Shown: in pieces, positions 1-64,000 of the stretch
Position numbering within the stretch: position 1 is the stretch's first letter
Layout of the letters: each line of letters opens with the position of its first letter
Origin: Aeromonas diversa CDC 2478-85
GTDB lineage: Bacteria > Pseudomonadota > Gammaproteobacteria > Enterobacterales > Aeromonadaceae
DNA: 64,000 nt
Reading direction: 5' to 3'
NCBI RefSeq assembly: GCF_000819805.1
Contig: NZ_CDCE01000031.1
Span: 1-64,000, forward strand
The notes under the pieces: generated by a model
Databases searched by the model: none
What the model was told of the DNA's origin: nothing
What the model saw: the letters and a program-made list of their open reading frames with translations, nothing else
Program-made: the position numbers and the translations under genes

Positions 1-431
1 TCTTTATGCTCAGCAGTCATAGCCCAGTGATGTCGCCGGCCTGCTGAAGGGGGTCGGGCGGTGCTCTCCGCTCCAGCCGTTGACACGGCTGCCGCTTCGC
101 CACAAACGTCGAAGGCCTTCCCTGACGGGAAGGCCTTTTTGCATTGGAGCACGTATCGACATGGCGCCGCTGGCCTGCTGAAGGGGTTCGGGCTGCGCCC
201 TCCACTCCTCGCGGGTTTGCCACTGCTTTATCTCTCGTTGCCTCCGACAGTATCTGTTCTACGATCCCGTGTCTTTGGCCATCCTCAGCTGCGTAGGATC
301 AACGAAACGGCGTTTCTTGCGTACAAAACACCGGTCGTACTTGTTTCACGCCATGAAGCAGGTAGAGTAATAAAATCGTATGTGGAGGCGCTCTCCACGC
401 AACAGATGTGATACTTAACAGCGGTACTGAT
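1..431. other. Gene-poor region with imperfect direct repeat
   Basis: I see no convincing gene here. Two similar blocks (about 28-75 and 160-210) share an ATG-xCG-CCG start and the 14-base core GCCTGCTGAAGGGG, followed by TCGGGC and a pyrimidine-rich CTCC tail; they lie about 135 bases apart with a strong hairpin terminator (111-142) between them. A possible promoter for the next gene is TTGTTT (341-346), a 16-base spacer and TAGAGT (363-368). A short hairpin (GTGGAG/CTCCAC, 382-398) would fall in the resulting leader. The open frame 61-411 has no ribosome site or recognisable content. Confidence 0.5.
111..142 (+). terminator. Rho-independent terminator
   Basis: An 11-base stem AAGGCCTTCCC / GGGAAGGCCTT closes a TGAC loop and is followed by a T-run. 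It probably ends a transcript from beyond the left edge of the window. Confidence 0.75.
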
Positions 432-749
432 ATGGAACAAGTAAACAAGTCTGCCTTCAGCGATGTTCTGGAATATGTTCGTATGTCTCGTCGTCAAAAC
501 AAACTCAAACGAGAGATTCAGGACAATGAGAAGAAGGTCCGCGACAACCAGAAGCGTGTTCTCCTGCTGGATAACCTGAGTGACTACATCAAGCCTGGCA
601 TGAGTATCGAAGAGGTTCAGGCCATCATTGCGAATATGCGTGCCGACTATGAAGAGCGGGTCGATGATCACATCATCAAGAATGCCGAACTGTCCAAGGA
701 GCGGCGCGAGCTCAGCGCCAAACTCAAGGCGATGGGTGGCCATAAATGA
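432..749 (+). CDS. tmaR: Pole-localising protein TmaR (YeeX, DUF496)
   Basis: 105 aa. The central stretch [20 protein letters not shown] and the following [21 protein letters not shown] match E. coli YeeX closely. The family (DUF496) is a short, charged, mostly helical coiled-coil protein; in E. coli YeeX was renamed TmaR because it clusters at the cell pole and sequesters PTS enzyme I, linking it to sugar uptake control. The start at 432 aligns with the family; an in-frame ATG at 408 would add eight unconserved residues. It is a single-gene unit with its own terminator. The function is inferred from the E. coli homologue. Confidence 0.9.
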
Positions 750-754
750 GTCTC

Positions 755-785
755 AGCCGGCCTCGATGGCCGGCTTCTTTTTCCC
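755..785 (+). terminator. Rho-independent terminator after tmaR
   Basis: Stem AGCCGGCC / GGCCGGCT with a TCGAT loop, followed by TCTTTTTC, six bases after the tmaR stop codon. Confidence 0.85.
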
Positions 786-911
786 TTCTGGTGTGACCAT
801 TGACTCCCTTTTTGCCTTTCTGCCTTGCGCCCTGTTACCATCAATTCTGAGGATGCTGCTGCGACAGAGGCGAGTCATCCGTAACATATAAAGACAATAA
901 GTTGTGCAACC

Positions 912-3900
912 ATGCTGGGGTCTCATATGGGCGCACCAAGGCAGATGGATTCGAATATAGTGGCATCAGAGGATTATCCGGTGGGTCAACCGCCAAGACC
1001 TCGTCGTTCCTGGCTTACCTGGCTGTTTTGGTTTTTGTTCTTGCTGATCGTCGGGGCCTTGGTGGCGCTGGTGCTCTTCGAGATGAAGACCTCAACCCTG
1101 CAATCCAGAGAGATTTCTCGCTATGCGTCGGGACTGACGTATCGTGTGGAGCCGGGCGCCAGTGGGCAGATCGCCTTTCCGACACAAGGGCCTTTTGATA
1201 AGCGCTTGGGGTACGTCTCTTTGCCTGCCGTCCAAGAGCGTTTGCTCCAGCGTGGCTTCGAGGTAACCCGACAGGTTCGTTTCTCCGACGAGCTTTACCG
1301 TTATGCCTCCCATGGCTTCTTCGTACCCTATACCGAGAAGGTACAGGCAGGGCTGACGCTGCATGATTGTCGTGCTGAGGATGTCTATCGCTTCCGCTAT
1401 CCTGGCCACTACTATGCGGATTTCAATGCGATTCCATCCCTTGTCGTGCAATCCCTGCTCTTCATCGAGAACCGCTATCTGCTCAGTACCGAAGAGCCGC
1501 TGGCCAACCCGGCGGTGGATTGGCCCCGTTTTGCCAAGGCTGCGGTTTCCCAAGTTGGCAAGGCGCTCGACATGCAGGATCAGTCGGCAGGGGGGAGTAC
1601 CCTGGCGACTCAAGTCGAGAAGTATCGTCACTCTCCGGATGGCCTGACCCTATCGCCCACCGAAAAACTGAGGCAGATGGTTTCTGCCAGTGTGAGAGCC
1701 TATCGGCTTGGCCCGGAAACCCTGGAAGCGAGAAAACTGGTTGCCTGGGCTTATCTCAACTCTGTGCCCCTGTCGGCAGCCCCCGGTTATGGTGAGGTGC
1801 ATGGCCTGGGGGATGGATTGTGGGTCTGGTTTGGTGCCGATCCTGAGCGCGTTAATTTGCTGCTCGATCCCATGCGCAACCAAGGCACCAGCCTGGCGGA
1901 ACAGGGTTTGGCCCTGCGTCAGGTTGTCTCTCTGATGATCGCCCACCGCCGTCCGTCCTATTACCTGGCTCAAGGGAGACAGGATCTGGCCACGGTGACC
2001 GACAGTTACCTGCGTCTCTTCGTTCAGGAGGGGATGATAGATCCTCCCTTGATGGAGGCCGCCCTCAAGGCTCCTCTCTCATTTCGTAACTTCGTACAAG
2101 CGCCTGCCTCCCTCAAGGTTGAGAGCAACAAGGGCTTGCAGGTGGCTCGTTCTCGATTGAGCCGGCAGCTGGGGGTACAACTCTATGACCTGGACCGGAT
2201 GGATCTCAATGCAGACACCAGTCTCAACTTCCAGCTTCAGGATCAAGTGACGGCTTACCTGCACCGGCTGGCTGACCCTGCCTTTGCGGCCGAGGTCGGG
2301 CTCTTTGGTGAACGCCTGCTCTCGCCCGAGAAGACAGGGGACGTGAGCTACAGCTTCACGCTCTTTGAACGGACGCCTGAGGGGTTCCAGGTTCGGGTTC
2401 AGACAGACAACACGGACCAGCCTTTCGATATCAACGAGATGAGCAAGTTGGAGCTGGGCTCTACCGCCAAGCTGCGGGTGCTGACCACTTATCTGGAAAT
2501 TATTGCCGAGCTGCACGAGCGTTATGGCGACATGCCGATCGATTCCCTGCGTAAGATAGATGCGCAGGATAACCTGAGTCGTTGGGCGATCGCCTGGCTC
2601 AGCACCGATAAGGAACGCAGTCTTCCCATCATGCTGGAGGCAGCGCTCGATCGCACCTATTCCGCCAGCCCCTATGAGGGATTCTTCACCGGCGGCGGTA
2701 TGCACACCTTCAACAACTTCCGCAAAGAAGACAACGGTCGCATGCCGAGTATGCGCGATGCCCTGCGCGAGTCGATTAACCTGCCCTTCGTGAGACTGCT
2801 GCGGGATATCGAGCGCTATACCCTCTACAAGGAAGGTAACCGCGCCCAGCTGCTCAAGGATGACAAGGACCCGCGTCGCACCGAGTATCTGGTTCGTTTC
2901 GCCGATAAAGAGGGACAGACCTACCTGCTGCGCTTCTGGCGTAAGTATGAGGGTAAGAGTACCGAGGAGCAGCTCGATACCTTCCTCGATGGTCTCAAAC
3001 CCAGTGCCTCTCGGCTGGCGGCCGTGCACCGCTATCTCTTCCCCAATGCGTCGCTGGATGAGTTTCGGGCCTTCCTGGATGCTCGCCTGCCCAAGGCGAT
3101 GCGCGCAGTCGTGACAGAAAAACGGATCGCCCAACTGTATGAGGGCTATGGTCCAGGCAAGTATTCCTTGCCAGATCAAGGCTATATAGCCAGGGTACAC
3201 CCGCTCGAGCTCTGGCTGCTTAGCTATCTGCGCGAGTTCGACAAGGCGACTTTCTCCGATGCGGTGAAAGCGAGCCGGGATGAGCGCCAGGAGGTCTATG
3301 GCTGGTTGTTCAAGACGCGACATCGTAGCGCCCGGGACAGCCGGATCCGCACCATGCTGGAGGTCGAGGCCTTCCTGGATATTCACCAGCGCTGGCAGCG
3401 TCTGGGTTATCCCTTCGATCACCTGGTACCGTCCCTGGCTACCGCCCTTGGCAGCTCGGGTGACCGACCGGCGGCCTTGGCCGAGCTGATGGGTATCATT
3501 ATGAACGACGGGGTGCGCCTGCCGACCTTGCGCATCGATCGCCTCGAGTTTGGCCAAGGCACGCCGTTCGAGACCGAGTTCATGCCGAAGAAAGAGGCCG
3601 GCGTACGCGTGCTGCCGAGCGAGGTGGCGGCTGCCCTGCGCGGTGCACTCTCCCAGGTGGTCGAGGCGGGGACGGCGCGGCGTATTGCCGGTGCCTTCAA
3701 GCTTGCCGATGGAACCCCTATTGTCATGGGCGGCAAGACAGGGACCGGTGATAACCGGATCGAGACGGTGGGACGCTACGGCAACGTGACCAGCTCTCTG
3801 GCGCGCAACCGCACCGCCACCTTCGTCTTCTACCTGGGCCCAGATCACTTCGGCACCCTCACTGCTTTCGTGCCGGGGAGCCAGTCGGACAAGTTCCGCT

Positions 3901-4010
3901 TCACCTCGGCGCTGCCGGTACAGGTGCTCAAGGGGATGGCGCCGATCCTGACGCCCTATCTGGAGCCTGGAGCCCATACCCAGTGCCAGGTCCCACAACC
4001 CCAGTCATGA
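912..4010 (+). CDS. Large class A penicillin-binding protein-like transglycosylase/transpeptidase
   Basis: 1032 aa, predicted to act on the periplasmic face of the inner membrane in peptidoglycan synthesis. After a Pro/Arg-rich cytoplasmic tail comes one membrane segment (about 34-56). A divergent GT51 transglycosylase domain follows: IEN with putative catalytic Glu186 (usually ED), GGST at 227-230 and AYLN at 280-283. The transpeptidase motifs are all present: STAK with Ser517, SIN at 621-623 and KTG from Lys942. About 320 residues separate SIN from KTG, far more than in PBP1a/1b, so a large insertion is likely. Three in-frame starts exist (912, 927, 945); 927 has a nearby GGGG. The gene is monocistronic, ending in a terminator. 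E. coli-type PBP1a/1b are shorter and less divergent, so this is a separate family. Confidence 0.8.
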   Translation: MLGSHMGAPRQMDSNIVASEDYPVGQPPRPRRSWLTWLFWFLFLLIVGALVALVLFEMKTSTLQSREISRYASGLTYRVEPGASGQIAFPTQGPFDKRLGYVSLPAVQERLLQRGFEVTRQVRFSDELYRYASHGFFVPYTEKVQAGLTLHDCRAEDVYRFRYPGHYYADFNAIPSLVVQSLLFIENRYLLSTEEPLANPAVDWPRFAKAAVSQVGKALDMQDQSAGGSTLATQVEKYRHSPDGLTLSPTEKLRQMVSASVRAYRLGPETLEARKLVAWAYLNSVPLSAAPGYGEVHGLGDGLWVWFGADPERVNLLLDPMRNQGTSLAEQGLALRQVVSLMIAHRRPSYYLAQGRQDLATVTDSYLRLFVQEGMIDPPLMEAALKAPLSFRNFVQAPASLKVESNKGLQVARSRLSRQLGVQLYDLDRMDLNADTSLNFQLQDQVTAYLHRLADPAFAAEVGLFGERLLSPEKTGDVSYSFTLFERTPEGFQVRVQTDNTDQPFDINEMSKLELGSTAKLRVLTTYLEIIAELHERYGDMPIDSLRKIDAQDNLSRWAIAWLSTDKERSLPIMLEAALDRTYSASPYEGFFTGGGMHTFNNFRKEDNGRMPSMRDALRESINLPFVRLLRDIERYTLYKEGNRAQLLKDDKDPRRTEYLVRFADKEGQTYLLRFWRKYEGKSTEEQLDTFLDGLKPSASRLAAVHRYLFPNASLDEFRAFLDARLPKAMRAVVTEKRIAQLYEGYGPGKYSLPDQGYIARVHPLELWLLSYLREFDKATFSDAVKASRDERQEVYGWLFKTRHRSARDSRIRTMLEVEAFLDIHQRWQRLGYPFDHLVPSLATALGSSGDRPAALAELMGIIMNDGVRLPTLRIDRLEFGQGTPFETEFMPKKEAGVRVLPSEVAAALRGALSQVVEAGTARRIAGAFKLADGTPIVMGGKTGTGDNRIETVGRYGNVTSSLARNRTATFVFYLGPDHFGTLTAFVPGSQSDKFRFTSALPVQVLKGMAPILTPYLEPGAHTQCQVPQPQS

Positions 4011-4013
4011 ATT

Positions 4014-4040
4014 CGGGGGCCGCAAGGCCCCCGCTCTTTT
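4014..4040 (+). terminator. Rho-independent terminator after the PBP-like gene
   Basis: Stem GGGGGCC / GGCCCCC with a GCAA tetraloop, then GCTCTTTT. It sits just upstream of the ogt ribosome site. Confidence 0.75.
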
Positions 4041-4051
4041 GAGGTGATCCC

Positions 4052-4540
4052 ATGCATTACGCCTTCTGCCAGACGGCCCGCGGACCCCTGCTGGTCGCCA
4101 TCGATCGGGATGGCCTGCGCCACGTGGAGTTCTGCGACGGTGAGCGACCCCAGCCCGTGTTGCCAGACTGGCGCCACGACGAGGTGGCACTGCGCCCCTA
4201 TCTGGAGCAGTTCACCGCCTACTTTTCCGGTCGGCTAACCCGTTTCGATCTGCCCCTGGCAGCCTGTGGCACGGCGTTTCAGATGGCGGTGTGGGCGGCG
4301 CTGCGGGAGATTCCCTTCGGCCACACAGTGAGTTATCGCGACATTGCCAACGCCATCGGCAATCCCAAGGCGGTGCGGGCCGTCGGGGCGGCCAATGGAC
4401 GCAATCCCCTTAGCGTCATAGTGCCGTGCCACCGGGTGATTGGTAGTGCCGGTGCCTTGACCGGCTATGCTGGCGGACTGCCGATCAAGGCCTGGTTGCT
4501 GGAGCACGAGAAAAGTGTTGCAAAGATGAACAGCAGATGA
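4052..4540 (+). CDS. ogt: Methylated-DNA--protein-cysteine methyltransferase
   Basis: 162 aa. This suicide enzyme moves the alkyl group from O6-alkylguanine (and O4-alkylthymine) in DNA to its own cysteine. The active-site motif IVPCHRV is intact with acceptor Cys126, and the recognition-helix region FQMAVWAALREIPFGHTVSY matches the family. The length is typical of Ogt, without the Ada N-terminal regulatory domain. GAGGTGAT precedes the ATG at a good distance. The stop codon is the first base triplet of an inverted repeat (4538-4563). Confidence 0.93.
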   Translation: MHYAFCQTARGPLLVAIDRDGLRHVEFCDGERPQPVLPDWRHDEVALRPYLEQFTAYFSGRLTRFDLPLAACGTAFQMAVWAALREIPFGHTVSYRDIANAIGNPKAVRAVGAANGRNPLSVIVPCHRVIGSAGALTGYAGGLPIKAWLLEHEKSVAKMNSR

Positions 4541-4563
4541 AGTGACGGCTCATATTCACTTCA
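4538..4563. repeat. Inverted repeat at the ogt 3' end
   Basis: TGAAGTGA and TCACTTCA form 8-base perfect arms around a 10-base spacer, overlapping the ogt stop codon. There is no T-run after it, so it is not a standard terminator; it may be an mRNA-stabilising hairpin or an operator. Confidence 0.45.
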
Positions 4564-4653
4564 GAGAAGCAGGCGTAAGGTGATTCTACACTCCGAACCA
4601 ATGGCGGTTATGAGTGGCACCCATGTGACGCTTCCAATCTGTGATTTTTCCCC

Positions 4654-4678
4654 AGCGCCTCCCTGAGGCGCTTTTTTT
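4654..4678 (+). terminator. Rho-independent terminator
   Basis: AGCGCCTC / GAGGCGCT stem followed by seven T. It lies 113 bases beyond ogt, so it ends either an extended ogt transcript or a short RNA from 4564-4680. Confidence 0.8.
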
Positions 4679-4690
4679 ATGCCTTTTCCA

Positions 4691-4716
4691 TAAAAAAGCC
4701 CGCCGGAAGGCGGGCT
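4691..4716 (-). terminator. Rho-independent terminator for the nucleoside transporter
   Basis: On the minus strand the stem AGCCCGCC / GGCGGGCT is followed by TTTTTTA, 21 bases past the stop codon of the transporter gene. Confidence 0.85.
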
Positions 4717-4737
4717 GAAAATGACAAGGTGCAGTTG

Positions 4738-5937
4738 TCAGGAGAGGGTCAGAAAGAGGCCGGCGAGGCAGGCACTCATCAGATTGGCCAGCACGCCGGC
4801 CAGAATGGCGCGCATGCCGAAGCGGGCGATGAAGGCCTTGCGCTCGGGCACCATGGAGCCGAGGCCACCGATCAGGATCGCCATGGAGGAGATGTTGGCA
4901 AACCCGCACAGGGCGAAGGTGACGATGGCCTTGCTGCCGGCGCTCAGGGTCTGGTCCTGCACCAGGGCGATGAAGGCCACGAACTCGTTGACCACTATCT
5001 TGGTGCCGATGAGGGCTCCAGCCGCTTGGGCCTCCTGCCATGGAATACCGATCAACCAGGAGACGGGGGCGAACAGCCAGCCGAGGATGATCTGGAAGCT
5101 CAGCTCCATGCCCACCAGGCCACCGGCCCAGCCAAGCAGGCCGTTGAACAGGGCGATGACACCGACGAAGGCGAGCAGGGTCGCGCCTACGGCCACGGCG
5201 ATGTTGAGGCCGGCCATGGCACCGTCGGCGGCGGCTTCGATGACGTTGGTGGCGCGCGGGATCTCCACGTCGTCGTGGAAGTCAGCCTCAACTTCGCTGG
5301 GAGGTACCAGGATCTTGGCCATGGCCAGCCCGGCCGGGGCCGACATGAAGGCGGCGGCGATCAGGTACTTGAGCTCGACACCTATGCTGGCGTAACCGAC
5401 CAGGGTGCCGCCCGCGACCGAGGCGAGACCGCAGCTCATCACGGCGAAGAACTGGGAGTCGGACATGCGCGAGAGATAAGGCTTGACCACCAGGGGGGCC
5501 TCGACCATGCCGACGAAGATGTTGGCGGTAGCAGAGAGGCTCTCGGCGCGGCCGGTGCCGAGCAGGCGTTGCAGGGCTCCGCCGATCAGGGCGATGACAC
5601 GCGGCATCAGGCCGATGTGGTAGAGAATGGCGATCAGCGCCGAGAAGAAGATGATGACCGGCAGCACGTTGAAGGCAAAGATGAAGCCGAGTTTGAACTT
5701 GGCCAGATCCCCGAACAGGAAGGCGATCCCCTCCTGGCCGTAGGCGATCACGGCGCTGACGCTCTGGCTCACGCCGTTGAGCACGCTCTGGCCGGCCGGC
5801 AGCCACAGCACCAGGGCGGCGAACAGCAGTTGCAACAGCAGGGCGAGGGAGACGGTACGCAGCGGGATGGCGCGACGGTCGGTGGAGCAGAGGGTGGCAA
5901 GGGCCAGGATGGCCAGCATGCCGAGCAGGGCAATCAT
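4738..5937 (-). CDS. NupC-type concentrative nucleoside transporter
   Basis: 399 aa, an inner-membrane cation/nucleoside symporter of the CNT family. The order of hydrophobic segments and the motifs [18 protein letters not shown] (first substrate-binding repeat) and [11 protein letters not shown] (second repeat) are the CNT signatures, and the C-terminal [10 protein letters not shown] is also typical. The length equals E. coli NupC (about 400 aa); NupX and PsuT are the alternative paralogues, so I give no gene symbol. GGAG lies just upstream of the ATG. A perfect 12-base palindrome (6093-6104) sits in the upstream gap. The LysR-type gene next door, read in the same direction, may or may not control it. 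Confidence 0.9.
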
Positions 5938-6092
5938 GGGGACTCCGGGTGGCGGAACAGGGATGGGCGCGGATTCTGCGCCTGCCGCTGTCGTCTCGCA
6001 ACCCGGGCTTGTTGCCCCTCTGTTATCGGACGACGAAAACCGTTTTCCACCTCGCTAACTGACTGATTTTATTCAGACACATTTCATTTGTT

Positions 6093-6104
6093 TCCTTATA
6101 AGGA
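6093..6104. promoter_or_regulatory. Palindrome upstream of the nucleoside transporter
   Basis: TCCTTATAAGGA is a perfect 12-base palindrome in the 170-base gap between the LysR gene stop and the transporter start. It may be an operator; no matching consensus is known to me. The same AT-rich block (6060-6107) is the likely promoter region. Confidence 0.3.
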
Positions 6105-6107
6105 CAA

Positions 6108-7061
6108 TCATTCCCTGGTCAGGGACAATCGCCCCAGCCAGGGTTGCTGGCGTGCCTCCCAGTGGGGCGGGTGACCGAAGATCTCTTTGAGGAAGGCGAT
6201 GAAGTGGCGCACCTTGGGGGGCAGGTGTTCACGCCGGGCATAGACGGCGTGCACCGCCATTTTCTGGCTCGGTTCCCACTCGGGGAAGAGGGGGATGAGG
6301 CGCCCCTGGCGCAGCTCGTCCTCCAGCAGGTAGTTGGCCACGTAGGCGATGCCGAGCCCGGCCAGGGCGGCGTCGCGCACTGCCTCGGCCAGATCGACCC
6401 GGTAGTTGCCACTCACCGGCACCGCCAGCCGTTCGCGGCCACGGCGAAACTGCCACTGATCGTAGCGGCGCTCCTGGCTCTGGTAGGTGATGCAGTTATG
6501 GTGCTGAAGATCCTGAGGAGTGAGGGGCGTGCCGTGCTGCAACAGATAGTCGGGAGAGGCGACCACCACGAAGCCGATGTCGGCCAGCCGCTGGCCGACC
6601 AGCCCCTCCGGCTTATCCTCCACCGTGGTGATCCAGAGATCCAGCCCCTCGTCCACCAGGTTGCTGCGTCGATCGAACAGAGAGACCTCCAGCTCGAGCT
6701 CGGGATAGTTGCGCTGGAACTCCTGCAGACGCGGCACCACGTGCAGGCGACCAAATGACTGACCGATCCCTAGGTGCAGCACGCCGCTGACCCGGCCCTG
6801 GCGTTCGGCCACCATGGAGTCGGCTTCCTGGGCCTGGATCACCAGGGCGCGGCAGTGGCGGGCATAGTCCTCGCCGAGCTCGGTCAGGGCAAAGCGGCGG
6901 GTGGTGCGTTGCACCAGCTGGGCTCCCAGGCTCGCCTCGAGCTGGGCCAGCTGCTTGCTGATGTAGGACTTGGAGACACCGAGGCGGCGCGCGGCGGCAG
7001 AGAAGCCCTGCTCGCGAACCAGGGCATCGAGGATCAGCATCTGGGGCAGCCGTTGCAGCAT
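6108..7061 (-). CDS. LysR-family transcriptional regulator
   Basis: About 317 aa. The N-terminal winged helix carries the LysR signature AARRLGVSKSYISKQLAQLE, followed by the linker helix and a periplasmic-binding-protein-like effector domain (from about residue 90). I chose the ATG at 7061 because it starts MLQRLPQML, the usual distance from the helix-turn-helix, and has GGGAAA upstream; an ATG at 7091 would add ten residues. It resembles the DsdC/AaeR-like group of single-copy regulators with a divergent effector domain. It faces no divergent partner, so the target is unclear; the downstream nucleoside transporter, 170 bases away, is one candidate. Confidence 0.85.
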   Translation of the reverse strand: MLQRLPQMLILDALVREQGFSAAARRLGVSKSYISKQLAQLEASLGAQLVQRTTRRFALTELGEDYARHCRALVIQAQEADSMVAERQGRVSGVLHLGIGQSFGRLHVVPRLQEFQRNYPELELEVSLFDRRSNLVDEGLDLWITTVEDKPEGLVGQRLADIGFVVVASPDYLLQHGTPLTPQDLQHHNCITYQSQERRYDQWQFRRGRERLAVPVSGNYRVDLAEAVRDAALAGLGIAYVANYLLEDELRQGRLIPLFPEWEPSQKMAVHAVYARREHLPPKVRHFIAFLKEIFGHPPHWEARQQPWLGRLSLTRE

Positions 7062-7121
7062 CACAGTTTCCCATTGTGGACAAAGGTCCATTATGGCAAA
7101 CCCGGCCGCCCCTTGGCAGGG

Positions 7122-7652
7122 TTATTGGCCGAGCGCTTGCTCGAGCTGGCGCAGCAGCGGGTTGCGATCCGGGGTCTGGCCGGCACCATAGCGGGCGATC
7201 AGCTTGCCGTCGCGCCCCAGCAGGTACTTGTTGAAGTTCCAGTCGGGGGCCTTGGATTGGGCTGCCAGCGCCTTGAACAGGGAGTTGGCCTCGGCACCGC
7301 GCACATGGCTGAAGTTGAACATGGGGAAGGTGACCCCATAGTCGCGGCGGCAGACGTCGGCGGCCTTCTGTTCGCTACCGTCCTCCTGACGGAAATCATT
7401 GGAGGGGAAGCCGAGCACCACCAGCCCCTTCGCCCCGTATTGCCGGTGCAGGCGCTCGAGGTCGGCAAACTGCTTGGTATAGCCGCAGTAAGACGCTGTG
7501 TTGACCACCAGCACCACCTTGCCCTCGGTCAGCTGGCACAGGTTGTGGCGGGTGGTGGTGGCGAGCTCGCGCAGCTCCTGGTTCAAGTAGTCGGGGCAGG
7601 CCTGGGCTGTGGTGGCGGCCAAGAGGGCCGCGAGCAGCAGAGGTTTCATCAT
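7122..7652 (-). CDS. Exported glutathione peroxidase family protein
   Basis: About 176 aa. A signal peptide (MKPLLLAALLAATTAQA) suggests export to the periplasm, unlike cytoplasmic E. coli BtuE. The thiol-peroxidase fold motifs are present: NTASYCGYTKQ with the peroxidatic Cys about residue 56, GFPSNDF, and DWNFNKYLL, which carries the conserved Trp-Asn of the active site. It uses cysteine, not selenocysteine. AAGGA precedes the adjacent starts at 7652 and 7649. With no glutathione expected in the periplasm, thioredoxin-like reduction is more likely; that is inference. It is followed upstream by the NnrU-like gene, 39 bases away on the same strand. Confidence 0.87.
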   Translation of the reverse strand: MMKPLLLAALLAATTAQACPDYLNQELRELATTTRHNLCQLTEGKVVLVVNTASYCGYTKQFADLERLHRQYGAKGLVVLGFPSNDFRQEDGSEQKAADVCRRDYGVTFPMFNFSHVRGAEANSLFKALAAQSKAPDWNFNKYLLGRDGKLIARYGAGQTPDRNPLLRQLEQALGQ

Positions 7653-7691
7653 GGAGTCCTTGTCAAAGCGTGGAAGGGAAACACGGCGCAC

Positions 7692-8261
7692 CTAGCGTGG
7701 GATCAGCGCTATGCCGGTCAGCCAATGATGGCCGCCGATCAGCAGGGTCGCTACCAAGGCGGCGGCACCGGCGAAGCAGGCCAGGTCGGCGCGCCAGTCG
7801 GGCGCCGCCACCTGGGTGTGCCAGCCGTCGCGGCGCAGGATCAGCAACAGGCTCGCCAGTGCCCACAGCGCCAGGGTGGCAAACAGCAGCAGGGAGCGCC
7901 CCTCGTGATTGACCAGCAGATGGCCGACGGCCCACAGCATAAATCCCAGCAACTGGGGGTGGTGCAGCCAGCGGCGCAGGTGATTGGGGCCAAACGAGCA
8001 GCAGACGAGCCAGATCCCGAGCGGCAGCATCACCATGGCCGCCGGCCGTCCCCAGGCGGGGGGCGTGTAGAAGGGCTCCGGCAGGGTAGCACGCCAGCCG
8101 GCGAAGAGCAGGCCGAAGGCGACGAAGACGGCGAGGGAGAAGAGCCCCTTGTAGCGCTGTTCGCCGAGACGTTCGCGCAGCTGCGCGCGGTGCGCCGGCC
8201 AGAGACTGGGATAGAGGTGAGTCAGGGCAAAGAGGAGCAGCCCCAGGGTGAGCAGCAGCAT
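7692..8261 (-). CDS. NnrU-family membrane protein
   Basis: 189 aa, an integral inner-membrane protein with about five to six hydrophobic segments. The pattern FALTHLYPSLWPAHR near the N-terminus, FGPNHLRRWLHHPQLLGF in the middle and WAVGHLLVNHE correspond to the NnrU family (related to isoprenylcysteine methyltransferase-like folds). NnrU was named from denitrification gene clusters, but no denitrification gene is near here, so the name indicates homology only. The conserved His residues (HHPQ, GHLLVNHEG) may bind a metal or heme. It lies directly upstream of the glutathione peroxidase gene on the same strand and may be cotranscribed. Confidence 0.8.
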   Translation of the reverse strand: MLLLTLGLLLFALTHLYPSLWPAHRAQLRERLGEQRYKGLFSLAVFVAFGLLFAGWRATLPEPFYTPPAWGRPAAMVMLPLGIWLVCCSFGPNHLRRWLHHPQLLGFMLWAVGHLLVNHEGRSLLLFATLALWALASLLLILRRDGWHTQVAAPDWRADLACFAGAAALVATLLIGGHHWLTGIALIPR

Positions 8262-8332
8262 GGTGGCCTCCGTGGCGTTATGCTGCCCCTATGATGCCGC
8301 AAGCCACTCTCCTTGGGCAGCGGCAGAGCCAA

Positions 8333-8358
8333 AAAAGCCGGCCCAGTGGGCCGGCGTT
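8333..8358 (-). terminator. Rho-independent terminator for the glycerate operon
   Basis: Minus-strand stem GCCGGCCCA / TGGGCCGGC followed by TTTTTTGG, just after the glycerate kinase stop codon. Confidence 0.85.
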
Positions 8359-8362
8359 GGCC

Positions 8363-9499
8363 TCAGCGGGCACCGAGGCGCCACAAGGCAGCCACGTTAC
8401 GGGCCGTCAGCTCCACATTGCCGCGGGCGGTGGTGAGGGCCTCCGGCAGGGCCATGGCGCGGTTGACCACGGCAAACACGGCATCCAGCCCGTGCTCGTG
8501 TACCACGGCGCAGTCGTCGCTGAGGCAACCGGCGATGCCGATCACCGGCTTGCCGAAGCCCTTGGCACAGCGGGCGACGCCGATCGGGGTCTTGCCGTGG
8601 ATGGTCTGGCTGTCGATGCGTCCCTCACCGGTGACCACCAGATCGGCGTCGGCCACCGCTTCGGCCAGCTTCAGCGCCGCGATGACGATCTGGATGCCGG
8701 GTTTGAGCTCGGCGCCGAGCAGACCCACCAGGGCCGCCCCCATGCCACCGGCGGCGCCCGCCCCCGCAATCTCCTTTACCTGCTTGCCAAGCACCTGCTC
8801 GATACGGTCGGCGTAGTGGGCCAGGTTGGCGTCGAGCTCAGAGACCATGGCGGGGGTGGCTCCCTTCTGCGGCCCAAACACGGCGGAGGCACCCTGGGGG
8901 CCGCACAGGGGATTGTCCACGTCGCAGGCCACCTCGATGTGCAGCTTGCCCAGACGGGGATCCAGAGTACTCAGGTCGATCCTCTCCAGTTGGCCGAGGG
9001 CGCCACCTCCGGGAGGCAGGGCCTGCCCCTCTTTGTCCAGCAGACGGGCACCGAGGGCCTGCATCATGCCGGCGCCGCCGTCGTTGGTGGCGCTGCCGCC
9101 GATGCCGAGGATCAGGTGCTCTACCCCCAGGTCGAGCGCCGCCAGGATCAGCTCGCCGGTGCCGACGCTGGTGGTGAGCAAGGGGTTACGCCGCTCGGGC
9201 GGCACCAGGTGCAGTCCCGAGGCGGCGGCCATCTCGATGACGGCGCGCTTGCCATCGCCGAGCAGGCCGAGGAAGCCCTCGACCCGGTTGCCGAGGGGGG
9301 CGGTCACCTCGACCGGCACGATGCGCCCACCGGTGGCATCCACCAGGGACTGCACCGTCCCCTCGCCGCCGTCGGCCATGGGCAGCTTGACGTAGGTGGC
9401 ATCCGGCAGCACCTGACGAAAGCCCGCCTCGATGGCGTCGGCCACTTCCAGGGCGCTCAGGCTCTCTTTGAAGGAGTCGGGGGCGATGACGATTTTCAT
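8363..9499 (-). CDS. Glycerate kinase (GarK/GlxK family)
   Basis: 378 aa. It phosphorylates D-glycerate, giving 2-phosphoglycerate in the GarK/GlxK family. The N-terminal signature MKIVIAPDSFKESL, the MADGGEGT substrate motif, GIGGSATNDGGAGM and VTGEGRIDSQ are all characteristic. Length matches E. coli GarK and GlxK (381 aa), which cannot be told apart here, so no symbol is given. A GAGGAGAAATTTC ribosome site precedes the ATG. It lies 11 bases after a GntP-type permease gene and shares its operon, downstream of a CdaR-type regulator, so uptake, phosphorylation and control of glycerate form one module. Confidence 0.92.
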   Translation of the reverse strand: MKIVIAPDSFKESLSALEVADAIEAGFRQVLPDATYVKLPMADGGEGTVQSLVDATGGRIVPVEVTAPLGNRVEGFLGLLGDGKRAVIEMAAASGLHLVPPERRNPLLTTSVGTGELILAALDLGVEHLILGIGGSATNDGGAGMMQALGARLLDKEGQALPPGGGALGQLERIDLSTLDPRLGKLHIEVACDVDNPLCGPQGASAVFGPQKGATPAMVSELDANLAHYADRIEQVLGKQVKEIAGAGAAGGMGAALVGLLGAELKPGIQIVIAALKLAEAVADADLVVTGEGRIDSQTIHGKTPIGVARCAKGFGKPVIGIAGCLSDDCAVVHEHGLDAVFAVVNRAMALPEALTTARGNVELTARNVAALWRLGAR

Positions 9500-9510
9500 G
9501 AAATTTCTCC

Positions 9511-10806
9511 TCAGGCGAGACCGAACACGCCGAACATCAGGGTAGAGACGAATGCGATGGTGAGACCGACGGCGGTCTCGTAGGGGATCAGCTTGAGCCG
9601 CTCTCCGATCCCCATGTGGACGCTGCCCCCGGTGGCGTGGAAGAAGGAGCCGTGGGGCATGTGGTCAAACACGGTGGCACCGGCGTGGATCATGGCGGCC
9701 CCGGCCAGGGCGCTGACCCCCAGCTCCAGCAGGGTGTGGCTAAAGACGCTGGAGGCGACCACGGTGCCGGCAGTGGTGGAGGCGGTGGCCAGCGACATCA
9801 GGGCCCCCGAGACCGGCGCCAGCAGGTAGGAGGGCAGGCCCGAGGCGGTCAGGCCTGCGATCATCACGTCCTTGAGGCCGGAATTGGCGATGATGCCCGC
9901 CAGGGTGCCGGTACCGAGCAGCATGATGGCGACCGGTGCCATGCGTGACAGGCCAGAGACGGCGTACTGGTTCAGGTTGCCGAACTTGCCCATCATCAGG
10001 GCGCCCACCAGGCCGCCGAGCGGTAGAGCGATGAGGGGATCGATGACGATACCGGCCACCGGGCGCAAGGCCAGCAACAGGATGGCGACCAGGGGCGCGC
10101 TGATGGCGGCGGCAAAGCGCGGCAGGGCGCTCTCGTCCACCACGACCACCTCCTTGGCGTCTACCTTGCTGCCACGGTTGTTGAGGCGCTTGGCCAGCCA
10201 GTAGGCCATGGCGAGGCCAAACAGGCCCGGGATGATGCCGGCGGCCATCACAGAGGTGAGGGGCAGGTGGAAGGTGTCGGCGGCCGCGATGGCATTGGGG
10301 TTGGGAGACATGACGTTGCCCGCCTTGCCACCGCCGATCATGGCCAGCAAGATGGCCGGCTTGGAGAGATCGGCACGGCGGGCGATAGCCAGGGCGATGG
10401 GGGCGACCGTGATGACCGCCACGTCGACGAAGACGCCGACCGCAGTCAGGATCAGGGTGGCCAGGGCCAGCGCCAGCAGAGCGCGAGTCTCGCCGAGCTT
10501 GCGCACTATGGTCTCGGCGATGGTGGTGGCGGCGCCCGATTCGATCAGCACGCCGGCCAGCACGCCGGCGGCCAGGATACGCATCACGGCGGTGGTGATC
10601 CCCTGGGCGCCGCCGATCATCAGGGCGACGGTCTGGGTCAAGTCTGCACCGCCGATGAGACCGCCGGCGAGGGCGCCGACAATCATGCCGTAGGCGGGCG
10701 GCACCTTCTTGAGGATGAGGGTGATGGCGATGACGAGAGCGGCGAGGGCCCCCAGGGCAGTGATGGGTGTCATGTCGGGTACCGGTTGTTGGAATAGTGG
10801 CCGCAT
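9511..10806 (-). CDS. GntP-family permease, probable glycerate transporter
   Basis: 431 aa, a polytopic inner-membrane protein of the gluconate:H+ symporter family. Hydrophobic segments cover almost the whole length, and the family features GGKAGNVMSPNPN and the C-terminal ATASTTAGTVVASS and FDHMPHGSFFHATGGS are present. The coupling to a glycerate kinase gene 11 bases downstream and a CdaR regulator upstream suggests glycerate or a sugar-acid as substrate (inference). The start at 10806 has AGGCGG five bases upstream; an internal ATG at 10773 (MTPITALGALAALV) also fits the family. Two AT-rich inverted repeats lie in its promoter region. Confidence 0.88.
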   Translation of the reverse strand: MRPLFQQPVPDMTPITALGALAALVIAITLILKKVPPAYGMIVGALAGGLIGGADLTQTVALMIGGAQGITTAVMRILAAGVLAGVLIESGAATTIAETIVRKLGETRALLALALATLILTAVGVFVDVAVITVAPIALAIARRADLSKPAILLAMIGGGKAGNVMSPNPNAIAAADTFHLPLTSVMAAGIIPGLFGLAMAYWLAKRLNNRGSKVDAKEVVVVDESALPRFAAAISAPLVAILLLALRPVAGIVIDPLIALPLGGLVGALMMGKFGNLNQYAVSGLSRMAPVAIMLLGTGTLAGIIANSGLKDVMIAGLTASGLPSYLLAPVSGALMSLATASTTAGTVVASSVFSHTLLELGVSALAGAAMIHAGATVFDHMPHGSFFHATGGSVHMGIGERLKLIPYETAVGLTIAFVSTLMFGVFGLA

Positions 10807-10829
10807 TATGGCCGCCTGAGTGCCGGTGT

Positions 10830-10890
10830 CTTTGTTTAATCCATCAAAGTTTGTGAGAAATAGATGTGTGTTTTTGTTCAGATAAACAAA
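10830..10890 (-). promoter_or_regulatory. Candidate CdaR operator region
   Basis: Between cdaR and the permease gene lie CTTTG-N10-CAAAG (10830-10849) and TTTGTT-N6-AACAAA (10873-10890). Both place TTTG/CAAA-type half sites in the 84-base gap. That they bind CdaR is inference from position alone. Confidence 0.35.
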
Positions 10891-12006
10891 TCACCCTGCC
10901 AGGCTGAGGGCCAGATAGAGCAGCAGCTTGTCTTCCAACACATTGATATTCAAGCCGGTTATATGTTCTATCCGACTCAGTCGGTAGCGTAGCGTGTTGG
11001 GGTGGACGAAGAGGGCGGCGGCGGCCCGATGCAGATCACAATTCTCGCCGAAATAGTGCTCGAGACTCTTGCGTAGGGTGCCTTTGGTATCCTCTTTGCC
11101 GAGCCGCTCGAGGGGGGTAGCGAGCCGGCTCGCCTGCCAGGAGTCGGCCAGGGTGCCGAGCAGCACCGGCAGCTTGTAGTCCTCGAAGAAGTAAACCTGG
11201 CGGCGTGGTGCCTGGCGGCTGCCGCGTTGCAGGGTCTCGCGGGCGGTGTGCCAGGAGAGGGCGAGCCCCTCGACCCCGGGGAAGTGATCGCCCACCCCGA
11301 TGCGCACCCGAAAGCCGGCGATGCGCGCCAGCAGCGCCTTGACCCGCTCCCGCTCCCCCTCGGTCTGCCAGCCCGACTCTCCGAGCTGGATGGGTTTGAG
11401 CACCACTATCTCGTCGAGGCCGTGGATGGCGACCAGGTTGTCGCGCTCCGGATGCTCCAGCAGGTGCACCAGCTCGCGCAGCCGGGCCGGCTCCCCCTGC
11501 TCGAGGCGGATCACGGTGGCGACCCTGGGTTGGCTTAGATCGATGCCGAGCAGGCGGGCCGACTGGGCCAATTGGGCCGGCTTGCCGTCGCCACGCACCA
11601 GCTGCAGCACCAGCTCCTCCCTGTGGCGGCGATCCCACAGCAGCTGCTCGGAGAGCGCCGCCTGCTCGAGGATCAGCTCGGCAGTCATCTGCACCAGGGC
11701 GGCGAAGGCGCGCACCTGCTCCGGTGCCCCCGAGATGCCGATGACGCCGATCAACTCCTCCTGAAAGGCGATGGGCAGGTTGATGCCGGGGCGCACCCCC
11801 TTGAGGTGAGCGGCTGTTGCGTCGTCGATCTCCACCACCCGGTTTTCGGTGAGGGCCAAAATAGCCCCCTCATGGCGTTGATGGAGGCGGCTCGGGTCGC
11901 CCGAGGCGATGATGTGGCCGTGCCTGTCCATCACGTTGACCGAGTAGGGGAGGATCTTCATGGCCCGCGCGACGATCTGACGCGCGATATTATCGTCCAG
12001 TTCCAT
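10891..12006 (-). CDS. cdaR: CdaR-type sugar diacid/glycerate regulator
   Basis: 371 aa. The N-terminal sugar-diacid recognition domain (DNIARQIVARAMKILPYSVN, then GVRPGINLPI) and the C-terminal PucR-type helix-turn-helix (DLHRAAAALFVHPNTLRYRL) are diagnostic of CdaR. In E. coli CdaR activates glucarate, galactarate and glycerate genes, responding to glycerate among other compounds. Here it heads the same-strand group with the permease and glycerate kinase, 84 bases upstream of the permease. It is divergent from yacL, from which it is separated by 90 bases. Symbol given by clear homology; the effector is not shown. Confidence 0.9.
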   Translation of the reverse strand: MELDDNIARQIVARAMKILPYSVNVMDRHGHIIASGDPSRLHQRHEGAILALTENRVVEIDDATAAHLKGVRPGINLPIAFQEELIGVIGISGAPEQVRAFAALVQMTAELILEQAALSEQLLWDRRHREELVLQLVRGDGKPAQLAQSARLLGIDLSQPRVATVIRLEQGEPARLRELVHLLEHPERDNLVAIHGLDEIVVLKPIQLGESGWQTEGERERVKALLARIAGFRVRIGVGDHFPGVEGLALSWHTARETLQRGSRQAPRRQVYFFEDYKLPVLLGTLADSWQASRLATPLERLGKEDTKGTLRKSLEHYFGENCDLHRAAAALFVHPNTLRYRLSRIEHITGLNINVLEDKLLLYLALSLAG

Positions 12007-12096
12007 GCTGTTTCCGGCGTGATTGGGGCTTCGGGCTGTTGCTGGCGCGCCCGGACCGTTAGAATAGGCCCCACTTTACCCCAGTTGGACCCCACG

Positions 12097-12468
12097 ATGG
12101 ATTATGAATTTCGGCGTGACGGCTTCGGCGGTTACCGCGCCCGCTTCTCCATGGGCCACGAGGCCATCGGCCAGTGGCTGATCGACGAGGTGGGTAAGGA
12201 CGAAGCCGTGCTCGATGAGCTGTTCGCCGTCATCGACCGCCTCTCGGCCCGCCAGCAGGAGGAGTTTCGTCGTCCCGGGCGTGACTACTCGCTGACCCTG
12301 ACCCAGGAGGAGGCCGAGGTCAAAGCCAACGTGCTCAACATCAGCCTGGACGAGGATCTCGACGATCTCGCCTACTATGACGATGAACAGCTGGCCCTGT
12401 GCGGCCTCGAGGATTTCGCCGCCGTGCTGACCTCCTGGCGCGCCTTTATTCGCAACGAGGACTGGTAA
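12097..12468 (+). CDS. yacL: UPF0231 family protein YacL
   Basis: 123 aa, acidic and soluble. It begins MDYEFRRD and carries SMGHE near residue 18, followed by YYDDEQLALCGLEDF near the C-terminus, which aligns well with E. coli YacL (UPF0231). No biochemical function is established for the family. It starts 90 bases from the divergent cdaR and is followed 30 bases later by a small gene on the same strand, ended by a shared bidirectional terminator. Confidence 0.88.
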   Translation: MDYEFRRDGFGGYRARFSMGHEAIGQWLIDEVGKDEAVLDELFAVIDRLSARQQEEFRRPGRDYSLTLTQEEAEVKANVLNISLDEDLDDLAYYDDEQLALCGLEDFAAVLTSWRAFIRNEDW

Positions 12469-12498
12469 GTCCCGCTCACACTACAGGTTTGAACCACT

Positions 12499-12750
12499 AT
12501 GTCTGATATCGACACCAACAAGGCCGACAAGGCCAAGAAGAAGGGCTCCCCGCTCACCATGCAGCTGAACCTGGGTCCGAAGGACGCCAGCCGCCTGCAC
12601 GCCCTGCACCTGGACGCCACCATCACCTTCGACGACATGAGCATTCCCAAGGGGGTGCTGATCAAGGCGGCCCTGATCGCCCTCGAAGAGATGGAGCCCA
12701 CCAAGCGTGCCGACATCGTCGCCCGCGTGATCGCCGAGTCGGGCCGCTAA
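12499..12750 (+). CDS. Small hypothetical protein
   Basis: 83 aa. I do not recognise the family. The first 16 residues are rich in Asp and Lys (likely disordered), then comes a more ordered part containing MQLNLGPKDASRLHALHL and KGVLIKAALIALEEM. The spacing of hydrophobic residues suggests a short strand followed by two helices, as in ribbon-helix-helix-like proteins, but this is only a fold guess. It lies 30 bases after yacL on the same strand, followed 16 bases later by a terminator, so the two are probably cotranscribed. Codon use resembles the neighbours. Confidence 0.65.
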   Translation: MSDIDTNKADKAKKKGSPLTMQLNLGPKDASRLHALHLDATITFDDMSIPKGVLIKAALIALEEMEPTKRADIVARVIAESGR

Positions 12751-12765
12751 GCCGGTTACCGCTCA

Positions 12766-12795
12766 CAAAAAGCCCCGCCTCGGCGGGGCTTTTTG
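12766..12795. terminator. Bidirectional terminator
   Basis: AAAAAGCCCCGC / GCGGGGCTTTTT flanks a CTCG loop. It can end both the yacL-side transcript and the convergent kinase-fold gene. Confidence 0.85.
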
Positions 12796-12802
12796 TTGTC
12801 CG

Positions 12803-13873
12803 TCAGGCCAGCTGGCAGGCTTCCACCCGTTGGCGCAGGGTACGATAGCGTTCGCCCAGCTGCACGCGCGATAGCCCCTCATCGGCGGGGTCCAGGTGGT
12901 TTTGGAGCAGGTGGAAGTCCCGATCCAGATGCTGCTCGAGCCAGTCGATGCGCTGCAGGGTGAGCGGTGTGGCGCTCTGACCGCTGAGATCGTCCAGCAC
13001 GTCGAGCAGGTGGCTGCGGTACATGTCGCGCAGCCAGTGGGCCCACAGGGCCTCGGGGCCCGAGAGGGCTTCTCGCCAGCGGGCGATGAGCCCTTCCAGT
13101 CTGGCCAGCACCGGGAGTGAGGCGCCGCGGCGGCGCAGGCTGGCCAGCTCCCAACGTGCCCACTCGAGACAGAGTTCACGCCACAGATGGAACTGGGGCA
13201 GGGGATCCTCGATCCCGAGCCAGAGCCCCGAGAGGGCCCGGGTCTCGAGCCGCTCGGGGACGTGAAAGTCGGGATCGCTCAGGCCGTTGGAGTTGAACTC
13301 GTGGAGGGGATCGAAGGGCCACATGTAGCCAAAGTCGAACAGCCGCACCTGATGGCCGTCGTCGAGCAGGTTGCCCGGGCTCGGGTCCCAGTCGAAGAAG
13401 CCCCAGTGAGCGAGCTCCCCCTCGGCATTGAGCATCTGCTGCAACACGCGTTCATTGATGCGTGAGAGGGGTTTTCCTGGCAACCAGGGAGAGAGCAACA
13501 GGCCGTGGTGCAGTGAGCCGAAGCGAGTGCTAACCACCTGGGGAAGCAGGTCGGGGTGCAGCTCGCGCAGGCTCTCAATCTCCTGACGCCGCTGCAGTTC
13601 GGTCAGGAAGGCGGTGGCGCCGTCGGCATTGGCGACCCGCGAGACGGGGCGTGCCCGCTTCAGGCACCAGGCTTCCCCGTCCAGATCCAGATGCAACACC
13701 TCGGCGGTGAGTCCGCTGCTGCACCTTTGCACCACGGCGGGGTGCTCTGCACCGATCTGGTCGAGCTGGGTCAGAGGCAGTGGGCACTCCTGTTCGCTGC
13801 CGATGCGGATCTCTGCCCCCGATGCCAGGAGGGCGGTCAGTCGCTGTTGCCGGGCGGTGATCTTGGGGTTCAT
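12803..13873 (-). CDS. Kinase-fold phosphotransferase-like protein
   Basis: 356 aa, no obvious signal peptide or membrane segment. I do not recognise a named family, but the middle reads like a protein-kinase-type catalytic core: Lys72 in CLKRARP, FDWDPSPGN (Asp161, Asp163, Asn168) resembling the catalytic loop, then LFDFGYM (Asp180-Phe-Gly), the Mg-binding DFG. This pattern is shared by Ser/Thr kinases, aminoglycoside phosphotransferases, lipopolysaccharide kinases and others. The C-terminal half is helical with many Leu, Arg and Trp. AAGGAG lies upstream of the ATG. Substrate is unknown; a small-molecule or envelope-related kinase is possible. Confidence 0.6.
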   Translation of the reverse strand: MNPKITARQQRLTALLASGAEIRIGSEQECPLPLTQLDQIGAEHPAVVQRCSSGLTAEVLHLDLDGEAWCLKRARPVSRVANADGATAFLTELQRRQEIESLRELHPDLLPQVVSTRFGSLHHGLLLSPWLPGKPLSRINERVLQQMLNAEGELAHWGFFDWDPSPGNLLDDGHQVRLFDFGYMWPFDPLHEFNSNGLSDPDFHVPERLETRALSGLWLGIEDPLPQFHLWRELCLEWARWELASLRRRGASLPVLARLEGLIARWREALSGPEALWAHWLRDMYRSHLLDVLDDLSGQSATPLTLQRIDWLEQHLDRDFHLLQNHLDPADEGLSRVQLGERYRTLRQRVEACQLA

Positions 13874-13966
13874 GGGGGATCTCCTTATCGCCTCTGTTGA
13901 CAGGCTACTCAGTTCACGCCGGATGAACCAGACGAGGGAAGAGATGGTGACGGTTTCATCACAGAG

Positions 13967-14299
13967 TCAGTAGAAGATGGCGAGCCAGATGGTGGTGCGG
14001 TCCGGGGCCGTGGATTCCACCCGGTGGCGCAGGTGGGCCGGCAGGTTGATGTAGTCGCCGGGGCCCAAACGCAGCAGCCTGGCCTCACCGCTCTGGGGAT
14101 CTTCGATATTCAGCACCGCTTCGCCTTCCACCAGTAATACCCACTCGTGTTCGCTTTGATCGTACCACTCCCCCTGGGGTGTGCTTTGACCGCGCGAGAG
14201 GATGCGCTCGATGCGCAGGTGATCGGTGCTGAGGATGTCTTCAAACAGCTCGCAAGGCAGGGAGTCGGGGAGCATCTTGAGCAGGTTGCCGGTATGCAT
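13967..14299 (-). CDS. Cupin-domain protein
   Basis: 110 aa, a single conserved beta-barrel (cupin 2) domain. Typical features are EHEWVLLVEGEAVL, the first cupin motif with His and Glu ligands, and LGPGDYINLPAHLRHRVEST, the second motif containing His. The metal-binding residues appear complete in part, but the product is too small to assign a reaction. GGAGGT lies seven bases upstream of the ATG. It stands alone on the minus strand, divergent from the purine permease gene 202 bases away. Confidence 0.8.
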   Translation of the reverse strand: MHTGNLLKMLPDSLPCELFEDILSTDHLRIERILSRGQSTPQGEWYDQSEHEWVLLVEGEAVLNIEDPQSGEARLLRLGPGDYINLPAHLRHRVESTAPDRTTIWLAIFY

Positions 14300-14399
14300 G
14301 TGCTGACCTCCATGGCGGACTGGTTTCAGTATAGATAAGTGGTCAGGGGAAGCCGTTGGGCCAGTTCGAATCCGAAGAGGGAGTCGTTCGACCTGCCGA

Positions 14400-14415
14400 G
14401 GGAAAACGTTTGACG
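14400..14415. promoter_or_regulatory. Candidate PurR box
   Basis: GGGAAAACGTTTGACG has the central AAACGTTT of the purine repressor box and agrees with about 7 of the 11 fixed positions of the E. coli consensus. It lies 87 bases upstream of the purine permease ATG, which makes purine-dependent control plausible. Confidence 0.5.
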
Positions 14416-14501
14416 AATTCGCTGCATTTCATCGCGTTTCCTGCTATTTTGCGCGCCCATCAGACAAACGATTTCCTTCACACTTTTACGAGATCCAGGC
14501 A

Positions 14502-15860
14502 ATGGCAGAGCAACACGCGGCCGCGTCGATGGGACGAGGCGATTTTTTGGACACTTACTTCTCGATTCATGAGCGGGGCAGCTCGGTACGCCAGGAGCTG
14601 GTTGCCGGCCTGACCACCTTCCTCGCCATGGTCTACAGCATCATAGTCGTGCCCAACATGCTGGGCGCGGCCGGTTTCGAGCAGGGGCCTGTGTTTGTGG
14701 CTACCTGTCTCATCGCCGCCTTCGGCTCCCTGCTGATGGGGCTGTGGGCGCGCCTGCCGATGGCCATCGGCTGCGCCATCTCTTTGACCGCCTTCACCGC
14801 ATTCAGCCTGGTGCTGGGTCAGGGCATCTCGATTCCGGTGGCACTCGGCGCCATCTTCTGGATGGGGATCCTGTTCACCCTCATCAGCGCCACCGGCGTG
14901 CGTCAGTGGATCCTGGCCAACCTCCCCTTCGGCATCGCCCACGGTACCGGGATCGGCATCGGTCTGTTCCTGCTGCTGATCGCCACCAACAGCGTCAGCC
15001 TGGTGGTGAAGAACGAGGGGGCCGGCCTGCCGGTACAGCTCGGTGATTTCACCTCCTTCCCCGTCATCATGACCCTGCTTGGGCTGGCCGCCATCTTCGG
15101 CCTGGAGCGTCGCCGCGTGCCGGGCGGGATCCTGATGGTGATCGTCGCCATCTCCCTGCTGGGCCTGGCCTTCGACCCTAAGGTGACCTGGCAGGGTTTC
15201 TTCGCCATGCCGAGCCTGACCGGTGAGCAGGGCTCCCTGGTGGGCAGCATGGACATCATGGGCGCCCTCAACGCGGCGGTGATCCCGAGCGTACTGGCCC
15301 TGGTGATGACGGCGGTGTTTGATGCGACCGGTACCATCCGCGCCGTGGCGGGGCAGGCCGGCCTCATCAACGAGCGTGGCCACATCATCAGCGGTGGCAA
15401 GGCACTGACCGCAGACTCGGTCAGCAGCATAGTTGCCGGCGTGGTGGGCGGGGCTCCGGCCGCCGTCTACATAGAGTCGGCCGCCGGCACCGCCGCCGGT
15501 GGCAAGACGGGTCTCACCGCCACCGTGGTCGGGGTGCTGTTCCTGCTGATGATCTTCCTCTCACCGCTCAGCTACCTGGTACCGGCCTACGCTACCGCAC
15601 CGGCTCTGATGTACGTGGGCCTGCTGATGCTCGGCAACATCACCAAGCTGGACTTCAAGGATAGCGTCGACGCTCTCTCCGGCATGCTGTGCGCCGTCTT
15701 CATCGTGCTCACCTGCAATATCGTCACCGGCATCATGATCGGCTTTGCCTCCCTGGTGGTGGGTCGTCTGGTGGCCGGTGAGGCCAAGCAGCTCAACCTG
15801 GGCACCCTCCTCATCGCCGTCGCCCTGGTGGCCTTCTATGCCGGCGGCTGGGCCATCTAA
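14502..15860 (+). CDS. AzgA-type hypoxanthine/guanine permease
   Basis: 452 aa, a polytopic permease of the NCS2/AzgA group. The N-terminal [16 protein letters not shown], the substrate-binding helix [14 protein letters not shown], and [16 protein letters not shown] are family signatures. E. coli relatives are the purine permeases GhxP, GhxQ and PurP; which one matches best cannot be decided from sequence alone. Hydrophobic segments span the full length, as expected. A PurR-like box lies upstream, so repression by purines is likely. It ends at a strong terminator before the dha operon. Confidence 0.9.
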
Positions 15861-15876
15861 ATCCCAAGCAGAATGA

Positions 15877-15907
15877 GCAGGGCGCCTTCGGGCGCCCTGC
15901 TGCGTTT
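15877..15907 (+). terminator. Rho-independent terminator after the purine permease
   Basis: A 10-base stem GCAGGGCGCC / GGCGCCCTGC closes a TTCG tetraloop and is followed by TGCGTTTG. Confidence 0.75.
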
Positions 15908-15944
15908 GGGGGGCCTCACACTTTTTCCCTCTGCCTTCCTTCGG

Positions 15945-15995
15945 CGTTTCATCATGAAACGGTGAGGCCTGACATTGCGTTTCATAATGAAACGC
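15945..15995 (+). promoter_or_regulatory. Paired palindromic operators upstream of dhaK
   Basis: Two near-identical palindromes: CGTTTCAT-C-ATGAAACG (15945-15961) and GCGTTTCAT-A-ATGAAACGC (15977-15995). Their centres are 33 bases apart, close to three helical turns. Downstream lies a possible sigma-70 promoter, TTGGCA (16008-16013), 16 bases, TAGACT (16030-16035). The second palindrome centre would be about -56 from the start site, a usual activator position. DhaR is the obvious candidate ligand (inference). Confidence 0.6.
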
Positions 15996-16076
15996 TGAAG
16001 GGCGGGTTTGGCACCGCCCCGCCACCCCTTAGACTGGCAACACTATTCATGCCCGTTGGGCCAGGAGGGAATCTCG

Positions 16077-17147
16077 ATGAAGAAGCTGATCAACGCCGTC
16101 GATGCCGTGGTGCGCGAACAACTGATGGGTATGGCGGCCGCCCACCCCGAGCTGAAGGTGCGCATCGAGCCCCATTTTATCACCCGTGCCGACGCCCCCG
16201 TGGCCGGCAAGGTCGCCCTGGTGAGCGGAGGCGGCAGCGGACACGAGCCGATGCACGGTGGTCTGGTCGGGCGCGGCATGCTCGATGGCGCCTGTCCGGG
16301 AGAGGTCTTCACCTCGCCGACGCCGGATCAGATGTATGAGTGCGCCCAGGCCGTCGATGGTGGTGCCGGGGTGCTGTTCCTGGTGAAAAACTACACAGGT
16401 GACGTGCTCAACTTCGAGACGGCGGTCGAGCTGCTGCACGGAGAGGGAGTCAAGGTCGGCTTCACCCTGGTCGATGACGACGTGGCGGTAAAAGACAGCC
16501 TCTACACAGCCGGGCGGCGCGGTGTGGCCGCCACCGTGGTGATCGAGAAGCTGGTGGGGGCGGCCGCCGAGGCGGGCTATGACCTGGCCCGCTGCGAGGC
16601 CCTGGCCCGGCGCATCAACAACCAGAGCCGCAGCATAGGCGTCGCCCTGCACGCCTGCACAGTGCCGGCCGCCGGCAAGCCCTCCTTCACCCTGGCCGAC
16701 GATGAACTGGAGTTTGGGGTCGGCATCCACGGGGAGCCGGGGATAGAGCGACGCGCCTATCAGGATCTCGACACCCTGGTCGAGCAGATGTTCCTCACCC
16801 TGACCGAAAACGTCCCCTACCACCGCACCCTGCGCCGCTGGGATCGCGAGCAAGGCGGCTGGCTCGAGGATCAGGTGACCATAGAGCCTTTGGGGCAGGG
16901 TGACAGGGTGATCGCCCTGGTCAACAGCCTCGGCGGCACTCCGCTCTCCGAGCTCTACGGGGTTTACGGCAAGCTGGCCCAACTGTGCGACAAGGCGGGC
17001 ATCCACCTGGTTCGCAACCTCATCGGTCCCTACTGCACCTCCCTCGACATGAGCGGCATCTCGATCACCCTGGTGAAGGTGGACGACGAGCTGATGGGGC
17101 TGTGGGATGCCCCGGTCCATACCCCGGCCCTGCGCCGTGGCTGCTGA
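16077..17147 (+). CDS. dhaK: PTS-dependent dihydroxyacetone kinase, subunit DhaK
   Basis: 356 aa, identical in length to E. coli DhaK. It binds dihydroxyacetone covalently through a histidine, here His218 in GVGIHGEPG, the same number as in E. coli; the phosphate comes from Dha[17 protein letters not shown] and [11 protein letters not shown] line the substrate pocket. The start at 16077 follows GGAGGGAA at good distance; an upstream in-frame start at 16008 lacks a ribosome site. It is the first gene of dhaKLM, behind paired palindromes and a possible sigma-70 promoter. Confidence 0.95.
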
Positions 17148-17154
17148 GGAGAGC

Positions 17155-17793
17155 ATGATGCTGACCAGAGAACAGGTGGTGGCCTGGTTGCAGGCCTGCG
17201 GCGGGGTGTTTGAGCGCGAGCGTGATTTCCTTACCGGCCTCGACACCGACATCGGCGACGGGGATCACGGCATCAACATGCAGCGCGGTTTCGCCAAGGT
17301 GGCCGAGAAGCTGCCGACCGTGGCGGACAAAGACATAGGCCAGATCCTCAAGACCACCGGCATGACGCTGCTCTCCTCGGTGGGCGGGGCGAGTGGGCCG
17401 CTCTATGGCACCTTCTTCATCCGCGCCGCCGCCGTGGCCGACGCCCACCAGAGCCTCACCCTGACGGAGTTGCAGCAGATGTTGGCCGAGGGTGTCGAGG
17501 GGGTAGTGGCACGCGGGCGCGCCGAGCCCGGTGACAAGACCATGTGCGACGCCTGGTGGCCAGCCCTGGCCGCCCTCGCCGAGGCCCAGGCGCGCGGAGA
17601 CTCGGTGGCCAAGGCCCTGACGGCAGCGGTGGCCGCCGCCGAGCTGGGCGCCCAGGCCACCATCCCCATGCAGGCGCGCAAGGGGCGCGCCAGCTACCTG
17701 GGTGAGCGCAGCATAGGGCATCAAGATCCAGGGGCGACCTCCACTTGCCTGTTACTCGCCGCCCTGGCTCGCAGCGCAGGGGGTGGCGCATGA
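17155..17793 (+). CDS. dhaL: Dihydroxyacetone kinase ADP-binding subunit DhaL
   Basis: 212 aa. DhaL keeps ADP as a tightly bound cofactor; DhaM rephosphorylates it and DhaL passes the phosphate to dihydroxyacetone on DhaK. The nucleotide/Mg site is the acidic run LDTDIGDGDHG, with Asp at residues 30, 35 and 37, as in E. coli. The C-terminal RKGRASYLGERSIGHQDPGA is the conserved lid-side sequence. The start is one of two adjacent ATGs (17155, 17158) behind GAGGAGAGC. It lies seven bases after dhaK and overlaps dhaM by four bases (ATGA). Confidence 0.95.
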   Translation: MMLTREQVVAWLQACGGVFERERDFLTGLDTDIGDGDHGINMQRGFAKVAEKLPTVADKDIGQILKTTGMTLLSSVGGASGPLYGTFFIRAAAVADAHQSLTLTELQQMLAEGVEGVVARGRAEPGDKTMCDAWWPALAALAEAQARGDSVAKALTAAVAAAELGAQATIPMQARKGRASYLGERSIGHQDPGATSTCLLLAALARSAGGGA

Positions 17794-18518
17794 TAGGTAT
17801 CGTCGTGGTCTCCCACAGCGCCACCCTGGCGGCCGGCATTCAGGAGCTGGTGGCCCAGCTCGGTTCGCCGGCACGCCTCGCCCTGGCCGCCGGGGTGGAC
17901 GATCCCCTGCACCCCATCGGCACCGACGCAGTGGCGGTAATGAGTGCCATCGAGGAGGTGGACGATGGGGAGGGGGTCTTGGTGCTGATGGATCTCGGCA
18001 GCGCCCTGCTCAGCGCCGAGACGGCGCTGGATCTGCTGCCCGAGGAGCTCAGCGAACGGGTGAGACTCTGTCCTGCGCCTCTGGTCGAGGGGACGCTGGC
18101 GGCCGTGGTCGCCGCCGGGGCCGGCATGGATCTCGATGCCGTCGCGGCTGAGGCACGGGGGGCGTTGGCCCCCAAGCTGGCCATGCTGGGCGAGGGGGGA
18201 GAACCTGAGGCGGTCGAGCTGGCCGAGCCCGAACCCGTGCACGAGCCTTGGCAGAGCTACCAGGTCGTGGTGGAGAACCCCCACGGGCTGCACGTGCGGC
18301 CTGCGGCACGGCTGGTTGCGGCGCTCAAGCCGTTCAATGCGGAGCTGCGTCTGTGCAAGGGGGAGCAGGAGGCCAACCCGCGCAGCCTGAGTCGACTGGC
18401 CCTGCTGGATGTGAAGCGGGGGGACACTCTCACCCTGTTTGCCCGCGGCGGCGATGCGTCCCTGGCCCTGATGGCGTTTCGTCAGCTGGCGGCCGATCGC
18501 TTCGGCGATGCCGAGTGA
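17790..18518 (+). CDS. dhaM: Dihydroxyacetone kinase phosphotransfer subunit DhaM (two-domain)
   Basis: 242 aa. It links the general PTS to DhaL-ADP. Domain 1 is the EIIA-Man-like fold with phospho-acceptor His9 in VVVSHSA; domain 2 is HPr-like, with His168 in NPHGLHVRPAA. E. coli DhaM is about 472 aa because it has a third, enzyme-I-like domain; that domain is absent here, so general enzyme I must phosphorylate it directly or through HPr. The start overlaps dhaL. The 3' end overlaps the convergent dhaR gene by 37 bases. Confidence 0.93.
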   Translation: MIGIVVVSHSATLAAGIQELVAQLGSPARLALAAGVDDPLHPIGTDAVAVMSAIEEVDDGEGVLVLMDLGSALLSAETALDLLPEELSERVRLCPAPLVEGTLAAVVAAGAGMDLDAVAAEARGALAPKLAMLGEGGEPEAVELAEPEPVHEPWQSYQVVVENPHGLHVRPAARLVAALKPFNAELRLCKGEQEANPRSLSRLALLDVKRGDTLTLFARGGDASLALMAFRQLAADRFGDAE

Positions 18519-20359
18519 TCCCGGTAGTGTGCGGGATCGATGCCTAGGGTCTTGAGCCGGCGCCAGAGCGTGGTGCGACTGATGCCGAGCCGCTCAGCCA
18601 TCTGCTGCACTCGCCCCTGGCAGAGCGCGGCCGCCTCGAGCAGGGCGTGACGCTCCTGCTCGGCCAGGGTCATCAGTCGGGGCTCCGGCGTGGTCTCCTC
18701 TGGCCTGTGGTGCAGGGAGGCGGGCAGGTGCTCCGGCTGGATAGTGGTCCCCTCGGCCCTGAGCCGGGCGTGTTCGACGACCGACCGCAACTCGATCAGG
18801 TTACCGGGCCAGGAGTGGGCCAGCAGACGCTCCCGGGCGGCGGGTGAGAAGCCGCGCGGATCGCCCTGCAGCTCCAGCTGATGGGCGATGAGGCGGGGCA
18901 GATCGGCGGTGCGCTCGCGCAGGGGAGGGAGCCACAGCTCGAAGGCTTGCAGGGCGAAGAGGAGCTGACGCCCGAAGAGCCCCTGCGCCACCCGCACCTC
19001 CAGATCGACGGAGCTGGTGGCGATGAGACGAAACTTCGGCAGCAGCACCCGCGACGAGTCGAAGCGCTGTAGCCGTCCGCTCTTGAGCCACTGCAGCAGC
19101 GCACCCTGCAGGGTGGGTGGCAGCTGTTCTACCTGCTCCAATACCAGGGTGCCGCCATGGGCCTCCTCCATTTTTCCGGGGCGCTCGATCCCCTCCTCGT
19201 CACACCCCATCAACAAAGACTCCAGCCGTGCCGGTGGGATGGCGTGGCAATCCACAATGACCAGAGGCCCGTCGGCCTGACTCCCCTCCAGGTGCAGATA
19301 GGCAGCGAGCGTTCCCTTGCCGCTGCCGGGTTCGCCGCGCAGCAATACGGGGCCATTGCCATGGGCGGCCTGACGCGCCAGACGCAGGGTCCTGGCCATG
19401 GGCCGGGAGTCGGCGACCAGCATGGGGGGCGGCTGGCGCCGCAGCCAGAGGGCCTCGAGCCGCTCCGCCGGGTGCAGCAGCGCGATGAAGTGGGCACCCA
19501 ATGGGGTCGGAACGCGCTTGAGGCTGAGCAGCACGGGAAGGAGCCTCCCCTCGCACTCCAGCACCAGATCTACGTGGCTCAATGGATCTTCCGATTCGAT
19601 GGCTAGCTCCAGTCGCCTCGGCAGGCGCAAATGGAGGGCGAGGGGCTGACCGAGCACCCGCGCTGGGTCCAAGCCAAGGCGCTCTGCGGCGAGTCGGTTG
19701 AGGTAGCGGATCCTGGCCTGGTGATCCCAGGCCAACACCCCATCGTCCATCCCCTCCAGCAGGGCATAGAGCTCGCTCAGATGGCGCTGGGACTCTTGCA
19801 TCAGCCCCTCCATCTGCAGCAGGTTGGCCAGCTCACGGCCCGCCGCGACCGCCAGCGCCAGATCCCCCGGATAGGCCTCCTCCAGCGGGCAGTAGAGGGC
19901 CAGCATGGCGACCAGCCGCCCCTGAGGGTTGAAGACCGGGGTCGCCGAGCCGACCCAGCCGTGCAGTGCCTCCTTGAAGTGTTCCTTGCCGCGCAGGGTG
20001 AGTGGCATGCCCAGATGGCCTGCCAGGTTGATGGCGTTGCTGCCGAGGCGCCCCTCACTCAGGAAGGCCCCCTGCAGCAATCCAAGCTCACCGAGTGCCG
20101 CCAGGATCTCCCCATGGCCGACCCTTGCCAGCAGGCAGCCGCTCTCGTCGGTGAGCAGCAGGGCGCAGCGGCGCCCCTCCATGTATTCGTAGAGATCCTC
20201 GAGGGCCATCTCGCCGGTCACCACCAGATCCCGCTTGCGTTGCAGCATGCTCTGCAGGGTCTGGCCACGGGCCAGGTGTGGTGGTTGCCAGGGGGTGGGG
20301 GCGCTTTGCAGGCTGCAACGCTGCCAGGAGGCTTGCAGCCACTCCGGGTATGCGTTCAC
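18482..20359 (-). CDS. dhaR: DhaR-type AAA+ activator of the dha operon
   Basis: About 625 aa: an N-terminal GAF-like sensor, a PAS-like domain, a central AAA+ module with Walker A (RGEPGSGKGT) and a C-terminal Fis-type helix-turn-helix (QMAERLGISRTTLWRRLK). In E. coli, DhaR activates dhaKLM with DhaL and DhaK as co-regulators and works with sigma-70. The GAFTGA loop that contacts sigma-54 is missing; the corresponding region reads GCDEEGIERPG, consistent with sigma-70 activation. The GTG at 20359 has AAGGAG six bases upstream and is preferred to the ATG at 20386. Its end overlaps dhaM tail to tail. Confidence 0.9.
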   Translation of the reverse strand: MNAYPEWLQASWQRCSLQSAPTPWQPPHLARGQTLQSMLQRKRDLVVTGEMALEDLYEYMEGRRCALLLTDESGCLLARVGHGEILAALGELGLLQGAFLSEGRLGSNAINLAGHLGMPLTLRGKEHFKEALHGWVGSATPVFNPQGRLVAMLALYCPLEEAYPGDLALAVAAGRELANLLQMEGLMQESQRHLSELYALLEGMDDGVLAWDHQARIRYLNRLAAERLGLDPARVLGQPLALHLRLPRRLELAIESEDPLSHVDLVLECEGRLLPVLLSLKRVPTPLGAHFIALLHPAERLEALWLRRQPPPMLVADSRPMARTLRLARQAAHGNGPVLLRGEPGSGKGTLAAYLHLEGSQADGPLVIVDCHAIPPARLESLLMGCDEEGIERPGKMEEAHGGTLVLEQVEQLPPTLQGALLQWLKSGRLQRFDSSRVLLPKFRLIATSSVDLEVRVAQGLFGRQLLFALQAFELWLPPLRERTADLPRLIAHQLELQGDPRGFSPAARERLLAHSWPGNLIELRSVVEHARLRAEGTTIQPEHLPASLHHRPEETTPEPRLMTLAEQERHALLEAAALCQGRVQQMAERLGISRTTLWRRLKTLGIDPAHYRDHSASPKRSAAS

Positions 20360-20422
20360 ATCGGACTCCTTGGGTGGGGGGCCCATTAAAGCAGCCCCGG
20401 TGCCTTCTGTCAGTGACTCGGC

Positions 20423-21277
20423 TCAGAATGCCTGACGTAACCAGTTCAAGAGGGTGCGGCAGTGGGGCATCTCGCGACTTTCCCTGTGGATCAGCAGGCG
20501 CCACTCTGGCCCCTTGACCCTGTGGGCAGAGAGGGGGAGTAGGCGTCCTTCCTCGATAGCCGGGCGAGCCAACAGCTCGCAGGCCAGTGCCACGCCGACA
20601 CCTCCTATGGCGGCCTCGAGCAGCAAGGCGGGATCCGAGAAGTTGAATCCCTCCTCTTTAAGTCCAAGCCCATCGCCCCCCTGCAGCAGCCAGCGTTGCC
20701 AGTCCATCTCCCGCTCCCCGTGCAGGGGCAGGCGATCCTGTGCTGGCAAGCGGGCTATGGCCGGCGTGGCGACCGGCAGCAGCCAGTCCTGATATAGCCC
20801 GAACAGGTCGCAATCGGCCTGGGCCTCAAGGTCGGCGTGCAGCGCCAGATCCACGGTTTCGTTTCCCATGTCGGGGGGCTGGTTGTCGGTGACGATCCAG
20901 AGATCGATCTCGGGGTGGTGCCGGTGCAGCGCCGGGAGGCGCGGCACCAGCCAGTAGCGGGCCAGATCCTGGCTGGTGTGCAGGATCACCTGATTGGGCT
21001 TCTGATACTGGTCGAGTCGCTTGAGGCCAACGGCCAGCTGCTGTAGCACCCCTGTGGTCGTGATCAGCAGATCGGCGCCGGCATCGGTGAGGGTGACGCC
21101 GCGCCCCTGTCGAAGGAAAAGCGGCTGGCCGAGCATCTCCTCCAGACTTCGGATCTGCTGGCTGATGGCCGACTGGGTGAGGTGCAACGCCTCTGCCGCC
21201 TTATGAAAGCTGCCGAGGCGTGCGGCGGCCTCGAAGCCGCGCAGCACGTTGAGCGGGGGCCACTGTTTAAGTTTCAC
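20423..21277 (-). CDS. GcvA-like LysR-family regulator
   Basis: 284 aa. The N-terminus MKLKQWPPLNVLRGFEAAAR and helix-turn-helix AAEALHLTQSAISQQIRSLE place it in the GcvA-like branch of LysR regulators. The effector domain follows from about residue 90. It is divergent from the exported agmatine-deiminase-like gene with a 116-base gap, so it most likely controls that gene and itself (inference). No T-N11-A motif could be singled out with confidence. Confidence 0.88.
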   Translation of the reverse strand: MKLKQWPPLNVLRGFEAAARLGSFHKAAEALHLTQSAISQQIRSLEEMLGQPLFLRQGRGVTLTDAGADLLITTTGVLQQLAVGLKRLDQYQKPNQVILHTSQDLARYWLVPRLPALHRHHPEIDLWIVTDNQPPDMGNETVDLALHADLEAQADCDLFGLYQDWLLPVATPAIARLPAQDRLPLHGEREMDWQRWLLQGGDGLGLKEEGFNFSDPALLLEAAIGGVGVALACELLARPAIEEGRLLPLSAHRVKGPEWRLLIHRESREMPHCRTLLNWLRQAF

Positions 21278-21393
21278 TAATTAGCGTTCCTTATCGCTTG
21301 CCGGCTGAATTGATCGTTTGTTCGTCGCTTTCTGGGCGGATAGCCTATCACTATGTTTTCAATCTGTAATAAAAGCTAATGATAGGAGTCAAG

Positions 21394-22482
21394 ATGCACA
21401 CTCGTCGCACCCTGCTCAAGATGATGGCTGCCCTGGGCGTGTTGGCCGCAACCCCTCTGGCGCTGGCCGGAGAAGAGGAGCCGCTGATGATGCCCGATGA
21501 GGCGTCTCCTCAGGCGCGGGTCTGGGTGGCGTTTGCCGCCAGCCGCGCCATCTGGGGCGGCTCGTTCCAGGAGGTCCAGGCCACCATTGGCCGGTTGGTG
21601 AGGGCCCTGGTCCGCTTCACCCCGGTGACCGTACTGTGCCGACCGGGCGAGGAGGCCCTGGCGCGGCGCCTGTGTGGCGAGCGCAATACCCGCTTCATGC
21701 CGATGGCTCTCGACGACATCTGGGTGCGTGACACGGGGGGCGTCTTCGTTCGGGATGGGGATGGACTCACCCTGGTGGACTTCAACTTCAATGGTTGGGG
21801 AGAGAAACAGGAGCATGACAGCGACAGCAGGTTGGCGGCGGCGCTGGCCAAGGCGAGCGGAGCCCGCTATCTGCGTGCCGGTATCACGGGGGAGGGAGGC
21901 GGCATAGAGGTGGATGGCGAGGGAACGGCGATCATGACCGAGAGCTGTTGGCTCAACGACAATCGCAATCCCGGTGTGACGCGCGCCGAGCTGGAGTCCG
22001 AGTTCAGGGCGCTATTGGGGATACGCAAATTCATCTGGTTGCCGGGGATCAAGGGGCGGGACATCACGGATGCTCACGTGGACTTCTATGCCCGCTTCGT
22101 GCGACCCGGTGTGGTGGTGGTCAATCTGGATAATGATCCCGACTCTCACGACTATGGGGTGACTCGCGAGCATCTGGCCATCTTGCGGGCGGCGCGGGAC
22201 GCCGAGGGCAGGGCATTAACCCTGCATACTCTGCCACCGCCGCGCCAACCCAGAGATAACGCCTTTAGCCGCAGCCGCGACTTTGCCGCCGGCTACATCA
22301 ACTACCTGCCGATCAATGGCGCCGTCGTGGTGCCCCAGTTTGGCGATCCCGAGGCCGATGCCCACTGCCGTACCCTGCTCGGGAAGCTTTACCCCGGTCG
22401 TGAGCTGGTTCCCCTCGATATAGATCCGGTCGCGGCAGGAGGCGGGGGTATTCATTGTATTACCCTGCACCAGCCTGCCTGA
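21394..22482 (+). CDS. Tat-exported agmatine deiminase-family protein
   Basis: 362 aa. The N-terminus MHTRRTLLKM starts a twin-arginine signal, with a likely cleavage after ALA near residue 25. The mature part is an agmatine/peptidylarginine deiminase (PAD_porph) domain: DDIWVRDTGG substrate loop, GEGGGIEVDG, DAHVDFYARF and the C-terminal GGGGIHCITLHQ with catalytic Cys355. Ordinary agmatine deiminases (AguA) are cytoplasmic and yield N-carbamoylputrescine, so periplasmic location is unusual. AGGAG lies six bases upstream of the ATG. The substrate could be agmatine, another guanidino compound or peptidyl-arginine. Confidence 0.85.
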   Translation: MHTRRTLLKMMAALGVLAATPLALAGEEEPLMMPDEASPQARVWVAFAASRAIWGGSFQEVQATIGRLVRALVRFTPVTVLCRPGEEALARRLCGERNTRFMPMALDDIWVRDTGGVFVRDGDGLTLVDFNFNGWGEKQEHDSDSRLAAALAKASGARYLRAGITGEGGGIEVDGEGTAIMTESCWLNDNRNPGVTRAELESEFRALLGIRKFIWLPGIKGRDITDAHVDFYARFVRPGVVVVNLDNDPDSHDYGVTREHLAILRAARDAEGRALTLHTLPPPRQPRDNAFSRSRDFAAGYINYLPINGAVVVPQFGDPEADAHCRTLLGKLYPGRELVPLDIDPVAAGGGGIHCITLHQPA

Positions 22483-22486
22483 CGTT

Positions 22487-23587
22487 TTAGGCGCGATCGG
22501 ATGACTCGGTAGACGCCTGTGCCAGGGAGGCGGCCTCTCGTACTTCGCCCTCCCGGATCCAGGCATCGAGCAGGGTATAGGCGACGGCCAGCACGACCGG
22601 GCCGATGAAGAGGCCTATGATGCCGAAGGCAAACAGACCGCCGATGACCCCCACCAGGATCAGGATCAGGGGCAAGTCCGCCCCCTGTTTGATGAGGTAG
22701 GGGCGCAGGAAGTTATCCATGCTGCCGGCAAACAGGGACCAGACCAGCAGGAAGGTGCCCCAGGTGTTGTCACCGCTCCAGTAGAGGTAACCGATGGCGC
22801 TGAGCAGTACCGGGAAGGGGCCAATCTGGGCGATGATCAGCACGAACATCAGCACCACCAGCACCATCACATAGGGTATGCCGGCGATCAACAGGCCGAT
22901 GCCGGCCACGGTGGATTGCACCAGTGCCGTCACCACCACGCCGAGGGCGACGGCGCGGATCGCCTGAGAGGCCAACACGGTGGCGTTGTCGCCCCGCTCA
23001 CCCGCCAGTCGGTGCGCGAAGCGGCGAATGCCATTGGCCGCTCGCTCTCCCGAGTGGTAGAGCATGCCGCAGACGGCAACGGTCAGCAGGAAGTGGACAA
23101 ACAGCATGCCGAGATTGCCCGCCTGAGCCGCCAGCCACTTGGCGGTCTGCCCCAGGTAGGGGGTGAGCTTGGCAAACAACACCTGTCCGCCACTGGCGAG
23201 GATCTGGCGCCACAGCTCCAGCAGCTTGTCGCCGACCAGGGGGATCTGTTGCAGCCAGAGCAGCTCGGGCGGGGTCGAGTGGTTAAAGGTGCTCGCCCAC
23301 TCCAGCAGCAGGGGCACCTTCTCGGCCATGGTGGCCAGTGCCATGGAGAGGGGGATGACAAACAGCAGCAGCAGGGCGCCGGTCATCACCAGCACGGCCA
23401 AGGGGCGGCGCCCCCACAGCAGGCGTTGCACCAGGCGCAGCAGCGGCCAGGTGGCGATGGTGATCATGGTGCCCCAGATGAGGGCCGGCAGGAACGGCTT
23501 GAGCACCCAGAGGCTGGAGATGATGAGAATGCCGATAAACAGCACTCCCAGAGTTACTTTGGCCAGATCACGCTTCTTCTCGGGCAT
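22487..23587 (-). CDS. ydiK: YdiK-like AI-2E family permease
   Basis: 366 aa. The family (AI-2E/PerM) has about eight membrane segments with a large loop after the third. Here hydrophobic blocks occur near residues 10-45, 65-95, then from about 155 on; the C-terminal GLFAFGIIGLFIGPVVLAVAYTLL is characteristic. YdiK is the closest E. coli homologue by architecture; transport of autoinducer-2 is shown only for TqsA. The gene overlaps the upstream Nudix-PAP2 gene by 20 bases, suggesting a shared transcript. It lies four bases from the convergent deiminase gene. Confidence 0.85.
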   Translation of the reverse strand: MPEKKRDLAKVTLGVLFIGILIISSLWVLKPFLPALIWGTMITIATWPLLRLVQRLLWGRRPLAVLVMTGALLLLFVIPLSMALATMAEKVPLLLEWASTFNHSTPPELLWLQQIPLVGDKLLELWRQILASGGQVLFAKLTPYLGQTAKWLAAQAGNLGMLFVHFLLTVAVCGMLYHSGERAANGIRRFAHRLAGERGDNATVLASQAIRAVALGVVVTALVQSTVAGIGLLIAGIPYVMVLVVLMFVLIIAQIGPFPVLLSAIGYLYWSGDNTWGTFLLVWSLFAGSMDNFLRPYLIKQGADLPLILILVGVIGGLFAFGIIGLFIGPVVLAVAYTLLDAWIREGEVREAASLAQASTESSDRA

Positions 23588-24920
23588 AGCGGTCGTTTCC
23601 AGGAATGGCGGTGGAAGAGAGGAGCCAGATGCCTGCGCTCAGCCATAAGCCAAGCAGCAGTAAAGAGGCCCATTGTAGTAACAAGATGGTGAGCGAGCTG
23701 CTCATCAAATAGGGAAGCTGCCACTGCAACAGGCCGCACAGCAGACTGCCGACCAGCGCCAGCAAGGCGGTCGGCAGAGGGGGACGTGCATGACGCTGCA
23801 AGGGGAGCGATTGCCCCAGGCTCAGCCCTGCGCCGAGACTGGCCAGGGCCATCAGCGCGTTGGACTGGGTTGGCCAGGCCAGCGCCAGGGCGAGCAGGCT
23901 TAGCGTCCACCAGGCCAGGGGGCGGGCCGAGAGTCGTGCCAGTGTCTCGGATTGGCTGAGTAACAGCCCTCCCAGCAGCAAGCCGGCGAGCACGTCGGAG
24001 ATGAAGTGGACACCCAGTTCGAGACGAGCCAGCCCGGTAAGCACTCCCGCCAGCATGGCCCAGAGCAGAGGCTGGCGACAGCCCTGCCATTGGCGCAGCA
24101 GCAGGCCCCAGAACAGCAGGGCGGTGGCGGTGTGGCCACTCGGCATGCCAAAGCCGCCACTCGCCTGCTCGGCAAGCTGAGGCATCAGATGAAAGGGGCG
24201 CGGCCAGCCGATGGCGAGCTTGCTCAGTGTGATACAGAAGGCCAGCGCGCCCAGGGTAAAGAGCATGGCGCGCAGCCGTGGCCACCCCAACCAGGGCAAC
24301 AGCAGGGGGAGCAGGACCAGATAGAGTGCCTGCTCGCCGAACAGGTTGGTTACGGCCAGCAGCGGCGCCAGGGGGGCCAACGCCGTCTGCAGTCTCTCCA
24401 GCCAGGGAAGCTCGGCGCGATGCAGCAGATTGCCCTGTTGACTGAAGTCCCTCAGCTCCTGGCGCTGACTGTCGCCACCGGCAGGAAGCCGAGTGGCGAG
24501 CCAGCGGGTCTGCTCGGGAAAGCGCAACTCGACCTCGGGCGCCGCTGGATTGATCAGCCTGGCCTGGCGGATCTCGCCACCCAGATTCGGAGCATGGAGC
24601 AGGTTGACGTCTCCTTGCGGGGTCACTTGCAGCGGGGTGAGGGTGCGGCAGGCAAACAACATGGCTCTATTCCACTGGCCGATGGGGGAGAGGATCTCAC
24701 CCTTGAGTCCCGTCTCTTCATAGAGCTCGCGCAGTGCCGCCTGTTGCGGCGTTTCTCCGCCATCCACATAGCCACCGGTCAAGCCGAAGCGTCCCGAGAC
24801 GCTGTCTTTTACCATCACGACCCTGTTCTGATGCTGTACCACACAGACGGCGGCGGTTGGTGACGCTGCGCTGGCTTGTCCCGCCAGCAGGGTAATCACT
24901 ATCAAGAGGATGTGAATCAC
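23568..24920 (-). CDS. Exported Nudix hydrolase-PAP2 phosphatase fusion
   Basis: 450 aa, apparently two enzymes in one chain. From the GTG at 24920, with GAGGAA seven bases upstream, it starts with a signal peptide ending ASA. Residues about 25-75 hold a complete Nudix box, Gly50 to Leu72: GX5EX7REUXEEXGU. From about residue 190 there is a membrane-embedded PAP2 phosphatase with all three motifs: KLAIGWPRP (234-242), PSGH (260-263) and R-x5-H-x3-D (299-309). PAP2 enzymes dephosphorylate lipid phosphates such as undecaprenyl pyrophosphate or lipid A. The Nudix domain in the periplasm is odd. An earlier TTG at 24977 is less likely as the start. Confidence 0.82.
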   Translation of the reverse strand: MIHILLIVITLLAGQASAASPTAAVCVVQHQNRVVMVKDSVSGRFGLTGGYVDGGETPQQAALRELYEETGLKGEILSPIGQWNRAMLFACRTLTPLQVTPQGDVNLLHAPNLGGEIRQARLINPAAPEVELRFPEQTRWLATRLPAGGDSQRQELRDFSQQGNLLHRAELPWLERLQTALAPLAPLLAVTNLFGEQALYLVLLPLLLPWLGWPRLRAMLFTLGALAFCITLSKLAIGWPRPFHLMPQLAEQASGGFGMPSGHTATALLFWGLLLRQWQGCRQPLLWAMLAGVLTGLARLELGVHFISDVLAGLLLGGLLLSQSETLARLSARPLAWWTLSLLALALAWPTQSNALMALASLGAGLSLGQSLPLQRHARPPLPTALLALVGSLLCGLLQWQLPYLMSSSLTILLLQWASLLLLGLWLSAGIWLLSSTAIPGNDRYAREEA

Positions 24921-24977
24921 GATTTGCTTCCTCGTCTCGTATGGCAACAGGGTCACAGAAAGACGGGGAGGCGGCAA

Positions 24978-25742
24978 CTACTTCAGCAGGGGGGCGAGAT
25001 CCTTGCTTAGGGTGAAGTTCAGCATATGGGCATACTTTTGCGTCAGGGTGCGATAGGCCTGACTCTGCATCACTCGCATCAGGGCCTGCTGAAAGCGCTC
25101 GACCTTTCGTGGATCGGTAGCCGGATTGAAGGCGAAGCAGTTTTCCTGCTGGCTCAGGATGGCGACGACCTGGAACTCGGCCGGGTTGAAGCCCATGCGT
25201 CCAATTTGGTGGAACAGCAGGTCCTGATTGGCGGAGACCAGGTCGGTACGGGCCAGGGCCAGCTGGCGCACCACCTGATCCATGCGCTCCACCGACATGA
25301 TGCCCTGTGGCGCTATCCCGGCATTGAGCAGCAGTTGTTCGCCGACGTCCGCCTTCATGGCGCCGATGCGAAGGGGGCGCAGATCGTCCAGAGAGGTGAT
25401 GGTGTGTTTGTCCTGCTTGCGGCCGATGAGAGAGATCTTCGAGACGCTGATGGGGCAAGCCCAGAGGAAATGGGGCGAGCGGGCACGGGTGTGTGAGGTG
25501 GCAAAGAGCACGGCGCCAGGTTGTTGGGTAAGCAGATACCAGCCCTGAGCCCAGGGTAAAAAGTGGATGGGGTGCTCTTTTTCCCCCATCTCCTGCCAGA
25601 CCAGGGTCAGTAGCTCGACGGAGAAGCCGCTCGCCTCTCCACGGGGGCCCTGGCCATTGAGGGGTTGGTTCTCTTCCGAGTAATAGGTGAGCGCCAAGAG
25701 AGGCAGGGCACAAGCCCATAGCAGCATAAAGAGAAACTTCAT
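24978..25742 (-). CDS. Periplasmic solute-binding protein family 3, orphan
   Basis: 254 aa. A signal peptide (FLFMLLWACALPLLALT) is followed by a two-lobe periplasmic binding domain; SVELLTLVWQEMGEK and WAQGWYLLTQQPGAVLFAT match the family 3 amino-acid-type fold. No ABC permease or ATPase is next to it. The ATG at 25742 is preceded by GGAGG. It ends next to the Nudix-PAP2 gene with only the leader of that gene between them. It may be a sensor or scavenger protein rather than a transporter part. Other such proteins are found at 35085, 44967, 45719 and 60562. Confidence 0.8.
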   Translation of the reverse strand: MKFLFMLLWACALPLLALTYYSEENQPLNGQGPRGEASGFSVELLTLVWQEMGEKEHPIHFLPWAQGWYLLTQQPGAVLFATSHTRARSPHFLWACPISVSKISLIGRKQDKHTITSLDDLRPLRIGAMKADVGEQLLLNAGIAPQGIMSVERMDQVVRQLALARTDLVSANQDLLFHQIGRMGFNPAEFQVVAILSQQENCFAFNPATDPRKVERFQQALMRVMQSQAYRTLTQKYAHMLNFTLSKDLAPLLK

Positions 25743-25862
25743 CACGCCTCCAGCAGGCCGGGATCACAGGATTCGTTGAGTATAGGCACTCGGGTTCAGC
25801 TCATGACATGGCCCCCCTGTGGCGGCTATAGTTGGCAGATTCTTTATCTCAGTGGTCAACAC

Positions 25863-26279
25863 ATGAAACAGTTTGCGTTTTTCCTCGGTATCACCCTGGG
25901 GGTGATCCTCATCCTGTTCGGCACTGTGGTCATCTTTCAGGCGCTGCCTGCTGCCCTCGATGTGCTGGAGATGCCGAGCCGAATTCCCTTCGTACGTGAG
26001 GTCTACAACTGGTTGATGACCAGTGCCAATGGGCTAACGGCCAATCTGGAGCAAAACTTCCTCGAAGCCTTCCAGACAGTGCTCAAGCTGATCCTGCTGA
26101 TGGCCTTCCTCTGGGTCTGCGTCAAGCTGGTCCACATGGGGGTCATCATCATCAGGGCGGGCGTGGATCTTATCCGTACCTCCATCGAATTCGGCACCCG
26201 GCCGTCTCAGCCGTCAGCCGAGCATCCGACGCTGACGCATCAGGAGCGTCCCCGAGAGCGGGATCGCTATTACCCCTGA
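25863..26279 (+). CDS. Small membrane protein of unknown function
   Basis: 138 aa. Two hydrophobic segments, about residues 5-27 and 75-97, suggest an inner-membrane hairpin with a short periplasmic stretch between. The C-terminal tail, rich in Pro, Arg and Glu, should lie in the cytoplasm. I do not recognise a family. The ATG at 25863 is chosen because it directly precedes the first hydrophobic segment; upstream residues are not conserved-looking. It is divergent from the binding protein at 24978 and ends at a terminator. Confidence 0.7.
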   Translation: MKQFAFFLGITLGVILILFGTVVIFQALPAALDVLEMPSRIPFVREVYNWLMTSANGLTANLEQNFLEAFQTVLKLILLMAFLWVCVKLVHMGVIIIRAGVDLIRTSIEFGTRPSQPSAEHPTLTHQERPRERDRYYP

Positions 26280-26283
26280 ATGA

Positions 26284-26315
26284 CAGAGGCCACCCTGGGG
26301 TGGCCTCTTCCTTTC
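26284..26315 (+). terminator. Rho-independent terminator
   Basis: AGAGGCCACC / GGTGGCCTCT stem followed by TCCTTTCC, just after the small membrane protein. Confidence 0.65.
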
Positions 26316-26324
26316 CATTGCGCT

Positions 26325-27536
26325 TTAGTTCAGCAGCTTCTCCAGCTCGGCTTCGGCGGCCGCACGGACATCTTCTGTCGTGGTAGTGTTCTTTGGCGCC
26401 GCCTTTTCCTTGCTGGTGGGCAAGGCATTCGCGCCCTTGGTGTTCTGAGCCTGTGCGACGGGCGCTTTGGGTTGGGTCGCAGCCGAGACGGGCGTGTCTT
26501 TGGCTGGCTCCGGCTGGCTCACCTCTGCCGGACGGCTCGCAGGTGCTGGTGGTTGCGTGGACGCTGTGCTCGGTGGTGAGGGCGGCGTCATCGCAGCGTT
26601 TGGCTTCCCGGTCGATGGGGTGGCGGAGGGCGTCACCCCAGAGCCTGCATTGGTCTCCGGTGAGCTTGCCGGCTCCGACGCCGCGGCTTGGGGGGCCGAG
26701 ACCTGTGGGGTGGACGTAGCGGCCGATGCAGCCTTGGAATCGGATCTTGAGCCGGTCTGGGGGAGTGGCGGGATTGCGCCGGCAGGAGTGGGTTGTGCGT
26801 TGGTGGCCACCGGCTCGACCGCCTGAGCGACCACGGCTGCCGGTTTGGCCGCCGCTGTGGGGGCTGGGTTGACCACCACCGCTTGGCTGACGGCGTCGTT
26901 GATGCGGCGTGTTGCCGTTTTCTGAGCCTGGGTGGCGGTTTGCGCGGCGCCACTTCGGGCTCCTTGCAGCAGGCTCTGGGCACTGCCCTGTACCAGGCCG
27001 CTCACCGCCTTCTGTGGGTTGCTCAAGACTCCCAAAGCCGAACCGACGGCGCCCAGAGTCGACGCACTGCTCGCGGCAGCGCCTTGAGTGGCCGCAGCCG
27101 GCGCCGTGGGGTCCCAGCCTTGCATGGCCTCGGGCCAGCTTGGCTGTGAGCCCGGCTCGGCAAACACCTTGGCCCCCTGCTGGTCGACCAGCATGACGGC
27201 CATCTGGTTGGTGTCAGAGTTCCACACCAGCCCCGCCTTGTCGCTCAGGCCGGGCACCGTGCGTGACAGGGTATAGAAGAGGGGACCCTCTTGCTGCAAT
27301 TGATCGGCCGTCTTGAGCAGCGTCACTGTGGTGTCGTAGTGAGGGCCCAAAATGGAGACCATGCGATCCTTGACCAAGGGCTGCTCGAACAGGTTAACCT
27401 CGTTAGGATCGAAACCGACCAGGGGCTTGAGCAGGGCCCACATCAGTTGGCTACCCGGGGAGATCAGCAAGGGGGCGACACATCCGCTCAGCATCAGGCT
27501 GATCAGTGCCACCTTGATAAGGGAAACAACACGCAT
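26325..27536 (-). CDS. Ala/Pro-rich lipoprotein
   Basis: 403 aa. A lipoprotein signal with lipobox LMLSGC (Cys19) predicts membrane anchoring. Residues 20-130 look ordered and contain WALLKPLVGFDPNEVNLFEQ and GLVWNSDTNQMAVMLVDQQG. From about 130 on the chain is low-complexity, dominated by Ala, Pro, Thr, Ser and Gln, a likely disordered spacer. A charged helix (AAAEAELEKLLN) ends it. The ATG at 27536 starts the signal peptide. I do not recognise the family; the Ala/Pro stretch could span peptidoglycan, like other cell-envelope lipoproteins. Confidence 0.75.
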   Translation of the reverse strand: MRVVSLIKVALISLMLSGCVAPLLISPGSQLMWALLKPLVGFDPNEVNLFEQPLVKDRMVSILGPHYDTTVTLLKTADQLQQEGPLFYTLSRTVPGLSDKAGLVWNSDTNQMAVMLVDQQGAKVFAEPGSQPSWPEAMQGWDPTAPAAATQGAAASSASTLGAVGSALGVLSNPQKAVSGLVQGSAQSLLQGARSGAAQTATQAQKTATRRINDAVSQAVVVNPAPTAAAKPAAVVAQAVEPVATNAQPTPAGAIPPLPQTGSRSDSKAASAATSTPQVSAPQAAASEPASSPETNAGSGVTPSATPSTGKPNAAMTPPSPPSTASTQPPAPASRPAEVSQPEPAKDTPVSAATQPKAPVAQAQNTKGANALPTSKEKAAPKNTTTTEDVRAAAEAELEKLLN

Positions 27537-27726
27537 TGAAACAGGTCCAAAACGAAATAGAGGGGGTGTACAGGCCCGCCGGCGGTGCGATGCTGTTGTA
27601 CAGCAAATGGCCAGGCGAGTCGGCGCGCAGGCTATCACAGTGGTCATGGAAAGCCAGAGGGAGGTGATTAATATTTTCTCGCTCTGGGTCGCTCTAACAG
27701 GGGAACAAGGCAGAAGGAGTCGTACC

Positions 27727-28020
27727 ATGAAATGGTGTCTGTTGGCTGTGCTGGGCGGACTGGGCTTGGGGGCACATGAGGCCAAGGCCGAAGGAGATGC
27801 CCGCTTGCTGCTCCCCATCAATCCGGGGGAGCGGGTCTGTTGGTATGAGGATCGCCGTTACAGCCAGGGCGCGGTATTGGATCTGGAGAGCGGCCCGCTC
27901 GTCTGCGCTCCCCAAAACGAGCAGGAGAGCAACGGGCCATTAAGTTGGCACGCCCTCTCGTCCAAACCACAGCAACCCAAAGCCGAGAAGGGGGAGAAGC
28001 GTCTGCGGGCCGGGGCCTGA
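27727..28020 (+). CDS. DUF1496 (YnjH-like) exported protein
   Basis: 97 aa. A signal peptide ending near AKA is followed by NPGERVCWYEDRRYSQGAVLDL and a second Cys (PLVCAPQ), the conserved pattern of DUF1496 seen in E. coli YnjH. The two Cys may form a disulfide in the periplasm. The C-terminal tail after residue 70 is Lys/Glu-rich and not conserved. AAGGAG precedes the ATG. It is divergent from the lipoprotein at 26325 with a gap of about 190 bases. No function is known for this family. Confidence 0.75.
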   Translation: MKWCLLAVLGGLGLGAHEAKAEGDARLLLPINPGERVCWYEDRRYSQGAVLDLESGPLVCAPQNEQESNGPLSWHALSSKPQQPKAEKGEKRLRAGA

Positions 28021-28104
28021 GGGGTTTTATTGATCCAGCTAAAGACAGGGGGAAGCGGTTTATCGCATAATGCCCGCCCCTGTCGTCACTGCTGGAATCT
28101 ATCC

Positions 28105-28212
28105 ATGTCCCGTCGCTTCTCCAACACTCATCGTCGTCGCAATAGCTGGTGGTACAAGCGTGTGCTGGCTCGTGAGCGCGCAGAGCGTGAGGCCCGCTCC
28201 GTTCGGGATTGA
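28105..28212 (+). CDS. Very basic 35-residue protein
   Basis: MSRRFSNTHRRRNSWWYKR begins a 35-aa product with over a third Arg or Lys. It resembles no family I recognise. It could bind nucleic acid or membrane phospholipid. CATAAT (28065-28070), with AAGACA 18 bases upstream, is a possible promoter. The ribosome site is weak (GGAA). The stop lies 19 bases from the end of the convergent argR-type gene. Reality rests on composition and start context only, so check conservation. Confidence 0.5.
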   Translation: MSRRFSNTHRRRNSWWYKRVLARERAEREARSVRD

Positions 28213-28231
28213 TAGAGAGCGCTGATCGACG

Positions 28232-28723
28232 TCAGTGCGCCTTCTTCAGGGTGCGGATCACCGCATCCTTGGTCTGTTTGGTTCGGCTGATGTGCCTTGG
28301 CGCCACCAGCACCACATCATTACCGGCGACGGCCCCCATGATCTCCGGATCGGCATGGCGATCCAGCATACGAGCCACCACGGTAGCGGCACCCGGTGTG
28401 GTGTGGATCAGCACCAGCTGATGGTTGCTCTCCACGGATTTCACCATGTCGTGGATCGAGCGGGTACTGTCTCCGTGTTCCAGTTGTTCTTCCACCAGGG
28501 TGTAGATCTTCTTGCCGCTGGCATTCTGTGCCTTGGCCACCCCGAGACGGCGCAGTAGTCGGGAGACGGTGGACTGGCTGATATCGGGGAAACCGAAGTG
28601 GGCCAGCTCGCGGCGAATCTCATCCTGAGTGCTGTAGCAGTGGCGGGCGATGATTTCGCGGCAGGCATCCAGTTGGGCGGCGTCGTGGTTAATCTCGCTA
28701 TGCCCCGACAAGGTCTTCACCAT
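28232..28723 (-). CDS. ArgR-family transcriptional regulator
   Basis: 163 aa. An N-terminal winged helix (DISQSTVSRLLRRLGVAK) and the C-terminal arginine-binding trimer domain (HTTPGAATVVARMLDRH, GAVAGNDVVLVAP) match the ArgR family; the Asp pair of the arginine site is in part kept (GND where E. coli has GDD). The ATG at 28723 follows AGGAGG by seven bases. It may be a second ArgR or the only one; E. coli argR is next to mdh instead. Palindromes lie directly upstream (28776-28810), so autorepression is likely. It stands before pyrBI on the same strand, downstream of its terminator. Confidence 0.85.
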   Translation of the reverse strand: MVKTLSGHSEINHDAAQLDACREIIARHCYSTQDEIRRELAHFGFPDISQSTVSRLLRRLGVAKAQNASGKKIYTLVEEQLEHGDSTRSIHDMVKSVESNHQLVLIHTTPGAATVVARMLDRHADPEIMGAVAGNDVVLVAPRHISRTKQTKDAVIRTLKKAH

Positions 28724-28775
28724 AGAGCGCCTCCTCACGGCACAACGTCAGCATCAATATTCGTTCAAGTCGGTT

Positions 28776-28810
28776 TTATGCAGAGTAATTATCTGCATAA
28801 GGACTATGCA
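28776..28810 (-). promoter_or_regulatory. Candidate operator of the ArgR-family gene
   Basis: TTATGCAGA-N7-TCTGCATAA (28776-28800) has perfect 9-base arms, and TGCATA-N5-TATGCA (28794-28810) overlaps its right end, giving three TATGCA-type half sites. The spacing differs from the 18-base E. coli ARG box, so it may be specific to this paralogue. It covers the probable promoter of the argR-type gene. Confidence 0.55.
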
Positions 28811-28876
28811 TTCGTAAAACCCTCTACACAGGGCGGGAATTATAGCTGACCGGTCGAAAACCGATGTGACAGGGCT

Positions 28877-28903
28877 CAAAAAAGGGCCCAATAGGGCCCT
28901 TTT
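28877..28903 (-). terminator. Rho-independent terminator of pyrBI
   Basis: Minus-strand stem GGGCCC / GGGCCC with TATT loop followed by six T, 25 bases past the pyrI stop. Confidence 0.8.
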
Positions 28904-28927
28904 AGTCACTATTAATGCATAAACGCC

Positions 28928-29386
28928 TTAGAAGAGGGCGCTGACGATGTCCTGGGTGAAGGACTTCTCGCAGTATTTACACTTCATGCGCACCGAGTCT
29001 TTCACCTCACGCACGGCAAAGTGGCTGGAGACCGGTTCCTGATGGGAGATGCAGTTGGAGTTGGGGCACTCGAACACCCCTTCGATGAACTCGGGCAGTG
29101 CCAGCTGGTGCTTCTTCACCACCTCGAACTCCTCGATGATGTTCACCGTTGCCTTGGGGGCGAACAGGGCCAGCTGGTTGGCCTGCTCTTCGGTCAGGCG
29201 AGTGTTCTCGATCTTGATGAGATCCTTCTTGCCCAGCGCCCCGGATTTGAGGTTGAAGCCGACCGTGATGCGCTCGCTGGTCTCAACCAGCTGGAACAGC
29301 TTGAGGATCTTGATGCCTTGCCCGGCCGGGATATGGTCGATGACGGAGCCGTTACGGATGGCTTCTACTTGCAGTTTCTCAGACAT
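28928..29386 (-). CDS. pyrI: Aspartate carbamoyltransferase regulatory chain
   Basis: 152 aa. It forms the allosteric dimers of the ATCase dodecamer, binding CTP/UTP (inhibition) and ATP (activation). The N-terminal allosteric domain contains [20 protein letters not shown]; the C-terminal zinc domain has four Cys in FECPNSNC and KCKYC, which hold the zinc that contacts the catalytic chains. The ATG at 29386 is chosen because the upstream part of the frame belongs to the pyrB end; GAGGGGAAG lies just upstream. It is 10 bases after pyrB. Confidence 0.97.
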
Positions 29387-29396
29387 ACTCTTCCCC

Positions 29397-30317
29397 TCAG
29401 ACAGTTTCATTCAGTACCAGTGACAGCAGCGCCTGACGTGCGTAGACGCCATTTTCGGCCTGCTCGAAGTAGGCGGCATGCGGTGTCTTGTCCACCGCGA
29501 CCGTGATCTCGTCGACCCGCGGCAGCGGGTGGAGAATCTTCATGGTCGGCTTGGCGCCCTCCAGGGTCGGTACGTCCAGAATGAACTTGGCGGCCATGTG
29601 CTTGTACTCGGTCTCGTCGAAGCGCTCTTTCTGCACCCGGGTCATGTAGAGGATGTCGAGCTCTGGCATCACCTCTTCCATGGTCTCGTGCACACTGAAC
29701 GGGATCCCCTTCTCTTCCAGCTCCTCGCAGATGTAATCCGGCATCGCCAGGGCCTCGGGAGAGATGAAGAAGAAGCGGCAGTTGAACAGACTCAGGGCCT
29801 GGGCCAGGGAGTGTACGGTACGGCCGTACTTGAGATCCCCGACGAAGGCGATGTTGAGGTTGTCCAGGCGTCCTTGCGTCTCGTGGATGGTGAAGAGATC
29901 GAGCAGGGTCTGGGTCGGATGCTGGTTGGCACCGTCACCACCGTTGATGACAGGCACCGAGGAAAACTCGGAGGCAACCCGGGCTGCGCCCTCACGGGGG
30001 TGGCGCATCACGATGGCATCGGCATAGGAGCCGATGATCTTCAGGGAGTCGGCCAGCGTCTCGCCCTTCTTGGCGCTGGTGTTGCCACCGTCGGCGAAAC
30101 CGATGATGTTGCCACCGAGACGCTGTACCGCGGTCTCGAAGGAGAGGCGGGTGCGGGTAGAGGGCTCGAAGAAGCAGCTGGCCACTAGCTTGTCTTGTAG
30201 CAGGCGGCGGTTCGGGTCGGCCTTCAACCGTTGTGCGGTTGCGACCACCAGTTCCATCTCGGACCGGGTCAGGTCGGAGATGGAGATGACATGTTTCTTA
30301 TAGAGTGGATTGGTCAT
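29397..30317 (-). CDS. pyrB: Aspartate carbamoyltransferase catalytic chain
   Basis: 306 aa. It condenses carbamoyl phosphate with aspartate, the first committed step in pyrimidine synthesis. [12 protein letters not shown] is the carbamoyl phosphate loop; [15 protein letters not shown], and HPLPRVDEI near the C-terminus, are further active-site motifs. The ATG at 30317 has GGGA nine bases upstream; an earlier ATG (30326) has no space for a ribosome site. The stop codon of the leader peptide overlaps this ATG (ATGA), which suggests translational coupling. It is followed by pyrI. Confidence 0.97.
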
Positions 30318-30490
30318 CGTCTGCATTCCCTTTGACTGAGGTGGGGGGGCAAAAAAAAAGCCCCTGAAACAGGGGCTTTTTTCAAAATGAATTGGGGATC
30401 GACGGGTCGGGAGCCAATAAAAACGGCGCCGGTACGGTGCGGAGCACCGAAGGAGGCGACACTGTATGGCAGCTTTATTGGCGATAACAT
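30314..30490 (-). CDS. pyrBI leader peptide (PyrL-like)
   Basis: 58 aa, encoded from ATG 30490 after AGGG at seven bases. It reads [20 protein letters not shown], continues across the attenuator hairpin and stops (TGA) overlapping the pyrB ATG. In E. coli, coupled transcription and translation of the 44-residue PyrL lets RNA polymerase pass the attenuator when UTP is low: ribosomes close behind stop the terminator hairpin forming. The same geometry holds here: a consensus promoter, a ribosome site, U-runs, and a hairpin inside the leader frame. Its sequence is not similar to E. coli PyrL, as expected. Confidence 0.75.
30351..30382 (-). terminator. Attenuator of pyrBI
   Basis: Minus-strand GCCCCTG-TTT-CAGGGGC (30360-30376) followed by nine T. 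It lies inside the leader peptide frame, 34 bases before the pyrB ATG. UTP-sensitive attenuation is inferred from E. coli pyrBI. Confidence 0.85.
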
Positions 30491-30517
30491 AACCAGACCC
30501 TGAGCAAAATCGGAAGG

Positions 30518-30545
30518 ATTATAGTGGCGAAAAAATCCTTGTCAA
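30518..30545 (-). promoter_or_regulatory. pyrBI promoter, full sigma-70 consensus
   Basis: On the minus strand TTGACA (30540-30545) and TATAAT (30518-30523) are separated by 16 bases. Both hexamers match consensus exactly; a strong promoter upstream of an attenuator is typical of pyrBI. The start site should be near 30511. Confidence 0.85.
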
Positions 30546-30584
30546 AACATTATTTCAATGGCCGATTTTGGTGGGTGAAAACGT

Positions 30585-31127
30585 TTATTTGTCGGTAACG
30601 GGTTTGCAAATCCACACCGCGTGACGGTTTTGCAGGGGATGACCTTGCTGTGCCATGCAGCGCAGGTAGGCGAGACGATGGTGCCCTTCCAGCAGGGCAT
30701 AGGGGCGTGGCATGGGTGTGCCGTCCGGGTAGCGATCCCCCTCGGCGGGGGCCAGCACTATGATGGGTTCGGGCCAGGTGCCCTGAGTCAGCATGTACTC
30801 GGCCAGCCAGGAGCGGCGCACATAGCGGTTACTGCGCAGCATCTCACTCCAGCGATCGACCACTTCCATGTGCCGGGTGTTGATGTCGCTGCAGATGATC
30901 TCGCCGTCGAGCCAGGCCGGGACTACCTCGATGCGGGAGAGATCGATAAAGCTCCAGTTCGACTCGAAGCCACGCCAGTGGCGATAGAGCCACTGGGCCA
31001 GCAGATTGGGAGGAATGCCGGGCAGCAGGGGGCCGACCCGGATCAGATAGTCGGCCAACGATTCGGTTTGGGTCTCATCGCGAAAATTGAGCGGGGCCAG
31101 CTGTTGCAGCAGCCTGTAATTGAGCAT
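30585..31127 (-). CDS. Hypothetical protein with ParB-like motif
   Basis: 180 aa, no signal peptide or membrane segment. I do not recognise a named family. The C-terminal part has YALLEGHHRLAYLRCM, which resembles the GHHRxxA nucleotide-binding motif of the ParB/sulfiredoxin-like fold. The centre (EVVPAWLDGEIICSDINTRHME, RYVRRSWLAEYMLTQG) is rich in aromatic and charged residues. It lies upstream of the pyrBI promoter on the same strand, not in the operon. Function unknown. Confidence 0.6.
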   Translation of the reverse strand: MLNYRLLQQLAPLNFRDETQTESLADYLIRVGPLLPGIPPNLLAQWLYRHWRGFESNWSFIDLSRIEVVPAWLDGEIICSDINTRHMEVVDRWSEMLRSNRYVRRSWLAEYMLTQGTWPEPIIVLAPAEGDRYPDGTPMPRPYALLEGHHRLAYLRCMAQQGHPLQNRHAVWICKPVTDK

Positions 31128-31258
31128 CTTGGTCTCCCTCCCTGCACCCTGTCTACCCTACTCCCAAAGTCGGTGCTTGCCCACCCTAAGGGATAAAGTC
31201 GGCTATAAAATCAGCGGGTTATCTCCTGCTAATACCAAAAACAGGCCAATTCGACGTA

Positions 31259-31281
31259 ACTTTGTGCAAACGGTACAAAGT
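31259..31281. repeat. Inverted repeat upstream of tRNA-Trp
   Basis: ACTTTGT-N9-ACAAAGT, perfect 7-base arms, about 50 bases before the tRNA -10 element. It could be a regulator or FIS-like site; no proof. Confidence 0.35.
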
Positions 31282-31295
31282 GCTTAAAAAAAGCC

Positions 31296-31323
31296 TTTAC
31301 CTTTGGTCTGCGCTTTGTATAAT
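31296..31323 (+). promoter_or_regulatory. Promoter of tRNA-Trp
   Basis: TTTACC (31296-31301), 16 bases, TATAAT (31318-31323), ending 16 bases before the mature tRNA 5' end. Confidence 0.6.
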
Positions 31324-31339
31324 TCGCCTCGTTCTCTGC

Positions 31340-31416
31340 AGGGGCGTAGTTCCAATTGGTAGAACAGCGGTCTCCAAAACCGATGGTTGCGGGTTCGAGT
31401 CCTGCCGCCCCTGCCA
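31340..31416 (+). tRNA. trpT: tRNA-Trp (anticodon CCA)
   Basis: 77 nt with encoded CCA. The acceptor stem AGGGGCG/CGCCCCT, D arm GTTC/GAAC, anticodon loop CTCCAAA, and T arm GCGGG-TTCGAGT-CCTGC all fold normally. The anticodon stem GCGGT/ACCGA has a G27-A43 mismatch at its first pair. The D loop has one base more than E. coli tRNA-Trp. It is a single gene with its own promoter and terminator. Confidence 0.97.
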
Positions 31417-31426
31417 TTTCTTCCAG

Positions 31427-31451
31427 AAAAGCCGGCCTAGTGCCGGCTTTT
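31427..31451 (+). terminator. Terminator after tRNA-Trp
   Basis: AAAAGCCGGC / GCCGGCTTTT flanking CTAGT. Confidence 0.85.
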
Positions 31452-31621
31452 CGCTTTCTGGCTTTCCTGGTTTTCCCCTTAGCTCCTTTTATGCCTTTTG
31501 TCGCTGCCGGTTTTGTCAAGCGCGGCCAGCCTGTCCCTGTGCTACACCTTGCTGCGTTGCCCGCGGCCTGGCGCCCGCACCGCGGGGTGGACGAGGGCGT
31601 GATACTCAAGGAGAGCGACTC

Positions 31622-32992
31622 ATGAACAAGGCGGTGGAGATGCACCGGACCCCGGCCCATGCCGGTGGCTGGATGCCCAAGGATCAGACCCATGTCGAAC
31701 GCTGGGTGCAGCGCCTGCGCCACGCGGTGACCCATCACCCGCGTCCGTTGGTGGCCCCGGTGGCCGAGTTCAAGGCGCTGGTGGAGGGGGATCCGACCCT
31801 GCACCTGCAGGCCGAAGCCATGTTCGAGGAGGCCTGGCAGCACAAACACCTGACCCCGCTCGGACAAGTCGAGGTGCGCAGCTTCGCCGAGTTCTTGCTG
31901 CTGCTCAACGGCATCATGACCACGGCCCCCGAGGCCTATGAGGATCTGCAGACGCAAGAGCCGGCCGGCCTCATCGGTTTTCCCATCAACGCCCTGCTCA
32001 ACTGGCCCATGGGCACGGTCGCCGGCTACGGCTTCTTCGCCAATGAGCTGGTCAACCAGCAGCTGAAGAAGGTGCTCGCCTACTGGGCCGAGTTCCTGCA
32101 AAGCCCCGCCTCCCGTTATGTGCTGACCGAGTCGGTGAGCCCCCTCGACCGGCAGACCCTGATAGTCCCCTGGCTGGGGGCGCTGGCCAAGTCGCAGATG
32201 GTGGCGGTGGCGCGCGGAGCCCTGGGGGAGGGGGATAATCCGACGCCGGCGCAGTTCGAGGCGATCTTTAACTGCACGCCGGGGGCCGAGTATGAAGGCT
32301 TCGCCAGTTGGGATGACTTCTTCACGCGCACCTTCCGCCCTGGTGTACGGCCGGTGGCGGCGCCGGATGATGACGCCATCATCGTCAACGCCTGCGAGTC
32401 CGCACCCTTGCAGGTGGTGAAGAAGGTGCAGCGCCAGGAGGCCTTCTGGCTCAAGGGGCAGCACTACTCCCTCGACAACCTGCTCGACTTCGACCCGCAC
32501 GCCGCCGAGTTCGTCGGCGGTACCGTCTATCAGGCATTCCTCAGCGCCCTCAGCTATCACCGCTGGCACAGCCCGGTGAGCGGGACCGTGCGTTCGGTCA
32601 AGGTGGTCAACGGCAGCTACTACCTGGCCAACCGTTATCAGGGCTTCATCAACCCGGCGGGTGCCGATCCGAGTGCCCCCAACCAGTCCCAGCCTTTCCT
32701 CACTGCGGTGGCCACCCGCGCCCTCATCTTCATCGAGGCGGACAACCCGCGTATCGGTCTGATGTGTGTGGTACCGGTGGGGATGGCCGAAGTGTCGAGC
32801 TGTGAGGTGACGGTGCGCGAGGGCCAGCGGGTCGAGAAGGGGGATCCGCTCGGCATGTTCCACTTCGGCGGCTCCACCCACTGTCTGCTGTTCCGCCCCG
32901 GCGTCGAGCTCGAGTTTGACTTCTACGGTCAGCAGCCCGGGTTGGAGGCGACCAACCTGAGGGTCAACACGGCGCTGGCACGAGTGTTATGA
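31622..32992 (+). CDS. PsiD/phosphatidylserine decarboxylase-like enzyme
   Basis: 456 aa. The C-terminal two-thirds is a pyruvoyl-type phosphatidylserine decarboxylase (PSD) fold: WDDFFTRTFRPGVRPV, YHRWHSPVSG (His313, His316 region) and the self-cleavage motif GGST (Ser418), which would form the pyruvoyl group. The N-terminal ~170 residues match the extension found in PsiD-like enzymes; fungal PsiD decarboxylates L-tryptophan. No membrane segment is seen, unlike true Psd, so a soluble amino-acid substrate is plausible. AAGGAGAG precedes the ATG. It is 171 bases after tRNA-Trp terminator, in a single-gene unit. The substrate is inference. Confidence 0.75.
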   Translation: MNKAVEMHRTPAHAGGWMPKDQTHVERWVQRLRHAVTHHPRPLVAPVAEFKALVEGDPTLHLQAEAMFEEAWQHKHLTPLGQVEVRSFAEFLLLLNGIMTTAPEAYEDLQTQEPAGLIGFPINALLNWPMGTVAGYGFFANELVNQQLKKVLAYWAEFLQSPASRYVLTESVSPLDRQTLIVPWLGALAKSQMVAVARGALGEGDNPTPAQFEAIFNCTPGAEYEGFASWDDFFTRTFRPGVRPVAAPDDDAIIVNACESAPLQVVKKVQRQEAFWLKGQHYSLDNLLDFDPHAAEFVGGTVYQAFLSALSYHRWHSPVSGTVRSVKVVNGSYYLANRYQGFINPAGADPSAPNQSQPFLTAVATRALIFIEADNPRIGLMCVVPVGMAEVSSCEVTVREGQRVEKGDPLGMFHFGGSTHCLLFRPGVELEFDFYGQQPGLEATNLRVNTALARVL

Positions 32993-32997
32993 CGCAG

Positions 32998-33025
32998 ACA
33001 ACCAGGCCGCCTCTGGGCGGCCTGG
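32998..33025 (+). terminator. Hairpin after the decarboxylase gene
   Basis: CAACCAGGCCGCC / GGGCGGCCTGGTTG stem with a TCT loop right after the stop codon. The T-run is short (TTGCT), so it may be a weak terminator; it is convergent with the TetR gene end. Confidence 0.5.
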
Positions 33026-33028
33026 TTG

Positions 33029-33643
33029 CTAGCGGCGGAGGGGGCTTTCTGGAAGAGAGCAGAGGGAGAGAGCCTGAGCGCCGTCCCAGCCCTTAATCTG
33101 CTCGCGGAGCACGTCGAGGGCACTTTCCAACAGCTCAAACTGACCTGCCTTGCCGAGCACCCGAATTCCCTGCAGCTGCATCACCAGATAGGCGGCCAGG
33201 CTGACGGCCCGCTCCGGGGGTAGGGTGCGACTCAGCACCTTGGTGAAGGCGCGGTTGAGGGCGGTAAACAGCTCGTTGGCGAGGCACTTCACCTCTTCAT
33301 CCGCGACGCCGCGCTCCAGTACGGCATTTTGCATGAAGCAACCATACTGCTGTTCTCGCTGTTTGGCGGCGAAGGCTTCCACCAGATCGAGGAGATCGGC
33401 CAGGGTTCCCTGATCCGATTCGAGCCGTGCCAGCCCCGGTAGCCCCCGGGTATAGAGGTAGTGGCGCAGCGCCTCGCGATAGAGGGTCAGCTTGTCCCCG
33501 TAACTGTTGTAGAGGCTGAAGCGGTTGATGCCGAGGTGATTCACCAGATCGGCCACCGAGGTGGCTTCGTACCCCTTCTGCCAGAAGAGCTCCATGGCCT
33601 GCTCCAGTTTCTCATCCCTGCAAAAATTACAACTTCTTGCCAT
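33029..33643 (-). CDS. TetR-family repressor
   Basis: 204 aa. N-terminal helix-turn-helix with ATSVADLVNHLGINRFSLYNSYGDKLTLYREAL; the C-terminal domain (CFMQNAVLERGV) resembles the TetR_C_16/YcdC-like group. It is divergent from the glutathione transferase gene, with a 100-base gap holding a near-perfect 16-base palindrome over the GST -10 region. It probably represses the two GST genes in response to an electrophile or similar ligand (inference). Confidence 0.88.
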   Translation of the reverse strand: MARSCNFCRDEKLEQAMELFWQKGYEATSVADLVNHLGINRFSLYNSYGDKLTLYREALRHYLYTRGLPGLARLESDQGTLADLLDLVEAFAAKQREQQYGCFMQNAVLERGVADEEVKCLANELFTALNRAFTKVLSRTLPPERAVSLAAYLVMQLQGIRVLGKAGQFELLESALDVLREQIKGWDGAQALSLCSLPESPLRR

Positions 33644-33701
33644 CGTACTCTCTCGTTGGTGAGGGGGTGAACGTCATTGTTGACCGTTCGTTCCGTTATG
33701 C

Positions 33702-33717
33702 GTTAGTTTAATCTAAC
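33702..33717. promoter_or_regulatory. Candidate TetR operator over the GST promoter
   Basis: GTTAGTTTAATCTAAC is a 16-base palindrome with one mismatched pair. A promoter for the GST gene, TTGACC (33680-33685), 17-18 bases, TTAGTT/TAGTTT, overlaps it. Binding here would block transcription, as TetR repressors do. Confidence 0.55.
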
Positions 33718-33743
33718 TGATCGTTCAGAAAAAGAGAGAGCAC

Positions 33744-34364
33744 ATGATAATCCATGAACTTGCCCCTACACCGAGCGCCCGTCGAGTCAGCATTTTTCTG
33801 GCCGAAATGGGAATAGAGGTGCCCAGAGTACAGATCGATCTGCGTGGTGGCGACAACCTGAAGCCTGAGTTTCGAGCCAAGAGCGTCAATGGCCGGATCC
33901 CCATGCTGGAACTCGACGACGGCACCTGTCTGTGCGAAACCATGGCCATCTGCCGTTTCTTCGATGCCAGTTCACCGCGCACATCGAGCCTGTTTGGTGA
34001 GACCCCGCTGGAACAGGGTCAGGTGGAGATGTGGAATCGCATCCTTGAGCTGGAGGGGATCATGGTCGCCTTCCAGGCCTTTAGAAATCTCACCGGTGTC
34101 TTTCGGGATCGGGAGCGCTGTGTCGAGGCATGGGGCGTGGAGTCCAGAGAGCGCCTTGAGGAGCTGCTGCCTCGCCTCGAGGCTCGATTGGAAGGGCGGA
34201 AGTTCGTGGCCATCGATCGTTTCAGCGTGGCGGATATCACTGGCTATGTGTTGCTCGATTTTTGCCGTCAGCGCCTGGAGCTGGAGACTGAAGGGCGTTA
34301 CCCCAATCTGAGCCGTTGGTATCAGACCATTCACGCCCGTCCCGCCATCGCGGCCTTGGGCTAA
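33744..34364 (+). CDS. Glutathione S-transferase family protein
   Basis: 206 aa. A thioredoxin-like N-terminal domain (SVNGRIPMLEL with the cis-Pro, then CETMAICRFFD, the ESxAI-like gamma-glutamyl site) is followed by an all-helical C-terminal domain (FSVADITGYVLLDF). The active-site residue near the N-terminus is in APTPSARR. It is divergent from a TetR-family gene and followed 24 bases later by a second GST gene, so a detoxification pair under shared control is likely. Confidence 0.88.
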   Translation: MIIHELAPTPSARRVSIFLAEMGIEVPRVQIDLRGGDNLKPEFRAKSVNGRIPMLELDDGTCLCETMAICRFFDASSPRTSSLFGETPLEQGQVEMWNRILELEGIMVAFQAFRNLTGVFRDRERCVEAWGVESRERLEELLPRLEARLEGRKFVAIDRFSVADITGYVLLDFCRQRLELETEGRYPNLSRWYQTIHARPAIAALG

Positions 34365-34388
34365 TGCCATCGAACCGAGGAGCCTTTT

Positions 34389-35057
34389 ATGATTGAGTTC
34401 TACACCGCCGCCACCCCTAACGGACACAAGGTGGCCATCGCCCTGGAAGAGATGGGAATCGACTATCGGGTACACCCGCTCGATCTGTCGAAGCTGGATC
34501 AGAAGCAGCCCGAGTTTCTGGCCATCAATCCCAACGGACGCATTCCTGCCATCATCGACACCGAAAACGATGACTTTGCCGTCTTCGAATCCGGCGCCAT
34601 CCTGCTCTATCTGGCCGAGAAGAGCGGGCAGTTGCTACCCAGCGATCCCAAGGGGCGTTCACGGGTGATCCAGTGGTTGATGTTCCAGATGAGTGGGGTA
34701 GGTCCCATGATGGGGCAGGCCAACGTCTTCTACCGCTACTTCCCCGAGAAGATCCCGGCGGCCATCGAGCGCTATCAGAAGGAGGGGCGTCGCCTGTTTG
34801 AAGTCATGAACGGGCAGTTGGAGCAACATCCCTACCTGGCCGGTGAGGAGTACAGCATCGCCGACATCGCCACCTTCCCCTGGGTGCGAATCCACGAATG
34901 GAGCGGTATCGATATCTCGGGTCTCGACGCCCTGCACGGATGGCTGGCCCGGATCGGTGAGCGTGAGGCGGTGCAGCGTGGTTTGATGGTGCCACCCCCG
35001 AGCGATCTCTCCGCCGATGAGCGCGCCGAGCGAATCCGCAATATGGTGACTCGGTGA
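34389..35057 (+). CDS. yfcG: Nu-class glutathione transferase (YfcG-like)
   Basis: 222 aa. The N-terminus with [19 protein letters not shown] has Thr9 and Asn11, the glutathione-contacting residues of YfcG, and [12 protein letters not shown] and [15 protein letters not shown] follow. The helical domain has [16 protein letters not shown] and [17 protein letters not shown], as in E. coli YfcG. Nu-class enzymes have disulfide-bond oxidoreductase activity with bound GSSG and little classic transferase activity. AGGAG lies upstream of the ATG. Downstream of the first GST gene, so probably cotranscribed. Confidence 0.88.
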
Positions 35058-35061
35058 GGTC

Positions 35062-35086
35062 GGGGTGCCGCCGATGGCGGCACCCT
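35062..35086 (+). terminator. Hairpin after yfcG
   Basis: GGGTGCCGCC / GGCGGCACCC with GAT loop, then TATTC. The T-run is poor; a weak or partial terminator, convergent with the binding-protein gene end. Confidence 0.45.
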
Positions 35087-35873
35087 ATTCGGGAGCCTCA
35101 AGCTCGAGACGCACTCTCTGCTCCAGTCGCAGTGGCTTGAGGTATTGTCGAAAGTGATGATCCAGCAACTTGTCCATCAGGCCGCTGCGCTCGGCCTGGT
35201 TCAGGGCCTGCTCCAGCGTCTCCCGGTACTTGGCGGCGGCCGGTGAGAGATAGAAATGAAAGTCCCTGTGATAGACCAGCAATAATCTCGGCTCTATCTC
35301 GAGGGCCGGATAGCGCGCCGCTTCCGGCTGTACCTCGTTGACTCCGCGAGAGAAGTAGTTGATGCCCCGATCCGGGGTGAGCATGGTAAAGAGCTGGCGC
35401 CACTCTCCGTCCCGCACGTGATAGGGAAGCCGATTCTTCTGCCATACCCGTTCGTCATACCAACCGGCGCCCAATCCTCCCACCTTGCCCAGGGCTCGAA
35501 ACGACGCCAGATCCCTGACGCCCTCATAGCTCTTGGCATCACCCTTGGGAATGAGCAGCACCCTCTGTCCTATAAGCCCCCGAGTCAGGTCTACCCGAAC
35601 CGGGGTAAGCTGGCGATCTCGCTCTGTGGTTTGCAGCATCCAGAGCAGATCGATCTGGCTGGTGGCAACCAGCCGTTGCAACCGCTTCTGGGGGATGTGG
35701 GCGAAGGGTTGGCGTATGGTCAGCGCGATTCCGGCATCCGCCAGCGATTCCTGGAGCAGGGCATGGTAGTAGCGGTGCGAGCCATCGTCGAAGGCGGGCA
35801 GGGTGAGGGTCAGTTCGGCCGCCTCCAGCCTGGGGGTGGAGAGCAGCAGTAGCAACAACAGGAGTGGGTACAC
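35085..35873 (-). CDS. Periplasmic solute-binding-like protein, orphan
   Basis: 262 aa. A signal peptide (LLLLLLLLSTPRLEA) precedes a PBP-like domain that is more divergent than the other binding proteins in the window: LTIRQPFAHIPQKRLQRLV, DVRDLASFRALGKVGGLGAGW-like region and ALNQAERSGLMDKLLDHHF. The start is GTG at 35873. No transporter gene is nearby. It may be an extracytoplasmic sensor or a transport component acting with a remote permease. Its closest named relatives cannot be told from sequence. Confidence 0.72.
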   Translation of the reverse strand: MYPLLLLLLLLSTPRLEAAELTLTLPAFDDGSHRYYHALLQESLADAGIALTIRQPFAHIPQKRLQRLVATSQIDLLWMLQTTERDRQLTPVRVDLTRGLIGQRVLLIPKGDAKSYEGVRDLASFRALGKVGGLGAGWYDERVWQKNRLPYHVRDGEWRQLFTMLTPDRGINYFSRGVNEVQPEAARYPALEIEPRLLLVYHRDFHFYLSPAAAKYRETLEQALNQAERSGLMDKLLDHHFRQYLKPLRLEQRVRLELEAPE

Positions 35874-35925
35874 GGCACAGATCTCGGCTAACGGCTCTGT
35901 TGAGCATAGCCGCCGCGATAGAATA

Positions 35926-35948
35926 GGCGGGCCCGTGGCGGGCCCGCC
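35926..35948 (-). terminator. Hairpin after tpx
   Basis: GGCGGGCCCG / CGGGCCCGCC, 10-base arms with a 3-base loop, seven bases past the tpx stop on the minus strand; no long T-run (TATTCTATC). Confidence 0.45.
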
Positions 35949-35954
35949 CCATCA

Positions 35955-36458
35955 TCAGGCGAGGGCGGCCAGGGCGGCGGCGTAGTTCGGCTCTTCGGTG
36001 ACTTCGCTGACCAGTTCGGCATGCAGCACCTTGTCCTGCTCGTCGAGCACCAGCAGGGCGCGCGCGGTCAGGCCGACCAGCGGGCCGGAGGCGATGGCCA
36101 CACCATACTGCTCCATGAAGCCGGCATTACGCAGGGTGGAGAGGGTCAATACCTTGTCCAGTCCCTCGGCGCCGCAGAAGCGAGCCTGAGCGAAGGGCAG
36201 ATCGGCCGAGATGCACAGCACGACGGCGTTGTTCAGGGCGCTGGCCTCGGTATTGAACTTGCGGACAGAGGCCGCGCAGACCGGGGTGTCGACGCTCGGG
36301 AAGATGTTCAGGATCTTGCGTTGACCGGCGAAGCTGGCCAGGGTCACATCGGCCAGGTCCTTACCCACCAGGGTGAAGGAGGCAGCCTGCTCGCCGATGG
36401 CGGGGAAGTGACCGGCGACGTCGACGGGCTGGCCTTGCAGAGTGATGGTGTTGCTCAT
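35955..36458 (-). CDS. tpx: Thiol peroxidase Tpx
   Basis: 167 aa, an atypical 2-Cys peroxiredoxin that reduces hydroperoxides with thioredoxin. The peroxidatic Cys61 sits in [14 protein letters not shown] and the resolving Cys95 in FCGAEGL, numbering as in E. coli. The substrate pocket Thr (DTPVC) and Arg are in place. It is a monocistronic gene, divergent from the chemoreceptor; the 253-base gap carries both promoters. E. coli tpx is in a similar length range (168 aa). Confidence 0.96.
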
Positions 36459-36631
36459 GTTGGTTGTTCCTGTTTTTGTTTTACATGTTCTGCCGCACTA
36501 TACCCGCTCGGGGCGAGCCGGCACACCAAAAGTGGCCGTGAAATTGTTAGTGACGGTTGCCTGCCCCCCCTGTTTTCTCTCTCGGAGAGTCTCTCCTTGC
36601 TCCTGACCAATCAGTTATTAGTTGGCTTCAC

Positions 36632-36659
36632 TAAAGTCCCTTACTGACCTTGCCGATAG
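36632..36659 (+). promoter_or_regulatory. FliA (sigma-28)-type promoter
   Basis: TAAA (36632-36635), 16 bases, GCCGATAG (36652-36659). The -10 differs from the flagellar consensus GCCGATAA in one base and the spacer is one base above the usual 15. It lies 53 bases before the chemoreceptor ATG, so the gene is likely part of the late flagellar/chemotaxis regulon. Confidence 0.75.
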
Positions 36660-36711
36660 CAATTACCCATACAGGAGTAATTTTCCTGTTCTCATAACAA
36701 GGAGCTGTGTC

Positions 36712-38601
36712 ATGACTCTCTCTTTGCGCGGTAAGCTGCTCGCCACCAGCTTGGGCGTTGTGCTTCTGATGGCGACCCTGCTTGGTATCGTCGCCTTCCA
36801 CACCCTCAAGTCGCGCACTATGGCCGCCATTCAGAGTGAAGCGGTGAACTACGGGCATGCCCACGCCATCGCCATCGGGGAGTGGATGGCCGATCGCAAG
36901 CAGGCCGTGAAGGCCACCGTCAACGTGATCACCGCCAATCCTCAAGCCGAGCTGGTGCCCCATCTGCAGCAGACGCTGACTTCAGGCGGGTTTGGCCTGG
37001 CCTATTTCGGCTCGGAGCAGGGAGTGATGACGCGCAACGATCCTTCCCTCAACAAGGGAGACTATGATCCCCGCGCCCGCCCCTGGTATCAGGATGCGGT
37101 CAAGGCCGGCCAACAGATCGTCACCGCACCCTATGTGAGCGTGACCATGCAGAAGCTGGTGGTGACGCTGGCCGAGCCGGTTCGCTATCAGGGACAGGTG
37201 ATCGGTGTCGTCGGCGCCAACCTGGCTCTGGACAAGCTGATCGATGAAGTGCTGGCGATGAAGGTGCAGGGTGAAGGCTACGCCATGTTGCTCGATGGCA
37301 GCGGGCTCATCGTCGGCCACCCGCAAAAAGATCTCGCCCTCAAGCAGGTGGCCGAGTTGGCCCCCGGCCTGTCCGGTAGCGTATTCAAACAGTGGAGCCA
37401 GGGTGGTGAGCTGCATGAGGCGACCATAGATGGTCGGGATGTGCAGCTCTCGGTCCAGTCGGTACCCGGTACCGACTGGCTGCTCGCCATGGTGATGTAT
37501 CGCGATGTGCTGGATGCGCCCCTCACCAGCCTGCTGTGGCAGCTGGTCGGCCTGACCCTGGTGCTGCTGCTGGTGTTCAGTGCCCTGCTCACCGCCATGT
37601 TCAACTACCTGTTCGCCGATCTCGGCCGGGTCTCCAGGGCGCTGGCCGACATCGCTCACGGTGAAGGTGATCTGACGGTGCAGATCCAGACCCGCAGTCA
37701 GGACGAGGTGGGCCAGCTGGCGCGCAGCTTCAATCAGTTTGTCTCCCGCCTGCACGGCATCGTCAGCCGGTTGCGCGACGTGGCCACGGCGCTGGCTGAG
37801 CAATCCAGGTTGCAGGCCGCGAGCGCCGACGCCCGCGCCGGTCAGGTCAAGCAGCAGCAGGACGAGATCGTCATGGTTGCCACCGCCGTCACCGAGATGG
37901 CCTCGGCCACTCAGGAGATCGCCGGCAACGCCGAATACGCGGCGAGCACCGCCGGCGAGTCGGTCAAGCTGGCTCATCGTGGTCACCAGCAGGTGGGCAA
38001 GAGCCGCAGCAGCATCTCGGATCTGGCGGGTGAGGTTGATGGCGCCGGACGTGTCATCACCGAACTCGACAGTCACGCCCAGCACATCAGCTCTATCCTC
38101 TCGACCATCAGCGGCATCGCCGAGCAGACCAACCTGTTGGCGCTCAATGCCGCCATCGAGGCGGCGCGCGCCGGGGAGCAGGGACGCGGCTTTGCCGTGG
38201 TGGCCGACGAGGTACGGGTGCTCTCCCAGCGCACCCACGCCAGCACGGCCGAGATCCAGGGGATGATCGAAACCCTGCAGCAGACCACCCGTCGTGCGGT
38301 GAGCGGCATGGAGACCAGCCACGGTCTGGCCCAGACCAGCGTGGGGGATGCCAATGCGGCGGACGAGAGCCTGCAGCAGATCAATCAGGCCATCGGGACC
38401 ATCAGCGACATGGTCACTCATATCGCGGCCGCGGCCGAGGAGCAGACCTCGGTGACGGCAGAGATCAGCCGCAACACCGAGAACATCCGTTGCGTGGCAC
38501 AGCAGTTTGCCGAGCAAGCCAGGGATGAGGCCGAGCAGGCCGCCGTCCTCAAGCGGTTGACCGAGCAGCTGGCGAGCGAAGTGGGCCGATTCAGGCTCTA
38601 G
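36712..38601 (+). CDS. Methyl-accepting chemotaxis protein
   Basis: 629 aa. Membrane segments at about 9-29 and 274-297 bracket a periplasmic sensor of dCACHE type ([32 protein letters not shown]). A HAMP domain and a signalling domain follow; the hairpin tip [20 protein letters not shown] is the conserved CheA/CheW contact. No C-terminal NWETF-like pentapeptide is seen, so no direct CheR tether. Ligand unknown; dCACHE domains often bind amino acids or organic acids. AAGGAG lies upstream of the ATG. A FliA-type promoter precedes it. Confidence 0.92.
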
Positions 38602-38605
38602 TGAA

Positions 38606-38637
38606 GAGAGGGGCGACCGGGTCGCCCCTCTTTTTTA
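38606..38637 (+). terminator. Terminator after the chemoreceptor
   Basis: AGAGGGGCGACC / GTCGCCCCTCT then six T. Convergent with blc. Confidence 0.9.
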
Positions 38638-38640
38638 TTA

Positions 38641-39141
38641 TCACTGGGTCACCCAAATCAGCCTGTCGGTGGCAAAACCGAGGGACCTGGCCCGGGTGAC
38701 CAGCGCCTCGACGCGCTTGGGGTCAGGATGAGGTGAGCGGGCGAGGATCCAGAGGTAATCCAGGTTGTAGCTGCTCACCAGAGCGAGCTCGTAGTCGGTC
38801 TCCAGCACGTTGTAGCTGCCGTAGAAGGGGCCGAAGAAACTCACCTTGAGGCGCCCCTGGTCGCGGTTGCCCACGAAGTAGGCGCGCCCCTCGGCCTCGC
38901 GCCAGCCGCCGCCCGGCTCCTGGCCGCGATTGATCACCTTCACCCCGCCATCGCCGCGCAGGCTATAGGTGGCGGTGACCCGGTTCAGACCGCGTTCGAA
39001 GCCGTGATCGAGGCGGGCTATCTCGTACCAGGTGCCGAGGTAGCGCTCGAGGACGAACGGCTTGACCACCTGCTGCCCTTCCGGAAGGCCAGTGCAGGCG
39101 CTGAGCAGCAGGGCCAGCGCCCCCACAATCAATACGCGCAT
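38641..39141 (-). CDS. blc: Outer-membrane lipocalin Blc-like
   Basis: 166 aa. Lipobox LLLSAC with Cys16 marks a lipoprotein; the lipocalin beta barrel shows GTWYEIARLDHGFE (the first GxW region), YFGPFYGSYNV-like centre (VSFFGPFYGSYNVLE) and DYLWILARSP. E. coli Blc binds lysophospholipids and fatty acids and is induced in stationary phase. The ATG at 39141 has GGAGG upstream, inside the end of yqhC, whose stop codon lies one base away. So it is likely expressed together with yqhC. Confidence 0.9.
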   Translation of the reverse strand: MRVLIVGALALLLSACTGLPEGQQVVKPFVLERYLGTWYEIARLDHGFERGLNRVTATYSLRGDGGVKVINRGQEPGGGWREAEGRAYFVGNRDQGRLKVSFFGPFYGSYNVLETDYELALVSSYNLDYLWILARSPHPDPKRVEALVTRARSLGFATDRLIWVTQ

Positions 39142-39142
39142 C

Positions 39143-40066
39143 TTATCCCTCCACAATGCGTAGTTGCCCCTCGCGAAAACGTGCCGCGTGCTCGCTCGGG
39201 GTGTTACCGAAGAAGCGCTTGTACTCGCGGCTGAACTGAGAGCCGCTCTCGTAGCCGACCCGCCCTGCCGCCACCCCAGCCTTGAGGCCGTCGTGCAGCA
39301 TCATCAGTCGCGCCCGGTGCAGGCGAAGGGTCTTGATGTACTGGAGGGGCGAGGTGGCGGTGGCCGCCTTGAAGTGATGGTGGAAGGCCGACACGCTCAT
39401 GTTGGCTTCGCGCGCCAGCTCCTCTACCGTCAGGTTCTCGGTGAAGCGCTGCTCCATGATACGCAGCACTCGGGCTATCTGGTTCACCTGGCTGTGGCGG
39501 CTGGCCATGGCGAGCAGGGCGGGGCCGCCACCGTCCTGGAGGGCGTGAAACAGGATTTCGCGAACGATCTGGGGCCCCAGTACCCGAGCGTGCAGGGGCT
39601 TGTCCAGCACGTCGATGAGCCGCTCCACGGCGCACAGCATGATCTCGGAGAGGGGCACAGAGAGCACGCCGCGTCCAGGCTCAGCCGATGCCGGCACTGC
39701 GTCCCCCATCTCCAGCAGCAGCGCCTGCAGGCTGGCCACGTCTATCTCGAGCGACAGGCCTACCAGGGGCCGCTCGGGGGAGGCGAAGCATTCGCACTCG
39801 CACGGCAGCGGCAGGGTCATCATCAGGTAGTGTTCGGGGTCGTAGCGGAAGGTGAAGTCCGAGAGGTAGCCCACCTTGTGCCCCTGCAGGATGACGATCA
39901 TGCGCGGCCGGTATAGCACAGGGATGCGGTCGTGGTGCTCGGTGGTGTAGATGAGGTGCACGCCGGGCACCGGGGCCGGCGTGATGCCCTGGCGCGGCGC
40001 CAGGGCGGCGAGGCGGCTGGCCAGGGTGGATTGGTGCGTCGCCGGAGTGTGATCGATTGTACTCAT
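39143..40066 (-). CDS. yqhC: AraC-family regulator YqhC
   Basis: 307 aa. An AraC N-terminal domain (PF06719-like, IPVLYRPRMIVILQGHKVGY) is followed by the double helix-turn-helix (LTVEELAREANMSVSAFHHHF, GRVGYESGSQFSREYKRFFG). It is divergent from yqhD with 117 bases between them, as in E. coli, where YqhC responds to glyoxal and other aldehydes and activates yqhD. The blc gene follows on the same strand, one base away. Confidence 0.88.
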   Translation of the reverse strand: MSTIDHTPATHQSTLASRLAALAPRQGITPAPVPGVHLIYTTEHHDRIPVLYRPRMIVILQGHKVGYLSDFTFRYDPEHYLMMTLPLPCECECFASPERPLVGLSLEIDVASLQALLLEMGDAVPASAEPGRGVLSVPLSEIMLCAVERLIDVLDKPLHARVLGPQIVREILFHALQDGGGPALLAMASRHSQVNQIARVLRIMEQRFTENLTVEELAREANMSVSAFHHHFKAATATSPLQYIKTLRLHRARLMMLHDGLKAGVAAGRVGYESGSQFSREYKRFFGNTPSEHAARFREGQLRIVEG

Positions 40067-40183
40067 TTATCCAGGCTCAGTAGAAATAGGCAAGAGATAG
40101 GCAGAATGTTGCCTTGATGGTAGGTCGTTATCGGAGAAAAATGCAACCCATCGCATTTCGGCTGTTCCCATCGAGGAGATCCC

Positions 40184-41347
40184 ATGAACAACTTCATTCT
40201 GCACACCCCGACCAAGGTCCTGTTCGGTGAGGGCCAGATCGCCGCCTTGCGCGAGCAGATCCCGTCCGACGCCCGCGTCCTCATCACCTACGGCGGCGGC
40301 AGCGTGCTGCGTACCGGCGTGCTGGCCCGCATCCGCGAGGCCCTGAGCGGCATGACCCTGTTCGAGTTCGGCGGCATCGAACCCAACCCCTCCTACGAGA
40401 CCCTGATGGGCGCCGTGGAGCTGGCCCGCGCCGAGCGTATCGACTTTCTGCTGGCGGTCGGCGGTGGCTCTGTGCTGGACGGCACCAAGTTTATCGCGGC
40501 GGCGGCGCCCTACGCGGGCGACAAGGACCCCTGGCACATCCTGGAGACCGTCGGTGGCGAGGTGCAAAGCGCCATCCCGCTCGGCGCCGTGTTGACCCTG
40601 CCGGCCACTGGCTCCGAGATGAACATGGGGGCCGTCATCACCCGCAAGGGCACCGGTGACAAGCAGCACTTCTTCTCCCCCTTCGTGATGCCGCGCTTCG
40701 CCGTGCTCGATCCGGTGCTCACCTATACCCTGCCGGCGCGTCAGGTGGCCAACGGGGTGGTGGATGCCTTCGTGCACGTCATCGAGCAGTACATCACCTA
40801 TCCGGTCGATGCCAAGGTACAGGATCGCTTCGCCGAAGGGCTGCTGCTGACCCTGCTGGAGGAAGGCCCCAAGGCGCTGGCCGAGCCTGACAACTACGCG
40901 GTGCGAGCCAACATCATGTGGAGCGCCACCCTGGCCCTCAACGGCCTGATTGGTGCCGGCGTGCCCCATGACTGGGCCACCCACATGCTGGGTCACGAGC
41001 TGACCGCCCGGCACGGCCTGGACCATGCCCAGACCCTGGCGGTGGTGCTGCCGGTGATGCTGGACGTGCAGCGCGACAGCAAGCGCGCCAAGCTGCTGCA
41101 GTACGCCGAGCGGGTGTGGGATCTGCGCGACGGCAGCGAGGCCGAGCGCATCGACGGTGCCATCGCCGCCACCCGTGCCTTCTTCGAACGCATGGGGGTG
41201 CCGACCCGACTGCGCGACTACGGCATCGAGCAGCCGGACATCGAGACCATGCTGGGCAAGTTGGAGGCGCGCGGTTACACCGCCCTGGGCGAACAGGGGA
41301 ATGTCACCCTGGCACTGAGCCGGCATATTTATGAGGCGGCGCGCTAA
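40184..41347 (+). CDS. yqhD: NADPH-dependent aldehyde reductase YqhD
   Basis: 387 aa, the same length as in E. coli. It reduces short-chain aldehydes with NADPH, an Fe/Zn-dependent alcohol dehydrogenase of the group III family. GGGSVLRTG and VGGGSVLDGTKFIA bind the nucleotide; DAFVHVIEQY and HDWATHMLGHELTARHGLDHAQ carry the metal-binding Asp and His residues. GGAGATCCC precedes the ATG. Controlled by the divergent YqhC. A hairpin (41380-41420) without T-run lies just after the stop. Confidence 0.95.
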   Translation: MNNFILHTPTKVLFGEGQIAALREQIPSDARVLITYGGGSVLRTGVLARIREALSGMTLFEFGGIEPNPSYETLMGAVELARAERIDFLLAVGGGSVLDGTKFIAAAAPYAGDKDPWHILETVGGEVQSAIPLGAVLTLPATGSEMNMGAVITRKGTGDKQHFFSPFVMPRFAVLDPVLTYTLPARQVANGVVDAFVHVIEQYITYPVDAKVQDRFAEGLLLTLLEEGPKALAEPDNYAVRANIMWSATLALNGLIGAGVPHDWATHMLGHELTARHGLDHAQTLAVVLPVMLDVQRDSKRAKLLQYAERVWDLRDGSEAERIDGAIAATRAFFERMGVPTRLRDYGIEQPDIETMLGKLEARGYTALGEQGNVTLALSRHIYEAAR

Positions 41348-41844
41348 CCGGCAGCCTCGTTTCCACAGCGATGAGTCACGCGGCCCCGCGTACGCCACGA
41401 CAGGCGGACGATGGGGCCGCATCTGTTACGAAAGTGTTGTTTTTTGAGACTTGATGGCGAGAACGTGGCCAGTGACCACTTTTGTAATAACAAAAAACGC
41501 TAAGCTAGAGGCCGCCAAAAACAATTTTTTTGACTGGTTGGAGTTCTCGATTTAGTCAATCGCTTGGTTATAAGTGATTAATGTAGTTTGTTTTTTTGGT
41601 CATCGGAGAACACCGGCTCGAAATCTGTACGGCAGGGAGCCAAGGTCCGGTTGTCATAAAACTCCAAAATTTGATACTAATCACGTTCGCGCTGGAAAAA
41701 CGGGGTCGGGCCGCAACAGGATGTTGTCGTGCCTGCCACTGATTTTCTTAACAAAACGCTTGTCGGCCCAGCCAGGGCCGGGCCAGTTTCCCCAGTGAAA
41801 CCGGCGCAAGGTTGCGATTATTTACTAACCATCAGGGAATAGTC
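41348..41844. other. Gene-free region upstream of pntA
   Basis: 497 bases without a gene. Right after yqhD there is a structured hairpin (GCGGCCCC 41380-41387 with GGGGCCGC 41413-41420, an inner CGCC/GGCG). Further on are a CGGCCC/GGGCCG hairpin (41764-41780) and AT-rich stretches around 41470-41600 that could hold promoters. A possible promoter is TTGTAA near 41484 with TAAGCT about 17 bases on. I see no riboswitch family I recognise; the leader may be a long pntAB 5'UTR. Confidence 0.5.
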
Positions 41845-43371
41845 ATGCAGATTGGAATACCGAGAGAGAGTCTCGCCGGTGAAACCCGGGTCGCAGCGAC
41901 CCCGGCCACCGTCGAGCAGCTGAAAAAGCTCGGCTTCGACGTGGTGGTGGAGAGCGGCGCCGGCCGTCTTTCCAGCTTCGATGACGCTGCCTTCGTGGCC
42001 GCCGGTGCCGAGGTGGGTGAGAGCGTGTGGAATGCCGACCTGATCTTCAAGGTCAACGCGCCGACCGACGCCGAAATCGCACTGATCAAGGAGGGGGCCA
42101 CCCTCGTCAGCTTCATCTGGCCGGCCCAGAACCCCGAGCTGGTCGAGAAGCTCTCCCAGCGCAACATCAATGTGATGGCGATGGACATGGTGCCGCGGAT
42201 CTCCCGTGCCCAGGCCCTCGACGCCCTCTCCTCCATGGCCAACATCGGCGGTTATCGTGCCGTGGTGGAGGCCGCCCACGAGTTCGGCCGCTTCTTCACC
42301 GGTCAGATCACCGCCGCCGGTAAGGTGCCGCCCGCCAAGGTGCTGGTCATCGGTGCCGGCGTGGCCGGTCTGGCTGCCATCGGTGCCGCCGGCTCCCTCG
42401 GTGCCATCGTGCGTGCCTTCGATACCCGTCTGGAAGTGGCCGAGCAGATCGAGTCCATGGGGGGCGAATTCCTCAAGCTGGACTTTGGTGGTGAGGATGG
42501 CGCATCAAGCGACGGTTACGCCAAGGTGATGTCCGACGAGTTCATCGCGGCCGAGATGGCCCTGTTTGCCGAGCAGGCGAAGGAAGTGGACATCATCATC
42601 ACCACCGCCCTGATCCCGGGCAAGCCGGCGCCCAAGCTGATCACCAAGGAGATGGTCGACAGCATGAAGCCGGGCTCGGTCATCGTCGATCTGGCGGCCG
42701 CCACCGGCGGTAACTGCGAATACACGGTGCCGGGCCAGCTGCATGTCACCGACAACGGCGTCAAGGTGATCGGTTACACCGATCTGCCGGGTCGTCTGCC
42801 GGCCCAGTCCTCCCAGCTCTACGGTACCAACCTGGTCAACCTGATGAAGCTGATGTGCAAGGAGAAGGACGGTAACGCCGTTATCGACTTCGAGGACGTC
42901 GTCATGCGCAACATGACCGTCATCAAGGCCGGTGATGTGACCTTCCCGCCGCCCGCCATCTCTGTCTCTGCCGCACCGCAAAAACCGGCCGCCGCCAAAC
43001 CGGCTGCCAAGAAAGAGGACGCCAAGCCCTCCAACAAGAAGTTCATCTTCGGCGCCCTCGGTATCGCCGCCTTCGGCTGGATTGCCTCGGTGGCTCCGGC
43101 GGAGTTCCTCTCCCACTTCACCGTCTTCGTGCTCTCCTGCGTGGTCGGTTACTACGTGGTGTGGAACGTCTCGCACGCCCTGCACACCCCGCTGATGTCG
43201 GTGACCAATGCCATCTCCGGCATCATAGTCGTCGGCGCCCTGCTGCAGATCGGCCAAGGGTCGGCCCTGGTGACCGGGCTGTCGTTCATCGCCGTGCTGA
43301 TTGCCAGTATCAACATCTTCGGCGGCTTCACCGTTACTCAGCGCATGCTGAAGATGTTCCGTAAGGATTAA
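41845..43371 (+). CDS. pntA: NAD(P) transhydrogenase subunit alpha
   Basis: 508 aa (E. coli 510). The cytoplasmic NAD(H)-binding domain occupies about 1-380 ([19 protein letters not shown]ossmann glycine-rich motif) and the C-terminal ~120 residues hold four membrane helices. It works with PntB in hydride transfer from NADH to NADP+, driven by the proton gradient, supplying NADPH. The ATG at 41845 is used because it fits the E. coli N-terminus MRIGIPRE-like (here MQIGIPRE). It is 11 bases from pntB. Confidence 0.97.
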
Positions 43372-43382
43372 GGGGGTTTAAC

Positions 43383-44867
43383 GTGTCTCAAGGATTGGTA
43401 ACAGCATCCTATATCGTTGCCGCCGTGCTCTTCATCCTCAGTCTCGCGGGACTGTCGAAGCAAGAGACGGCCAAGCATGGCAACCTGTTCGGTATCGCCG
43501 GTATGGCTATCGCCCTGCTCGCCACCGTGTTCAACCCGGAGACCAGTGGTGTGCACTGGATCATCCTGGCCATGGTGATCGGCGGCGCCATCGGCGTGCG
43601 TCTGGCCCTCAAGGTCGAGATGACCGAGATGCCCGAGTTGGTGGCCGTGCTGCACAGCTTCGTCGGTATGGCCGCCGTGCTGGTGGGCTTTAACAGCTTC
43701 ATCGATCTGCACCCGGCCGCCCCGGCCGAGGTGGTGGTGAGCGTCGGCTCCAACCTGGATGCCACCCTGGCCGCCGCCCGCACCGCCTTCGAGCAGGCTG
43801 CCCAGGCCGCCCAGGCCGAGCACCTGACTGGCGCCATGCTCAACATCCACCTGGTGGAAGTGTTCCTCGGCGTCTTCATCGGTGCCGTGACCTTCACCGG
43901 CTCCGTGGTGGCGTTTGGCAAGCTGCGTGGCCTCATCTCCTCCAAGCCGCTGATGCTGCCGCACCGTCACAAGCTGAATCTGCTGGCCGTGTTGGTCTCC
44001 CTGGCCCTGATGGTCTACTTCGTCAAGGTCGGCGGCTCCACCACTGCCCTGCTGATCATGACCCTGATCGCGTTCGCCTTCGGTTGGCACCTGGTGGCCA
44101 GCATAGGCGGCGCCGACATGCCGGTGGTGGTCTCCATGCTCAACTCCTACTCCGGTTGGGCGGCGGCGGCGGCGGGCTTCATGCTCTCCAACGACCTGCT
44201 GATCGTGACCGGTGCCCTGGTGGGCTCTTCCGGTGCCATCCTGTCTTACATCATGTGCAAGGCGATGAACCGCTCCTTCATCTCCGTGATCGCCGGTGGC
44301 TTCGGCTCCGACGGGGTTGCCTCCAGCGGCGACCAGGAGATGGGTGAGTATCGCGAGACCAACGCCGAAGAGGTCGCCGAACTGCTCAAGGGCGCAGGCT
44401 CTGTCATCATCACCCCGGGCTACGGCATGGCGGTGGCGCAGGCCCAGTACCCGGTGGCCGAGATCACCCAGAAGCTGCGCGATCGCGGCATCAAGGTGCG
44501 CTTCGGTATCCACCCGGTGGCCGGTCGTCTGCCGGGCCACATGAACGTGCTGCTGGCGGAAGCCAAGGTGCCGTACGATATCGTGCTGGAGATGGACGAG
44601 ATCAACGAAGACTTCGCCGATACCGACGTGGTGCTGGTGATCGGTGCCAACGACACCGTCAACCCGGCCGCCATGGAAGATCCGGGTAGCCCCATCGCCG
44701 GCATGCCGGTGCTGGAAGTGTGGAAGGCGCAGACCGTCATCGGCTTCAAGCGCTCCATGAACACCGGCTACGCCGGCGTGCAGAACCCGCTCTTCTTCAA
44801 GGAAAACACCCAGATGCTGTTTGGCGATGCCAAGGCCAGTGTCGAGGCGATCCTCAAGGCCCTGTGA
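43383..44867 (+). CDS. pntB: NAD(P) transhydrogenase subunit beta
   Basis: 494 aa, starting at GTG 43383, about 32 residues longer than E. coli PntB (462 aa). The extra part lies about residues 116-152, between two membrane helices ([20 protein letters not shown]), and is Ala/Gln-rich and probably periplasmic. The remainder aligns closely: many membrane helices, [20 protein letters not shown] and, at the C-terminus, the NADP-binding domain with [21 protein letters not shown] lies upstream of the GTG. Confidence 0.96.
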
Positions 44868-44886
44868 TCGGGCGCCTGAATAACAT

Positions 44887-44912
44887 CAAGGAGGCCATGG
44901 GCCTCCTTTTGT
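44887..44912 (+). terminator. Terminator after pntAB
   Basis: AAGGAGGCC / GGCCTCCTT around ATG, followed by TTG. Confidence 0.75.
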
Positions 44913-44966
44913 TTATGAAGTGATTTGAGATAGTCTGAAGTGAGTATCGCCTGCCAGGGATGGAGT

Positions 44967-45719
44967 ATGGGAAGAGGATTGTTGGGGCTGCTGGGGTTTT
45001 GGTTGATGTGGGGGGCTTGGGCAAACGAGCGACCTCTTGTCCTGTTGACCGAGCCCTGGCCTCCCTACGTGATGGTAGAGCGGGATCGGGAAGGCGAGGG
45101 GGCTGATCTGGAGCTGGCTCGCGTCGTGTTAAAGCGCATGGGCTATCAGGTCGAAGTGCGTCAGCTGCCCTGGAAACGGGTGTTGCTCGAAGCCAGATTG
45201 GCCAAGGGCGACGCCGTGGTCGATATCTTCTATCAGAAGGAGCGCGAGCGCTGGATCCACTACCCCTCCGAGCCACTCTCTCGCAGCGGTGAGGTGCTCT
45301 TCTCCCGCCGGGACGCCTTCGTCGACTATCAAGGACCCGCCTCGCTGGCGGGGAAGCGGATCGGCGTACAGGCGGACTACGCCTATGGTCACGAGTTTTT
45401 GTCGGCCACCGGTTTCGAGCGGGTGCCCATGACCGGTGAGAAGAATGTGCCCAAGCAGTTACAGTTGCTGAGTGAAGGGCGGCTTGATGGCGTGGTGCTC
45501 AATGAGTGGGTGGGGACTTACTGGCTGAGAAACCTTGAGCTGGGCAACGTCATTACTCATAGCCCCCGCACCATCACCACCGACAATCGCAACTTCCTCG
45601 GGTTTACTCATAAGCCCGGCCATGCCCGCCTGGCCGAGCGGTTCTCTCAGGAGCTGAAACGCTTCAAGCAGACCGATGAGTACCGCCAGCTGCTGGCCCG
45701 CTATGGATTGAAGCCTTGA
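44967..45719 (+). CDS. Periplasmic solute-binding protein family 3, orphan
   Basis: 250 aa. A signal peptide (GLLGLLGFWLMWGAWA) leads into a family 3 binding domain, with ELARVVLKRMGYQVEVRQLPWKR and RIGVQADYAYGHEF typical of amino-acid binding proteins. The ATG at 44967 with GGAG upstream is preferred to the GTG at 44940. The next gene, another such protein, begins inside its stop codon (TGATG), so they are translationally coupled. No permease or ATPase gene is near. Confidence 0.8.
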   Translation: MGRGLLGLLGFWLMWGAWANERPLVLLTEPWPPYVMVERDREGEGADLELARVVLKRMGYQVEVRQLPWKRVLLEARLAKGDAVVDIFYQKERERWIHYPSEPLSRSGEVLFSRRDAFVDYQGPASLAGKRIGVQADYAYGHEFLSATGFERVPMTGEKNVPKQLQLLSEGRLDGVVLNEWVGTYWLRNLELGNVITHSPRTITTDNRNFLGFTHKPGHARLAERFSQELKRFKQTDEYRQLLARYGLKP

Positions 45720-46483
45720 TGCATCTCTGGTTGCTGTTTTTATTGCTGCTTGCCCCCTGGTTGTACGCCAAGCCCCTGGTGGTTGGAGGGACCCTGGAGG
45801 CTCCGCTCAAGTATCTGGACGAAGAGGGGCGGCCCGCCGGGCTTGAGATCGACATCCTCACCGCCATCTTCGGGGCCATGAAGCAGCCGTTTCGGGTCGA
45901 GCTGACCGACTCGGGTGCGCGCCTGACCCGCAACGCCGAGAGCGGCGTCTACGACATGGTCTTCACCCACTCCTACAAGCCAGAGCGGGAACGCTATCTC
46001 ATCTATCCCCAGCAGTCTCACCTGCGTCACAGCTGGCACTTCTTCGTGCGCAAGGAGGATCTGGGGCGTATCCGCTTCGATCGACTGAGCGATCTCAAGC
46101 CGTGGCGCATCGGGCTCACCAAGGACTTTGCCTACACCCCTGAGATCAACGCCATCGAGGGGGATCCCGCCTGGCGGGTGCAGATGGTGACCATGAACGA
46201 TCTGCAGCTGCGCAAGTTGGTGATGAAGCGCATCGATGTGGTGCCCATGCCGCTGGTGACCGCTTTCGCCCAGATCCAGGCAGAAGGCATGGAAGGCAAG
46301 GTGGACTACCTGCCACACCCCTTCAAGTCGAGCCCCTACTTCAACGTCTGGTGCAAGGCGCGCGCCGATGACCAGACTCCCGCCCTGATGCAGGCCTACG
46401 ACGCCGAGCTGCTGCGTATGAAGCGAGACGGCCGGCTCAGGGCCCTCTACGAGAAGTACGGCATTCCCTACGTGGAGCCCTGA
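45719..46483 (+). CDS. Periplasmic solute-binding protein family 3, orphan
   Basis: 254 aa. A signal peptide (LWLLFLLLLAPWLYA) is followed by a family 3-type domain: LKYLDEEGRPAGLEIDILTA, DMVFTHSYKPERERYLIYP and YFNVWCKARAD. It overlaps the preceding binding-protein gene by one base (TGATG). Its stop codon TGA abuts the stop of convergent asnC (TCA on the plus strand), forming TGATCA with no gap. It probably works with its neighbour, but no transporter is adjacent. Confidence 0.8.
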   Translation: MHLWLLFLLLLAPWLYAKPLVVGGTLEAPLKYLDEEGRPAGLEIDILTAIFGAMKQPFRVELTDSGARLTRNAESGVYDMVFTHSYKPERERYLIYPQQSHLRHSWHFFVRKEDLGRIRFDRLSDLKPWRIGLTKDFAYTPEINAIEGDPAWRVQMVTMNDLQLRKLVMKRIDVVPMPLVTAFAQIQAEGMEGKVDYLPHPFKSSPYFNVWCKARADDQTPALMQAYDAELLRMKRDGRLRALYEKYGIPYVEP

Positions 46484-46945
46484 TCAGGGGCGCACGTCGC
46501 GCAAGATGGGATTTTGCAGCGAGATCAGGGTTTCGGTGGACTGGATCTCGTCGATGGTCTGGATCTTGTTGATGAGCACGGTCTGCAACTCGTCGATGGA
46601 GCGGGTCATCACCTTCATGAAGATGCTGTAGTGACCCGTGGTGTAGTAGGCCTCCACCACCTCGTCCAGCGCCTGCAGCTTGGCCAGCGCCGAAGGGTAG
46701 TCTTTCGCGCTCTTGAGATTGATGCCGATGAAGCAGCAGACGTCGTAGCCGAGCTTCTTGGCGTTCACCTGCACCCGCGTCCCCTCGATAATCCCCGCCT
46801 GCTTCATCTTCTCGACCCGCACGTGGATAGTGCCCGGGCTCACCGCGAAGCGCTTGGCCAGCTCGGCGTAGGGAATGCGCGCGTTTTCCATCAGGGCTTC
46901 CAGGATGCCCTGATCCAGATTGTCGATCCGATAATTTTCCGCCAC
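46484..46945 (-). CDS. asnC: Asparagine-responsive regulator AsnC
   Basis: 153 aa, matching E. coli AsnC closely. N-terminal helix-turn-helix (YAELAKRFAVSPGTIHVRVEK) and C-terminal RAM ligand-binding domain (YYTTGHYSIFMKVMTRSID). It activates the divergent asnA gene; asparagine prevents this in E. coli. The start is GTG at 46945, 153 bases from asnA. Confidence 0.95.
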   Translation of the reverse strand: MAENYRIDNLDQGILEALMENARIPYAELAKRFAVSPGTIHVRVEKMKQAGIIEGTRVQVNAKKLGYDVCCFIGINLKSAKDYPSALAKLQALDEVVEAYYTTGHYSIFMKVMTRSIDELQTVLINKIQTIDEIQSTETLISLQNPILRDVRP

Positions 46946-47098
46946 TTTTTTGAACGACCTTTAACGATTCGAGATTAAAGGTGAGGTTATATTGAATGAA
47001 AAAAGGCGTAAAGCGTATTTGTATTATCGAATATTGAATTTAATGGCCGTTGTGTTGAAGAATCCTCACAACAACGCAGTTTGAAACAGGGATTCGCC

Positions 47099-48091
47099 AT
47101 GAAACAGCACTACATTCGCAGCCAACAGCAGATCACTCTGGTCAAGGAGATCTTCTCCCGCCAGCTCGCCCAGCAACTCGGTCTGATGGAGGTACAAGCC
47201 CCCATCCTGAGCCGGGTCGGTGACGGCACCCAGGATAATCTCTCCGGCAGCGAACAGGCGGTGCAGGTGAAGGTGAAGACACTACCCGGAGACAGCTACG
47301 AGGTGGTCCACTCGCTCGCCAAGTGGAAGCGCCATACCCTTGGCCGCTTCGGCTTCGAGCCGGGCGAGGGGCTCTACACCCACATGAAGGCCCTGCGTCC
47401 GGACGAGGACCGCCTCTCCCCGATCCACTCTGTTTACGTCGATCAGTGGGATTGGGAGCGGGTAATGCCGCAGGATCGCCGGGATCTGGCCTACCTGAAA
47501 GAGACGGTGCAGGCCATCTGGGGCGCCATCAAGGCCACCGAGCGCACCGTCTGCGCCGAGCACGCGTTGACCCCCTTCCTGCCGGAGGCGATTCAGTTTG
47601 TGCACAGCGAAGAGCTGCTGAGCCGTTACCCGGACCTCGACGCCAAGGGACGTGAGCGCGCCATCGCCAAGGAGCTGGGTGCCGTCTTCCTGATCGGCAT
47701 CGGCGGCGCCCTTGCCCACGGTGAGCGCCACGACGTGCGGGCCCCGGACTACGACGACTGGAGTTCAGAGAGTGAGCTGGGGCTAGCGGGTCTGAACGGC
47801 GACATCCTGGTGTGGAACCCGGTGCTCGAAGACAGCTTCGAAATCTCCTCCATGGGGATCCGGGTGGACGCCGACGCCCTGCGGCGCCAGCTCGCCATCA
47901 CAGGCGACGAGGATCGCCTAGCCTACGACTGGCACCAGGATCTGCTGGCCGGCCGCATGCCCCAGACCATAGGCGGCGGTATCGGTCAATCGCGTCTGGC
48001 CATGTTGCTGCTGCAAAAAGAGCATATCGGTCAGGTACAGGTCGGCGTCTGGTCGGCCGAGATGAAGGCCAGCGTCCCCGGCATGCTGTAA
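47099..48091 (+). CDS. asnA: Aspartate--ammonia ligase
   Basis: 330 aa, as in E. coli. It makes asparagine from aspartate, ammonia and ATP (AMP-forming); the fold is that of class II aminoacyl-tRNA synthetases. Motifs: [39 protein letters not shown] and the C-terminal [14 protein letters not shown] (motif 3 region). The ATG at 47099 follows the AsnC-regulated region. It is followed by about 190 bases of structured transcript before a terminator. Confidence 0.97.
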
Positions 48092-48103
48092 GGGATGTCA
48101 GCC

Positions 48104-48307
48104 GAACCCGGTGCCGCGCTCATGCGGGGCACGGTTCATCCAGTGTGTGGTCATCCGGGGTGAGAGAGCGCATCCCGGCAGACTGTAAGCAGAGCGGCCA
48201 TCCCGCCTCTCTGCGCAACCGGGGCTTGCCCCTGCGACCCGCTCAACCCACGTCAGGTCGCACTGAATACATTCCTCCCGGCAATCTTCGGATTGCCGTT
48301 TTTTTTT
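48104..48307 (+). ncRNA. Structured 3' region of asnA, possible small RNA
   Basis: After the asnA stop, GAACC-CG-GTGCC pairs with GGCAC-GGTTC (48104-48137), a GGGG/CCCC hairpin lies at 48221-48232, and the region ends in a strong terminator (CGGCAATC-TTCG-GATTGCCG, 48279-48298, then nine T). No coding frame is evident. A 3'UTR-derived RNA is possible; RNA expression data are needed. Confidence 0.35.
48279..48307 (+). terminator. Terminator after asnA
   Basis: CGGCAATC / GATTGCCG with a TTCG tetraloop and a nine-base T-run. Confidence 0.9.
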
Positions 48308-48313
48308 GCCGAT

Positions 48314-48342
48314 AAAAACGAGGCGCCCCGCAGGGCGCCTTG
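48314..48342 (-). terminator. Terminator of the mltC operon
   Basis: Minus-strand AAGGCGCCC / GGGCGCCT with TGCG loop, then CGTTTTTATC, right after the mltC stop. Confidence 0.75.
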
Positions 48343-48344
48343 GA

Positions 48345-49445
48345 TCAACCGGGTGTGCGTAACCGGGAGACCTTGAAGTTACGCTCGGCCTGATGGACCT
48401 TGTAGAGATAACGGCGCGACTCGGCCAGCGGGTGCTGCTCGGTGAGGACCTGATAGACCTCCTGAGGCGAGAGCCGGTTGATGACACCCGGTGCCGCGTT
48501 GCGATCGTCGGCAAAGGTGCGCAGCACGTTGCCTGCCCCACCGTTATAGGCAGAGATGACCGAGTAGCGGCGTGACTGGGGATCCTGAATATCCGCCAGA
48601 TAGACGCTCTGTAGCAGGTGCAGGTAGGCGGTGCCGATGTCGATGTTGTAGGCCGGGTTGAACAGGTCTTCCCGGGTCGGCTGACCGTACTTGCCCTTCA
48701 CCCGCACGTAGACATCCCGCCCGGCGGTGGCCGGGATCACCTGCATCAGGCCGTAGGCGTTGGAGCTGCTCACCGCATAGGGGTTGAAGCTGCTCTCTGT
48801 CTTGATCACGGCGTAGATGAGGCTCTCGGGAACACCGTACTTGCGCGAGGCCTGGCGGATTAGCCCGGCATACTTATAGCCTCGTTGATCCGTGTGATTC
48901 GCCTCCATGGGGATGTCCACATAGTAGATGGTGCGGATCCCCAGGGTACGCTGCTTGAGGGCGGTGGCGAGCAGATGGTCTGCGTAGCGCTCGGCACGCC
49001 AGGCGAAGCGGATCGGCTGACGCTGGTTGTCGAGCACCTGGCCATAGAGGAAAGGGTCGGTGCCGGGCATGATCTCCCGATCCGAGTAGAGATCCACTTC
49101 GGCCGGATCATCCGGGGTGAGCAGGGTCTCTATGATGGCGCGGCGCAGATGCACCTTGGGGTCGATCGTCGAGACGGTCTCCACCTGGATCAGGCCGCCA
49201 TTGAAGTCGATGTGGGCCCGGCTCTTGTACTGGTCTGTGTATTTGACGTAGTCGAAGCGCCCGGCGAACAGGGCCTCACGCCCCCACATCTCGTTCACGT
49301 TGTGGGAGAGGGCGCTGATCATGTGCTCGAAGCCGCGCACATCCTTGCCGTTGACCAGATCCTCATCCTGTGGGGCGGGCTTGGGTGCAGAGGAGCAGCC
49401 GGCCAGCAACAGCAGACCGGCCAGGGGCCAGAAGAGGCGACTCAT
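48345..49445 (-). CDS. mltC: Membrane-bound lytic murein transglycosylase C
   Basis: 366 aa. Lipobox LLAGC with Cys17 anchors it to the outer membrane. The C-terminal goose-lysozyme-type domain contains catalytic Glu in KTESSFNPYAVSSSNAYGLMQV, plus AYNGGAGNVLRTF; the N-terminal DUF3393 domain is typical of MltC. It cleaves peptidoglycan to anhydro-muropeptides. It is preceded seven bases away by yggX and follows mutY, the same order as in E. coli. Confidence 0.95.
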   Translation of the reverse strand: MSRLFWPLAGLLLLAGCSSAPKPAPQDEDLVNGKDVRGFEHMISALSHNVNEMWGREALFAGRFDYVKYTDQYKSRAHIDFNGGLIQVETVSTIDPKVHLRRAIIETLLTPDDPAEVDLYSDREIMPGTDPFLYGQVLDNQRQPIRFAWRAERYADHLLATALKQRTLGIRTIYYVDIPMEANHTDQRGYKYAGLIRQASRKYGVPESLIYAVIKTESSFNPYAVSSSNAYGLMQVIPATAGRDVYVRVKGKYGQPTREDLFNPAYNIDIGTAYLHLLQSVYLADIQDPQSRRYSVISAYNGGAGNVLRTFADDRNAAPGVINRLSPQEVYQVLTEQHPLAESRRYLYKVHQAERNFKVSRLRTPG

Positions 49446-49452
49446 GATGGGC

Positions 49453-49725
49453 TCACTGGCTGGGGGGGGTATAGCCGTCGATCTGCACCTCGGCACCCTC
49501 GAAGAGGTATTGCACCATCTCCTGCTCGAGCAGCTGGCGGTGCTCGAGATTCATCATGTTGAGCTTCTTCTCGTTGATCAGCATCACCTGTTTCTTCTGC
49601 CACTCGGCCCAGGCCTCTTTGCTGATGTTGTTAAAGATGCGCTTGCCGAGTTCGCCCGGGTAGAGCTGGAAATCGAGGCCCGGGGCCTCCTTCTGCAGGC
49701 GCTGACAAAAAACGGTACGGCTCAT
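49453..49725 (-). CDS. yggX: Fe(2+)-trafficking protein YggX
   Basis: 90 aa. The N-terminus [18 protein letters not shown] carries the conserved Cys (about residue 7), and [21 protein letters not shown] matches the E. coli family. It helps protect iron-sulfur clusters and limits Fenton chemistry. The operon places it after mutY, itself an iron-sulfur enzyme, with a 9-base gap, and before mltC. Confidence 0.95.
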
Positions 49726-49734
49726 GATTGACCT

Positions 49735-50787
49735 CTATGATGCGAGTTCCGGATAGGCGAGCAGACGCTGGGTGGCGGCTGCCAGTCCCACCTCTTCGGG
49801 TTGGCGTAAGTTATACCAGAGAGTGGTATCCCCTTCCATGAGGGCCGGGGGCTGGTGCGTCTCGACCTCCAGCAGGAAGGGGCGAATGTCCAGGTGGAAG
49901 TGGCTGAAGGTGTGGCGAAAGCCTGCTTGCTCCTGCACTCGGTCGGGGTCTTGCCCCAGCTCGCGCAGTCGGGCCTTCAGCTGAGCCTCGGTGTCGAACT
50001 GGGGGAAGCAGTAGAGACCACCCCAGATCCCCTGCGGCGGGCGCTTCTCCAACAATACCCTCTCCCCCTGCTTGAGCATCAGAAATAGGCCGCTTCTGAC
50101 CGGTGTGCTCTTCTTCGGTTTACCTTCGGGGTAGCGGGTCGGTGTGCCCTCCAGGCGCCCCTGGCAATCCGCCTGCACCGGGCAGAGTTCGCACTTGGGT
50201 TTGCTGCGGGTGCAGACGGTGGCGCCGATATCCATCATGGCCTGGTTGTACTCTTGTACCCCCTGACGCGGGGTCAGGCGGATGGCGAGCTCCCACAGCT
50301 GGTTCTCCACCGCCTTCTGCCCCGGCCAACCGGGCTGGGCCAGCCAGCGAGTGAGTACCCGCTTCACGTTGCCGTCTAGAATGGCGTGGGGCTGGCCGAG
50401 GGAGAAGGAGAGGATGGCGCCGGCGGTGGAGCGACCAATGCCGGGCAGGGCGGTCACCTCTTCGATTCGCTCGGGAAAGAGGCCGCCGTGCTCGTCACGG
50501 ATCCGCTGGGCCGCCTGGTGCAGGTTGCGGGCGCGCGCGTAGTAGCCGAGCCCGGTCCAGTGATGCAGCACCTCATCCACGGGCGCATCGGCCAGGGCGA
50601 TCACGTCGGGGAAGCGGGCCATGAAGCGCTGGTAGTAGGGGATGACGGTGGCTACTTGGGTCTGTTGCAGCATGATCTCGGAGATCCAGACCCGGTAGGG
50701 GGTCTTCTGCTGTTGCCAGGGAAGGGTCTTGCGTCCCGAGTGTTCATACCACTCCAGCACCCGGTTGGCGAAGGTCGCTTGGTTCAC
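49735..50787 (-). CDS. mutY: Adenine DNA glycosylase MutY
   Basis: 350 aa, same as E. coli. It removes adenine mispaired with 8-oxoguanine. Helix-hairpin-helix and the 4Fe-4S cluster motif C-x6-C-x2-C-x5-C ([17 protein letters not shown]) are present, as is the catalytic Asp region ([14 protein letters not shown]). The C-terminal Nudix-like 8-oxoG domain follows from about residue 230. The start is GTG at 50787. First gene of mutY-yggX-mltC. Confidence 0.96.
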
Positions 50788-50803
50788 GTCGATTCTCGTC
50801 AGT

Positions 50804-50836
50804 TGAAAACTAAGCGGGAGCCTAGTTGGCTCCCGC
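50804..50836 (-). terminator. Terminator after exeB
   Basis: GCGGGAGCC / GGCTCCCGC with AACTA loop, followed by TTAGTTTTC on the minus strand, six bases past the exeB stop. Confidence 0.75.
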
Positions 50837-50841
50837 AGGGG

Positions 50842-51537
50842 TCAGCCATTCCAGTTCTGCAACTTCTCGATGCTACCCTGCTGGCCGCCCACCGTGAGGA
50901 TCAGGCGCTCCTGCTCAATGGCACTCACGGTAACGCCCGGGGCCAGCTCCTTACCAACGCTCAGCTCACGGCCATTGAGGATGACGCTGCGCTTGGCGGG
51001 GTTGGAGGAGTAGAGATGGGCGCCGTAGGTAAAGCGCGGCACCTGTTGCAGCAGCTCGTAAGGCAGGCTCGAGAGCGGCGGTACGCTGTCCTCGATCGGC
51101 GCAGGGGCCGGTGCCTGCGCCAGAGGTTGCTCGCTACCCACCGCCTGGGCAAAACGGCGCGCCAGCTCGGGGGAGACACCGCTTAAATCGAAGCCTGGCA
51201 GGGTCGGCACCGGGCTCTGCTGAGGGGCGGCCGGCTTGGGTTCCGGTTGGGGTAAGGGCGGGGGCAGGGGCTCAGTGGTGAGCTCGCGCGGCTCCACCCG
51301 CACGAAGGGCGGGATCACCTTGTGCGTCACCTCCACCTTCTGTTCGACAGGCTTGGTGTTGAGCCTGTGCCAGCCGTAGTTGGCTCCGGCACCCAGCACT
51401 AAGGCCAGTAGCGCCAGCAGGGGCCAGATCCAGCGCGGTGTGGTGGGCTCGGGACGTGCGGCCAACCCCATGGAGGGGATATGGGGCGTGCCGGCCGGCG
51501 CGTCGGCCCGGCGCAGGGCATTGAGCAGGGTAGACAT
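50842..51537 (-). CDS. exeB: Type II secretion accessory protein ExeB (GspB)
   Basis: 231 aa. A short cytoplasmic N-terminus (STLLNALRRADAP) precedes one membrane segment (about 36-56), then a Pro-rich periplasmic stretch (PLPPPLPQPEPKPA) and a C-terminal GspB domain (VPRFTYGAHLYSSNPAKRSVILNG). In Aeromonas ExeA and ExeB form a complex that helps the secretin ExeD pass through peptidoglycan and assemble. It overlaps the exeA stop by one base (TGATG). Confidence 0.95.
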   Translation of the reverse strand: MSTLLNALRRADAPAGTPHIPSMGLAARPEPTTPRWIWPLLALLALVLGAGANYGWHRLNTKPVEQKVEVTHKVIPPFVRVEPRELTTEPLPPPLPQPEPKPAAPQQSPVPTLPGFDLSGVSPELARRFAQAVGSEQPLAQAPAPAPIEDSVPPLSSLPYELLQQVPRFTYGAHLYSSNPAKRSVILNGRELSVGKELAPGVTVSAIEQERLILTVGGQQGSIEKLQNWNG

Positions 51538-53105
51538 CAGGAGGCCTCCTCCAGCTTGGGCATGGGGTCGCCGGCGATGACGTTGAGACGCAGCAGGGTG
51601 TTGCCGCCAGCCACGCCATCCACATTGAGCCCCGCCGACTTCTGGAACTGTTCGACTTTGCGCTTGAGCTCGGCATCGAAACGGCTCACCTTGCGCGGTG
51701 CCTGTTTGAGTGCCTTGCTCACGGCGTTCTCGAGCCACTGGGCCTGAGCCTTGCCGGCTCCGTTGCCTATGATGGTGCTGCCATCCTTGGGCAGGCGCCA
51801 CAGCAGGGTGTAGTCACTCCCCCAGTGCTGGGTCAGCCAGTCGCGCTCCACATCCCAGCTCTGCTCGCCGATCAGCAGGTGTGCCTGCTTGGCGCCGAGC
51901 GATACCAGGGTCGCATAGTAGCCGTTACCGTGTTCGTCCTTGAGGCTCACCTGGGCCGGGTGCTGCATCTTCTCAAGCTCCTCGAGGCTGCCAGCCCCGT
52001 TCAGGCAGCGCAAGCCGGCGCGCGGAGCATCGTCACAGGTGGCCTCTTCCAGTTCGGGTTCGAAGCCCCAGACCCGATAGAGATTTTGCAGGGCAATGGC
52101 CGGATCGTAGGCCTGGGAGATCGCCTCCTCCAGCTGCGCCTGCTGCTCCGGGGTCTCATCCTGAGTGACTGGTACCTCCACCTTGACCACGGGGCGCACC
52201 GGCATCACACCAAACTGTTGCCAGCCAAACCAGCCGGCGGCCACCATCAGTGCACCGCCGAGCGTGACCGCCAGCGTGCTGACCCAGCTCGCATCGTCGC
52301 GCTGACCCGTGACTTCAAAGGCGGCCTGGGCGATATCGCGCCCGTTGATCTGGTGATCGCCGCGGCCATAGGCGACCAGCATGGCGCGATCGCAGATGAG
52401 GTTGATAAGGCGCGGGATGCCGCCGGAGAGGCGATGCAGCGTCGTGATCGCCTTGGCGCTGAAGATGGGTTGCAGGCAACCGGCGATCTGCAGACGGAAC
52501 CGGATGTAAGCGTCCACATCGTTGCGGGTCAGGGGCAGCAGGTGGTAGCGCGCCGTGATGCGCTGGGCCAGCTGGCGCAGCAGGGGCTGGCGTAACATCT
52601 GTTGCAGTTCGGGTTGGCCTATCAGCACCACCTGCAGCAGCTTCTTCTCGTCTGTCTCGAGGTTGGTCAGCAGACGCAGCTGCTCGAGCACCTCAGGCAG
52701 CAGATGCTGGGCCTCGTCGATCAGCACCACGCTGCGCCGGCCTGCCGCCAGGTTGGCCAGCAGATGGTCGCGGATGAGATCGAACAGGATCTTGAGGCCG
52801 GCGTCGGGGGCGTAGGGCAGGCGGTACTCGTCGCAGATCGCCGCCAGCAGATCCCGCTCGGTCAGGGAGGGGTTGAGGATATAGGCGATCTCGGTCCCCT
52901 CCGGCAACTGCTGTAGCAGGCAGCGGGAGACTGTGGTCTTGCCGGTGCCGACCTCGCCGGTGAGCAGCACGAAGCCACCCCCATCCTGCAGGCCGTAGAC
53001 CAGGTGTGCGAGGGCCTCCCCATGGCGCTCGCTCATGTAGAGATACTTGGGGTTGGGGGAGATGGAGAACGGTGCCTCCGCAAGCCCGAAAAACTGTGTG
53101 TACAT
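51537..53105 (-). CDS. exeA: Type II secretion ATPase ExeA (GspA)
   Basis: 522 aa. An N-terminal AAA-type ATPase domain has Walker A (GEVGTGKTT) and Walker B ([11 protein letters not shown]). A membrane segment near 265-285 crosses to the periplasm, ending in a peptidoglycan-binding domain ([20 protein letters not shown]). It binds peptidoglycan and drives ExeD assembly with ExeB, as shown in A. hydrophila. The ATG at 53105 has GGAA eight bases upstream and starts MYTQFFGL, the conserved N-terminus; 53114 is an alternative. It is divergent from cca. Confidence 0.95.
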
Positions 53106-53226
53106 AGGGTTCATTCCATTGTCATGGACGGCAGGGTACAGGGGGGGGCCGTGGGATGTCAAAGCCGCATCGAAGGGGAGTGACGGAGGGGGTATAATCC
53201 CCCCGTTAACGCAGAAGGAGAAGAAG

Positions 53227-54465
53227 TTGCGAGTCTATCTGGTCGGTGGTGCGGTACGTGACCGTTTGCTGGGGTTGCCCCAGGGGGATCGGGATCATGT
53301 GGTGGTGGGCGCCACGGTGCAGCAGATGCTGGATCTGGGCTATCAGCAGGTGGGGCGTGACTTTCCCGTCTTCCTCCACCCCCGCACCCAGGAGGAGTAC
53401 GCCCTGGCCCGCACCGAGCGCAAGCAGGGTCACGGCTACACCGGGTTTGTCTGCCATGCCGCCCCCGACGTGACCCTGGAGCAAGACCTGCTGCGCCGGG
53501 ATCTCACCATCAATGCCATCGCCGAGGATGACGATGGCGCCCTGGTGGATCCCTATGGCGGTCAGCGCGATCTGGCCGACCGGGTGCTGCGCCACGTCTC
53601 GCCGGCCTTTAGCGAGGATCCCTTGCGGGTGCTGCGGGTGGCCCGCTTCGCCGCCCGCTTCCACGCCCAGGGCTTCACCATAGCCCCCGAGACCCTGGCC
53701 CTGATGCGCCAGATGACGGAGGCAGGTGAGCTGGCCCATCTTACTCCCGAGCGGGTCTGGAAGGAGATGGAGCGGGTGCTGCTGGGGCCGGCTCCCCGGG
53801 TCTTCTTCGAGGTGCTGCGCGAGTGCGGCGCCCTCAAGGTGTTGCTACCCGAACTGGAGGCCCTGTACGGGGTGCCGGCGCCAGTCAAATGGCACCCCGA
53901 GGTGGACACAGGCCTGCACACCATGCTGGTACTCGATCAGGCGTGCCGCCTCTCACCGGCGCTCCCGGTACGGTTCGCCGCCCTCTGCCACGATCTCGGC
54001 AAGGGGCTCACCCCGCCGGCCTTCTGGCCGAGCCACCACGGTCACGGGCAGAAGGGATTGCCGCTGATCCGGGCCCTGTGTGAACGGCTGCGGGTCCCGA
54101 ATGATTGCCGCGACCTGGCACTGCTGGTGAGCGATCTGCACACCCACATCCACATCGCCTTCGATCTCAAGCCAGCGACCCTGCTCAAGGTCTTCGACAA
54201 GGCGGACGCCTGGCGCCGTCCGGAGCGCTTCGCTCAGTTGCTCGATGCCTGCCGCGCAGACTTCTTCGGCCGCACCGGATTCGAGGAGAGGGTCTACAGC
54301 CAGCCCGACTATGTGGCCGAGGCACTCAACGCCGCCGCCGCGGTACCGGTGAAGGAGATAGTCGCCGCCGGCTACCAGGGTGAGGCGATCCGCGAACAGC
54401 TCGCCAAACGGCGGCTGGATGCCATCGGCCGCATCAAGGACGAGTGGACCTTCGAGCTCCCCTGA
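53227..54465 (+). CDS. cca: CCA-adding enzyme with HD domain
   Basis: 412 aa, same as E. coli. Adds and repairs the tRNA 3' CCA without a template; the HD domain has phosphatase/phosphodiesterase activity. YLVGGAVRD and GDRDHVVVG (Asp-x-Asp metal site) define the class II nucleotidyltransferase; CHDLGKG is in the HD domain. The start is TTG at 53227 with AAGGAG six bases upstream, a rare start codon. TATAAT (53193-53198) lies before it. Divergent from exeA. Confidence 0.95.
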
Positions 54466-54480
54466 TTGGGTTAGCGGAAA

Positions 54481-54512
54481 TAAAAAGCCCGGGCAAGTGC
54501 CCGGGCTTTTTC
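54481..54512. terminator. Bidirectional terminator
   Basis: AAAAAGCCCGGGC / GCCCGGGCTTTTT, perfect arms around AAGT; serves cca and the phosphate transporter. Confidence 0.9.
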
Positions 54513-54523
54513 AATCGACCACA

Positions 54524-55789
54524 TCAGGAGAAGCAGGCCTTCAGGATATAGAAGATGATGATGGAGAGGATGGCGCCCGCCGGCAGGGTGATGATCCAGG
54601 AGACCACTATGTTGCGCAGCACGCCCAGGTTCAGGGCGGCGATGCCACGGGCCAGACCCACCCCCATCACGGCACCCACCAGCGTCTGGGTGGTGGAGAT
54701 GGGCAGACCGGTCCCGGAGGCGATCACCACGGTCGCGGCGGTGGCCAGCTGGGCGGCGAAGCCACGGCTCGGGGTCAGGTGGGTGATGCCGGTACCGACG
54801 GTCGCCATCACCTTCTCGCCCATGGTGGCCAGACCGATCACGATACCGATACCGCCGAGCGGCAGGATCCACCAGGCGATATGGGCATTGCCGGCGATCT
54901 CGCCACCGGAGGCGACGATAGAGGTCACCGCGGAGAGAGGGCCGATGGCATTGGCCACATCGTTGGAGCCGTGAGCAAAGGCCATGGCGCAGGCGGTGAT
55001 GATCATCAGGATGCCGAACACCTTCTCCACGTTGGCGTAGTGCATCTTGCTGTCATCCTGCGGGTTGTACTTCTGGCCGCGGATATAGAACCAGCCTGCC
55101 AGAGCAACCAGCAGCGAGATAATGACCGAGAGCAGGATCCCTTCGTTGTCGGTCAGGTGCAGACCGACGTGGGAGAGTCCCTTCTTGATGGTCACCAGGC
55201 AGATCACCAGAGAGGTGAGGAACATGTAGAAGGGGACGTAGCGCTTGGCGTTGGCGAGCGGGTTGTCGGTGTTGAAGATCAGCTTCTGCACGCTGATGAA
55301 CATGAAGTAGGCGATGAGGCCGGAGAGGGCCGGGGTGATCACCCAGGAGCCGACGATGCCACCAAACTTGTCCCATTGTACAGACTCAGGGCCAATGCTC
55401 ACCACGCCGAAGCCGACGATGGCGCCGACGATGGAGTGAGTGGTAGAGACAGGCCAGCCGAAGTAGGAGGCCAGGATCAACCAGGCACCGGCCGCCAGCA
55501 GGGAGGCGATCATGCCGAGCACCAGCAGATCGGGCGTATCGGCGAAAGCTGCCGGATCTATGATGCCGTTACGGATGGTCGCCGTCACTTCGCCGCCCGC
55601 CAGATAGGCGCCGGCGAACTCGAAAATCATGGCGATGATGATGGCCTGGCGGATGGTCAGGGATTTGGTCCCGACCGAGGTTCCCATGGCGTTGGCCACG
55701 TCGTTGGCACCGATCCCCCACGCCATCATGAAGCCGAACACGGCCGCAATGAGCACCAGGGTGGTGCCATAGTTCGCAATAATATCCAT
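54524..55789 (-). CDS. PitA-family inorganic phosphate transporter
   Basis: 421 aa. A low-affinity phosphate (metal-phosphate) symporter with duplicated PD001131 motifs: GANDVANAMGTSVGTK and GSNDVANAIGPLSAVTS. About ten membrane helices with a central hydrophilic loop. ATG at 55789 is chosen over TTG 55792. It lies 21 bases after a DUF47 protein gene on the same strand; this pair is common, and the DUF47 partner is thought to modulate uptake. No PHO box was evident. Confidence 0.92.
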   Translation of the reverse strand: MDIIANYGTTLVLIAAVFGFMMAWGIGANDVANAMGTSVGTKSLTIRQAIIIAMIFEFAGAYLAGGEVTATIRNGIIDPAAFADTPDLLVLGMIASLLAAGAWLILASYFGWPVSTTHSIVGAIVGFGVVSIGPESVQWDKFGGIVGSWVITPALSGLIAYFMFISVQKLIFNTDNPLANAKRYVPFYMFLTSLVICLVTIKKGLSHVGLHLTDNEGILLSVIISLLVALAGWFYIRGQKYNPQDDSKMHYANVEKVFGILMIITACAMAFAHGSNDVANAIGPLSAVTSIVASGGEIAGNAHIAWWILPLGGIGIVIGLATMGEKVMATVGTGITHLTPSRGFAAQLATAATVVIASGTGLPISTTQTLVGAVMGVGLARGIAALNLGVLRNIVVSWIITLPAGAILSIIIFYILKACFS

Positions 55790-55810
55790 CAATGTCTACC
55801 AGTCTGTGGA

Positions 55811-56491
55811 TTAAGAACGAGCCAGCATCAGTTCCAGGCGCTCGCCAACGCGTTCGGCCTGGTCTGCCAGATCTCCTACCCATTCAAGGATCTTGTACAG
55901 GAACATCATATCGATCGGGTTGTACTGCTGCTCCACTGCCTGGAGCTTCTGGCGCAGCCCAATCTGCATAACATCCGTGTCGTCCTCGATCAGATCCAGT
56001 TGATGGATCATCTCTGCAACCAGCTCAACCTCGCGGCCCTTGAAGCCAGTCTCGAGGAGATCGTCGAGCTCTTCGATGGCTTTCTTGGCCTGTGCCGTGG
56101 CATCGATGCAGCGCTTGAGATAGGCCATGAAGTCGGCCCGCATCTCGACGGGAAACTCCATATGACGGCCCAGCATGCGGCCCGAGATGTCCTTGGCGCG
56201 GTTGGCGATCTTGTCCTGCTGGGTCAGCAACTCCAGCAGATCGGTGCGCGCGACAGGCATGAAGAGACCGCGTGGCAGCTTGAGACGGATCTCGCGCTTG
56301 AGCACATCGGCTTCTTTCTCGAGCTGGGAGATCTGGGCACGAACCTGTTCGGCCTGGTCCCAGTGACCGTCGGCAACGGCGTCGAAGAAGGGAATAAGCT
56401 GCTCGCAGCAGGTATGCACTTTGGCAATATGCTTCTGCAGCGGTTTGATGGGGGACTTGGCAAAAAGTCCCAAGATAGTATTTACTGGCAT
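55811..56491 (-). CDS. DUF47 (TIGR00153) PhoU-like accessory protein
   Basis: 226 aa, all-helical: AEQVRAQISQLEKEADVLKREI, QDKIANRAKDISGRMLGR and LDLIEDDTDVMQIGLRQKLQ. The fold is PhoU-like. It is probably a regulator of the PitA-type transporter encoded 21 bases downstream. The ATG at 56491 starts MPVNTILGLFAKSPI, the family N-terminus. A 169-base region with no clear operator separates it from the divergent CYTH protein gene. Confidence 0.9.
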   Translation of the reverse strand: MPVNTILGLFAKSPIKPLQKHIAKVHTCCEQLIPFFDAVADGHWDQAEQVRAQISQLEKEADVLKREIRLKLPRGLFMPVARTDLLELLTQQDKIANRAKDISGRMLGRHMEFPVEMRADFMAYLKRCIDATAQAKKAIEELDDLLETGFKGREVELVAEMIHQLDLIEDDTDVMQIGLRQKLQAVEQQYNPIDMMFLYKILEWVGDLADQAERVGERLELMLARS

Positions 56492-56660
56492 AGCCAAACC
56501 TGTGTCGGTGAAAAAACACGCGATACGCTGTTGTGAGGGGCGCATGGTAACCGAACTGGGAGGGCAATAAAACCGGCAATTGGACGCGAGTTCTCTTGTG
56601 TATCCCATTCGCTATCCCCATCCCCCCGCAAACCCGCCTGCTGTCTGCCCGGAAGCCTAG

Positions 56661-57554
56661 ATGAGCCAAGAGATTGAAATTAAATTCTGTTTGAACCGGG
56701 TCGGTTCAGAAATGTTAGCCGATTTTTTGCCGACGTTACCGATAGTGGCGCGCACTTGTTGCGAGTTGGGGAACCGCTATTTCGATACCCCGGATCTGGC
56801 GTTGCGCCACCTGGACATGGGGCTGAGGATCCGTCGCTGGGGCGAGGAGGCAGAGCAGACCATCAAGTGCCGGGGTCAGGTGGTGGGTGGACTCCATGCC
56901 CGACCCGAGTACAACACCCCTATCGAGGGAGAGGTACCGGATCTCTCCCGTTTTCCTGACGAAATTTGGCCAGATGGGGAGACGGTTACTCGTCTCCAGC
57001 CGAACTTGCAGCCACTTTTTCGTACCGATTTTCGGCGTGAGGCGCTGCAATTTGAGACTCCCGGTGTGGCCATCGAGCTGGCCCGGGATGAGGGGGAGAT
57101 AGTCGGTCGCCTCGGTCGCGAACCCATCGACGAGCTGGAGCTTGAACTCAAGTCTGGCCCCGCCTCGGCCCTGTTCGATCTCGCCGAGCGTCTGGCGGCG
57201 CTGGGGGGATTGCGCCCCGGTTCCCTCTCCAAGGCGCAGCGGGGTTATCGACTGGCGGGGCAGGCCGCACCCTGGGCACTGCGGGCCAGCCATCCGGTCG
57301 CAGACGACCTGAACGCCCTCATCGACGATCTGCAGTACCACGAGTCCTGCTGGCTGGCTGGCCTGAGCGGGGCCGCAGAGCGCATGAGCGAGGATGCGCG
57401 CCGGTTGCTGCCGATGGGCGAGGGGAGTCGTTGGCAGGCGCCTCTGGCGAGCTGGCTCCAGCACTGGGAGAGATCGCCCGATGAGGCGTCGCTCTACCGA
57501 AGCGACTATGCCCTCTTCCTGCTGCGGCTGACTCGCCAGCTGCACGGTGCCTGA
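56661..57554 (+). CDS. ygiF: CYTH-domain inorganic triphosphatase-like protein
   Basis: 297 aa. The N-terminal CYTH tunnel carries Glu4, Glu6 and Lys8 (EIEIKF, the ExExK motif), and RRWGEEAEQTIKC, RTDFRREALQF and EIDELELELKSG-like positions match E. coli YgiF, a triphosphate hydrolase. E. coli YgiF is 433 aa with a CHAD domain at the C-terminus; here only about 90 residues follow CYTH, so CHAD is missing or truncated. The gene stands alone, ending at a terminator. Confidence 0.82.
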   Translation: MSQEIEIKFCLNRVGSEMLADFLPTLPIVARTCCELGNRYFDTPDLALRHLDMGLRIRRWGEEAEQTIKCRGQVVGGLHARPEYNTPIEGEVPDLSRFPDEIWPDGETVTRLQPNLQPLFRTDFRREALQFETPGVAIELARDEGEIVGRLGREPIDELELELKSGPASALFDLAERLAALGGLRPGSLSKAQRGYRLAGQAAPWALRASHPVADDLNALIDDLQYHESCWLAGLSGAAERMSEDARRLLPMGEGSRWQAPLASWLQHWERSPDEASLYRSDYALFLLRLTRQLHGA

Positions 57555-57562
57555 ATCGTCAC

Positions 57563-57588
57563 AAAAAAGCCCCTCGTCGAGGGGCTTT
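57563..57588. terminator. Bidirectional terminator
   Basis: AAGCCCCTCG / CGAGGGGCTT, flanked by A-run and T-run, between ygiF and lpxL. Confidence 0.85.
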
Positions 57589-57591
57589 TCA

Positions 57592-58512
57592 TCAGTAGCG
57601 CGGGGGCATGCCTTCCGGCACCGTCTTGAAGCGGCGATGTAGCCACATGTACTGCTCGGGGGCGCGGCGTACCGCGGCCTCGACCACCTGATTGGTGCGG
57701 GCCGCATCGGCCATGTCGTCGCCGCTGGGATAACCCTCGAGGGGGGCGCCGATGTGCAGCACATAGCCTTGCTCGTCACGGATGTTGTAGCAGGGCAGGG
57801 TCACCGTGTTTTTGACCCGGGCCAGAGTTGCCGTGCCTGTGATGGTGGCGGCCTGCGCGACGCCGAAGAAGGGGACAAAGACGCTGGCGTGGCTGCCATA
57901 GTCGTGATCCGGTGCGTACCAGAGGGCGTCGCCATTGCGCAGTGCCTTGATCATCCCCTTCACATTGATGCGATCGACCAGATACTTGTTGGACTTGCAG
58001 CGCCCGTGGTACTGGGCGAACTCCAGCACCGGATTGGTGTTGGGGCGATAGACGCCAACACCGGGGCGCAGCAGGCCGAAGCAGCGGGCGTTGAGTTCGA
58101 GGGTCAGGAAGTGACAAGAGAGCAGCAAGATCCCCTGTCCCCGCTCCAGCGCCGCGATGAGGTGCTCTTCCCCCTCGACCCGCATCAGGCTGCGCATACG
58201 CCAGTCTGGCCAGAACCAGGCCATGCCCACCTCGAAGATGGCACAGCCGACACTCTCGAAATTACGGGTCAGCAGCGATTCCCGCTCCTGTAGCGAGAGC
58301 TCGGGGAAGGCCAGCTCGATGGAGCGACGGGCCACCTTGACCCTGGATTTGATCAGCTTCATGGCCAGACGGCCGAGCCCACGACCGAGCCGCATCTGCC
58401 AACGCCAGGGCAGCAGCACCAGCAGCCAGAGCAGCGACAGCCCGAACCAGTGCAGCCAGTAGCGAGGGTGGAACAGTCGAGGCTCCAGACGGGGAAGACG
58501 TTCGGCGGACAT
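57592..58512 (-). CDS. lpxL: LpxL-type lipid A acyltransferase
   Basis: 306 aa, same length as E. coli LpxL. N-terminal membrane segment LHWFGLSLLWLLVLLPWRWQ, acyltransferase motif SCHFLTLELN (His-x4-Glu) and PDHDYGSHASVFVPFFG. It adds a secondary acyl chain to Kdo2-lipid IVA on the inner membrane face; LpxM and LpxP are the close alternatives. Divergent from hldE, so two lipopolysaccharide genes lie together. Confidence 0.88.
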   Translation of the reverse strand: MSAERLPRLEPRLFHPRYWLHWFGLSLLWLLVLLPWRWQMRLGRGLGRLAMKLIKSRVKVARRSIELAFPELSLQERESLLTRNFESVGCAIFEVGMAWFWPDWRMRSLMRVEGEEHLIAALERGQGILLLSCHFLTLELNARCFGLLRPGVGVYRPNTNPVLEFAQYHGRCKSNKYLVDRINVKGMIKALRNGDALWYAPDHDYGSHASVFVPFFGVAQAATITGTATLARVKNTVTLPCYNIRDEQGYVLHIGAPLEGYPSGDDMADAARTNQVVEAAVRRAPEQYMWLHRRFKTVPEGMPPRY

Positions 58513-58653
58513 GGGGGCTCCTTGTGGGGATTCAGAGGGCGGATTCTAGCCGAAAAGTGCCGCACAGGGGGAGGATATGTCACGGGAAAGCTGCCCTGAT
58601 GGGGGAGGCATGCTAGAATCCCGCCCAGTTTTTTTGTTCCGAGAGCTCATCAG

Positions 58654-60081
58654 ATGAAGATCACCCTGCCCGATTTCAAGAAGGCTCGTGTCCTGGTCGT
58701 TGGCGATGTCATGCTGGATCGCTATTGGCATGGTCCGAGCAGCCGCATCTCGCCCGAGGCACCGGTCCCCGTGGTCAAGGTGGAGCACATCGAGGAGCGC
58801 CCGGGGGGCGCCGCCAACGTGGCGCTCAACGCCGCGGCGCTGGGCGCCCATGCCACCCTGCTTGGCCTGACCGGGCAGGATGAGGCGGCCGATGCCCTGG
58901 AAGGCAAGATGGCGGGCGTCAAGGTCGCCTGCGATTTCGTGCGCCTGACCGATTACCCCACCATCACCAAACTGCGCGTCCTCTCTCGCAACCAGCAGCT
59001 GCTGCGTCTGGACTTCGAAGAGGCCTTTCACTCGGTCGATGCCGGCCTGCTGATGGCGAAGATCGAGGCCGCTCTGCCCCAGAGCGATGTGATGATCCTC
59101 TCCGATTATGCCAAGGGTGCGCTCAACGATGTGCCCGGCATGATCCACCGTGCCCGCGCCGCCGGCATTCCCGTCTTGGTCGACCCCAAGGGGACCGATT
59201 TTGAGAAGTATCGCGGTGCCACCTTGCTGACCCCCAACATGTCCGAGTTCGAGGCCGTGGTGGGCAAGGTGAAGAACGAGGAAGAGCTGGTCGAGCGTGG
59301 TCTCGAGCTGGTCCGCCGTTTCGAGCTGCAAGCCCTGCTGGTGACCCGATCCGAGAATGGCATGACCCTGATCCGTGCCGGTCAGAGCGAGCTGCATATG
59401 CCGGCTCAGGCCCATGAGGTGTATGACGTGACCGGTGCCGGTGATACCGTCATCTCGACCCTGGCCACCGCCCTGGCGGCCGGCACCTCGCTGGAGGAGG
59501 CATGTGCCCTGGCCAACACCGCCGCCGGCATCGTGGTCGGCAAGCTGGGTACCTCCACCGTCAGCCCGGTCGAGTTGGCCAATGCCCTCTACAACGAGCA
59601 TGAGACCGGGTTCGGCGTGCTCTCCGAGGAGCAACTCAAGGTGGCCGTGGCGGCCGCGCGTAGCCGTGGCGAGAAGATCGTCATGACCAACGGTTGTTTC
59701 GATATCCTGCACGCCGGCCATGTCTCCTATCTCGCCAGTGCGGGCAGGCTGGGCGATCGCCTGATCGTGGCCGTCAACACCGACGAGTCGGTGCACCGCC
59801 TCAAGGGGCCGGGCCGTCCGGTCAATCCGACCGAGCGTCGCATGGCTGTGCTGGCAGCGCTGGGTGCGGTGGATTGGGTGGTGCCGTTTGGTGAAGACAC
59901 CCCGCAGCGCCTCATCGGTGAGATCCTGCCGGACCTGCTGGTCAAGGGCGGCGATTACAAGCCCGAGGAGATCGCCGGTTATGCCGAGGTGACGGCCAAT
60001 GGCGGAGAGGTGAAGGTATTGAACTTCGAGGATGGCTGCTCCACCACCGACATCATCAAGACTATTCGCGAGCGCGGCTGA
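58654..60081 (+). CDS. hldE: Bifunctional ADP-heptose biosynthesis enzyme HldE
   Basis: 475 aa. The N-terminal ribokinase-type domain (about 1-320) phosphorylates heptose-7-phosphate; [10 protein letters not shown] and [13 protein letters not shown] are its motifs. The C-terminal cytidylyltransferase-like domain (about 340-475) makes ADP-heptose; [14 protein letters not shown] contains the HxGH nucleotide-binding motif. It supplies the inner core of lipopolysaccharide. Monocistronic, with a terminator after it and lpxL divergent on the other side. Confidence 0.97.
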
Positions 60082-60100
60082 CGCGGCGCGCGACCCCGAA

Positions 60101-60128
60101 AAGACCGGCCCTTGGGCCGGTCTTTTTT
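60101..60128 (+). terminator. Terminator after hldE
   Basis: AAGACCGGCCC / GGGCCGGTCTT with a TT turn, then six T. Confidence 0.85.
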
Positions 60129-60165
60129 ATTGGCCTGGGGCACGGCGACGCCGTGCCAGGCGCGG

Positions 60166-60477
60166 TTATTCGCGCTGTGCTTGAGAGAGGGGGCCGGGCA
60201 GCAGGCGTGCGCGCAGGGCCGGCCAGCTGTCCGGGGTGGCAACCAGGCGCTCCTTGGTGGCGCGGGTCTGGCGCTTGAGGCGGTATTCGAGGCGAAGGGC
60301 CTGACCATGGTCGCCCACCTCGGCCTGCCAGGCCAGGGTGAGGGGGCCCTTGCCACGCAGGTTGCGTGCGCCTCGCCCTGCCTGGTGCTCGGCCAGGCGG
60401 CGGACCGGATCGGTACTGATCCCTGTGTAGAGGTGCCCCAGTCGGGTGCGAACCAAGTAAAGATGCCAGATGCTCAT
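60166..60477 (-). CDS. GIY-YIG domain protein (YhbQ-like)
   Basis: 103 aa, a single GIY-YIG nuclease domain. [20 protein letters not shown] holds the motif (YLV then YTG), [16 protein letters not shown] contains the Arg, and the Glu in RLEYRLKRQ is the metal ligand. The UPF0213/YhbQ family has nuclease activity on nicked or structured DNA in some members. The ATG at 60477 is used because it starts the family N-terminus. Convergent with hldE, divergent from the binding protein. Confidence 0.87.
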
Positions 60478-60561
60478 GGACGGCAGCCTAGCGGTCCGGG
60501 GCGCGCCTGACAACTGGGCGGCGGCATCTGTGCCATGCTTTTCGGTGAATAGGGGGGTGGC

Positions 60562-61290
60562 ATGGCGAAAGGATGGTGGCTCTGTTTGTGGCTGTGGCTC
60601 GCCTGCGGGTGGGCCGAGCCGGTGCGCCTCTACAACTACCACCAGCATCCCCCCTTCATGACTGGCCCGCAGAGCGGGCTCACGTGGGAGCTTGCCGATT
60701 ACCTCAACGCCAAGTTAGGGGAGAGGGTCTTCGAGGTATGGACGGTCAATCGCTACCGGCTGCAGCTCGAGATGAAAGAGCCGGACTTTCGCGGTGTGGT
60801 GGCCTGGGTCAATCCCTCCTGGTTCGATGACCCGGCCCGGGTGCGCTACCTCTGGAGTCTGCCCATGATGCGTGACACCAATGAACTGGTGTCGAGCCGC
60901 GACCGCCCGGTCGACTATCGCGGACTCGACAGCCTGCTTGGTCTGACCTTCGGCGGCATCATAGGTTACCACCTGGTGGGGGTGGATGAGGCGGTGGCGC
61001 GCGGCGAGATGAAGCGGGTGGATGCCAAGCTTGCCAAGACCAATCTGGATCTGCTGCTGCGCCATCGTATCGACGCCACTCTGATCCCGGGATCCGCTTT
61101 GGGCTGGTTTATCGACCGGGCCGAGTACCGGGGAAAGCTGTACGTCTCTCCGTTTCCCCACTCCAGCTACACCCGTCACCTGCTGCTCTCAACCAACTTG
61201 GGTGAACTGCAGCGACGCCTGATCCCCATCATAGACGCCATGGACACGGACCCCGCCTGGCACCGTGTTCTCGATAGCTACCGTCACTGA
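60562..61290 (+). CDS. Periplasmic solute-binding protein family 3, orphan
   Basis: 242 aa. A signal peptide ([14 protein letters not shown]) precedes a family 3-type domain with [16 protein letters not shown] and [15 protein letters not shown]. No ABC components nearby. GGGGGG lies a few bases upstream of the ATG. The 3' end overlaps the convergent rarD by 7 bases. It belongs to the same orphan group as the proteins at 24978, 44967 and 45719. Confidence 0.78.
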
Positions 61291-62174
61291 ACGGGTTGGC
61301 GCCGACGCAGGCGGTGCAGGGGTAACAGACTCACCAGCAGGCCCGCCCAGACGAACATGAAGCCAACCTCCTTGACCGGGTCGGGGCGCTCGCCAAACCA
61401 GAACACGGCCAGCAGGAAGGCCAGGCTCGGCTCTATGTACTGGAGCAGGCCGACTGTGCTGAGGCGAGTACGGATCATGCCATAGCAGAAGAGCCCCACC
61501 GGGATCAGGGTTGCCGGTGCGCTGCCGATCAGCATCAGCCTGTCGCCCCAACTGCCATCCATGAAGAGGCTGGGGTGGCTTGACAGGGTCAACCAGAGCA
61601 CGAACAGGAGCGCCAGTGGTAGCTGCACCAGAGCCTCAAGATAGAGACTCTGATCGGTCGGGTAGTGAATCTTCTTCTTGATGAGGCCATAGACGGCGAA
61701 GTTGCCCCCCATCAGGATGGAGAACCAGGGCAGCTCCCCATACTGGAACAGCATATAGGCGAGTCCGGCCAGCGCCAGGGCGACGGCCAGATGTTTCTGG
61801 GGCGTGAGCCGCTCCTTCAGAAAGATCACCGCCAGCACTATGTTAAACAAGGGGGTCATGAAGAAGGCGAGGCTGGTGGCGAGTACCTGACCCGTGGTGA
61901 GGCACCAGGTAAACATGCTCCAGCTGATCGACATCACAGGGCCGGCACAGAGGATCAGCAGCAGTTGACGCGGCTCTGCCCGCAGCCTGGCCCAGGGCAT
62001 GGGGCGTGCGGTCAGCTGCATCAGCAGGGCCAGCAAGACCACGGACCAGATCACCCGGTGCGAGAGTAGCTCCCACATGTTGATGGTGGGCAGGAACTGA
62101 TAGTAGAGGGGCAGCAATCCCCACAGGACGAAGGAGAGGGCAACCACGCCTGGTCCGAGTATGAGTGGCATCAT
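61284..62174 (-). CDS. rarD: EamA family permease RarD
   Basis: 296 aa, ten predicted membrane helices in the EamA/DMT arrangement. SFVLWGLLPLYYQFLP, SISWSMFTWCLTTGQVL and FGERPDPVKEVGFMFVWAG are RarD signatures. Related to E. coli RarD, substrate unknown. Overlaps the binding-protein gene end by 7 bases tail to tail. Its start is 95 bases from the divergent glycosylase-like gene. Confidence 0.88.
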   Translation of the reverse strand: MMPLILGPGVVALSFVLWGLLPLYYQFLPTINMWELLSHRVIWSVVLLALLMQLTARPMPWARLRAEPRQLLLILCAGPVMSISWSMFTWCLTTGQVLATSLAFFMTPLFNIVLAVIFLKERLTPQKHLAVALALAGLAYMLFQYGELPWFSILMGGNFAVYGLIKKKIHYPTDQSLYLEALVQLPLALLFVLWLTLSSHPSLFMDGSWGDRLMLIGSAPATLIPVGLFCYGMIRTRLSTVGLLQYIEPSLAFLLAVFWFGERPDPVKEVGFMFVWAGLLVSLLPLHRLRRRQPVQ

Positions 62175-62268
62175 GTGTCTATTAAATTAAACGGTTGTGG
62201 CCCAGTTTAGGTCTCTCACCCCTCGTGGACAAGCGGTCACGAAGGAAAAAATCGGTTAGCATGGGCGA

Positions 62269-62853
62269 ATGGAAACCTTGCCCTGTCTGTTTGAGCGTAT
62301 CCGCGCCTGTCGCCTCTGTGAGGCACAACTTCCCTTGGGTCCACGTCCTGTCATCCGTGGCAGCGAACAGTCACGCCTGCTCATCGTGGGTCAGGCACCG
62401 GGTACCCGGGTGCATGCCAGCGGCATCCCTTGGGATGATGCCTCCGGTGAGCGACTGCGTCACTGGCTGGCCCTGGACAAGGATCGCTTCTATGACGAGT
62501 CACATATTGCCATCATGCCCATGGGGCTCTGTTACCCGGGGCGCGGTCGTTCCGGCGATCTGCCGCCGCGTCCCGAGTGTGCCCCCCTCTGGCATCATCA
62601 GGTGTTAGCCCTGATGCCCAACATAGAGTTGACCCTGTTGGTGGGGCAATATGCCCAACAGTTTTATCTGGGGAAGGGCTTTCGCGGCTCACTGACCGAG
62701 ACGGTTACTCACTGGCGAGCCTTTGCGCCAACCCTGGTCCCCCTGCCTCACCCCTCACCGCGCAATACTCTCTGGCTCAAGAAAAATCCCTGGTTTGAGG
62801 TCGAGGTGGTGCCCTTCCTGCGGCAGCGTGTCGCTCAGCTGTTGGCCACCTGA
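62269..62853 (+). CDS. Uracil-DNA glycosylase superfamily protein
   Basis: 194 aa. Motif A is GQAPGTRVHASGIPWDDASG, motif B PHPSPRNTLWLKKNPW. The N-terminal RACRLCEAQLP has Cys residues but not the four-Cys iron-sulfur cluster of family 4 in full, so this may be a UDG-like family of unclear activity. The catalytic Asp position (WDDASG) is kept. 19 bases overlap the convergent eamA-type gene. DNA repair is the likely role, not proven. Confidence 0.8.
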   Translation: METLPCLFERIRACRLCEAQLPLGPRPVIRGSEQSRLLIVGQAPGTRVHASGIPWDDASGERLRHWLALDKDRFYDESHIAIMPMGLCYPGRGRSGDLPPRPECAPLWHHQVLALMPNIELTLLVGQYAQQFYLGKGFRGSLTETVTHWRAFAPTLVPLPHPSPRNTLWLKKNPWFEVEVVPFLRQRVAQLLAT

Positions 62854-63704
62854 GGCTGAGTCTCGGGCGCCTTGCGCCCTCCACGGGCCATGGCCACCAG
62901 GGGCAACACGATACAGAGCCCCCCCAACAGCAGGGGCAGACCGGGTTGCTCGTTAAAGAGCCAGATGCCGACGGCCACGGCGGCCAGCAGTCCAGTGTAC
63001 TCCGCCGCCGCAATCTTGCTGGCCTCTGCCTTGCGGTAAGCCAATACACACAGGCCCGCATAGACGACGATGAGGGCCGATGAGCCGAACGCCGGCCACA
63101 GCATCTGCCATTGCCAGGGGGCGCCCTCCCACCAGACCAGCCCAAGCACCAGAGGCATGCTCAGCACGTTGGTGAGAAACAGGGTCTGCACCACGGGTTG
63201 TTGCTGGGGCAGGCGTTTGATCAGCAAGTTATTCACGGCCATGGTCAGCGCGACCCCGAGCGCCGCCAGGGCGGCCCAGTTAATCTCGGTCGGACGCAAC
63301 ACGATGAGCACGCCGGCAAAGCCGAGCAGGGCGGCCACCACCTTCTGGCGCGACAGGGCCTCCCCCGCCAGCCAGACCGCGAGCGGGACCATCAAGAGCG
63401 GCGCGGCATAGAAGAGGGCGTTGGCGGTGGCGAGCGGCAGCCGGGTCAGGGCGACCACCATCATCACCACGCCGACGGCCCAGATATGGGAGCGCAGCAG
63501 ATGCCAGCGCAAGGCCACCGGTGGATGGCGGCGCAGAGACCAGAGCAGCAACGGCAGCAGCATGATGGCGGCCGACACCTGGCGAAAGAAGACAAACTGG
63601 AACACGGGTTGATCCGGCTCCAGCACCTTGACCAGGGCATCGGAGAAGACTGCGACTATGTTTCCCAGCACCAGATAGAGGATGCCGATCCCGACTGCGT
63701 TCAT
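62835..63704 (-). CDS. EamA/DMT family permease
   Basis: 289 aa, ten membrane helices in two EamA repeats. AVFSDALVKVLEPDQPVFQFVFFR at the N-terminus and AAEYTGLLAAVAVGIWLFNEQP in the second repeat are typical of DMT exporters (10-TMS). The substrate is unknown; relatives export amino acids or metabolites. ATG at 63704. It overlaps the glycosylase-like gene by 19 bases and is divergent from a LysR-family gene, its probable regulator. Confidence 0.87.
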   Translation of the reverse strand: MNAVGIGILYLVLGNIVAVFSDALVKVLEPDQPVFQFVFFRQVSAAIMLLPLLLWSLRRHPPVALRWHLLRSHIWAVGVVMMVVALTRLPLATANALFYAAPLLMVPLAVWLAGEALSRQKVVAALLGFAGVLIVLRPTEINWAALAALGVALTMAVNNLLIKRLPQQQPVVQTLFLTNVLSMPLVLGLVWWEGAPWQWQMLWPAFGSSALIVVYAGLCVLAYRKAEASKIAAAEYTGLLAAVAVGIWLFNEQPGLPLLLGGLCIVLPLVAMARGGRKAPETQPQVANS

Positions 63705-63794
63705 ACCACCTCCACGATCATTGGGGGTAGGGTAGCCAGGGCTATGCCATCTAGTAAAATGATGAAAAATGACGACCCATGAGGTTTTTAGATA

Positions 63795-64000
63795 ATGAAA
63801 CTGCCCCCCCTGCGCGCCGTGCACTATTTCGAGGCGGTGGCCAGACTGCAGAGTTTCTCGCGAGCCGCGGCCGAGCTGATGGTCAGCCAGAGCGCCGTCA
63901 GCCATCAGATTCGTCTGCTGGAAGACTATCTGGGGGAGGCCTTGCTGCTGCGTCAGGGGCGGCGCGTCTCTCTCACGGCGGCAGGGGAGAGCTATCTGGA
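63795..64000 (+). CDS. LysR-family regulator, truncated by the window edge
   Basis: The first 68 residues are visible: KLPPLRAVHYFEAVARLQ and helix-turn-helix AAAELMVSQSAVSHQIRLLE, GcvA-like. The gene continues beyond 64000. It is divergent from the EamA permease gene with 90 bases between, a usual regulator-exporter pairing (inference). Confidence 0.85.
   Translation, partial: MKLPPLRAVHYFEAVARLQSFSRAAAELMVSQSAVSHQIRLLEDYLGEALLLRQGRRVSLTAAGESYL

Follow-up and report, generated by a model that had tools for sequence, protein, structure and literature searches.

Most of the Nudix enzymes that have been studied are cytosolic, and Nudix chemistry is usually viewed as cytosolic housekeeping. CDP-Chase, UDP-X diphosphatase, MutT1 and NUDX1 have the Nudix fold and box in common with the protein described here, which differs from the soluble Nudix hydrolases in being probably exported and membrane-tethered, with a conserved pair of cysteine residues. 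Closer in signature are lipoproteins of the Alteromonas type, named 'NUDIX hydrolase' or 'phosphatase NudJ', but these lack the membrane module of our protein and have a lipid anchor in its place. LpxE, PgpB/YodM and other lipid phosphatases of the PAP2 superfamily are six-helix proteins. LpxE and PgpB/YodM share the PAP2 core and motifs with the membrane half of the fusion, and are its best solved relatives by sequence and its next matches by fold, yet phosphatases of this type match only residues from about 162 to 335. Human G6PC1 shares with that half a nine-helix fold with the N-terminus outside, over the whole length of the model; the protein studied here differs in being bacterial, and in carrying a Nudix domain at its outer N-terminus.

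We have analyzed the gene for this fusion in a window of 64,000 nucleotides of Aeromonas diversa CDC 2478-85 (contig NZ_CDCE01000031.1). The architecture itself is already annotated, RefSeq naming the product 'bifunctional NUDIX hydrolase/phosphatase PAP2 family protein', and the same name is borne by a plasmid gene of Photobacterium damselae. A literature search on this protein and on exported Nudix enzymes, judged mostly from search listings, found no study of the fusion.

Results

The fusion frame runs from 24920 to 23568 on the reverse strand, with a GTG start and 450 open codons (Table 1). Its product scores 50.9 bits against the Pfam NUDIX model (cut-off 21.1; residues 22-126) and 67 bits against Pfam PAP2 (cut-off 27.2; residues 218-321), so that both domains lie above their cut-offs. 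The Nudix box is complete, G50-x5-E56-x7-R64-E65-x2-E68-E69-x-G71, as are the PAP2 motifs K234-x6-R241-P242, P260-S-G-H263 and R299-x5-H305-x3-D309. Frame, Pfam and motifs thus bear out the initial annotation, which had described a full Nudix box together with the three PAP2 motifs in one chain, and the loss of catalytic Nudix glutamates that would have refuted it is not seen in the window protein. The nearest database protein, P0002 from Aeromonas diversa, is 98% identical.

Table 1. Positions of the fusion gene, its parts and its neighbors in the window.
Feature	Position	Strand	Basis
ydiK-like AI-2E family transporter gene	22487..23587	(-)	NF008216, 448 bits, cut-off 305
Nudix-PAP2 fusion gene	23568..24920	(-)	450 aa, GTG start; Pfam and sequence
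N-terminal hydrophobic segment, residues 1-18, probable signal peptide	24867..24920	(-)	run ends in A-S-A
Nudix domain, residues 22-126	24543..24857	(-)	Pfam PF00293 and model
Cys26, first of conserved Cys pair	24843..24845	(-)	alignment
Nudix box, residues 50-72	24705..24773	(-)	sequence motif
Cys91, second of conserved Cys pair	24648..24650	(-)	alignment
Glu116, invariant	24573..24575	(-)	alignment
Arg133, invariant	24522..24524	(-)	alignment
Membrane module, residues 165-437	23610..24428	(-)	AlphaFold2 model and VIA-align, G6PC1-like
PAP2 motif 1, K234...R241 P242	24195..24221	(-)	sequence
PAP2 motif 2, PSGH (His263)	24132..24143	(-)	sequence
PAP2 motif 3, R299...H305...D309	23994..24026	(-)	sequence
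Family 3 solute-binding protein gene, upstream of fusion	24978..25745	(-)	PF00497, 29.5 bits

The hydrophobic N-terminus ends in A-S-A directly before the first Nudix strand, and a hydrophobic window lies ahead of the Nudix domain in 152 of 155 aligned family rows. The segment had been read as a signal peptide; its sequence, the modelled topology and the lipoprotein relatives described below agree with export, which we grade as probable.

We asked how widely the fusion occurs. It is present in all 37 genomes of the same genus, the window's own included, and lies in one frame in 36 of them, genome G008 having the gene in two frames. With a profile search (E ≤ 1e-20) relatives were found in family f22 as well, in 241 of 296 genomes; the matches listed there cover both the Nudix and the PAP2 domain, and at least one f22 genome, G380, has only pieces of the fusion. 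We take f22 to be Vibrionaceae, because the plasmid matches are named Vibrio and Photobacterium and because L044 and L112, one from f22 and one from a named Vibrio, are 100% identical. A sample of the order (295 genomes) gave 38 matches, 16 in the same genus and 22 in f22, and the seven genomes listed for another genus of the window's family gave none. Among 369 genomes sampled across the class the only full-length match is in the window's own genome, two others matching one domain, and 398 genomes of the phylum gave no full-length match beyond f22 and the window's genome. The survey, of a kind that the initial annotation had suggested, thus finds the fusion in both Aeromonas and Vibrio. That an assembly or sequencing error fused two genes, which it had named as a point that would overturn its reading, has virtually no probability in view of this recurrence, and chance is rejected as the origin on the same grounds.

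In L012 (Vibrio coralliilyticus pOCN014) the fusion is annotated as separate Nudix and PAP2 genes, the related plasmid L011 having one gene. A deletion list in PMC10441182 gives NUDIX, IS1-like transposase and PAP2 genes consecutively (IC627_05625 to 05635), perhaps the fusion gene split by insertion.

The 3′ end of the fusion overlaps the start of the ydiK-like gene by 20 bases, as had been noted, and the YdiK assignment is well above its cut-off (Table 1). Each of the 27 Aeromonas loci examined, of which three are repeats of others, has this neighbor beside the fusion; the solute-binding gene was matched in 11 of the 27, many of which have short flanks. Of the 80 loci from named Vibrio, 73 have a same-strand gene for a GNAT acetyltransferase at most 700 bases upstream; in six more this gene lies some 2 kb upstream, and in the last it was not seen. 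The gene persists where the wider context varies. Neighbors were rejected as a guide to the substrate, since ydiK in Aeromonas, GNAT in Vibrio and a putative RND adaptor at four loci differ by lineage and name no pathway. A link to defence was also dropped, the one PADLOC match being weak (19.8 bits) and lying, like five PHROGs matches, in the Nudix part. A promoter scan was uninformative. Elsewhere in the window, 21379-22482 on the forward strand encodes a member of the peptidyl-arginine deiminase family (PF04371, 344.8 bits). It scores 229.5 bits against the agmatine deiminase model, whose cut-off is 381.8, and its N-terminus, M-H-T-R-R-T-L-L-K, resembles a Tat signal by eye; it may be a different type of deiminase that is exported.

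To compare the two active sites we aligned 156 distinct full-length sequences from 191 loci, six short loci having been excluded and duplicates merged. Eighty of the loci were the best 80 of 192 from a scan with a Vibrio alignment, using the patterns A[QE]RE[TVA]WEE and [LI]PxWFAP[HS][YF][GS], and so lean to Vibrio and to an intact Nudix box; the others were the best-scoring of each search together with 24 hand-chosen genomes. Arg64, Glu65, Glu68, Glu69, Cys91, Glu116 and Arg133 are each present in 156/156 sequences and Cys26 in 155, the remaining one having a gap. Position 56 is Glu in 144, and Asp, Asn or Thr in 12.

The PAP2 site behaves quite differently. His263 of the PSGH motif is kept in 50/156 sequences and His305 in 61, both being absent in 93, while Asp309 is kept in 154. 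The nine-residue catalytic set is complete in 47/156, a proportion that is not a population frequency, for which the evenly drawn order sample is a fairer guide: of its 23 f22 places 19 are readable, with one intact and 18 lost. Omission of the 80 loci from the pattern scan leaves 91 sequences, all 91 having the R-E-E-E residues and 47 an intact PAP2 set. The set is intact in all 23 unbroken distinct sequences from Aeromonas, in most of genus g106 and in the first copies of genus g101. In 108 of the 109 sequences that lack it the loss is by substitution, the other being an Aeromonas sequence (L017) with a broken frame.

In the lost group Pro242, Gly256 and Pro260 are each present in 109/109, Asp309 in 107 and Arg241 in 85. 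Four dead-site relatives were compared with Pfam PAP2 (cut-off 27.2); three pass, at 35.7, 51.8 and 63 bits, and L039 fails at 25.2. The Vibrio core relatives do not keep the full PAP2 catalytic motifs. In G6PC1 the substitutions H176A and H176N abolish activity, and H119 supplies a proton (PMC12264158); by motif, H176 and H119 correspond to His305 and His263. The residues vanishing from the PAP2 site are those required for chemistry. Many Vibrio relatives have kept the Nudix site and lost the PAP2 site, a pattern that points to the Nudix half as the essential enzyme of the fusion; for many of these relatives the label 'bifunctional' would be wrong. In the literature searched we found no description of a constant Nudix core with separate losses of a joined phosphatase.

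The history of the losses was examined in a tree of 86 representatives (26 intact, 60 lost), from which the motif columns and L017 had been removed. It needs four changes between intact and lost, all four forced by starred branches, compared with an average of 22.6 over 500 shuffles of the labels. The Vibrio core and genus g84 make up 55 of the lost rows, next to which the intact L080 is placed; the remainder are L091, the second copies of g101 (L106-L108), and L101, whose branch is very long. The tree has no direction, and we read the changes as losses because the superfamily is catalytic; since the placement of L101 is unsure, the analysis suggests that the PAP2 site has been lost separately at least three times. 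The g101 genomes with two fusion copies (L106-L108 beside L089, L090 and L096) have one intact copy and a second without PSGH in all three examined.

At a Nudix identity of 0.45-0.55 the mean identity of the membrane part is 0.311 in the lost group (60) and 0.459 in the intact group (26). Close lost pairs, which include the broken-frame L017, gave median dN/dS values of 0.037 for the Nudix and 0.036 for the membrane part (141 of 173 pairs used), while close intact pairs gave 0.119 and 0.296 (23 of 25 pairs used). By identity the membrane part seems to evolve faster where the site is lost, yet in close lost pairs its median dN/dS equals that of the Nudix part.

Stand-alone relatives of the Nudix domain were found in family f7, as four frames (L111 and L197-L199) with lipoprotein-type N-termini by eye, L198 having Gln at the Glu68 position. 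At each of these loci the lipoprotein gene lies divergent from a putative gene for an RND efflux adaptor, recognized by eye. A database search from L111 gave 71 proteins, the named ones being from Alteromonas and Aestuariibacter. Cys26, the R-E-E-E residues, Cys91 and Glu116 are present in all 60 relatives of at least 150 residues, and Arg133 in 59 with one gap. A lipobox follows a hydrophobic run in 48 of the 71. The lead is too short in six and hydrophobic but of another kind in four, and by the lipobox test the other 13 have none, several of these probably being truncated gene calls. The window's genome has ten other Nudix matches, none of which showed the Cys pair in a loose alignment that is not reliable for single residues. 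We take the pair to mark an exported Nudix subfamily, in which Cys26 and Cys91 may form a disulphide; Glu116 is a candidate catalytic base or metal ligand. The fusion scores far under the cut-offs of the YtkD, RppH and NudE equivalogs, and many Nudix families tie as best match by fold, so that no substrate is indicated.

Structure prediction with membrane topology, which the initial annotation had proposed, gave a nine-helix module with its N-terminus outside. In the AlphaFold2 model, compared using VIA-align, the membrane half matches the G6PC1 fold over its whole length at 15% identity, and the predicted topology is that of the G6PC1 type. The one dead-site relative modelled retains the same nine-helix fold whole. 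G6PC1 is absent from the best 60 sequence matches of the fusion, and we found no description of the nine-helix fold of this membrane half in the literature searched. Assignment to three lipid phosphatase equivalogs was rejected, the fusion scoring 26.6 bits against LpxE (NF007159, cut-off 177), 20.1 against phosphatidylglycerophosphatase B, PgpB (NF007975, cut-off 261) and 22 against undecaprenyl-diphosphatase SepP (NF047884, cut-off 250). Stand-alone relatives of the membrane module occur in other families (L200-L205 and L110; open frames of 237-327 aa), and the longer of these may be bacterial G6PC1-type phosphatases.

Discussion

The explanation that we favor, and consider reasonably probable, is that the protein is a membrane-bound periplasmic Nudix pyrophosphohydrolase built on a G6PC1-type module, the phosphatase being probably active in A. 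diversa and the module an inactive platform in the Vibrio core. The Nudix domain would be the conserved catalytic core, held at the outer face of the inner membrane by the nine-helix, N-terminus-out module of G6PC1-type PAP2 fold, and would split a pyrophosphate link (X-P-P-Y → X-P + Y-P). In A. diversa, where every PAP2 catalytic residue is kept, the module probably dephosphorylates a product of the Nudix reaction, or else some other phosphoester on that side of the membrane. Without its catalytic histidines, the module of the Vibrio core would anchor or position the Nudix domain, the phosphatase step being dispensable or performed by other enzymes. The periplasmic location and the order of the reactions are inferred.

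The initial annotation had suggested that the domains could work one after the other on a single substrate. This may hold in Aeromonas and the other intact lineages, but the shared function cannot include a second reaction by the same chain, the Nudix site being invariant where the PAP2 histidines of the Vibrio core are gone. For the same reason we think it unlikely that one chain processes a lipid or polyprenyl pyrophosphate (undecaprenyl, lipid A diphosphate or CDP-diacylglycerol), Nudix then PAP2, in envelope recycling. Both sites are intact in the window protein and the PAP2 set is complete in the 47 sequences noted above; LpxE and PgpB/YodM are the nearest by sequence and the next by fold, and the fold matches of the Nudix domain include NUDX1 entries that contain geraniol or geranyl pyrophosphate. 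However, the LpxE, PgpB and SepP cut-offs are far off, three other PAP2 matches in the window's genome could serve, and the modelled membrane half resembles over its whole length an enzyme for a soluble sugar phosphate. Because of that G6PC1-like fold a soluble phosphoester is at least as plausible as a lipid, and a soluble nucleotide or sugar conjugate would seem a little likelier.

Might the domains have unrelated substrates and be joined for membrane placement only, with a general periplasmic phosphomonoesterase lost where it is redundant? Loss of the PAP2 site beside an invariant Nudix site would fit, as would the existence of both stand-alone Nudix domains and stand-alone membrane relatives (L110 and others). 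Yet in the single dead-site model the fold of the module is complete, and the purifying selection on it in close pairs (median dN/dS 0.036) exceeds what a spare anchor would seem to need; we give this reading little weight. A hydrophobic N-terminus that is a membrane helix, leaving the Nudix domain in the cytoplasm like most of its studied relatives, is very improbable given the nine-helix, N-out G6PC1 fold and the loop charges, the Cys pair not seen in the loosely aligned Nudix matches elsewhere in the genome, and the lipoprotein relatives.

Returning to the membrane-bound periplasmic enzyme, we tentatively extend the proposal to an extracytoplasmic Nudix subfamily of the gammaproteobacteria, with a Cys pair and anchored either by lipid or by a G6PC1-type module. 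In Vibrio and some relatives, separate losses would have made of this former phosphatase a pseudoenzyme, with a role in substrate binding or in positioning the Nudix domain; this wider scheme may be right, though we advance it with less assurance.

The relatives, with a constant Nudix domain and a phosphatase that ranges from intact to dead, offer a natural experiment on which half matters, and on the passage from enzyme to scaffold. A G6PC1-type bacterial module would supply a bacterial counterpart of a human disease enzyme. If a periplasmic Nudix enzyme is indeed conserved in Vibrio and Aeromonas, it would point to an unrecognized pyrophosphate substrate beyond the inner membrane.
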